Positions 1 through 33,540 of a stretch of DNA of 33,540 nt are shown piece after piece (within the stretch, counting starts at the first letter, position 1; every line of letters starts with the position of its first letter). The notes beneath the pieces were generated by a model that saw only the letters and a list, made by a program, of their open reading frames with translations, searched no databases and was not told the origin of the DNA. Where the stretch lies: positions 1-33,540 of the forward strand of contig JALOQS010000013.1 in the NCBI GenBank assembly GCA_025459355.1, in the 5' to 3' direction. The translations under genes were made by a program, and so were the position numbers. The stretch comes from Pirellula sp. Its GTDB lineage: Bacteria; Planctomycetota; Planctomycetia; Pirellulales; Pirellulaceae.

Positions 1-1
1 T

Positions 2-115
2 TGTTTTCTTCATGTGGGTGTAATGCTCAAATCGTTGCGAGACGAAAACCGATTGCTGCGACACAAGCTTGAGGAAGTTACATCCCCGAACATTGAGCTC
101 AAGAAAGCTGCTTAG
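2..115 (+). CDS. C-terminal fragment of an unknown coiled-coil protein (enters from the left edge)
   Basis: The frame is open from the window edge to a TAG at 113-115 and gives about 37 residues. They read as a short leucine-heptad coiled coil ('LRDENRLLRHKLEEV') followed by 'IELKKAA'. This pattern, a zipper of leucines spaced by charged residues and then an 'LK' segment, resembles the C-terminus of IS3-type OrfA transposase proteins, but the piece is too short to assign. An internal ATG at 23-25 exists. No partner OrfB can be read in the following 330 bases, so if this is an IS remnant it is an isolated one. Function unknown. Confidence 0.3.
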   Translation, partial: CFLHVGVMLKSLRDENRLLRHKLEEVTSPNIELKKAA

Positions 116-453
116 AGTAAGTGCCCTTAAGGGAAAAATCTGAGTCTCGTGAAAACCGATTGCTTGTGATTTCAGGCTGGCTATGCAGCCATGGAAACGA
201 GCTCATCCGCCAGCGACAAAATTTTAGCCGTTTGATGGGGCGGTGGCAGTTCTCTTTCGCATCATGGAAGAACTCTTTGACATTGCGACCAAACCACAAC
301 GTGGAACTCTTTGACATTGCGACCAAACCACAACGTGGGCCTATCGTCTATGGCGAGCTTCCAACAATCATCGTTGGACGGAGAGAATCATCTGGCAATC
401 AGGCGCAGCAAGGGTAATGCGCGCTTATTGAAAAGCCTTCTCTGCGGCAACGA
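116..453. other. Gene-poor stretch at the left edge, no convincing gene
   Basis: All frames here are short or interrupted and none gives a recognisable protein. The only structure seen is an exact 34-bp tandem duplication (270-337), annotated separately. One frame around 237-303 reads 'FRIMEELFDIATKPQRG' and looks protein-like, but stops flank it. The stretch may be decayed coding sequence. Confidence 0.5.
270..337. repeat. 34-bp perfect tandem duplication
   Basis: The 34 bases at 270-303 (beginning gaactctttgacattgcg) are repeated exactly and immediately at 304-337. The duplication shifts any frame crossing it, because 34 is not a multiple of three. It is probably a recent slippage or duplication event in non-coding or decayed sequence. 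Confidence 0.9.
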
Positions 454-1281
454 TTATTCGGTTGCTGGGCGGCTAAGGTTGGTCCAGTGATTGCGGGCGT
501 CGTGACCTCGAACTTGAACCCCTTTTTCATTCCATCCCAATGCCGCGTGAACTTCGGCTGCGCAATAACGCAATGTCAATGCACAGCGTCTTCGCGTGGA
601 ACGATTCACTTCGGAACCATGCAACAGTAGATCCGAATGGATGGAGGCCCAACCTGCAGGGAGTGGATTCCAAACCACTCGACCATACTGTTCTGGATTG
701 TCGATTGTCTGATTCAGAACATTGTGGTCGTCCGAACTGCTCGGTCGATACGTCATGTGCCCATGGTGATGGCTGCCTGCGATGAATCGCATACACGCGT
801 TCTCTTCATCGGCATCGTCAATCGCTAGCCATACCGTCACCGCCTTGGATGGGGTCAATGGCCAGTAGCTGGCATCTTGGTGCCATGCGACTGCTTTACC
901 ATCCCCTGGCATTTTGCAGAAGAAGTGCGAGCCCCAGCCAATAACGTTATCGCCGAGCAAATCACTTACGTAATCCACGATTTTCGTATTGGTCAATATG
1001 TCATGGACCGGTCCATACTTCATGTGGGCCGAGCTAATGGAGTAGCTATCGCCGCCCGATTTAAGTACGCGAGCTAGCAAGCCATCGAAGTAGTTTCGAA
1101 TCGCACCGATTTCCTCTGTGCTGAATATCTGAAGCGGTGCAACATAGCCGTCTACATTGAACCCGGCTACTTGTTCGCGAGTCAAATTTTTTGGCTGATC
1201 ATTCGATGTGGGATAGAATCGCAAATCGCGATCCAATGATTGAAGCTCTTGGTCGGTAGGAACGATAGAATAAGCTTTCAT
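454..1281 (-). CDS. Phytanoyl-CoA dioxygenase (PhyH) family Fe(II)/2-oxoglutarate oxygenase
   Basis: A 275-residue protein with the PhyH double-stranded beta-helix pattern. The iron-binding HxD motif is His134-x-Asp136 in 'WHQDASYW', the distal His is probably His221 in 'LLLHGSEVN', and a following Arg cluster and 'LTLRYC' fit the 2-oxoglutarate-binding end of the fold. Such enzymes hydroxylate small organic substrates in the cytoplasm; the substrate cannot be read from sequence. The ATG at 1281 is the first in frame. The gene follows a GntR/FCD regulator with about a 20-base gap, so the two are probably one transcript and the regulator probably senses the substrate or product of this enzyme. 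The family call is firm; the specific reaction is unknown. Confidence 0.88.
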   Translation of the reverse strand: MKAYSIVPTDQELQSLDRDLRFYPTSNDQPKNLTREQVAGFNVDGYVAPLQIFSTEEIGAIRNYFDGLLARVLKSGGDSYSISSAHMKYGPVHDILTNTKIVDYVSDLLGDNVIGWGSHFFCKMPGDGKAVAWHQDASYWPLTPSKAVTVWLAIDDADEENACMRFIAGSHHHGHMTYRPSSSDDHNVLNQTIDNPEQYGRVVWNPLPAGWASIHSDLLLHGSEVNRSTRRRCALTLRYCAAEVHAALGWNEKGVQVRGHDARNHWTNLSRPATE

Positions 1282-1301
1282 GGTTACCTGCTAGGGAGAG
1301 G

Positions 1302-2000
1302 TTAGGAGTTAATGGTCTTGTCTGGATAAACGATTCCGCGAGCCCAGTACTTGGACGAGGCAGAAATATGCCGCCCCATTTCTAAGATGGCACTCTTTTT
1401 GTCTCGGGTGATTAATGCAGTGATGATCGCCGCGTGTTCCTTGGCTTCTTCGGACAATCGATCGCAATCTTCACGAGCTTCGGATTCGATCCATGATGCA
1501 TCGCGAAAGGAGCGAAAAAGTTTTGACAAGCGTTGCAATTCCCGATTTAGGAACTCGTTGCCACAATGGGCTGCAATGGTGTCGTGAAGTTGCGAGTCTA
1601 GTTTTCTCGCGCGAAGAATGTTCTTTTTTCCCTGGATAGGACCGTTCGCTAGGTCTCGAAACTCTTGGTCCAATTTTGCCAAGATCGCTTGGGGGATACG
1701 ATGGATCGCGCCGCGGATCGCTTCGCATTCCAAGGCACGTCGGACTCGGCAAACGTCTTGAATCTCCCGTTTTGAAAAGCAATGGATGGTCGCTCCTCGA
1801 TTGGGTTCCAAATCGATAACCCCGATCCCGGCCAATTCCGCAAAGGCCTCGCGAACAGGGGTCAAGCTCACGTTAAGTTCATCAGCAATTTGCTTTGTGG
1901 TCAGGCGAGAGCCGGGCGAGAAACTTCCATCCACGATCTTTTGCAAGACGAAAGCCACAATATGCTCTCGCTTTTCGCCGTGGTTGGGTAGTGAATTCAT
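1302..2000 (-). CDS. GntR family transcriptional regulator, FadR/FCD subfamily
   Basis: About 232 residues from the ATG at 2000. An N-terminal winged helix has the GntR signature ('GSRLTTKQIADELNVSLTPV' then 'REAF'). A C-terminal all-helical FCD domain has 'LDSQLHD' (Asp and His) and a late 'GRHI' His of the type that binds metal and ligand. In-frame ATGs also occur at 2048 and 2189. I prefer 2000 because a well-formed promoter with a perfect palindrome lies at 2051-2079, which would put the 2048 ATG at or before the transcript start, and because the 2189 start would make the protein overlap the region upstream of the divergent gene. It probably represses itself and the downstream PhyH gene. 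Confidence 0.85.
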   Translation of the reverse strand: MNSLPNHGEKREHIVAFVLQKIVDGSFSPGSRLTTKQIADELNVSLTPVREAFAELAGIGVIDLEPNRGATIHCFSKREIQDVCRVRRALECEAIRGAIHRIPQAILAKLDQEFRDLANGPIQGKKNILRARKLDSQLHDTIAAHCGNEFLNRELQRLSKLFRSFRDASWIESEAREDCDRLSEEAKEHAAIITALITRDKKSAILEMGRHISASSKYWARGIVYPDKTINS

Positions 2001-2050
2001 GGGATTGCTGAGACTTTGAGCTGCAGGTCGTTTGTGCACAATGTTCATGG

Positions 2051-2079
2051 ATTGTATACAATCGGGCGCCGGGTGTAAA
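2051..2079 (-). promoter_or_regulatory. Predicted promoter of the GntR-PhyH operon with embedded operator
   Basis: Read on the minus strand, a -35 element TTTACA (2074-2079) and a -10 element TACAAT (2051-2056) each match the consensus at 5 of 6 bases and are separated by exactly 17 bases. The -10 lies inside ATTGTATACAAT (2051-2062), a perfect 12-bp palindrome. Palindromes of the TTGTATACAA type are known operators of FCD-class GntR regulators. This placement predicts direct autorepression by blocking the -10 element. It is a reading of the sequence, not a measured site. Confidence 0.6.
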
Positions 2080-2227
2080 GTCGAGTTATTGTTCTGCTTT
2101 GCTTTGCATTCCGGTTTTGGAGGTTGGGCGTTATACTTCGACTTGCCAACCGACCATCGGATTGGTGGATGATCATTTATTGCAAACATGTGGCCATTTC
2201 ACGACCTACTCATCAACGCACAAATCC

Positions 2228-3043
2228 ATGTCGAAATATGTTGTCCGATGCGGACGAATGCGAACGCTCTACGTCATGAATTCGCGGAGCGAACATCCGC
2301 GAGGGCGAATTGTCATCGCGCGCACGAATCGCGGCTTGGAGCGAGGCGAGGTGCTTTGCGAAGCGACGGACCGGGTGATTGCTCAAATGTCGGATCCTCT
2401 CAATGGCTCCATACAGCGAGATGCGACACCTGCTGACGAGCATGAGTACCAGCAAATTCAAAAATCTCTCGATCGAGATTTTGAGACATGCAAAGGGCTA
2501 ATACGAGAAACGGTGCTACCGATGAGTCTCGTCGATGTGGAACGCATTTTTGGTGGCGAATTGGTGGTCGTTTACTACACAGCCGAAGATCGGGTTGATT
2601 TTCGTGAGCTCGTCAAAAAGCTGTCTGGCCATTTTCAGACGCGAATCGAGATGCGGCAGATCGGTGCACGCGATGAAGCGAAAGCTCTTGCGGATTACGG
2701 TGACTGTGGCAAGCCGGTGTGTTGTAATACTCACTTGAGTTCGATGCCTCCTGTCTCCATGAGGATGGCCAAGCTTCAGAAGGCGACCCTCGATCCCAAC
2801 AAGATTTCTGGCCGGTGCGGTCGTTTGAAATGTTGTCTTCGCTACGAAAACGACACGTACGAAGAGCTGGTAGCCGAGATGCCGCCTCCTGGAAGTGAGA
2901 TTGTGACTCCGCAAGGAAAGGCTAGAGTATTAGGTCAAGAAATCCTTGGCCAACAATTGCTGGTGGCGATGGAGGATGATCGACGGATCTTGATTCCGTT
3001 ATCCGACTGCCTTACCGTTACTAAGCGAGGAGTTGGATTTTAA
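2228..3043 (+). CDS. PSP1 domain protein, RicT/YaaT-like
   Basis: A 271-residue protein from the ATG at 2228. A longer open frame reaches 2099, but the N-terminus 'MSKYVVRCGRM' matches the start of the PSP1 fold. The C-terminal half carries the family hallmarks: 'GARDEAKAL', the cysteine cluster 'CGKPVCC' (Cys160, 165, 166), 'ISGRCGRLKCCLRYE' (Cys197, 202, 203) and a final 'VTPQGKARVLG' segment. In Bacillus, RicT works with RicA and RicF in an Fe-S complex that affects RNase Y-dependent RNA processing; the conserved cysteines fit cluster ligation. No RicA or RicF homologue is visible nearby. The gene precedes the Minf_1886 gene by 36 bases, and the two are probably co-transcribed. Confidence 0.85.
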   Translation: MSKYVVRCGRMRTLYVMNSRSEHPRGRIVIARTNRGLERGEVLCEATDRVIAQMSDPLNGSIQRDATPADEHEYQQIQKSLDRDFETCKGLIRETVLPMSLVDVERIFGGELVVVYYTAEDRVDFRELVKKLSGHFQTRIEMRQIGARDEAKALADYGDCGKPVCCNTHLSSMPPVSMRMAKLQKATLDPNKISGRCGRLKCCLRYENDTYEELVAEMPPPGSEIVTPQGKARVLGQEILGQQLLVAMEDDRRILIPLSDCLTVTKRGVGF

Positions 3044-3079
3044 ACGTGTCACGAAAGAACTTAACCCCCGGCCAATACA

Positions 3080-3493
3080 GTGAATGAACAAGTTCTAGCA
3101 ATCATCGATCTGCTTCAAAAGGATCATCGGTACCATTTGGAGGCGTATCAATTCGTTCGCGAGGGGTTAGGTTACGCACAAAAGGTCATGAAAATGCCGG
3201 CGACCAAGGAGGATGGCTCGGAGTCGGGTGCTAAGGATCATCACCTCACCGGCCAGCAACTCTGCGTCGCTCTCAAGGAGTACGCACTCGATCGATACGG
3301 TTATTTGGCCCAGACGGTGTTGAACTCTTGGGGGATCTTTACCACGAGTGACTTTGGAGAGATTGTTTACAATTTGATCCGCATCAAAGAGATGCGTAAG
3401 AGCAAGACAGACCGGCGAGAGGACTTTGACGATCAGTTTGAGTTCGAAGATGCCTTTCAGCCCAGGTTTGAGCTTTCTTCTGACGCGAGTTAG
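3080..3493 (+). CDS. Minf_1886 family conserved protein
   Basis: A 137-residue soluble protein starting at a GTG (3080). The core pattern 'HLTGQQLCVALKEYALDRYG' followed by 'LAQTVLNSWGI' and 'TSDFGEIVYNLI' is that of the Minf_1886 family, found mainly in Planctomycetes, Verrucomicrobia and relatives. The C-terminus is acidic. No biochemical role is established for the family. It sits directly behind the PSP1/RicT gene and 2 bases before a small membrane peptide, so the three probably form one transcript. The family call is good; function unknown. Confidence 0.82.
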   Translation: MNEQVLAIIDLLQKDHRYHLEAYQFVREGLGYAQKVMKMPATKEDGSESGAKDHHLTGQQLCVALKEYALDRYGYLAQTVLNSWGIFTTSDFGEIVYNLIRIKEMRKSKTDRREDFDDQFEFEDAFQPRFELSSDAS

Positions 3494-3495
3494 CC

Positions 3496-3603
3496 GTGGC
3501 AACCTTGAATCCCAAGCGTCGTGCGATAGCGACCAGTCTGTTGTTGGTGGCGTGGGTGGCCTATTTGGTCTGGGTGTGCGTCAATATTGCAACGAGTGGT
3601 TAG
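3496..3603 (+). CDS. Small single-span membrane peptide (35 aa)
   Basis: A GTG at 3496, 2 bases after the Minf_1886 stop, opens a 35-codon frame ending at TAG 3601-3603. It encodes a basic N-terminus ('NPKRRAIA') followed by one hydrophobic span of about 20 residues ('TSLLLVAWVAYLVWVCVNIA'). The KRR cluster before the span predicts the N-terminus on the cytoplasmic side. The spacing suggests translational coupling to the gene before it. Small genes like this are often missed in annotation. It could be a chance frame, since no homologue can be checked here, but the position and the clean topology argue for a real gene. Confidence 0.45.
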   Translation: MATLNPKRRAIATSLLLVAWVAYLVWVCVNIATSG

Positions 3604-3630
3604 TGAGTGGTTTATGCTCGAATTCGGAAT

Positions 3631-3659
3631 TTGGAATTCTGCGGTACAGCTGCTAGACT
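3631..3659 (+). promoter_or_regulatory. Possible promoter of the RDD/SpoIIM/DUF4129 operon
   Basis: TTGGAA (3631-3636) and TAGACT (3654-3659) are spaced by exactly 17 bases and lie about 90 bases before the RDD gene. Each hexamer matches the sigma-70 consensus at 4 of 6 positions, so the call is weak. A good ribosome binding site, AGGAAG (3737-3742), precedes the ATG at 3750. Confidence 0.3.
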
Positions 3660-3749
3660 AAGGAAGCGTCATTTTTGGAGTTCCCTCTGGTAAATCGTCG
3701 ATGAAAGACCAGGACACGTGATTGATAATGATTCGTAGGAAGTTGCCCA

Positions 3750-4700
3750 ATGCCTAGGGAGACCAACCGAACTCCTATCGATTTGATTGCTCGAATCCAA
3801 ACGCCGGAGAACATTGAGTTTCAGTATCGGCTGGCGGGGCCGTTTCGTCGTTTTCCAGCTTTCGTTCTCGATGTTGTCGTCCGCACTCTGATTATCGCTG
3901 CCATTTGGTTTTTGTTTTACTTTATGGGAGCTCTTCTTTTCGGCAGGTCCGGTTTCGGGACCTCGATGGATGTGATCATCTTTTTGCTGGTTGTGTTTCA
4001 GTTTTTTTTGCAGTGGTTTTACGGCGCGTTTTTCGAAGCGTATTGGAATGGCCAAACGCCGGGCAAGTGGCTGTGTGGTTTGAGAGTTATCTCGGTAGAT
4101 GGTCGTCCCATCAATATTTCACAGGCCATTGTTCGCAATCTATTGCGATCAGCTGATTTGTTCCCAACTGGAATTGTCGGGTTAGTGTCGATGACCGTAA
4201 CGCAAAGATTCCAACGACTAGGGGATTTGGCAGCAGGCACGATGGTGGTTGTGAATCAAGTCTCGTGGGTTCCGCCGAATGTCAAGTTCGAAGACCCTCG
4301 GGTATCATCCTTGGCGGAACACATCCCGGCCGACTTTAGATTGAGTGCTACTCTAGCAAAAGCCATCGCGTTGTATGTCGAGCGTCGAGCCAGGATTCCG
4401 ATTGGACGTCGAGCCGAGTTGGCCAGCTATATTGCCATGCCACTGTTTCGCAAGTTTGGATTTCGAGAAGACACAAGTTCGGATTTGCTGTTGTGTTCAA
4501 TCTACTATCGCGAATTTATTGCTCGTGAAGCATTTAGTTCCGAGGCCACGACCACCAAATCCCCAAAGCCGCTGGCACAATCGCCGCTGGCATATTCGCC
4601 GTTAGGTGTTCTCAGCAATTCTGCGACAGCACCTCATTCGGAACAAATCGCTGCACCGCCTGTTCTGATTGCCACTCAACCGTCACAACCATCAGCTTGA
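3750..4700 (+). CDS. RDD family membrane protein
   Basis: A 316-residue protein. The RDD domain occupies roughly residues 25-170: 'GPFRRFPAFVLDVVVR' supplies the Arg/Asp pattern in the first membrane helix, followed by further hydrophobic spans and the conserved 'GQTPGKWLCGLRVISVDG' and 'RFQRLGDLAAGTMVV' segments. The C-terminal 140 residues are soluble and end in a Pro/Ser/Ala-rich tail with PLAQSPLAYSPLG repeats, an extension beyond the basic domain. The start at ATG 3750 has AGGAAG 7 bases upstream. It heads a five-gene membrane operon (3750-9087) and is 19 bases from the SpoIIM-like gene. RDD proteins are putative transporters or membrane scaffolds; the role here is not known. Confidence 0.87.
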   Translation: MPRETNRTPIDLIARIQTPENIEFQYRLAGPFRRFPAFVLDVVVRTLIIAAIWFLFYFMGALLFGRSGFGTSMDVIIFLLVVFQFFLQWFYGAFFEAYWNGQTPGKWLCGLRVISVDGRPINISQAIVRNLLRSADLFPTGIVGLVSMTVTQRFQRLGDLAAGTMVVVNQVSWVPPNVKFEDPRVSSLAEHIPADFRLSATLAKAIALYVERRARIPIGRRAELASYIAMPLFRKFGFREDTSSDLLLCSIYYREFIAREAFSSEATTTKSPKPLAQSPLAYSPLGVLSNSATAPHSEQIAAPPVLIATQPSQPSA

Positions 4701-4719
4701 TCGAACAAGGGTATTCCAT

Positions 4720-5760
4720 ATGAAAATTGCTGAGGTTCTCGAGAGACGACGCGAAGGCTGGACTGAGCTCGAGACAATGTGCAACGAAATGAAGTCGGGG
4801 AAATTCTCCTATAAAGCGAATGGTACCAAGCTCGCTCGATTTTCGTCGCTCTATAGAGCAGCTTGCACCGATCTGGCTATGTCTGAGCAGTATCAGCTCC
4901 CTCCGTCGACGATCGAATATCTGCATCGATTGGTTGGACGATCGCACAGCCAGCTTTATCGCTCCACGGCGCCTCGTTTGGATCGCATTTTTCAGTATGT
5001 TTTTCTGATCGTTCCGCATGCCGTTTTTCGCGATCCGTGTGTTATTTTAGCTGCGCTATTATTCTTTGGGTCTTTCGGGCTTTCGGCTTACGTTGCGTAT
5101 GCGACTCCCAATGCCAGAGAGCACGCGAATCGGGTGCTCGGTGAAGATCAAATTGACATGATGGAGGAAATGCATTCCCAATCGATTCGTTCGTTAGGAA
5201 CCAGTTCTGCGGGGTTAGCGAGTTCAGCGAGCTATATACAACATAACGCTGGGATTGGATTGCAATGTTTTTGTCTTGGACCACTCATCCTACCCACCAT
5301 TGCGATGCTCCTATTCAATGGTTGCACGTTGGGAACGGTGTTTGGATACATGGCAAGCGACGATGCCATGTCCTCTGAAAACTTTTTTCAGTTTGTTACG
5401 GCTCACGGAGCGTTCGAATTGACTGCTATTGCATTAGCGGCTGGTGCGGGAATGCGAATCGGGGTTGGGCTATTCTCGACCCAGGGGTTTTCGCGCGGAG
5501 CCTCATTTCGGATCAACGCCGAGCGGTCACTGCCAATCATACTTTGTTCGGTTGTGCTTTTCGTGTTAGCTGCATTTACCGAGGGTTGTCTATCGCCGGT
5601 CGATTTCCCTTTTGTTTACTTGTTCAAGATGTTGGTCGCCATCATCTCGTCCACCAGTCTTGTCGCCTATTTTCTTTTGCTAGGGTGGCCGACTCAAAAG
5701 CGAATCAACATGCTGGCTTACCATCTCGATAACCCGTGGAGGAAAAGAGATGCAGTTTGA
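4720..5760 (+). CDS. SpoIIM-like (stage II sporulation protein M / DUF95) integral membrane protein
   Basis: 346 residues from the ATG at 4720; an in-frame upstream ATG at 4669 would overlap the RDD gene and adds nothing family-like. The N-terminal soluble part ('VLERRREGWTELE', then 'LYRAACTDLAMSEQYQLP' and 'YLHRLVGRSHSQLYR') is the usual opening of the SpoIIM-like family. It is followed by several membrane spans, including 'LGPLILPTIAMLLFNGCTLG', and a 'TAHGAFELTAIALAAGAGM' segment typical of the family. The name is historical and does not imply sporulation. Next to RDD, DUF4129 and DUF4350 genes it belongs to a widespread gene group of unknown function often linked to MoxR ATPases. Confidence 0.85.
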   Translation: MKIAEVLERRREGWTELETMCNEMKSGKFSYKANGTKLARFSSLYRAACTDLAMSEQYQLPPSTIEYLHRLVGRSHSQLYRSTAPRLDRIFQYVFLIVPHAVFRDPCVILAALLFFGSFGLSAYVAYATPNAREHANRVLGEDQIDMMEEMHSQSIRSLGTSSAGLASSASYIQHNAGIGLQCFCLGPLILPTIAMLLFNGCTLGTVFGYMASDDAMSSENFFQFVTAHGAFELTAIALAAGAGMRIGVGLFSTQGFSRGASFRINAERSLPIILCSVVLFVLAAFTEGCLSPVDFPFVYLFKMLVAIISSTSLVAYFLLLGWPTQKRINMLAYHLDNPWRKRDAV

Positions 5761-6679
5761 CAAGACCGCCATCATCATTTCCCAAAGGAGATTAACCGAC
5801 TTAATCGACTTGAGTTTGATCGTACTCAGATCGTATTTCGGAGCGATCGTGCTGTGTTCTTTGATCGGAATCGCACCGTTTGCTATCCTGAATTTTTGGC
5901 TAACCTTTCCACTTTGGGATTATGAAGGGCTCGCGATGCGATCGGCCGATTTTGCTGATCCCATCGTCTTTCGAATTCGGTTTTACATTATTCAGATGGT
6001 ATTGGTTTTTCTGCAAATGCCACTTGCTCTATCAGGGCTTACGTATTTCATCGGACAAGCAGTCTTTGTGGAACAGCAGTCGTTAAAGCAAGTCTTTAAG
6101 TCGTGTCTGCAACGCTGGTTGCAACTCGCTTTGGTTTTAGGGTTGTTTCGCTTTGCTTTGCTCGGTTACGTGCAATTGTTCTACATGTTCAACAATCCAG
6201 AGCTAAACGTGGGCTGGGAGATGGGGATCTGTTTGTTGCTGGTTTGCGGTGCGATTTTCATAACGAGAGCTGCGCGTCCGTTTGCGACGGAGATCCTCGT
6301 TTTAGAAAGAACCAATTTGCTCAAGAAGACCTCGTCGAGTCTTTCTCCCAGCTATTCGCAACGAAACAAATGGCTTCATTCCATGCAGTTTAGCGACAAC
6401 TTTGGCTCTCATTTTCTGTTGTCTTTGATTGCAGCATGGGGCGTCGCCTGCTTATGCATTTCGATCGTGCTTTTGGCAGGTGTCATATCCAAGAATTGGG
6501 ATTGGAGCCCATGGGTGGATTTGATTGGTCTTCCCCTTGCCTGTTGGATCATTGCGGTGTGGATGACCATTGTCAGATTCCTTTTGTATATGAATACTCG
6601 TATCCAAACGGAGGGTTGGGAAGTCGAGCTCAAATTTAAGGCCGAAGGCGAACGGCTGGCCGAGGCGGTAGCGTCATGA
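5750..6679 (+). CDS. Multi-span membrane protein of the SpoIIM/DUF4129 cluster
   Basis: 309 residues. The start ATG lies 11 bases inside the end of the SpoIIM-like gene, so translation is probably coupled. At least five to six hydrophobic spans are visible (around residues 30-50, 85-108, 123-145, 160-175, 228-250 and 262-285). The C-terminal tail 'NTRIQTEGWEVELKFKAEG' is typical of membrane proteins encoded next to DUF4129 genes. No catalytic motif is visible. It probably works in the same membrane complex as its neighbours; function unknown. Confidence 0.75.
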   Translation: MQFDKTAIIISQRRLTDLIDLSLIVLRSYFGAIVLCSLIGIAPFAILNFWLTFPLWDYEGLAMRSADFADPIVFRIRFYIIQMVLVFLQMPLALSGLTYFIGQAVFVEQQSLKQVFKSCLQRWLQLALVLGLFRFALLGYVQLFYMFNNPELNVGWEMGICLLLVCGAIFITRAARPFATEILVLERTNLLKKTSSSLSPSYSQRNKWLHSMQFSDNFGSHFLLSLIAAWGVACLCISIVLLAGVISKNWDWSPWVDLIGLPLACWIIAVWMTIVRFLLYMNTRIQTEGWEVELKFKAEGERLAEAVAS

Positions 6680-7530
6680 GTCCAGTCACGCAACTCTCAA
6701 ATATCAGGCGAGTCTCTTTTTGCGGAATGCCATTCCGTTTAGGTCGAGTAGCCATGTGGCTCGGTCTGCTGTTGAGTCTGATTGGGATGTTCGGTGGCCC
6801 CGGTACTCATGTTAGGGCCGACGATGCAGATGCTACCGCATTGAAAAAGGGGTCTGATCCCGTTTGGTATTCAACTGACGAGGGGGCCTTGGTGCCAGCG
6901 AACTCGATTTCACGCAATCGAATCGACGTAAGCGATCGATTCGATCGCCTCGCGTCAGACAAGGGATCTGATCCGAGGAGCTTCTCGTGGCTTTCCGAAT
7001 TGCTCGAAGGCCTTTTGAAGTTTATTCGTGACGCTTGGCCGATCATTTTGTTGATCGTGGTCACAGCCGCGATCACGCTGCTCGTTTTGTTTCTGATAAA
7101 AATCCAAAAGCTAGTCGAAGCACCCGGACGATCTGATTCTCGGTTAACATCGCATGCCACCCAGCAGCGCAAAGTCACGGACTTACCGTTCGAATTAGAC
7201 AGCCCCGATATTCCTCTTTTGCAACTCATCGAACAGTATCGAGGCCGAGGTGATTACTCCAAAGCAATGGTCTATCTTTATAGTCTAATGCTCATTGAAC
7301 TCGATGCTGTGGGACTGATTCGCTTGACAAAAGGCAAGACTAATTGGACCTATCTACGCGAACTGAGCCCGAGGCAAGAGGAAAAGGCCTACGCCACGAC
7401 GGTAGTTCACTGGTTCGAGCACGTGTTCTTTGGGAAGCATATCATGGATGCTCAGGCATTTGAGGCGATATGGGCCTCGTTTCCCCGATTTAACGAGCGT
7501 TTGAAAGATGCTCGTAAGGAGCAACGCTAA
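6676..7530 (+). CDS. DUF4129 domain membrane protein
   Basis: 284 residues; the ATG overlaps the previous stop by 4 bases (ATGA). An N-terminal hydrophobic segment (about 20-45) acts as a signal or anchor, a second membrane span is at about 117-140 ('WPIILLIVVTAAITLLVLFL'), and the C-terminal cytoplasmic DUF4129 region has 'YRGRGDYSKAMVYLYSLMLI' and 'IRLTKGKTNWTYLREL'. DUF4129 is commonly found as a C-terminal domain next to MoxR, DUF58 and transglutaminase genes. Here it stands alone, without the transglutaminase domain often fused to it. Role unknown. Confidence 0.8.
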   Translation: MSPVTQLSNIRRVSFCGMPFRLGRVAMWLGLLLSLIGMFGGPGTHVRADDADATALKKGSDPVWYSTDEGALVPANSISRNRIDVSDRFDRLASDKGSDPRSFSWLSELLEGLLKFIRDAWPIILLIVVTAAITLLVLFLIKIQKLVEAPGRSDSRLTSHATQQRKVTDLPFELDSPDIPLLQLIEQYRGRGDYSKAMVYLYSLMLIELDAVGLIRLTKGKTNWTYLRELSPRQEEKAYATTVVHWFEHVFFGKHIMDAQAFEAIWASFPRFNERLKDARKEQR

Positions 7531-9087
7531 ATGAATTGCTCATGCACCATAGCAAACCGTATCGTCTTGATTGCCGTTTCAATAACCTTGTTCATTACAG
7601 GCTGTTCACCTACTCAGCCAACCAGTGATTATGGATCCAGCGAAGGAGCCACGGCCAGGGCTAGTCCCGATGGCTTTTCGATACTAAGGCATCTCTGTGT
7701 GGAAGAGGGCTTTGCCTCAACGTCGGTCCGAAGTCTGCCAGCAAATGGCGAACGTAAATTGGCCACCTTGGTTTGGGCGCCTCACAGTTTCTATTCCCAT
7801 AAATCAGAAACGATGGACTGGGTTGATCGTTGGCTCGAAGCGGGTGGCAAGACGTTAGTGTATGTAGGAGCCGATTACTCCCCCCTGGCTGATTATTGGG
7901 AGAGCACGAGCAAGCTGTATGAATCGGAGAATGAAATCCATGATGCATCGGTAAACGCGGCGTTTGAGAAAGCGAAGCTCTTGGAGGGTTTGGTGGGTGG
8001 TTATCGAATCATTGCGTTTCCATGGGGGCTTTATGAAAAACGATTGGGTGGGCAGCATTTAGCAACGGAGCCTCAGGGAGATTGGAGTCGCGAGCTTGAT
8101 CAGCGTGAGACCAGAATCAAGCTTCGTAGCTACTTCCGAGTGTGGAGCGATGTATCAGACACCGAAATCGATCAGTTGTTGCAGGCTCAGCAAACGAGTA
8201 CCAACACCACCAATGCATCGTCATCGTCATCAAATCCCCCATCAAATCCGCCGTCATCCCAGCCGAATGCGCCGCCAGGATTTTTGCTTTCCTGGTTAAA
8301 GCCGGAATCGTGGGGCGAGGAGTACGTACTGCAGGAGAAAGCTCGGCGAGAGGTGATCAAGGCGAATGAACAAAGTGAAAATGCAGAAGCATCCAGCGAC
8401 GAAGATTTCTGGGCCATCTTCGATGATCCAGCGACAGATACGATCATGGAAACGACCTCCGATCCGAGCAGTTCATCTGGTGAAGAAGAGGTTGCAACTC
8501 ATGAAGTCGTTTTGCGAGGCCCCGATGAATCGCCGTTGATTTCGATCGTTTCTAAACCTCGATGGAATGGATCGCGGATTGTATTGATTGCCAATGCATC
8601 GCTCGTTTCCAATCTATCCCTGACGTACGATGGCAACCGAATGATTGCCAAGCGCTTGATTGGAACCTTTTCACCTGGCCGCGTTGGTTTCTTGTCACAG
8701 CAGCAAGATCCAATCGTTTCCGACGGAGAAAGTGGTGCGACCGGTTTGGCCTCGTTATTGACCGCGCCCGTGAATTTGCTGGCGGCGCACCTCGTCTTTT
8801 TGGGGCTTATTGCATTGTTTTATTTGTGGCCTATTTTTGGCCGCCCGGCTGAGTTGCCGACCCCATCGACGCAAAGCTTTTCGTTGCACATCAATGCGTT
8901 AGGGAGTTTGCTTCACAAGACGGGTGATGAGTTCTACGCTCGGACCACCATCGCTGACTATTTCAAGCAAGTGAAAAAAGATCACAACTCCGTTTGGGCG
9001 AACTTGGACGCTCAATATGCTCAGCCCGCGGCATCACCCTTTCGCGAGGATGATGTTAATTCTGCTACTACCAAGTCGAACGACTAG
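7531..9087 (+). CDS. DUF4350-type membrane-anchored lipoprotein
   Basis: 518 residues, starting immediately after the DUF4129 stop. The N-terminus is a lipoprotein signal: a hydrophobic stretch ending in 'LFITGC' with Cys25 as the likely lipidated residue. '[13 protein letters not shown]' and '[14 protein letters not shown]' fit the DUF4350 fold, which is related to glutamine-amidotransferase-like domains. A low-complexity Asn/Ser/Pro linker spans about residues 224-252. A membrane span ('[21 protein letters not shown]') at about 413-435 precedes a cytoplasmic tail with '[19 protein letters not shown]'. It is the last gene of the operon; the MoxR and DUF58 genes that usually follow are absent, and pgk begins 68 bases on. 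Confidence 0.75.
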
Positions 9088-9155
9088 ACAGCCTGGGCCT
9101 TCCCATCCACAATGCGCAAAACGAAATATCTAGACCCTTTTTGACCGAGAAAAAA

Positions 9156-10343
9156 ATGGCGAAAAAGAGCATTGCCGCAGTGGATTGCAAAGGAAAAGTT
9201 GTCCTCATGCGAGTCGACTTTAATGTCCCTCAAGACGACACGGGAGCCATCACCGATGATCGCCGGATTAGAATGGCATTGCCATCGATAGAATCCGTGA
9301 TTTCACGCGGTGGTAAATTGGTTTTGTTAAGCCACCTGGGACGCCCCAAAGGTGTCGGTCCTGAGCCAAAGTATACGCTCAAGCCTGCAGCCGAGCGGCT
9401 AGCCGAATTGCTCGGAAAGCCAGTTGCATTTGCGTCCGATACGGTTGGTCCTGAAGCCGAAAAAGTGATCACCAGCTTAAAGGATGGAGAGGTCGCGGTT
9501 TTAGAAAACGTGCGATTCAATCCAGGCGAAGCAAAGGGAGAGCCTCAATACGCAAACCGTTTGGCTGGTTGGGCTGATATCTACTGCAACGACGCCTTCG
9601 GAACTTGTCACCGTGAGGAAGCGTCCATGGTGGCTGTGCCGCTGGCAATGGGTTCCAAGCCCAAGGTTGTTGGTTTCTTGGTTGAAAAAGAGATTAAGTA
9701 CCTCAGCGATACGATTTCCAACCCCGCTCGTCCGTTCGTCGCCATTTTGGGTGGAGCGAAAGTCAGCGATAAAATTAACGTGATCAACAACCTACTTAAC
9801 GTGTGCGACCATGTAATCATTGGTGGCGCGATGGCTTACACGTTTTCCCTCGCTCAAGGGGGAGCAACCGGTAAGAGTCTTGTCGAGAAAGACAAGGTGG
9901 AACTCGCCAAGGAACTCATCGCTAAAGGGGGCAGCAAGTTGGTGCTCCCGGTTGATACACATTGCGGCGACGATTTCAAAGGTTCGTGTAACAAGCAGGT
10001 TGTACCGGCTGGCAAGATCCCAGACGGTTGGGAGGGGCTCGATATTGGTCCCCAGTCGGCAGAAAAGTTTGCGTCTATTGTTCGGTCAGCCAAGACAGTA
10101 GTTTGGAATGGTCCGATGGGAGTCTTCGAGATGCCACCATTCGATCAAGGAACCGTGGCTGTCGCGAAAGCCGTTGCTGACAGCGATGCCGTTAGCATCA
10201 TTGGTGGTGGAGATAGTGCGGCGGCCATCGAGCAATTGGGATTCGCAGACCAAGTTACTCACGTGAGCACTGGGGGCGGCGCGAGTCTTCAAATGTTGGA
10301 AGGTGACAAGTTTAAGGCCGTAGAGATCCTAGACGAGGCGTAA
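9156..10343 (+). CDS. pgk: Phosphoglycerate kinase
   Basis: A 395-residue, full-length enzyme that transfers phosphate between 1,3-bisphosphoglycerate and ADP in glycolysis, cytoplasmic. Seen in order: '[14 protein letters not shown]' (substrate-binding start), '[10 protein letters not shown]', '[10 protein letters not shown]', '[16 protein letters not shown]', '[12 protein letters not shown]' (hinge and nucleotide site), '[10 protein letters not shown]' and the terminal '[13 protein letters not shown]'. I take the ATG at 9156; a TTG at 9141 is in frame but adds five residues with no family support. The gene follows the membrane operon in the same direction with a 68-base gap and ends before a strong terminator at 10390-10421. 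Confidence 0.97.
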
Positions 10344-10389
10344 CCGACTGACCGTTTGTACCGAAAGGGTGCTAGTCAGAATTTAAAGA

Positions 10390-10421
10390 AAGAAGGGACG
10401 CGAGAAATTGCGTCCCTTCTT
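10390..10421. terminator. Bidirectional intrinsic terminator between pgk and the ECF sigma gene
   Basis: A perfect 12-bp inverted repeat, AAGAAGGGACGC (10390-10401) and GCGTCCCTTCTT (10410-10421), with an 8-base loop, followed by TTGTTTT on the plus strand and a T-rich flank on the minus strand (from upstream TTTAAAG). It can end both pgk and the convergent sigma gene. Confidence 0.85.
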
Positions 10422-10436
10422 TTGTTTTCACGTGAA

Positions 10437-11015
10437 TCAAACGCTAAGAAGCTCTTCGCATTCTTTGGCCAGTCGTTTTCTCGCGACGTGCAATCGGCGC
10501 TTGATGGTTCCGACTGGAGCATCAAACGCTTGACTCATCTGAATCAAGCTTTGCCCATCGAGGTAAAACGCAACCAACGTTTGTCGGTCGAGCTCACCAA
10601 GCCGTTCCAATCCCGACCGAACGTGGACCGATCGCTCCGTCGACAAAACGGCTTCGATCGGCTCGTCGTCATACGAAGCCGTCGCCTCCAAGACTTCTTG
10701 GTCGACCGAGTTTGGCTTTGGACGTCTGGTCAGACGATTGATTGCCATTCGATGGACAATCTGTCTTAACCATCCACCGAACGCTTCAGGTGTTTGAAGC
10801 TGATCGATGCGTCGAAACGCTTGGATAAAAACGTCTTGGCTCAACTCTTGAGCTTCATCCCAGTTTCCCATTCGCTTGTAAGCGATTGACAGGATGTGGT
10901 TCTGGAATCGGGTGTACAAGGCTTCCATCGCACTGTGGTCACCCATTTGCGCAGAGCGAACCAGGTCGGCGACAGATTCTTGCGTCGTGTCTTCTAATAA
11001 TTCAGCAGTGGTCAT
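10437..11015 (-). CDS. ECF-type RNA polymerase sigma factor
   Basis: 192 residues. Region 2 is seen in 'LYTRFQNHILSIAYKRMGNW' followed by 'DEAQELSQDVFIQAFRRIDQ', with 'FGGWLRQIVHRMAINRL' (region 2.3-2.4). Region 4 is 'LGELDRQTLVAFYLDGQSL' and 'APVGTIKRRLHVARKRLA', a helix-turn-helix for the -35 element. No anti-sigma gene is adjacent on either side, which is unusual for classical ECF factors but common in planctomycetes. The ATG at 11015 is the only reasonable start. The promoters it recognises cannot be deduced here. Confidence 0.9.
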   Translation of the reverse strand: MTTAELLEDTTQESVADLVRSAQMGDHSAMEALYTRFQNHILSIAYKRMGNWDEAQELSQDVFIQAFRRIDQLQTPEAFGGWLRQIVHRMAINRLTRRPKPNSVDQEVLEATASYDDEPIEAVLSTERSVHVRSGLERLGELDRQTLVAFYLDGQSLIQMSQAFDAPVGTIKRRLHVARKRLAKECEELLSV

Positions 11016-11370
11016 ATTTGAAAGTCTCTCTCGTAACCCACAACCTTAGCTGTTGCACACAACGCAAATTCCATGCGTAGGAGCAAGCCTCGGTTCTGAG
11101 TGGATGTTGCGGATCACGAGATTTCGATCACGAGCGAACCATCGACCGTCACAAGGTTAGAACAACGTTTGCGAAGGTGGAGTGAATTAGCTCAAGAAAG
11201 TCACAACGCTGATTCGTGGACGTTCACCCGTCGAGTCAATAACTCGGCAGGAGATAATCCAAAAACAGGATTGATCAATCTCGTGTGTCGCCAGGTACGT
11301 TCTCGAATTCCAGCCAATGGCGATTCATGGCTAGGTTCGTTTCAGATAAGTCTGAAGTAGTGCGATCGAG
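11016..11370. other. Intergenic stretch upstream of the ECF sigma gene
   Basis: No recognisable gene. A GTG-initiated frame of 86 codons (11100-11360, +) exists, but it lacks a ribosome binding site and any family pattern, so I do not call it. The part next to 11015 should hold the sigma gene promoter; GTTGTGTGCAAC, a short inverted repeat on the minus strand near 11053-11064, is the only structure noticed. Confidence 0.4.
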
Positions 11371-11643
11371 TTACGAACTCTTACACTTGGTCGGTTGAGG
11401 TATGGGTTTAGCAACGGGTCGAAATGCGAGTTGAACTTGCATTCGTCCCTGTTGTTCTTGCCATTCCTCTGACCACGGATAACCGCCTGGGCTGCGTAGC
11501 CTAATGCAGTCATCTGTCGTACCTGTCATGCGTTTGTGTAGATGGCTGAGGAAGGATGCTGCCTTGACCACTGCTACATTCGCGCTGTTTCGCACCACGG
11601 CGACAACATTGACAAATCGTTGAGCAATATTCACTTGACGCAT
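11371..11643 (-). CDS. Small hypothetical protein (90 aa) with a strong ribosome binding site
   Basis: I start this at the ATG at 11643 because GGGAGG lies 5 bases upstream of it, one of the clearest Shine-Dalgarno sequences in the window; an upstream in-frame ATG at 11673 has none. The 90-residue product has a Val/Ala-rich N-terminal half ('FVNVVAVVRNSANVAVVKAA'), a 'GGYPWSEEWQEQQGRMQVQL' middle, and a Pro/Lys-rich C-terminus. No signal peptide or known motif is visible. Unknown function. Confidence 0.45.
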   Translation of the reverse strand: MRQVNIAQRFVNVVAVVRNSANVAVVKAASFLSHLHKRMTGTTDDCIRLRSPGGYPWSEEWQEQQGRMQVQLAFRPVAKPIPQPTKCKSS

Positions 11644-11734
11644 TACATCCTCCCAACGCCCATTGCGGCGCATGTATAGAGAGATTCCATTGAAACAAAA
11701 ATAAGCAGAGGCCCGATGGCCAACTGCCCGGCAA

Positions 11735-11750
11735 GCGATCGCACGATCGC
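11735..11750. repeat. Inverted repeat GCGATCG-CA-CGATCGC
   Basis: Two perfect 7-bp arms (11735-11741 and 11744-11750) separated by 2 bases. It lies about 90 bases upstream of the small gene ending at 11371 and far from the NfeD gene. It could be a protein-binding site; GATCG-rich words are also common in this genome, so chance is possible. Confidence 0.4.
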
Positions 11751-12104
11751 GTTCGCTTACCCGTTAGACTATCCTATCGTAGGAGAGGTTCGGAAGAAAA
11801 CTTACAAAGCGTAAAAATTTTCTTAAAAGTTTGCTTTCTTGCTTGGGATATCAGCCCCAAATCGGGCGGGACAGTGCCATAAATGGAATTAGGCCGACTC
11901 TTTTTGAGGGAGTAAACAACTCGAAAAACGGTTCTCGAAGCCTTGCTAGGGAGCTTTCCTCTGAGTTTTTCTAGGTTTTTCATCCCATCTGCCCTGAAAT
12001 TGGGGAAATAGCGATTCCATCAGTCCAAGGGGTGGCGATTCTCCTAGAATAGGGAGTCAGGTGTATTCGACGTTGCCAACCCACTTGAAAAGGTCGGCGT
12101 CGAC

Positions 12105-12118
12105 GGTTGAAATCAACC
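12105..12118. promoter_or_regulatory. Inverted repeat upstream of the NfeD gene
   Basis: GGTTGA (12105-12110) and TCAACC (12113-12118) form a perfect 6-bp inverted repeat with an AA centre, about 40 bases before the predicted NfeD start. The position suits an operator or a 5' leader hairpin. No regulator can be named. Confidence 0.3.
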
Positions 12119-12157
12119 AAAGATTCTCTTTACGAAAACCGAGCGAGGAAAGACTCA

Positions 12158-14371
12158 ATGATTCGAATGAATGGGTTATCTCATCGTCCATTCTTTGGTT
12201 TATCCGTTTTGATTTTTTTGACAGCATTCTGGGGCTGCATTTTATCCGACTCACTTTCGGCGCAACCTCAGGCGAATGAACCAAACGCGGACGCTTCGAA
12301 AACAGCCATCGTCATTAACGTCAAATTGCCCCTCGATGCAGCGTCCGAATCCAGCTTAACTCGCCAGCTAGAATCGGTGGCGTCTCGTGCCACGGGGCTA
12401 GATCGCCCCATTGTCCTGCTCAACTTTCAACGAACCTCTGCGTCTCAGAATCAAGCGGAAAGCATGCTCGGTCAGGGGACATCGTTCGAGAGATCGCTCT
12501 CGGTATCTCGTTGGTTAACTGGTCCCAAAGGTAGTCGATTGCGAACGATCGCTTATTTCAATGAATCGATGGTGGGGCATGCCGTTTTGATTGCGTTAGC
12601 CTGCGAGGAAATCGCGATGGCTGCTGACGCAGAGTTTGGTCGCGCGGCAGTCGATGAGCAGTCTGTCGATGACACCATCAAGCAAGCCTACGTAGATGTA
12701 GCGAAACGGCGGGGCTCCTTTCCTACCGCCGCAGTTCTGTCCATGCTGGACCCCTCCGAAACGCTCTTCAAATTGGAGCTCGAAAACAAGCAGACCGAGT
12801 ATCGGACTATCAAGCAACTGGAGTCCGATGGTCGGCCAGAGGGTGCATGGAACGAAGAGCAACTGGTGCCCAACAATAAACTCTTTTTCGTGGATGGTCA
12901 TTCGTTACGGCGATGGCAATGGATCGCCCACACGGCAATGGATTTGGAGCAACTCGGACCTGTTCTCAGGCTCAACACCCCACTCGTATCATTGCCAACT
13001 TTTGACGGTCCGCGAGTCGCTATGCGAACCCATTTGCGAGGAATCGTGACTCCTCGTTTGGTCAATCGTGTTATTCGAGCGATTGATGAAGGGCTCAAGA
13101 ATGAGGATTTGAACTTAATCGTTATTGAGCTCGATTCTCCTGGCGGCAATTTGGACGAGTCGCTTCGCTTTGCTCAATATTTGGCCGATATTAGTCCCGC
13201 CCGAGCAGAGGTTGTGGCTTATCTGCCGCAAAACTTGCTAGGAGACGCTTCGTTGGTCGCTCTAGCATGCGATGTAATCTACATGCATCCCGCTGCAAAG
13301 ATCGGCGGTCCCGGCGAAGCCACCATCAATCAGGCTATCGTTCAAGACAAGAAGTTTGCATTTGACTCGCTATCAAAATCGACCGGACGGCCGATCGGGT
13401 TGTTGCTCGGATGTGTTTCCTCGGAGATCCCGATCTTTGAGTATAGCTCTATCGATGGTCGAGTCATTCTCAGCAATCCAGACTGGTTACCGGAGGATCC
13501 GTTGGCTCCCCAATGGGCGAAAGGCGCTCAAGTGAACTTTGATCAAGGGCTCGATTTTTCAAGAGCATCCGAGCTGAACATCGCTTCCGATAGCATGATT
13601 ACGATCGATGAAGTCGCGAGCAAGTTCGGTATCGACTCGCTGCCGAAAGAAAAAGAAACCAGTTCGGGCGAGATGCTCGTGGATTGGCTGGCCAGTCAAA
13701 CATGGCTCGCGTTTTTGCTTTTCACCATTGGGATTGGAGCTTTATTCGCCGAATTGAATACGCCAGGGCTCGGAGTTGGTGGAGCGATCGCGGCGGTATG
13801 TTTTGGTTTGTTTTTCTGGATGCAGTTCTTGAATGGTACGGTCGAATGGCTTGAAGTATTGCTAATTGTCGGCGGTATCGTCTTTGTGCTGATAGAAATA
13901 TTCGTAGTCCCCGGTTTTGGCATCTTTGGTTTCCTCGGAGTTGCGATGCTCGGAATCGGTTTGTTGTTAACCGGGCAGACGTTTGTTCTTCCATCGAATG
14001 CTTACCAACGACAGCGAGTCGTCGAAGCTTCGGGGCAGTTGGGCATTGCGGTAATCTCGCTGATCGGTTTGGCGTTTGTGTTTCGAAAACAGATTGCCAA
14101 CTCTCCCATGGTGAAATGGATGTCTCTGGAGCCGCCTAAGGATCATCACGACCAACAGGTCATGCAAGAAGCCCAACAAGAGGCTCTCTCGTTTATTGGC
14201 AAATGGGGAACCACATTAACCCGTTGCAACCCTGCTGGCCGCGCGATGATTGATAACAAAATGGTCAACGTCACAGCCGAGGACGGATGGATCGATGAAG
14301 GGTGTGATGTCGAAGTGTGCAATAGCAGCGGTACCGTTTTGGTGATCCGAAAACGCCAGGATAACGCTTAA
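12158..14371 (+). CDS. Long-form NfeD membrane protein with degenerate ClpP-like domains
   Basis: 737 residues from the ATG at 12158, chosen because GAGGAA (12145-12150) lies 7 bases before it; a TTG at 12107 is also in frame. Order: signal peptide (about 10-35), a first ClpP-like domain (50-165, 'TIAYFNESMVGHAVLIALAC'), a second, better conserved ClpP-like domain (285-460, with the oxyanion-type 'ELDSPGGN' at 324-331), four to five membrane spans (about 500-615), and a C-terminal OB-fold NfeD domain ('GTTLTRCNPAGRAMIDNK'). In archaeal and bacterial NfeD proteases the catalytic Ser lies in an 'SAGTYIAL'-like motif; here the aligned stretch is 'GDASLVAL', with Gly362 in its place. Peptidase activity is therefore doubtful. 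No stomatin/SPFH gene is adjacent. Confidence 0.85.
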   Translation: MIRMNGLSHRPFFGLSVLIFLTAFWGCILSDSLSAQPQANEPNADASKTAIVINVKLPLDAASESSLTRQLESVASRATGLDRPIVLLNFQRTSASQNQAESMLGQGTSFERSLSVSRWLTGPKGSRLRTIAYFNESMVGHAVLIALACEEIAMAADAEFGRAAVDEQSVDDTIKQAYVDVAKRRGSFPTAAVLSMLDPSETLFKLELENKQTEYRTIKQLESDGRPEGAWNEEQLVPNNKLFFVDGHSLRRWQWIAHTAMDLEQLGPVLRLNTPLVSLPTFDGPRVAMRTHLRGIVTPRLVNRVIRAIDEGLKNEDLNLIVIELDSPGGNLDESLRFAQYLADISPARAEVVAYLPQNLLGDASLVALACDVIYMHPAAKIGGPGEATINQAIVQDKKFAFDSLSKSTGRPIGLLLGCVSSEIPIFEYSSIDGRVILSNPDWLPEDPLAPQWAKGAQVNFDQGLDFSRASELNIASDSMITIDEVASKFGIDSLPKEKETSSGEMLVDWLASQTWLAFLLFTIGIGALFAELNTPGLGVGGAIAAVCFGLFFWMQFLNGTVEWLEVLLIVGGIVFVLIEIFVVPGFGIFGFLGVAMLGIGLLLTGQTFVLPSNAYQRQRVVEASGQLGIAVISLIGLAFVFRKQIANSPMVKWMSLEPPKDHHDQQVMQEAQQEALSFIGKWGTTLTRCNPAGRAMIDNKMVNVTAEDGWIDEGCDVEVCNSSGTVLVIRKRQDNA

Positions 14372-14390
14372 TCCATTCGTTTCTCAAGAA

Positions 14391-17300
14391 CTAACTTGAT
14401 ACGAGCCACTCCGAAATTCGTTCAAACGTTTTTCGGATAGCCGTGCGGTGAGCTTGGCAAATCTGATCGATACGGGCGGCTCGGTCCAGCCCGAGCACGT
14501 AGGCAAGCCTCTGCAATTCTAGTTGTTCTACAGGCAAATCATGTCGAGCGGTTGTGTTCATGAGACGCAATCCCGACTCAACCCTTCTCAAAAACAGATA
14601 ACTGTCGCGCAGTGTAACGTAGTCTGCTTCTGAGATGATCTGTTGCTCTTTTAGATTGTTTAAGCAATCGACCGTACCACTTACGAGCAGCCCCGAATTG
14701 TTTCCGCATTTTTGCAGCAAGAGCAGCTTGGCAAGCAACTCAACCTCAATGGTCCCGCCGGCACCTCGTTTGATATTCGTTGCCGCAACTCCTTGTTCTA
14801 ATTCCTCGCGATGCTGCAACACAGCAACCGTATCGGCAACGGTCCAATGGCGACAAACCAAAGCGAACGTTCGGGCATCTTTGGCTCGGGTTTTGAACGT
14901 CGGATCGCCGTAGAAGATCCTCGCTGAGCAAAACTCAAGTCGTTTGACCGCCGCTACCTGTGATAGCTGGAATAGGTTTTCGAAGTCATCAATCCTCCAT
15001 GCAGTTGTGCTTCTCGCGTTTTCTGTAACCAACCACGGCTTCGCTTCATAAAGTCTTCCGAATCGCCCCATGCGATTCACGGTTTGAGTAACGCGATAAG
15101 TCAGTTGATGAAAGAAGTCGCAGTTGTCGAGTGGTTGGTGCCGACCGAAACCGAGCGGTGCGGTTACGCCATCGGATTCGTAAAGACAGAGCAATGACAT
15201 GTCGCTGTGGTAGTTTGGCTCTCGGCTCCCATACTTGCCAACAGTCAAAAACGTAAACGGGCAAACATCACCACTCGAACCTTTGGGAACTCCAACCTTG
15301 GTTACTAATGTGCCGTAACAGTTTTCGATCACTTGGCGAACGCAAACGTCGGCAATGTCCGCGAGAGCTCTGTGCGTGGCAGTGACATTTTCCTTGCCCA
15401 GAATATCTCGAACTCCGACGTTAAGGTGCATTGCATTCTTAAAGGACGCGAGAATGGGTTCGATGTCGACAGCACCTCGACACAGATCGTACAACATGCC
15501 CTCGAGTTGAGCTTCTGTTGGCAACCGATTCAACATTAACGAATCGAGCAACTCGTCGATCATTCCCGGGTTTTTGGTCAGGATGGAAACCAAGTAAGGG
15601 CTCGCTCCACAAATCCGTATGTACAGATCCATGCTTGGCTCGTGCACACTAAAGAGCTCCCATAAAACACCTTTCCCTCCCAGCGACCGTGTAGTTTCGA
15701 CAAGATTTTCTAGGGTCAGATCTGGATTGGGCGTGGCATGGATCTTCTGCAAAAGCCTAGGTGCAATCGAGGCTAAGAAATGACGGCATCGTTTGGTGGA
15801 GAGCATTCGAATGTCCTCCTTGGCCAATTCTTGCAAGTTCTGGTAAGCTGCCTGCCGTCTCACAAATCCATGGCTTTTCAAGATCTCATCAGCCCATGTG
15901 GAGGATGGGTTGGGATCGAGTATCAAGTCGGTCTCTGCCTCAACCTCTCGCTCTCCAGAAAATGCTTCCGATTGCATGTGCTGGAGAATTTGCCTCGCCT
16001 TGGAAATGCACTCTCGACAAACCTCTATGTTGGATGCGAAGGATTCGCTAGGCGGAAACTCAGCAGTGGTGTTGCTATCGAGAGACAATCCGCTCGATTG
16101 CAAAAGTAAATGGGTAGTCGAGACCTCCTTCCAAGCATGATCGAGTATTCTTCGCTCCGATTCGGTGATGTGATTGACATTCGCCAAGGCGCCGATTGCG
16201 GATCGCGTATTGGTGACTCGTATGGATTCATCATCAGCGCCGTGAAGAAGCTGCAAATAGTGAACTAAAAACGTCACTTCGTCTCGCCACGAAATCAACA
16301 ATTCTCGCATTGCGTTATAAGACGCTGGCTTTTCATCCGAAGAGACGGCCCGTTTAATTCGTCGATAAAATGCGGACAGGCCTGCTAAATCCGCTCCAGA
16401 AATGCTCCTGCGATAAATGAGATCAGGCACTTGCTGATCGATAGCCTTAAAGAAAGATGGACTACCGACAAGCAATCGACGCCGCAGCAATGAGAGCCGA
16501 TGCAATGTTCTGCCTTGGTTCTCGATTTGCTGCAACCATAGTCGTCCCTTGCAAAGCAAGCGATCGCTAAAGAGGGTTTCTGAAGAAGTATCACCCTCGA
16601 GCTCACCAGAACCAAAAAAACTATCGACGCGATATGCGAAACCATTCCGGTGCATTAACCAATAGACAGTGCGTTGCACAACGCGAGCTCGCTCCGCATC
16701 CCAGTTTGCCCCACGGGCCTCAATGGCGGAGTCATCTGCGGATAAAAATTGGATAGATAACGGGGAATCAAAATCCAATTCGTTGCCGCCAAAGCTGCCG
16801 CCAGCGATCGCCACGAGCCCCTCTTCTATCTTTGCTCTTCGCTCGATCCCGCCTCTGATTTCCGATATCGCGAGTACCCAGGAGGCATAAAAGGCGGCTT
16901 CTGCGATGCAAGTCAGTTGTTGCAACACGTCATGCCACGGCATCCCGTGAAGAAAATAAGCGCATAGAACACGCAATGTCTCGCGGCGACGGAATGATCG
17001 CATCGACGCTAGCCTCACCTCTTCGTCTTCGATCGACAATACCTCGGTCGCGATGATGTCTCGCAATTTCTCTAACGAAACCATCTTGCCCGCCGAAAGC
17101 CGGAGCCAATCGAAACAGTCTTCGTCGTCTACTAACCACGACGCTGCCGGTGTTGGCAATGAGAGAATCCTCATCAACACAGGCAATGCATCTCGATCTC
17201 GCTCTAGAAAACCAATCAATACACCCGGGCTTCTGGTGGACAGTAGAAACGGTACCAAGTGCACTAGTCCCGATTGCAATTCGGGAAACTGCCGAAGCAA

Positions 17301-17453
17301 CGGGCCTAATTGATTCAACAACGAAGCGTCTGGATCCCAGTACGATGATTGGCTTAACCAGCTTTCCAATGCGGAAATCGAATCGGAGCTAAGAGAGATA
17401 GATTGGGATTCTATCCATGATGCAAGCTTGCTGTTGATTCCGTCGTTACTCAA
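14391..17453 (-). CDS. GlnE-like protein (glutamine synthetase adenylyltransferase family) with degenerate active sites
   Basis: 1020 residues, starting at TTG 17453 with AGGGAG upstream. The GlnE two-domain plan is visible: N-terminal transferase-like region ('AGGSFGGNELDFDSPLSI', 217-234), a helical centre with 'KNPGMIDELLDSLM' and 'VRDILGKENVTATHRALADI', and a C-terminal transferase-like region ('TVGKYGSREPNYHSDMSL', 737-754) followed by 'GAGGTIEVELLAKLLLLQ'. Active GlnE proteins have SDxD in both domains. Here the first reads S-P-L-S (230-233) and the second S-D-M-S (750-753), so three of four metal-binding Asp are gone. It may be a pseudoenzyme that binds glutamine synthetase or PII without catalysis. 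No glnA or glnB gene is near. It is convergent with the NfeD gene. Confidence 0.8.
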   Translation of the reverse strand: MSNDGINSKLASWIESQSISLSSDSISALESWLSQSSYWDPDASLLNQLGPLLRQFPELQSGLVHLVPFLLSTRSPGVLIGFLERDRDALPVLMRILSLPTPAASWLVDDEDCFDWLRLSAGKMVSLEKLRDIIATEVLSIEDEEVRLASMRSFRRRETLRVLCAYFLHGMPWHDVLQQLTCIAEAAFYASWVLAISEIRGGIERRAKIEEGLVAIAGGSFGGNELDFDSPLSIQFLSADDSAIEARGANWDAERARVVQRTVYWLMHRNGFAYRVDSFFGSGELEGDTSSETLFSDRLLCKGRLWLQQIENQGRTLHRLSLLRRRLLVGSPSFFKAIDQQVPDLIYRRSISGADLAGLSAFYRRIKRAVSSDEKPASYNAMRELLISWRDEVTFLVHYLQLLHGADDESIRVTNTRSAIGALANVNHITESERRILDHAWKEVSTTHLLLQSSGLSLDSNTTAEFPPSESFASNIEVCRECISKARQILQHMQSEAFSGEREVEAETDLILDPNPSSTWADEILKSHGFVRRQAAYQNLQELAKEDIRMLSTKRCRHFLASIAPRLLQKIHATPNPDLTLENLVETTRSLGGKGVLWELFSVHEPSMDLYIRICGASPYLVSILTKNPGMIDELLDSLMLNRLPTEAQLEGMLYDLCRGAVDIEPILASFKNAMHLNVGVRDILGKENVTATHRALADIADVCVRQVIENCYGTLVTKVGVPKGSSGDVCPFTFLTVGKYGSREPNYHSDMSLLCLYESDGVTAPLGFGRHQPLDNCDFFHQLTYRVTQTVNRMGRFGRLYEAKPWLVTENARSTTAWRIDDFENLFQLSQVAAVKRLEFCSARIFYGDPTFKTRAKDARTFALVCRHWTVADTVAVLQHREELEQGVAATNIKRGAGGTIEVELLAKLLLLQKCGNNSGLLVSGTVDCLNNLKEQQIISEADYVTLRDSYLFLRRVESGLRLMNTTARHDLPVEQLELQRLAYVLGLDRAARIDQICQAHRTAIRKTFERISEWLVSS

Positions 17454-17854
17454 CTTGCAACATCTCCCTAAATTCGATTTACCATTATGCTAACGCGCCA
17501 ATCATTTACGGCAGCGATGCGGTCATACGCCATGGTAACTGTTTTTTGCAATCTTTCGAACGGAACGGAATCATTTCTAGCTTAACGGACAGCCCCGGAA
17601 ACGAAAAAAGCGGCTGTAGAAGCCGCTTTCCGCAGGAGCATTTTTCTTCGGCGACTTTATCACCGATTTGTGTTGAGTTCGTTGAGCTATCTTGTCGGCA
17701 TTTCGACGTTTGATGCAGCTAAGCCCAAACAGCCAAAGACAATCGTTCAACCGTGCCGACGATCTAGGACTCAACTATGGGCGGCCATTTGAACCGATGA
17801 CCATGAACTGATCACCATAAGCCCAGTCGAGGATCGACAACGTGGGGGATCGAA
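17454..17854. other. Intergenic stretch between rplS and the GlnE-like gene
   Basis: No convincing gene. It holds the rplS terminator (17604-17629). A 65-codon minus-strand frame (17577-17774) runs through that hairpin and is not supported. The segment nearest 17453 should contain the ribosome binding site and promoter of the GlnE-like gene. Confidence 0.5.
17604..17629 (-). terminator. Intrinsic terminator downstream of rplS
   Basis: On the minus strand, AAAGCGGCT and AGCCGCTTT form a perfect 9-bp stem (plus-strand arms 17607-17615 and 17621-17629) with a 5-base loop, followed by a run of six T. It lies about 225 bases after the rplS stop and about 150 bases before the GlnE-like gene, so it should insulate the latter from ribosomal transcription. 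Confidence 0.75.
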
Positions 17855-18205
17855 TTAAACTCGGCGTTCCTTGAGGCGGACTGCCTTACCGGTTCTATCT
17901 CGCAAGAAGTAAAGCTTGGCTCGTCTAACAACGGACCTTCTCTTGACTTCGATCTTTTCAATCTTTGGCGAGTGGAGAGGAAACTTTCGCTCAACACCCT
18001 CACCAGCCACGATTCGACGAACCACGAACATTTCGCGAGTTCCCGATCCACTCTTGGCAATGACGGTGCCATTGAAAATCTGGATTCGCTCTTTGTTGCC
18101 TTCTTGAATTTTGGTGTGAACGTCGACAGTATCACCGATATCGAATGTATCCACATTCGGCTTGAGCGAAGACTGTTCTACCAGTTGGAGCAATTTTTGG
18201 CTCAT
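17855..18205 (-). CDS. rplS: 50S ribosomal protein L19
   Basis: 116 residues, normal length for bL19, a protein at the 30S-50S interface. Family hallmarks are visible: '[20 protein letters not shown]', '[20 protein letters not shown]', '[20 protein letters not shown]' and the basic end '[20 protein letters not shown]'. The ATG at 18205 has an AGGAA nearby. In many bacteria rplS follows rpsP-rimM-trmD; here those genes are not in the window and rplS stands alone. Confidence 0.96.
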
Positions 18206-18351
18206 GATTCCTATTTACAACAAAAAAACGTGAACAGAATTTTCCTAAAATCAGGACGGAGTATGGTGACGATCGATCGAAGATTTGGGAAGCCCAAAGG
18301 CTGTTTTTGATGAAAAAACAGGCAAAATCCTCATCCGTCAACATGGCTTAT

Positions 18352-19317
18352 CTAGATCGTCTTAAACGTGGTCGATAATCCAGCTTTAATCGTACGAGCT
18401 AAATTAGAAAGCTGTGCCATATTGTCACAGTATGACGAATAGGCAATCCGCTTCCGTAGTCCTTCGTAAATGCCGCCGCCGCCAACAACGAAAACAACGC
18501 CCTTGGGCAGACTTTGGGCAAAGTGAGTGCACTCGGCGACAAAACGCTCTTCGTCGGGTACGTAGGAAACACTTAACCAAAATATCTTGGGCATGTGTTT
18601 GCGAGCCGCAGAAAGCAGGCTAGCAAAAGGCAGGTTATTACCGAGATTAATAGATCTCCAACCGGCTTCTCTAAAGACCATCTCGACCAATAAATTGGGT
18701 AGCTGGTATTGATCGCCACTCGTGGTCCCTCCCATCGCTAATGGAGAGGAGCCCAGCGGATCGGGTAAGAGCCTGCGTAACTCGTGGATGAGCCGCATGC
18801 AAATCTCGCACCCCCGTCGCTCCTGATAAATTTCCATATCCCCGCAAGCCCATGAGTCGCCGATGGATCGGAATGTAGGCCCTACAAGCTGGTCGGCAAC
18901 GGAAACAATTCCATGACCAGCGGCATACCAACGACTCACAATTCTGCGGGCTTCGCCTTCATCCCCGCCTATGACAGCCCGCAAAAAACCCTCGCGCATC
19001 GATGCTTGGGTCGCGGTGTCGAATGGGATGATTTGCAGGCTCGCATCATCTTTCGGCTGAGCAATTGCAATGCTAGCCTCGTCGCGATGAATCGCCGGAG
19101 AGGGTAATGCTGGCTCGGATGCCCCAATGGCGTTCGGATCGATAACCTTGCGGTTCGTCGATTCCAGAAACTCCATGAGTTGTGCCAACGAAATTCGGCG
19201 GTGCCCCCCCAAGGTGCGGTGTGTGCGTATTACCCCACGGTCGCACCATCGTTTCACCGATGACTCGCTTACTTGCAGCGCCTGCGCTATTTGTTTCGGA
19301 GTAAATGTTTCTTCCAA
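18352..19317 (-). CDS. MerR-type HTH regulator with a B12-binding-like domain (LitR/CarH-like, ligand residues lost)
   Basis: 321 residues, TTG start at 19317. Residues 4-52 form a MerR/excisionase-type helix-turn-helix ('TPKQIAQALQVSESSVKRWC', 'TLGGHRRIS'). Residues 100-185 match the helical B12-binding cap, and 190-320 the Rossmann-like cobalamin domain ('AGWRSINLGNNLP', 'VVFVVGGGGIYEGL'). In CarH-type photoreceptors the cap has W-x9-EH and the Rossmann domain DxHxxG. Here the cap keeps Trp156 and Glu166 but the His is Arg167, and the second motif reads D-Q-Y-Q-L-P (202-207), without the lower-ligand His or the Gly. Cobalamin binding of the usual kind is unlikely. It is divergent from a sigma gene, with repeated motifs between them. 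Confidence 0.82.
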   Translation of the reverse strand: MEETFTPKQIAQALQVSESSVKRWCDRGVIRTHRTLGGHRRISLAQLMEFLESTNRKVIDPNAIGASEPALPSPAIHRDEASIAIAQPKDDASLQIIPFDTATQASMREGFLRAVIGGDEGEARRIVSRWYAAGHGIVSVADQLVGPTFRSIGDSWACGDMEIYQERRGCEICMRLIHELRRLLPDPLGSSPLAMGGTTSGDQYQLPNLLVEMVFREAGWRSINLGNNLPFASLLSAARKHMPKIFWLSVSYVPDEERFVAECTHFAQSLPKGVVFVVGGGGIYEGLRKRIAYSSYCDNMAQLSNLARTIKAGLSTTFKTI

Positions 19318-19346
19318 GATTGAAAACCGTCCTAATCGCCCAATCG

Positions 19347-19365
19347 AAATCGTTCAATTCGTTCA
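19347..19365. promoter_or_regulatory. Direct repeat of the A(A/T)TCGTTCA motif at the regulator promoter
   Basis: AAATCGTTCA (19347-19356) and AATTCGTTCA (19356-19365) are consecutive direct repeats with a 9-base period. They overlap or lie just after the predicted transcript start of the MerR/B12-type regulator (about 19363), a classical place for repression. Further copies of the motif lie at the sigma promoter. Confidence 0.55.
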
Positions 19366-19369
19366 CAAC

Positions 19370-19399
19370 AGTATAGGACACAGGATGGGGAAATTTCAA
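19370..19399 (-). promoter_or_regulatory. Predicted promoter of the MerR/B12-type regulator
   Basis: On the minus strand, TTGAAA (19394-19399) and TATACT (19370-19375) each match the sigma-70 consensus at 5 of 6 positions, with an 18-base spacer. The predicted transcript start near 19363 gives a leader of about 45 bases to the TTG at 19317. Confidence 0.55.
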
Positions 19400-19457
19400 G
19401 CCACTATTCATAATTTGAGGAAATCAAAGGGATCTTTTAAAAAGACTAAATTCCCGG

Positions 19458-19487
19458 AATTCGTTCTTGAGGCTCTTGAATCGTTCA
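19458..19487. promoter_or_regulatory. Two copies of the CGTTC motif overlapping the sigma-gene promoter
   Basis: AATTCGTTCT (19458-19467) and GAATCGTTCA (19478-19487) lie in the same orientation, 20 bases apart, about two helical turns. The second overlaps the -35 element and the start of the spacer of the predicted sigma promoter. They match the pair at 19347-19365. Confidence 0.5.
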
Positions 19488-19504
19488 CGATTAGCACCTA
19501 TAAA
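19476..19504 (+). promoter_or_regulatory. Predicted promoter of the sigma factor/TIGR01777 operon
   Basis: TTGAAT (19476-19481, 4 of 6) and TATAAA (19499-19504, 5 of 6) with exactly 17 bases between them. The expected transcript start near 19511 makes the ATG at 19512 an unlikely start and favours the ATG at 19560. Confidence 0.5.
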
Positions 19505-19512
19505 GATCGATA

Positions 19513-19522
19513 TGAACGATTT
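19513..19522 (-). promoter_or_regulatory. Inverted copy of the AAATCGTTCA motif after the sigma transcript start
   Basis: TGAACGATTT on the plus strand is the exact reverse complement of the copy at 19347-19356. It lies just downstream of the predicted transcript start of the sigma gene, within the leader if translation starts at 19560. It is the fifth copy in this intergenic region. Confidence 0.5.
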
Positions 19523-19559
19523 GGACGATTTGTCAGCGGAAACTGGGGTCAAGGAAATC

Positions 19560-20678
19560 ATGGTTGCTCGAGTTGCGAAGAAGCGAGTGTCGAAATCCAG
19601 CAAAACAGTGGCGGCGGAGGTTTCCGCAGCAGACCTGAACCGAGGAGGGCTTAACGAGTCCATGCCGGTTGCGAAAAAAGAACGAGCCAAGAAAAAGGTC
19701 TCGAAAACGTTCAAAGACGCGAAATTAGAGGCGTCATTTGTCAATTTCGTCCAACTATCCTTCCCAGAAGCGAGCGACGAAGCGGACCTGAACCGTAAAG
19801 CAAAGCGGATTGCTTCGACCGAAATCGCGTTTATCGGCAGTCCTGACGCATTCGCTGCTGAAACCGCAGAATCCGAATTTATGGGTGAGCATATTCTCGC
19901 CCAAATGACCGCCGAACCGGCCAAGAAATCGGCCAAGCTTGCGGATCTTCCAGTCCACTTGGCTAGGTTGTGCGAAACCAAACTTTTAACACCGGACGAA
20001 GAGAAGATGCTCTTTTTCCGAATGAACTTCCTCAAATATCGCGCCCTGCAACTGAGAGCTTCGGTTGTCCTCGACAAACCAGATGATTGGCTGCTCCGCC
20101 GAATCGATGCGTTGGTCAAGGCAGCGGACTGGCATCGCGACTGCATCGTGAAGTCGAACATGCGATTGGTGATCTCGATCATCAAAAAGTTCGTTAACCA
20201 ACACAACGGCTTCGACGATCTTTTGAGCGATGGTATTGTTGCAGTATTGCGTGCGGTTGAGAAGTTTGACGTGGCTCTGGGATTCAGGTTTAGCACCTAT
20301 GCGACCCAAGTCGTACGTCGCAACACGTACCGCAAGGTGATGGAAAAGCAAAAGGAACGCCAAAAGAACATCGCCAGCCTGAGCGAAAACGGTTTGGATT
20401 TCAGCGATGATCAGAAATCATCCTCGATGAGTGAAGAGCGATGGCACGCGTTGCGTAACCGTCTCGCGTTGATGCTAGACCACCTGGACCGAAGAGAGAA
20501 GTTTATCATCCGAGCTAGATTTTCCCTCGGCGGACATCGCAAGGTTCAAACGTTGCAACGATTGGCAGATGTTCTAGGTGTTTCGAAAGAGCGAATTCGA
20601 CAATTGGAAAAACGAGCCCTCGATAAGTTGAGAGGCATGACCGAATCTGCGCCGATCCTACCAGACTCCGATATTTAG
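19560..20678 (+). CDS. Sigma-70 family RNA polymerase sigma factor (planctomycete type)
   Basis: 372 residues from the ATG at 19560, chosen because AAGGAA lies just upstream and a promoter is predicted at 19476-19504. Frames extend in phase to an ATG at 19512 and a TTG at 19467. The N-terminal 130 residues are Lys/Ala/Glu-rich with no fold visible. Then 'LTPDEEKMLFFRMNFLKYRA' (a region 1.2-like helix common in planctomycete sigma factors), region 2 'MRLVISIIKKFVNQHNGFDD' to 'EKFDVALGFRFSTYATQVVRRN', and region 4 'LDRREKFIIRARFSLGG' with the HTH 'RLADVLGVSKERIRQLEKRA'. It is larger than ECF factors. Its stop overlaps the GTG start of the next gene, so the two are coupled. Confidence 0.88.
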   Translation: MVARVAKKRVSKSSKTVAAEVSAADLNRGGLNESMPVAKKERAKKKVSKTFKDAKLEASFVNFVQLSFPEASDEADLNRKAKRIASTEIAFIGSPDAFAAETAESEFMGEHILAQMTAEPAKKSAKLADLPVHLARLCETKLLTPDEEKMLFFRMNFLKYRALQLRASVVLDKPDDWLLRRIDALVKAADWHRDCIVKSNMRLVISIIKKFVNQHNGFDDLLSDGIVAVLRAVEKFDVALGFRFSTYATQVVRRNTYRKVMEKQKERQKNIASLSENGLDFSDDQKSSSMSEERWHALRNRLALMLDHLDRREKFIIRARFSLGGHRKVQTLQRLADVLGVSKERIRQLEKRALDKLRGMTESAPILPDSDI

Positions 20679-22078
20679 TGTTTACCAAGACCTCTGAACT
20701 TCCATACAAACAACAGACAGTATTCGATTATCATTCGCGACCCGGAGCTATTGACCGTTTAATCCCTCCGTGGGAGCGAGTTAAGATCTTAAAGCGAAAC
20801 GAATCGCTGCATGTTGGGACGGAAGTTCTTCTGCAACAGTCGCTCGGCTTTCTGAAAATGGAGTGGTTGGCAAAGCATACCGCTTACGACCCTCCGAGCC
20901 ACTTTCAGGACGAGCAAGTAAGAGGTCCGTTTCGCCGGTGGACCCATGATCATATCGTTGAAGCCATCACCGACCGCTCATCTCGGTTGATCGATTCGGT
21001 TCAATATCAACTTCCCTACGGCACAATTGGCCAACTGGGAGCAAGCTGGATTAAAAGGCAGATCACATCGATGTTCGATTATCGACATCGAACGACTCTT
21101 AATGATCTACGTTTCTCGGAGCATATCAATGCGATGGCGTCCGACTCGAAAACCATTCGAATTGGTGTTTCGGGTTCCAGCGGGATGATTGGGCGTCGCG
21201 TATGTGCCATGGCATCGGTATCCGGCATGGAAATCGTGCGAATTGTTCGCCCAGGAAACCGCAGCACCGATGGAGACATTCCCTCGCATGCTGTAGCGAC
21301 GTTTTCCAACGGAAAGTTCTCTAGCCCGGAAGCTGTCGAGGGACTCGATGCGGTCATACATCTCGGTGGGCATGGAATTGCGGACCAGCGCTGGTCGGAA
21401 TCGGTTAAGCAAAAAATTCTCTCCAGCCGAGTTGATAGCACAAACTCACTGGTTAATGGCTTAAGAAGTCTGCAAAGGCCACCCAAAAAATTTGTATGTG
21501 CCTCTGGAATTGGAGCCTACGGTGACCAAGGGGAAGCCATTTGTTCTGACTTACAAGCGGACCAATTCAACAACGGTCAAGATTCTTTTCTGGAACAGGT
21601 GAGTCGTAAATGGGAGGCGGCTGCTTTAGGGTTTTCCGACTGCGGTGCGGTTTGCATCGGACGGTTGGCGATGGCCCTTCATCCGCTTCAGGGTGCTCTT
21701 TCGAAAATGATTCCTTTGTTCCGGCTGGGACTCGGGGGAAAGCTTGGGAGCGGTGATCAGTACTGGAGTTGGATCCATGTTGACGATGCGGCAGGAGCAT
21801 TCCTTCATCTAGCGGTGAATCCCGATAGCTCAGGGATCTATAATTTGGCGTCCCCTGAACCAGTTACGAACACTGTGTTTACAGATGTTTTGTCTCGCAA
21901 GCTGAGGCGTTGGGCAATTCTGCCAGCTCCCAGCTTTGGTCTAAAGTTGATGCTAGGCCAGATGGCTGATGAGCTACTGTTGGCCAGTATCCGAGCATCG
22001 GCAGATCGCCTTGAGAACGAGTCGTTTCCCTTTAGAGCACGATCTTTAGCTGACGCGCTGGATCAAATACTTCCTTAA
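20678..22078 (+). CDS. SRPBCC domain fused to a TIGR01777 (YfcH-type) NAD-dependent epimerase-like oxidoreductase
   Basis: 466 residues, GTG start sharing a base with the sigma-gene TAG (TAGTG). Residues 1-155 are an SRPBCC/cyclase-like ligand-binding domain ('DYHSRPGAIDRLIPPWERVK', 'RWTHDHIVEAI'). Residues 160-466 are an extended SDR with the dinucleotide-binding 'IGVSGSSGMIGRRV', 'DAVIHLGGHGIADQRWSESV', 'FVCASGIGAYGDQGE' and 'WSWIHVDDAAGAFLHL', typical of TIGR01777. The substrate is unknown. TIGR01777 genes occur in light-induced LitR-controlled clusters of proteobacteria; the divergent LitR-like regulator nearby fits this. Confidence 0.87.
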   Translation: MFTKTSELPYKQQTVFDYHSRPGAIDRLIPPWERVKILKRNESLHVGTEVLLQQSLGFLKMEWLAKHTAYDPPSHFQDEQVRGPFRRWTHDHIVEAITDRSSRLIDSVQYQLPYGTIGQLGASWIKRQITSMFDYRHRTTLNDLRFSEHINAMASDSKTIRIGVSGSSGMIGRRVCAMASVSGMEIVRIVRPGNRSTDGDIPSHAVATFSNGKFSSPEAVEGLDAVIHLGGHGIADQRWSESVKQKILSSRVDSTNSLVNGLRSLQRPPKKFVCASGIGAYGDQGEAICSDLQADQFNNGQDSFLEQVSRKWEAAALGFSDCGAVCIGRLAMALHPLQGALSKMIPLFRLGLGGKLGSGDQYWSWIHVDDAAGAFLHLAVNPDSSGIYNLASPEPVTNTVFTDVLSRKLRRWAILPAPSFGLKLMLGQMADELLLASIRASADRLENESFPFRARSLADALDQILP

Positions 22079-22119
22079 GGTCCGCTCCGAGTTGTTTTCA
22101 GAGTCGATTGAAAAATCGT

Positions 22120-24105
22120 TTAGAAAATCTCTTGAAACTGTAGCCATCGCTGCAGCTTTTCCAATGCAGGTGAAAGACTGACGTTCTCTTTGTTCAGTTC
22201 AATGTCGTGTTCATAGAAGTTAACGTTGTAGCCGGCTTTCGCAACGATTTCGGAAAGCTCCTTGATCGATGGATCTGTTCCGTTTAGAAAAAATCGCACT
22301 GACTCACCTGGCTCTGGCGATGTTAAACGAATTCTGGAGTTAAGCTTACCATTGCCTACCCACAGGCCTAGGTATTCGCCTGGTTGTTGAACAGCTGTGA
22401 TGATTCCTAAAACGGCTCCGGATGCGATGCCTCCGACGACGACTCGATTTCGATCGATTGAGAAGTTTGTTAGCAAATGACCCTTGGCCCGAGATGCGAT
22501 TTCCATTTCTTCAAAGGTCCATTCTTGTTCATCCGCAGATTGCAACACGACCACAATCCATCGGTTCGCGGCTGCAAATTTTTCCCAATACGTAGACCAT
22601 ACCTTTGGGTCCGCTGGTCCTGCCTCGGAAAACACCAGCAACAATCCGTGCGGTGTCGTGCTTCGGTAGGAATTGGGAACAATCGCAAACGCACGATTTC
22701 TTACGTCCCCCATGGGTATTTGCTGGACAGATGTTTCTGGTGCGGCTTCGTTGGTTTCCACCAAAGGAAAAGCGATTTCAGGCACTACAATTTCTCCGGT
22801 GGGTCGCGACGTCGTATCCACGTTGACCGATTTTTCTTCGCCTGAAGCTTGTTTGATCGTTAAAGCAGCAGGAGATCGAAAATCGTGAAACCAAAGATGC
22901 TGGCGTAGACCTTTCTCCTTGACGAGGGGCAGTCCAGACCATTTCGTAACGATGTCTCCTGGAACAAGCCCGGCCTTATCAGCAGGACTATCTTTTATGA
23001 CGTGTAGGATGCGTTCCGAACTATCGGGCTCCCGTAGCGTGGCGATTCCCAAATACGGTTCTTTGTATTCGGGGAGTTCTTTGGCCATGGTCATCTCGAA
23101 CAATGTTGTGCTTCCGGCGCGATCGACTTCGATAGCGATAGATTGACCCGCATCAATTGGGTTGATGGCGTGCCGAAACTGCATGTAAGTCGCGACCGGT
23201 TTGAGTGATTGAGGTGTGCGACCGACTTTTGTGATTTTGTCCCCCGCCTGCATCCCCGCTTTCGCTGCTGGCCCTCCGGGACTCAAGCCGATTAAGGTAA
23301 TGCCCTCCTTGAATTCATCCTTGCCTTGAGTTCGTACACCGATTTTGCCTGGATAGATATCTGTTCCGGCTTGGAGAGTGGGAAGTCGTTCCAAGATGTC
23401 TTGAATGGGGATCGCAAACCCCACGCCGGAATCATACCACTGCTCGACTTCCCCCTCGGTGGCGATGGCTGGGTTGAGCAGAGTTAGAATCCCCATCGTT
23501 TCCCCCTTGAGATCAACTAGGGGGCCACCGTAGTTTTGCGGCGAGATTTTGCAATCTGTTTGAATGGCCTTATCAAACACGCGACCCATGGCAGAGAGAA
23601 TTCCCACCGAGCGACTCGCGATTCTCACGTCAAATGTTTTGCCCAACGCCAAGGTCCACTGTCCAACTTGCCAGTTCCCGCTAGCGCTTGGAAGAGCGGC
23701 TTTCAACGGTTGGTCTGTCTCGATTTTCAAAAGAGCAATTTCGCGATTATGATCGCGAGCGACCAGCTTAGCTGGCTTGCGATCTCCATTGGGGAGCAGC
23801 ACCGTGATCGACGCAGGCTGTCCGCGAAAATAAAACGTGCTCGAAGCGATCCAGCCATCGGGGGTTAACACCGTTCCCGTCGAAGGCCCGCTGGCTACAG
23901 CTTGGCGATTGACGAACTCTTGCCCGCCGAACGCTTCCACTTGGACGGTATATTCCTGGGCGAAATCACCGGCCGCTTGTAGTGCTTGCTGCTCTAGCTC
24001 GTCGAGAGACTGTGTCGCTTTGGATTCTGAGCTAGATAGGAGTGCGATGCCCGCTATGCAAAAGATCCATTGGGAAATTTTTAAAGTCGAGATAGACGAT
24101 CTCAT
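22120..24105 (-). CDS. Inactive HtrA-like protein with two PDZ domains and an alpha/beta-hydrolase-like C-terminus
   Basis: 661 residues with a signal peptide (about 1-30). Residues 50-245 follow the trypsin-like HtrA fold, but the triad positions are Phe91 (for His, in 'GWIASSTFYF'), Glu122 (for Asp, 'HNREIALLK') and Tyr192 (for Ser, 'SPQNYGGPL'). Two PDZ domains follow (about 253-345 and 348-432). Residues 470-661 resemble an esterase-type alpha/beta hydrolase ('GLLLVFSEAGPADPKVW', 'IDRNRVVVGGIASGAVLG'), but the nucleophile elbow reads G-I-A-S-G with Ala561 at the Ser position. Probably a secreted binding or scaffold protein. It is the last gene of a four-gene operon, 24 bases after the previous stop. 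Confidence 0.8.
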   Translation of the reverse strand: MRSSISTLKISQWIFCIAGIALLSSSESKATQSLDELEQQALQAAGDFAQEYTVQVEAFGGQEFVNRQAVASGPSTGTVLTPDGWIASSTFYFRGQPASITVLLPNGDRKPAKLVARDHNREIALLKIETDQPLKAALPSASGNWQVGQWTLALGKTFDVRIASRSVGILSAMGRVFDKAIQTDCKISPQNYGGPLVDLKGETMGILTLLNPAIATEGEVEQWYDSGVGFAIPIQDILERLPTLQAGTDIYPGKIGVRTQGKDEFKEGITLIGLSPGGPAAKAGMQAGDKITKVGRTPQSLKPVATYMQFRHAINPIDAGQSIAIEVDRAGSTTLFEMTMAKELPEYKEPYLGIATLREPDSSERILHVIKDSPADKAGLVPGDIVTKWSGLPLVKEKGLRQHLWFHDFRSPAALTIKQASGEEKSVNVDTTSRPTGEIVVPEIAFPLVETNEAAPETSVQQIPMGDVRNRAFAIVPNSYRSTTPHGLLLVFSEAGPADPKVWSTYWEKFAAANRWIVVVLQSADEQEWTFEEMEIASRAKGHLLTNFSIDRNRVVVGGIASGAVLGIITAVQQPGEYLGLWVGNGKLNSRIRLTSPEPGESVRFFLNGTDPSIKELSEIVAKAGYNVNFYEHDIELNKENVSLSPALEKLQRWLQFQEIF

Positions 24106-24129
24106 GCCAGAATTCTAGTGATGTAAGAG

Positions 24130-25218
24130 CTACGGTCGAACTTGAATACGAATCAATTCTTGTCCCCGCTGGACTAATAATTCGAAAGAATCCGCTCGGT
24201 TGAGTGAACCAAGAAGTCGTTCAAAATTCTTGCGAGAATCGATTCTTTGATCATTGAGCAAAAGGATGAGATCGTTGGCTTTAAGGCCAGACAGCTCCGC
24301 TAACGATCCTGAACGAACCTCATCGATAAACACAGGGGTTTTGGGCAAAACGTCAGGAATCAGGGTCATGCCTAATTCGTTAAGTTTGTGAGGCTTTTCG
24401 GCGACCGCCAATTCAGTGGTGGGCGAGAAAGCCGCTCCGCTCTTCATCCGCTCCACCGATGCATGAACGACCTCAATTGGTAGTGCATAGTTAACCCAAA
24501 TGCCTGTCGATGCATCGCGACTCTCTTTGCCGATCACTCCGATCAAACCTCCGCGAATGTCAATCAAAGCGCCACCTGTCGCGCCGGGGTTGTTCGTCAT
24601 GACGTCGAGAATATAGACTTTGCCGAGCGACATGTTCTTGGTAGTGCCCCGTTTCTGCGTCAAAGAAGAGATCGCCATGATGACTCCTTTTTGAACGCTG
24701 CAATACTCGTCGCCAGTCGCGATTTTGAAAAGATTGCTCACGGCAAAGACGCGTTGGCCAACCCGAACCGCCGACTTGGGATCGATTTCAAAGCCCTCGA
24801 TTTGCGCATCACTAACTTTCAACAAAGCCAGTTCGATCGATGGATCAAAACTTAGAATCTCTGCATCGAACTTTCGCCCATCGTGAGCCACCACTCTAAG
24901 CTTCGAGACATCCAAGACGGTCGACCAGCTCGTAAGAATTAAACCCTCTTTGCCAATCCAAAAACCACTCTGGTAACTTTCTAGTCCTCGTGCCCCCCCC
25001 GCGCCGAATATCTTGACCATTTTCTGCTGAACACGGTCCACTAAATCATCGTGCTGAACTACGGTCGTTTGACCATCGGAGCCGGGAACCGTTTGGCCGG
25101 GAGCCACCGAGGGAGCGTCTGGTGTCTCCGATGATTTTCCAGCAGTAGAGGGGATGCACAGGGCTGCCCAAAAAAGCATGAACAATCTTGCCGTTCGACT
25201 CCGAATTAGGATTCTCAT
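24130..25218 (-). CDS. Inactive HtrA-like protein with one PDZ domain
   Basis: 362 residues; ATG start at 25218 overlaps the previous stop by 4 bases (ATGA). Signal peptide about 1-28. The protease domain (60-260) aligns with its upstream neighbour, but all three catalytic positions differ: Ser99 for His ('ILTSWST'), Glu129 for Asp ('DPSIELALLK') and Thr214 for Ser ('NPGATGGAL'). A C-terminal PDZ domain covers about 280-360 ('VFIDEVRSGSLAELSGLKAN', 'LILLLNDQRIDSRKNF'). Thr in place of the serine could keep weak activity only if His were present, so a binding role is more likely. Confidence 0.82.
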   Translation of the reverse strand: MRILIRSRTARLFMLFWAALCIPSTAGKSSETPDAPSVAPGQTVPGSDGQTTVVQHDDLVDRVQQKMVKIFGAGGARGLESYQSGFWIGKEGLILTSWSTVLDVSKLRVVAHDGRKFDAEILSFDPSIELALLKVSDAQIEGFEIDPKSAVRVGQRVFAVSNLFKIATGDEYCSVQKGVIMAISSLTQKRGTTKNMSLGKVYILDVMTNNPGATGGALIDIRGGLIGVIGKESRDASTGIWVNYALPIEVVHASVERMKSGAAFSPTTELAVAEKPHKLNELGMTLIPDVLPKTPVFIDEVRSGSLAELSGLKANDLILLLNDQRIDSRKNFERLLGSLNRADSFELLVQRGQELIRIQVRP

Positions 25219-27158
25219 TGCGCAGTCACTCCGCTGGGGTCGACAAGCTTGACGTCCGTTAGTCGCACTAAGGTTTGCAGCTCCAGTCCGAATTGCAATC
25301 GAATCACACTCGGAGCCTTTGGTGTGTTTTCCGTCAAATAGGCGTCAAAGTAGACTTCGGCAGGATCGACTTGATTGTCAGCGAACAACTCGATGAGCCG
25401 AATCGAACCGTTGAGTGGGCTGGTGTACACTAAACAATTGACCTCTCCCGTAGTCAGCTTGATGGTATCGAACAGTTCTTCTGTTCCGACAATTGGGTTT
25501 CGTCCTAGATAAACCGCTTCTCCCATTTTGTCTGGTCCGATCGTATTCCAAAGGTGCCAGATGCGAATCGCCATGCCAATGCAAACATTCGATTTGGAGC
25601 GAATTTGAGGCAACCAGCCTTGGGTGGGATGAAGGGTTTCCGTGTCGTTCCCAATGCGACATAGAATGGAGCTTTCTGACGAGACACCGGAATAGGATTG
25701 GTTTTCAGCGAGGACGGTGCCATCCCAATGAACCGCTTTAGACCCGTCGAAAGGTGCGGAGAAGGTATGGAGCAAATCCACAATTCGTTTCTTTTCGAGT
25801 CGATTAAAGTAATAGTTCGAGAAGCCTCGCTTGATCTCGAACTTGTCGCTGAGTGGATCGACAGTCTCTTTCACTTCTTGTATTTCCTCCACCTCCGCAT
25901 CCTTGCCTTCTGATTTCTCGTTCGGCTTCGGCATGGGCGCTCGCCTTGGTCGAGGATTTTCGCCTTGTACGATTTCTTCAAGCTCACTGGATAAGTGCAA
26001 ACTTGGCAATCGAATGTAGGTGTCCAAAACCCCATCCGCGTTTCGATAGCGAATAGGAATTCGCCAGTTGTCGGGATAGATTCCGACAATATTCTTCAGT
26101 TGGTTCGTTGTGGCGATATCACGATCCCCCACTTTAAGGATTTCGTCACCGTATCGAATACCGCGACGAAACGCGTCGCTCGATTCCAAGATATTCGAGA
26201 CTGTAACTTTGCCCTTGCTGTCGGTCGCGACAGTAAATCCAAGCGTGGCGTGATCAACAACACGACCGGAGCGTAGTTGCCAATAAAAGTTCATGGCCTG
26301 TTTAATGGAAATGGCGTAGCCAACTCCGACGTTAACTCGTCCTCTTTTTTCAAACGAACAGCGTCCGTTGATGCCGATCAATTCTCCGTTCATGTTAAAA
26401 AGTGGACCGCCGGAGTTACCGGGGTTAATGGCTGCATCGGTCTGAATGCAATCGCTATACTCGAGAAAGGTTCCGCTCGGATACTGATACCTTCGTACAC
26501 CACTTACGATCCCGTAGGTGATGGTCGGTTGCAAGTTAGTAGCCAAGACAAACGGATTGCCCGCAGCAAAGCACCAATGCCCTGCACGAACCAAATCGCT
26601 ATCTCCAATGGCAGCGACCGGAAAATCGTCTCGACCGTACATCTTCAAGACCGCTAGGTCTCCGGTGGGATCAATGCCAGCGACGACGCAATCATACATC
26701 TTGCCATCATTGAGCCCGCACTTCATGCGATGACCAAATGGGCTTGAGACGTGAAAGTTTGTAAGCACGTAGCCGTCCGCTGAAATGCAAACGCCCGAGC
26801 CTCCTCCCTCGCCATCTTTGCTATGAACGGCAACGGTGGCGTAGGACGCTCGTTTCATCGCTTCGATCCGCGCACGTTGGGCGGCAAGAACTGTTTCGGG
26901 TGGTATCGGCTGCGATGTTGAAGCATCGATCGCGGCGATACGATTCACCGACTCATCGGATGGGTCGGCGCTCGGTGCTACATTTTGTTCAATGACAACA
27001 GCGGCTTCAGATTGAGGCTGTGACCATGCGGGATTTGCCATGAAAAGCATGGTGACGATTAACACGCAAAGCATTTCGATTGTCGATAGGAATCGCAACA
27101 CCGTGGGCCAAGAACTCTTCGTGGGGACGTGGTGTTTGTCATGGTCAAAAGAAATCAT
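25215..27158 (-). CDS. HtrA/DegP-like serine protease with intact triad and PDZ domain
   Basis: 647 residues from the ATG at 27158, which overlaps the upstream stop as ATGA; a GTG at 27182 is also in frame. Signal anchor about 20-47. The trypsin-like domain has a complete triad: His136 ('VLTNFHVSS'), Asp167 ('DPTGDLAVLK') and Ser249 ('NPGNSGGPLFNMNGELIG'). A PDZ domain covers about 300-380 ('VSNILESSDAFRRGIRYGDE', 'VGDRDIATTNQLK'). An acidic, Lys/Glu-rich linker (about 405-440) leads to a C-terminal region of about 200 residues with no assigned fold. Probably acts in the periplasm on misfolded or specific secreted proteins, with the two inactive relatives as partners. Confidence 0.88.
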   Translation of the reverse strand: MISFDHDKHHVPTKSSWPTVLRFLSTIEMLCVLIVTMLFMANPAWSQPQSEAAVVIEQNVAPSADPSDESVNRIAAIDASTSQPIPPETVLAAQRARIEAMKRASYATVAVHSKDGEGGGSGVCISADGYVLTNFHVSSPFGHRMKCGLNDGKMYDCVVAGIDPTGDLAVLKMYGRDDFPVAAIGDSDLVRAGHWCFAAGNPFVLATNLQPTITYGIVSGVRRYQYPSGTFLEYSDCIQTDAAINPGNSGGPLFNMNGELIGINGRCSFEKRGRVNVGVGYAISIKQAMNFYWQLRSGRVVDHATLGFTVATDSKGKVTVSNILESSDAFRRGIRYGDEILKVGDRDIATTNQLKNIVGIYPDNWRIPIRYRNADGVLDTYIRLPSLHLSSELEEIVQGENPRPRRAPMPKPNEKSEGKDAEVEEIQEVKETVDPLSDKFEIKRGFSNYYFNRLEKKRIVDLLHTFSAPFDGSKAVHWDGTVLAENQSYSGVSSESSILCRIGNDTETLHPTQGWLPQIRSKSNVCIGMAIRIWHLWNTIGPDKMGEAVYLGRNPIVGTEELFDTIKLTTGEVNCLVYTSPLNGSIRLIELFADNQVDPAEVYFDAYLTENTPKAPSVIRLQFGLELQTLVRLTDVKLVDPSGVTAQ

Positions 27159-28426
27159 CGCAGCACTCTTACTTGCTTCCACTGGACTTCCGTTCCTAAA
27201 TTAGATTGGCCGACTACCGAAACCGACAACCTAGTCTTTTTCTCAGGAGCAACTTTGACATTTACGTCCATGGAGTCTTCGGTATCAGCAAGCGTCTTGG
27301 AAAACAGTTTTTCGTCTTCTTGCCATACCTCGATCAGCAGCTCGGAGCGGTAGATCGCGAGCGAGGGGCGTTCCACCGTGCCTTGCAACGTTTGGAATCC
27401 GTCAGGGACTCGGAAGACATAACTTCCTGATGCCGCAAAGAGCAAATTTTGCTCCTCCACAGGTAGCATCGTTTTTTGGGAATCGCGGCTGGTTCGGTAT
27501 TTCAAGTAACGTGGCAACAACGCAGTTTTCGAAGTGCTTAGCGAAAACTCCCATGGGACCGGGGATTGCAGCGAAGCATCCAAGAGGGGGAGTTCAGCGA
27601 CCCATCTCATGTTGGCTGCGGCAAACTGTATCATCGAAACACCATCGGTCGGAACTGTTATCTCGACCCCTGAGCCAATCGTCAGTTTGAAGCCAGAATT
27701 TGTCAGTTCAAGCGACTTGCATTGGAGTGTGGACTTGTTTCGCAATTGCACTTCGACCGCGGGTCCCTTTGAAAGCTTATCCGTTTGAAACCAACTTACT
27801 CCCTTGAGTCGCTCCAAGGGCATTTCCAAGTTTTGATCATCGAAGTCGAAATTGATCTGTTCCGCTTTTGCTTCTCGAATGGTCCCTCCGACTCTGACCA
27901 ACTCCCCAGTCGCTCGAACCACAATTAATGCATCGCTGCTGGCGTCATCGCTCAGTGCATCGTCCCAAGCGGTTTTTTGTGTTTCATCAGTCAGTGGGGT
28001 AAACAGCAGATAACGCAGACTGTTGGTCGGCAAAGCCACTTTTCCGAACACTGCTGACTCGAATTGCCAATTGTTTCCTTTTCCCGTAAAGACGCTTCCA
28101 TAGAGTTTCGATCCATCTCTCAACTCCAACAACCGCTTGTCCAACGCGATTTGATCTCCTGGCCCGTTCGACCCGGTGGCCTCGGGGAAACGTAATGCAG
28201 AGATGGCTGTGGTGGCAAGCGATTCTTTTTTTCCGTCGATCTCAACCACGATCTCCGTGGTCCCAACGGATAGAAGACGGGCATCAAAATTCCGCCCATC
28301 TAAAAGGGAAACGGCGACAGCTTGATTCGCCCCAAAAGCTTCGTTTTCGGCGCGAAAGACGCCAACGACAACGAAGATGGCCAAAAGACCGACCTCAACT
28401 AAACCCCATCGATTCGTTCGATCCAC
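27155..28426 (-). CDS. Secreted or anchored protein with NPCBM-like C-terminus
   Basis: 423 residues from the GTG at 28426, which has GAGGAG (28437-28442) 10 bases upstream. The frame is open further, to 28648, but that part overlaps another gene and has no protein character. A hydrophobic span ('VEVGLLAIFVVVGVF') near residues 11-25 is a signal or anchor. The middle has beta-rich repeats such as 'VAVSLLDGRNFDARLLSV', 'LLELRDGSKLYGSVF' and 'VEVQLRNKSTLQCKSLEL', each shaped like a short barrel unit. The C-terminal 110 residues resemble the NPCBM module of planctomycete secreted proteins ('GSYVFRVPDGFQTLQGTVE', 'ELLIEVWQEDEKLFSK'). First gene of the HtrA-like operon; role unknown. Confidence 0.72.
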   Translation of the reverse strand: MDRTNRWGLVEVGLLAIFVVVGVFRAENEAFGANQAVAVSLLDGRNFDARLLSVGTTEIVVEIDGKKESLATTAISALRFPEATGSNGPGDQIALDKRLLELRDGSKLYGSVFTGKGNNWQFESAVFGKVALPTNSLRYLLFTPLTDETQKTAWDDALSDDASSDALIVVRATGELVRVGGTIREAKAEQINFDFDDQNLEMPLERLKGVSWFQTDKLSKGPAVEVQLRNKSTLQCKSLELTNSGFKLTIGSGVEITVPTDGVSMIQFAAANMRWVAELPLLDASLQSPVPWEFSLSTSKTALLPRYLKYRTSRDSQKTMLPVEEQNLLFAASGSYVFRVPDGFQTLQGTVERPSLAIYRSELLIEVWQEDEKLFSKTLADTEDSMDVNVKVAPEKKTRLSVSVVGQSNLGTEVQWKQVRVLR

Positions 28427-28490
28427 CCTAAATAAACTCCTCTTGAGAATAATCTGTGAGTCGCCAAGACAAGCAGCCCTATCTTTTGGT

Positions 28491-28518
28491 AGTATGCCTG
28501 CGGCCCCAATCAAGTCAA
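28491..28518 (-). promoter_or_regulatory. Predicted promoter of the NPCBM/HtrA-like operon
   Basis: On the minus strand, TTGACT (28513-28518, 5 of 6) and CATACT (28491-28496, 4 of 6) with a 16-base spacer. The -35 element lies inside the remaining coding sequence of the truncated oxidoreductase on the other strand. Predicted leader length is about 58 bases. Confidence 0.35.
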
Positions 28519-29419
28519 AATAAATGTCGCGGCTGTATCGGTTAATCCAATCGACACTTACATTCGAAACGGGGCCAATTTCTGGCCGTTGCCCTGCCCC
28601 TATATCATTGGCTGCGACTTTGCTGGGACAATTATTGATATAGGACACGAAGTTCGCGGTCTAAGTGTCGGACAGCGTGTTTGGGGGTCGAACCAGGGGC
28701 TAATGGGACGACAAGGGACGTTTGCTGAACAAATTTGCGTTGATGGCAAATGGGTTTACCCATCGCCTGACAATGTATCTGATAAAGACCTTGCCGCAGT
28801 GCCATTGGTCGGGATCACGGCTCACATCGGATTGGTGTCCAAGGCACAATTGCAACCGGGCGAAACGATCTTTGTCCGGGGTGGCAGTGGTGGGGTCGGT
28901 TCTATGGTCCTCCAAATTGCTAAAGCCATGAACGCAACCGTCATAACAACGGCGGGTAGCCCTGAAAAAGCGCATCGATGCCGCGAATTGGGGGCAGACC
29001 ATGTTATCGAATATCACACTCAAAATGTGACCGAAGAACTGAGGAGGCTGGCCCCCAACGGTGTAAATGTTTATTGGGAAACTCTGCGCGATCCGGACTT
29101 TGACCAAGCCGTGCAGTGCATGGCCATGGCAGGACGCATGGTATTGATGGCTGGCCGCGATGCGAGACCAGCCTTCCCTGTTGGGCCGTTCTATGTCAAG
29201 GGCTGCTCTCTATTTGGCTTCGCTATGTTCAATGAACCACCCGAGAAGCAATCGGTTGCCGCATCGGATCTAAATCATTGGCTCCGCTCTGGTGCGATTC
29301 GTGCTCAAATCGATCGCGTCCTCAAGCTTTCTGAGGCCCGAGTCGCCCACGAACTTCAGGAATCGAACACGATTCAAAAGAGTGGCGCTCTGGCTGGAAA
29401 ACTAGTGCTGGTTCCTTAG
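28502..29419 (+). pseudogene. 5'-truncated zinc-independent MDR/quinone oxidoreductase
   Basis: The open frame from 28502 reads as a medium-chain dehydrogenase/quinone reductase: 'GPNQVKINVAAVSVNPIDTY' (the usual GroES-like segment near residue 30 of the family), 'GCDFAGTIIDIGHEV', 'LVGITAHIGL', the nucleotide-binding 'VRGGSGGVGSMVLQIAKAM', and a normal C-terminus. Upstream there is an in-frame TAG (28490-28492), and no ATG, GTG or TTG occurs between it and the TTG at 28589, which would delete about 60 N-terminal residues. The first 25-30 residues of the family are absent from all three frames. No internal stop or frameshift is present, so the loss is recent or a non-standard start is used. 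Confidence 0.65.
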
Positions 29420-29422
29420 TCC

Positions 29423-29438
29423 TTTTGTATTTACAAAA
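29423..29438. promoter_or_regulatory. 16-bp inverted repeat upstream of pyk
   Basis: TTTTGTA (29423-29429) and TACAAAA (29432-29438) form a perfect 7-bp inverted repeat with a TT centre, 48 bases before the pyk start and just after the truncated oxidoreductase stop. It is a plausible operator for pyk. A weak terminator is less likely because the stem is all A/T except one pair. Confidence 0.4.
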
Positions 29439-29486
29439 CGTTCGTTACATCACTCCATTTTTGATTCTCCCATTCGCAGGTACGCT

Positions 29487-30938
29487 ATGACACGGAATTC
29501 TTTGAACGAAGCTCGAACCAAAATTGTGGCCACGGTCGGTCCCGCTTGCGAAGATGAAGCGACGCTGGCCGAAATGATTGAACATGGCGTTGATGTCTTT
29601 CGCATCAATGCGGCTCACGGTACTCAAGCCGACTATGAGCGGATGCGCAGCAAAATCGTGCGAGCTGGTGAAATGGCCGGCTTTCACGTCGGCATTCTTT
29701 TAGATTTGGCTGGACCAAAAATTCGTTTGGGAAAACTTTTCAACGACCAACCTCTCGACGTGGAAATCGGTGACCAAGTTACTTTTGTTCGAGGCGATAC
29801 ACCATCAAACGATCGAGAGCTAACCAGTAACTACACCCGACTGATCGATGAATTGTCACTCGGCGATCGCGTCATGCTCGCCGATGGAATGATTAGCATG
29901 CAAGTTGTCGAAAAGCTCAAGGATTCCGTGCGTTGCGAAATTGCCGTGAAAGGTACGATTCGCTCAAAGCAAGGCATCAACCTGCCGGGTACTTCTCTTT
30001 CCGTTTCCTCTATGCGTCCAGAGGATGTGGACAATGCACTGTGGGCGGCGCGAAACAATATCGACTTTATCAGCCTCTCCTTTGTGAGAACGGCACAAGA
30101 CGTTTTGTCTCTGAAAAACTTGTTGGCATCCATGGACGCTTCGGCGCTCGTGATTGCCAAAATCGAAAAGCGTGAAGCCCTCGAGGAACTCGAGGCCATT
30201 GTCGATGCTGCCGACGGTGTCATGGTCGCTCGTGGGGATTTGGGTGTCGAAATCGATGTCGCAGATACTCCTGTTGCTCAAAAGAAGATCATTCGTATCT
30301 GTCGCGAAAAACTAAAGCCAGTCATCGTCGCCACGCAAATGCTCGAGAGCATGCACCACAATCGACGACCGACTCGCGCCGAAGCCAGTGACGTCGCAAA
30401 CGCTATTCTTGACGGCGCTGACGCCTGTATGCTGAGCGGTGAAACCGCCATTGGCGACTATCCAGTGCTAGCGGTAGAGACCATGAACCGAATCATGATT
30501 CGCACCGAAGTACTTCTGAAATCGCAACCGGTCGAATCCAAAACCCGCTTCTCAAGTCGCGTGCACCCGGTAACCTCCGCTGTGACTCACAACGCTGCGA
30601 ACATTGCCGAAGCGATCGACGCCAAACTCGTCGTCGTGGTCAGCCATACCGGCGGGACGGCTTGGGTGAAAGCCAAGCAACGGAACTACATCCCGACCTT
30701 GGGGGTCAGCGACTCCGATGCGGTTCTACGACGGATGACTTTGTTTTGGGGGATCATGCCCCATCATGTTGAAAATCTAGAAAACCCTGAGAAACTGATC
30801 GAAAAAGTGACCCAATGGGGCGTTGCCCGTGGCATGCTTGTCCCCGGTGATCGCGTGGTTTACGTAACGGGAACCGGCGTCCTCGTTAACACGCACAATC
30901 TGCTCGTTGTGCACGAGGTACCTCCGATCAAATCCTGA
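29487..30938 (+). CDS. pyk: Pyruvate kinase, predicted K+-independent
   Basis: 483 residues, cytoplasmic, last step of glycolysis (phosphoenolpyruvate and ADP to pyruvate and ATP). Seen: 'TKIVATVGPAC', 'VFRINAAHG', 'LLDLAGPKIRLG', 'FISLSFVRTAQDV', the signature 'VIAKIEKREALEEL', 'GVMVARGDLGVEI', 'VIVATQMLESM' and 'MLSGETAIGDYPVLAVE'. In K+-dependent enzymes the motif is D-T-K-G-P-E; here it is D-L-A-G-P-K with Lys78 at the position equivalent to rabbit Glu117, and the K+-ligand Ser of 'NFSHG' is Ala43. Both changes are features of K+-independent pyruvate kinases. ATG at 29487. Confidence 0.95.
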   Translation: MTRNSLNEARTKIVATVGPACEDEATLAEMIEHGVDVFRINAAHGTQADYERMRSKIVRAGEMAGFHVGILLDLAGPKIRLGKLFNDQPLDVEIGDQVTFVRGDTPSNDRELTSNYTRLIDELSLGDRVMLADGMISMQVVEKLKDSVRCEIAVKGTIRSKQGINLPGTSLSVSSMRPEDVDNALWAARNNIDFISLSFVRTAQDVLSLKNLLASMDASALVIAKIEKREALEELEAIVDAADGVMVARGDLGVEIDVADTPVAQKKIIRICREKLKPVIVATQMLESMHHNRRPTRAEASDVANAILDGADACMLSGETAIGDYPVLAVETMNRIMIRTEVLLKSQPVESKTRFSSRVHPVTSAVTHNAANIAEAIDAKLVVVVSHTGGTAWVKAKQRNYIPTLGVSDSDAVLRRMTLFWGIMPHHVENLENPEKLIEKVTQWGVARGMLVPGDRVVYVTGTGVLVNTHNLLVVHEVPPIKS

Positions 30939-30984
30939 GGCACCAAGCAATCGTTTCTCAATCTCAACCATAAACCAAACGAAC

Positions 30985-32193
30985 ATGCGAAGATTTTTTA
31001 GGACTCTCTCACGAACTGGTACTAGCAAAAGACTTCGATTGTCACTCTTTGTGGCTTGGGCGGTTTGTTCGGTACCCTCGTTTTCCATCGCTCTTTTATC
31101 AGATCGATGCACCGGTGCCGATTGGCCGTTTGTGCGTGGCAATCCCAGCGGCACTGGTGTCGCTGAAGGCTCGTTGCCCGATGTGCCGGCCTCGCTTTGG
31201 GAATTCAAAACCGAAAAGCCTGAGGAGGGCTTTGAGGCGACACCTGCCATCGTGAATGGACTGGTGGTTGTCGGTGACTTTAAAGGGACGCTCTACGCTA
31301 TCGAATTGGCGACGGGCAAGCTGGCTTGGAAGAATAAACTGAAGCAAGGTATCGTGGTGCCAGCCGCGTGCACCAACGATAGAATTGTGGTCGCAGACTT
31401 CGATAGCAACCTATATTGCTTTGATCTGACTGGAAAAGAAATTTGGTCGCGTGAAACCGAGCAGCCCATGGTTAACGGTGCCATCATCCTCGGGACAGAG
31501 GTGTTGTACGCGAGCGACTACGGGTCGCTGGTTTGCTTGGAGCTCGAAACGGGAAAACAAAAGTGGACTTATGAGACAGGAGATCAACTCAAATCATCTC
31601 CTTCGGTTTGGAAGAATCTATCCTTTCTGGGTGGCTGCGATAGCCAGCTCCACAAAGTCGACATCTCCAACGGACAGTCTCTAGGCACACCGATTCCTCT
31701 GATGTCGCCGACCTTGAGCACGCCCAACGTTATCGGCGATATCGTGATTATTCCCACTCAACCGGGCGCCGTGTACGCAATCCGTGTCGAAACGGGAGAA
31801 AAGGTTTGGAGCTACACGCCTGATCCATCGCTCGGACTCGATGTTCGTAGCTCACCCGCGACCACCGCACAGACCGACGGCCAAACCCTCAAAGGAACCG
31901 TGGTGGTGCCGAGCCGCAATCGCAGAATTCTGGCTCTCGATGCTGCTAACGGACAAGTCAAATGGGAATCGCTCCTCCGCAAGCGGTCTGATTGTTCCCC
32001 GGTCATCTGCGGTGATCGTGTTTGGATCGGCTCATCTGACGGAAAAGTTTATGGCCTCGATTTGGAGACCGGAAAAGAGGTTTGGTCTTATCAACTCTCT
32101 GGTCAAATCTTGGCATCACCAGCCGTATCCAATGGCAAGCTGGTGATCGCTACCGAAAAGGGGTCGATCGTATGCTTTGGCAGCAAACCGTAA
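30985..32193 (+). CDS. Secreted PQQ-repeat (beta-propeller) protein
   Basis: 402 residues from the ATG at 30985; a GTG at 30907 is in frame but lies inside pyk. An Arg-rich signal peptide ('RLRLSLFVAWAVCSVPSFSI') is followed by 'DWPFVRGNPSGTGVAE', a typical start of planctomycete PQQ-propeller proteins. Seven or eight blades can be counted by their 'x-G-x-LYxxDxxTGKxxW' motifs: 'LYAIELATGKLAWKN', 'LYCFDLTGKEIWSRE', 'VCLELETGKQKWTYE', 'HKVDISNGQ', 'VYAIRVETGEKVWSY', 'ILALDAANGQVKWES', 'VYGLDLETGKEVWSY' and a last 'IVCFGSKP'. No dehydrogenase motif; probably a binding or BamB-like scaffold protein. Follows pyk by 46 bases. Confidence 0.87.
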   Translation: MRRFFRTLSRTGTSKRLRLSLFVAWAVCSVPSFSIALLSDRCTGADWPFVRGNPSGTGVAEGSLPDVPASLWEFKTEKPEEGFEATPAIVNGLVVVGDFKGTLYAIELATGKLAWKNKLKQGIVVPAACTNDRIVVADFDSNLYCFDLTGKEIWSRETEQPMVNGAIILGTEVLYASDYGSLVCLELETGKQKWTYETGDQLKSSPSVWKNLSFLGGCDSQLHKVDISNGQSLGTPIPLMSPTLSTPNVIGDIVIIPTQPGAVYAIRVETGEKVWSYTPDPSLGLDVRSSPATTAQTDGQTLKGTVVVPSRNRRILALDAANGQVKWESLLRKRSDCSPVICGDRVWIGSSDGKVYGLDLETGKEVWSYQLSGQILASPAVSNGKLVIATEKGSIVCFGSKP

Positions 32194-32296
32194 TCGAAAG
32201 CAATGTTCTGATCGTTGCGGGCCCAGATAAATGAGGACGGCCCAGATAACTAAACACGCCCCCCACAGCGTCCGTAGTTTCTGTGGTTCTCTCAAT

Positions 32297-32325
32297 AAAA
32301 AACGACCGGTTGTAGCCGGTCGTTT
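32297..32325. terminator. Bidirectional intrinsic terminator
   Basis: AAACGACCGG (32300-32309) and CCGGTCGTTT (32316-32325) form a perfect 10-bp stem with a 6-base loop. On the minus strand it is followed by an unbroken run of T, so it is strongest for the DUF1598 gene; on the plus strand the T tract is weaker. It lies between convergent genes. Confidence 0.8.
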
Positions 32326-32403
32326 GATTGGATTTCGATGTGGTCCCCAGTTAGAGGCCGACCTGCGAGAGGCCAACCAATGAGAGGCACCCAGCGAGGT
32401 CGT

Positions 32404-33540
32404 TTATTGCCAAACCTTGCCAGTGTTCTTCCATTCCTTAGCTGCATCGACTCTGGCAACACTGTCGGATGGTTTCGCTGTCGCGGCTACTTGCCAGGAA
32501 TCGACGAGAACGCCACCACTAGCAGCAACAACAAAGCCACGTGCGGATTGAACGAAACTGCATTGTGGATCCAACGCCTTAGGAACGTCTAGTTTCGCGG
32601 TCTCAACCACAGCGTTATCACCCAAGATCGAGGATAGGTCGCAGGATGCCAAGTCTTGGAGACGGTTCGCTTCGATGATGGCCGCAACCACACAGAGATC
32701 CATGACGTTGCGTAGTTGACCAAATACGGGATCTTTCACGGACAGCTCATCAAGCTTTGACGTGAACGTGTCGGCCCACTTCTTGGCAATCGGATCTGCT
32801 TTGCCGGCACCTTTGACAGAGCCATCTGCTCCGAAATGCTCTTGTTCCGTCATGGTCTTGATACCAGGTCCGGTGATCTTCCAGGCTAGCCGATCTGCAC
32901 TGTGCTCGATGGATGTGTAATCACAAGCCATCCACCATCGAGACTGTACATCCTTGGTGGCGGACTTGCGAATCATTTCGAGATAGCTTGGCAAGCCACT
33001 CACAGGAGCCTTGGCAAGATTCATGCCGTAAAGCTTCATCTTGTAATCCGCCGCGAGGATGATGCGTGCGATATGACTATCCGAGCTGACCCCTTCCAAT
33101 TTGATTTGTTGAGGACCAAACGCTTCGCACATCGCCATTTCAAGTTTCTTCCAGTTCGTTTGGTTGGTATCGCGAACTTGGGAGAGCAATTGGTTCAAAC
33201 GAACAACGCCTGCTTCGGTTGGTTCAATGGATACCGAGATGCCGGTGCGACGAGCGTTGTGAACGGTCTTCATCGCGCTGAGCAAATCGTCCAACAGAAC
33301 AATTGGTCGTCCTGATTTCGTTCCGACGACGGTGCCGTTCGCGCCAACGGTCCACGGTTCAGACGGGCCAGCGATAACGATGTCGTTACGCTCTGGGTAA
33401 ACATAAACATTTTCTACGCGAGTGAGACCACCGAGGAACAACGTTTCTTCAGGAATCTCGGTGTTGTTCTTCTTCGCTTCCGTTACGGCTTCTTGTAGAT
33501 TTTTCAGCGATATCAAACGAGTGTTCGATTCCGCTTGCAA
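32404..33540 (-). CDS. DUF1598 domain protein (partial, runs off the right edge)
   Basis: At least 378 residues, with the N-terminus beyond the window. The pattern 'FLGGLTRVENVYVYPERNDI' followed by 'VIAGPSEPW', then 'GRPIVLLDDLLSAMKTVHNA', 'GISVSIEPTEAGVVRLNQLL', 'SHIARIILAADYKMKLYGMN' and 'SRWWMACDY' is the DUF1598 family, which I know only from planctomycetes. Its role is unknown; these proteins usually have signal peptides and are probably secreted. A bidirectional terminator follows at 32297-32325. No catalytic motif is visible. Confidence 0.85.
   Translation of the reverse strand: MQAESNTRLISLKNLQEAVTEAKKNNTEIPEETLFLGGLTRVENVYVYPERNDIVIAGPSEPWTVGANGTVVGTKSGRPIVLLDDLLSAMKTVHNARRTGISVSIEPTEAGVVRLNQLLSQVRDTNQTNWKKLEMAMCEAFGPQQIKLEGVSSDSHIARIILAADYKMKLYGMNLAKAPVSGLPSYLEMIRKSATKDVQSRWWMACDYTSIEHSADRLAWKITGPGIKTMTEQEHFGADGSVKGAGKADPIAKKWADTFTSKLDELSVKDPVFGQLRNVMDLCVVAAIIEANRLQDLASCDLSSILGDNAVVETAKLDVPKALDPQCSFVQSARGFVVAASGGVLVDSWQVAATAKPSDSVARVDAAKEWKNTGKVWQ

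Follow-up and report, generated by a model that had tools for sequence, protein, structure and literature searches.

A likely operator of conserved 9-bp direct repeats beside CarH-like regulators with a BldC-type HTH in planctomycetes

In a 33,540-nt window of Pirellula sp. (Pirellulaceae; assembly GCA_025459355.1, contig JALOQS010000013.1, forward strand), the window being the whole stretch of DNA analysed here, copies of the word TGAACGAW are clustered between the gene of a regulator with a B12-type domain and the divergent gene of a sigma-70-family factor. We consider it probable that these boxes are the operator of the regulator, through which it would repress its own gene as well as the sigma-TIGR01777 operon, and that the repression is released by a signal acting via the B12-type domain. 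The sequence of the boxes, their geometry, their conservation and their co-occurrence with the regulator are established here. A preliminary description of this DNA had read the repeats as the operator set of a CarH-type regulator; its observation is confirmed and enlarged by the present analysis and its operator reading is very likely right, while the CarH label needs qualifying.

Results

Boxes and promoters in the window

TGAACGAW is the reverse complement of AWTCGTTCA, and the intergenic region between the regulator and sigma genes (Table 1) harbors four exact copies and two copies with one mismatch. Written as AWTCGTTCA, the exact copies are located at 19348-19356, 19357-19365 and 19479-19487 on the forward strand and at 19513-19521 on the reverse strand, and the one-mismatch copies at 19459-19467 (forward strand, final base T) and 19522-19530 (reverse strand, AATCGTCCA). 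All five copies of the preliminary description are present, four of them exact and one with a single mismatch, and the sixth, at 19522-19530, had been overlooked. Four of the six exact copies in the window fall inside the 243-bp stretch 19318-19560, with a Poisson P of 1.9e-9, or 2.6e-7 once multiplied by the number of 243-bp stretches in the 33.5-kb window, and the claim that their density is beyond chance is upheld. With up to one mismatch allowed, the whole window has 35 copies where 23.6 are expected, a modest excess that 3 of 100 shuffles reach, and hence it is the clustering and the conservation that carry the case.

Table 1. Coordinates of genes, predicted promoters and candidate operator copies at the locus
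Feature	Position	Strand	Remarks
Regulator gene	18352..19317	-	TTG start, 321 aa
Tandem 9-bp candidate operator pair, regulator promoter	19348..19365	-	Reads TGAACGAATTGAACGAT on the - strand
Predicted regulator promoter TTGAAA-18-TATACT	19370..19399	-	10/12 consensus matches
Single one-mismatch copy	19459..19467	+	Just upstream of the predicted sigma -35
Predicted sigma promoter TTGAAT-17-TATAAA	19476..19504	+	Predicted from conservation; not listed by the consensus scan
Single exact copy	19479..19487	+	Overlaps the predicted sigma -35 (TTGAAT 19476-19481)
Tandem 9-bp candidate operator pair, sigma promoter	19513..19530	+	Reads TGAACGATTTGGACGAT
Sigma-70-family factor gene	19560..20678	+	Regions 2 and 4 matched by Pfam
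TIGR01777-family oxidoreductase gene	20678..22078	+	N-terminal SRPBCC-type (Polyketide_cyc) domain

The two tandem pairs are each oriented with the transcript whose predicted start they cover. The pair at 19348-19365 begins 4 bp past the regulator -10, and the pair at 19513-19530 begins 8 bp past the sigma -10 and extends over approximately +1 to +18 of the predicted start. The earlier proposal that the boxes lie at both transcript starts thus fits the predicted promoters. It had also been proposed that the third and fourth copies overlap the sigma -35, which holds for the fourth; the third, at 19459-19467, ends 8 bp upstream of this element with no overlap. The sigma factor probably starts at ATG 19560, with AAGGA upstream, and not at ATG 19512, because the latter overlaps the predicted transcript start and the operator, and because no ATG, GTG or TTG is present that far upstream in the G010, G074 and G136 orthologues. 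The TIGR01777 gene overlaps the sigma stop codon by one base. The same genome contains a second regulator with a similar HTH/B12 layout (G000:C262).

A consensus promoter scan of 400 bp gave one site, the predicted regulator promoter, against 0.4 expected, which is weak taken alone. On the sigma side, TATAAM followed after 8-11 bp by the tandem (with TATAAM sought within 24 bp upstream of the tandem) is seen in 20 of 25 genus loci, and 18 of these 20 have, at a 17-bp spacer, a hexamer that opens with TTG; the geometry is absent from L100, L101, L102, L104 and L105. This arrangement bears on the possibility that the regulator uses the boxes mainly to activate, or in a dual role, like classical MerR proteins. 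Such a role would suit an HTH that falls within the wider MerR-like superfamily, and the single copies starting at 19459 and 19479 are near the -35, where activators can bind. However, the best conserved tandem is downstream of the -10 and over the predicted transcript start, a position at which binding normally blocks initiation, and the 17-bp spacer is not the long spacer that is found in MerR-activated promoters. We therefore regard an activating or dual role as improbable and favor repression. The same kind of scan on the regulator side found a TATA-linked tandem in only 2 of the 25 genus loci, namely the window and L099, the latter with three mismatches and a 17-bp gap, and for this reason autorepression is less well supported than repression of the sigma gene. 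Single boxes, by contrast, are often present near the regulator start.

Conservation within the genus

The sigma gene is present in 25 of the 27 genus genomes, and all 25 loci have the regulator, sigma and TIGR01777 genes in the same order; in G210, the contig ends inside the sigma gene. Taken together, the intergenic stretches of the 25 genus loci contain 106 exact copies of TGAACGWW, whereas 60 shuffles averaged 3.9 and peaked at 9, and five control words gave 0 to 9 matches; outside the intergenic stretches of these loci there are 16 in 86,940 bases. At least two exact copies are present in 24 of the 25 loci, and G195 has none. In 15 further family loci, 51 exact boxes were counted against a shuffle mean of 2.0. 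The intergenic stretches in these counts extend to the start of the sigma alignment and so include some 5' coding sequence, and L021, in which the regulator is cut at a contig end, was excluded. The commonest same-strand box spacing is 9 bp, with 23 pairs in the genus and 6 pairs in the 15 other family loci. A canonical CarH with 11-bp sites was considered and is ruled out by this peak and by the finding of no 11-bp same-strand pairs of exact copies in the 40 loci.

A search of all 27 genus genomes with TGAACGWWNTGAACGWW gave 23 exact matches spread over 20 genomes, all of them on the sigma contig and, by manual comparison, no more than about 600 bases from the sigma match; in its exact tandem form, the motif is thus not spread over the genus genomes at similar density, which would have spoken against the operator reading of the preliminary description. 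In the assembly of the window, 19348-19365 is the only exact tandem match. With one mismatch allowed, 141 matches were obtained in the 27 genomes against 85 for a reversed control, which suggests that the signal beyond the locus is close to background but leaves room for further weak targets. In the genome of the window, tandems with up to one mismatch occur at one further place, G000:C446 8682-8729, where two of them precede the gene of a chemotaxis receptor; these are absent from the two closest homologues (L150 and L151, 40% identical). A regulon of exact tandems was accordingly rejected, given that the exact genus matches are all at the sigma locus and the extra tandems of this genome only at C446. 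Six named loci (L058-L063) also show the module and were left uncounted, since at least some of them are from the same genomes.

Conservation in the family with changing neighbours

Thirty family loci, of which 14 come from genus genomes, were fetched via the regulator, and a divergent sigma gene is found in 29; the remaining locus (L021) is truncated. A larger set of 75 family genomes comprises 26 of the 27 genus genomes and 49 of the 126 non-genus genomes with a regulator match, the latter chosen by us to be mostly better-scoring with some weaker ones; L021, L192 and L196, which are at contig ends, were excluded. An exact box is present upstream of the regulator in 72 of the 75 genomes, at least two boxes in 65 and a 9-bp tandem with up to two mismatches in 70, and the controls, a scrambled tandem and the tandem inside the regulator gene, gave 1/75 each. 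The motif is thus conserved between orthologous loci, in agreement with the operator reading of the preliminary description. No exact box was found upstream of the regulator in G195 (a genus genome), G049 and G019, and no tandem with up to two mismatches in G195, G019, G059, G055 and G011.

The gene adjoining the regulator encodes the sigma factor in 62 of the 75 loci, a UfaD-like protein in 9, a fasciclin protein in 1 and an SRPBCC (TIGR01777-like) protein in 1, and no neighbour was recognised in G210, in which the sigma gene is truncated, and in G019. In 11 loci other genes take the place of the sigma gene, and 10 of these still have boxes beside the regulator: UfaD-like loci have an exact box in 8 of 9 cases and a tandem in all 9, and boxes are seen in both the fasciclin and the SRPBCC loci. 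Changes of neighbour leave the boxes with the regulator, which makes it the natural candidate for the protein that binds them. The UfaD-like clusters, a label coined here from domain content and gene order, include an amine-oxidase-family FAD enzyme, a DUF1365 gene and a cyclopropane-synthase-like (CFA) gene, and by domain and order alone they resemble the Rhodobacter furan fatty acid genes UfaD, UfaO and UfaM; in the accessible text on this pathway, UfaO is the DUF1365 protein and UfaM a methylase (PMC7380195). None of the 27 genus genomes yielded a match to the UfaD-like protein at E 1e-60, in a search run with no positive control. G055 has another amine-oxidase-family FAD enzyme, convergent and one short gene past TIGR01777.

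These loci also weigh on a quite different explanation, in which the boxes would belong to the sigma factor, either as promoter elements or as sites of autoregulation. The frequent adjacency of sigma gene and regulator and, within the genus, the restriction of the exact tandem to the vicinity of the sigma gene could be cited in its favor. However, the boxes persist where no sigma gene adjoins the regulator, and sigma searches in seven such genomes (G100, G119, G144, G160, G021, G023 and G049) gave one match each, of 35-38% identity and in frames of 557-613 aa, which are taken as the housekeeping RpoD. Furthermore, the only sigma homologue found apart from its regulator (L164 in G019, 44%) has no box, and the boxes are 9-bp tandems that vary in number and occur in either orientation, the conserved TTG-17-TATAAM promoter beside them being a distinct element. 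Sites of the sigma factor itself thus appear very improbable.

Occurrence in other families and classes of the phylum

In the 29 best-scoring of 71 other phylum genomes with a regulator match, an exact box is located within 500 bp of the regulator in 13 loci (29 boxes in total) and is absent from 16; six control words were found in 0 to 2 of the same 29 loci. Exact boxes 9 bp apart are seen in L201, L202, L203, L210 and L221. L220 (G322) has a regulator with the full B12 signature, a single box and an adjoining TIGR01777-like gene. That the boxes track the regulator through several kinds of neighbour genes and into other classes of the phylum argues against their being bound by a third, unlinked protein, with the regulator connected to them by neighbourhood only. 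The second regulator mentioned above, G000:C262, would be one conceivable binder of this kind; however, G207, an 83% complete genome in which no regulator was found, is also without a sigma orthologue and an exact tandem, and we consider an unlinked binder highly unlikely.

The regulator protein

The regulator consists of a BldC/CtMerR-like winged HTH followed by two CarH-type B12-binding domains, one helical and one Rossmann-type, that have no His ligand. It passes the cut-offs of HTH_17 (45.6 bits; cut-off 27), the TIGR01764 excisionase-type HTH (39.9 bits; 28.8) and PF02607 (B12-binding_2; 31.2 bits; 23), and scores under those of the BldC model NF033787 (43.1 bits; 77), PF00376 MerR (20.6 bits; 28.2) and PF02310 (B12-binding; 23.8 bits; 32.1), and far under that of the CarH equivalog NF052513 (47.5 bits; 400). 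Its best match to CarH chains spans residues 98-241, outside the HTH. The HTH alone matches three solved sequences, viz., CtMerR, 6ama (E 2e-6) and 6amk (E 1e-5), of which the latter two are presumably BldC entries; 6ama has 11 chains, in agreement with the crystal as given in the available text of the BldC paper (PMC5859096). CtMerR (8jbs/8jbt) is the closest solved relative over nearly the full length, with an E value of 1.3e-31. The AlphaFold model of the regulator (mean pLDDT 89.7) has the CtMerR B12 domain (8jbs) as its best PDB match and also matches CarH B12 domains. The G105 orthologue of the regulator is 69% identical to it.

Among 38 family members including this one, the position of the cobalt ligand is occupied by Tyr in 35, Phe in 2, Thr in 1 and His in none. 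In the rest of the signature, W is found in 36, E in 38 and P in 37, and EH is ER in 37. Arg23 is invariant (38/38) and aligns with the position of BldC Arg30 according to the HTH alignment and a numbering offset of the crystallised BldC chain that we take to be three residues. In the 29 phylum loci, the ligand position is Tyr in 26, and one locus each has Ser, Thr or His; 16 loci retain EH, and Arg23 is present in all. Given that Tyr predominates while EH is often kept beyond the family, the loss of the His appears to be older than the change from EH to ER. Cys170 is conserved in the family (37/38) and not beyond it (9/29). The regulator is therefore not a canonical CarH, contrary to the preliminary description: the His ligand is replaced, the HTH is BldC/CtMerR-like and the period of the boxes is 9 bp, not 11.

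Discussion

Proposed mechanism

We hypothesize that protomers of the regulator bind head to tail on the 9-bp direct repeats in a BldC-like manner, with the invariant Arg23 placed as BldC Arg30. At the sigma promoter one tandem pair would cover approximately +1 to +18, the other pair would lie over the start of the regulator's own transcript, and the extra single copies near the sigma -35 may raise occupancy. The bound regulator would block RNA polymerase at both promoters until a signal read by the B12-type domain releases it, by a route that could not use the usual His-cobalt bond, and the sigma factor would then relay the response. We infer the binding, the repression and the signal, and in the case of repression we do so from geometry. 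The earlier notion of an operator set holds in that the boxes are conserved, are present at both promoters and are placed as expected for a repressor, and their repressive action is suggested by this placement.

The UfaD-like, DUF1365, CFA, SRPBCC and fasciclin genes that take the place of the sigma operon point to light or singlet-oxygen damage, and such a setting is also suggested by the roles of CarH, CarA and class II LitR. Depending on the relative, the target of this one operator word seems to be either the stress enzymes themselves or a sigma factor. The replaced residue suggests a loss of the B12 ligand that left the fold, the HTH and the operator in place, and raises the question of the present signal. 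A broader reading, which we put forward tentatively and at somewhat less than even chances, is that these proteins are phylum-wide planctomycete repressors that combine BldC-type binding with a sensor of the B12 fold, in which the ligand is now a conserved Tyr, the signal is other than B12 and the operator word has been kept. Within this broader reading, the signal could be another tetrapyrrole, a redox change via Cys170 or a partner protein, and genes for photo-oxidative lipid chemistry could be controlled either directly or via an interposed, dedicated sigma factor.

Comparison with known systems

For CarH-like regulators that bear a BldC-type HTH, the present analysis provides a candidate operator that can be tested and whose exact position and arrangement relative to the predicted promoters are given. 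In the literature searched, as far as its available text goes, no binding site reported for such regulators was found. In open-licence PubMed Central, no text was found that joins Planctomycetes, CarH, MerR and a sigma factor, TIGR01777 together with light and sigma gave only an unrelated match among the text available, and the titles and abstract openings of the Rhodopirellula literature contain nothing on this system.

The regulator resembles CarH and LitR class I in its B12-binding helical and Rossmann domains and differs from them in lacking the full AdoCbl/light signature, which is described as GxxW, EH, GxxH and GxxxP (PMC11796333, in part). It also differs from CarH in its HTH, scoring under the CarH-type MerR HTH and CarH equivalog models. 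CarH of Thermus, Bacillus and myxobacteria is AdoCbl-dependent and binds 11-bp repeats, nnnnTnnACAn, according to the accessible parts of PMC9304148. The boxes are like CarH operators in being tandem direct repeats that overlap a promoter, in our case a predicted one, at which CarH represses, but their period is 9 bp and not 11 bp (PMC9304148).

Among the systems compared, BldC of Streptomyces is described as binding head to tail on 9-bp direct repeats with the consensus AATTXXXX(C), and the boxes have the same 9-bp direct repeat, here as a sequence pattern only (PMC5859096, in part). In the BldC register, the second repeat reads AATTCGTTC, which fits the unit AATTXXXX(C) and is one base off the smeA repeat AATTCGGTC (PMC5859096). 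BldC has 68 residues and no sensor domain, whereas the regulator has 321 aa and a sensor-type domain. CtMerR of Chloracidobacterium thermophilum has the same type of HTH joined to a B12 domain; however, it keeps the light signature and binds AdoCbl, whereas the family members described here are without the His ligand. An alternative DNA-binding site of CtMerR is discussed in the accessible part of its paper, and the word "operator" is absent from the text (PMC11796333).

CarH-like repressors that act independently of B12 are not unprecedented. CarA (PMC9304148) and class II LitR (PMC9758184) are both described, in the portions of these sources available, as B12-independent and as relieved by a partner protein, and in P. 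putida, PhrB and UfaM are among the light-induced genes that class II LitR controls (PMC9758184). The operators of both differ from the boxes, that of class II LitR being TGTACA-N12-TGTACA (PMC9758184, PMC9304148). Moreover, class II LitR keeps only the helical domain (PMC9758184), whereas the regulators described here keep both domains.

Boxes elsewhere in the genome and in the genus

Besides the main locus, the only tandem sites with at most one mismatch in the Pirellula assembly, that is, pairs of the TGAACGAW box at a 9-bp period, are located 5' of a chemotaxis receptor gene (L056), where two such pairs lie in inverted orientation. The receptor carries a Tll0287-like domain, and two more exact boxes are present within the start of its coding sequence. 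Tandem sites of this type are absent from the loci of its two closest homologues (L150 and L151; 40% identical). Some loci of the genus also harbor long additional box arrays next to the 9-bp tandems (L116 in G189 and L117 in G177), and the G189 array includes four exact boxes spaced 13 bp.

Coordinates of the features
Feature	Location	Strand	Remark
Two box tandems (L056)	G000:C446:8682-8729
Second regulator (L002, L003)	G000:C262:6530-7354		HTH/B12 layout as in the window regulator
Three consecutive HtrA-like (trypsin/PDZ) genes	window 22120-27182	minus	behind TIGR01777; assigned from translations alone

B12 signature and divergent neighbors

Reading the translation of the second regulator by eye revealed a His at the ligand position (GDEMH) and no Wx9EH motif. 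A chemotaxis-receptor-like frame is observed near this gene on the opposite strand. Among the best 29 of the 71 phylum genomes outside the family with a regulator match (see L211-L229), the B12 signature retains its EH pair at 16 loci, the ligand position is occupied by Tyr at 26, and the full signature, including the His, is seen at L220 (G322) only.

In other relatives (L137, L143, L180, L181, L185-L190 and L197), a UfaD-like/DUF1365/CFA cluster, the first label being ours by domain and gene order, replaces the sigma operon divergent to the regulator. Judged by its domains and gene order, this cluster resembles the furan-fatty-acid type.
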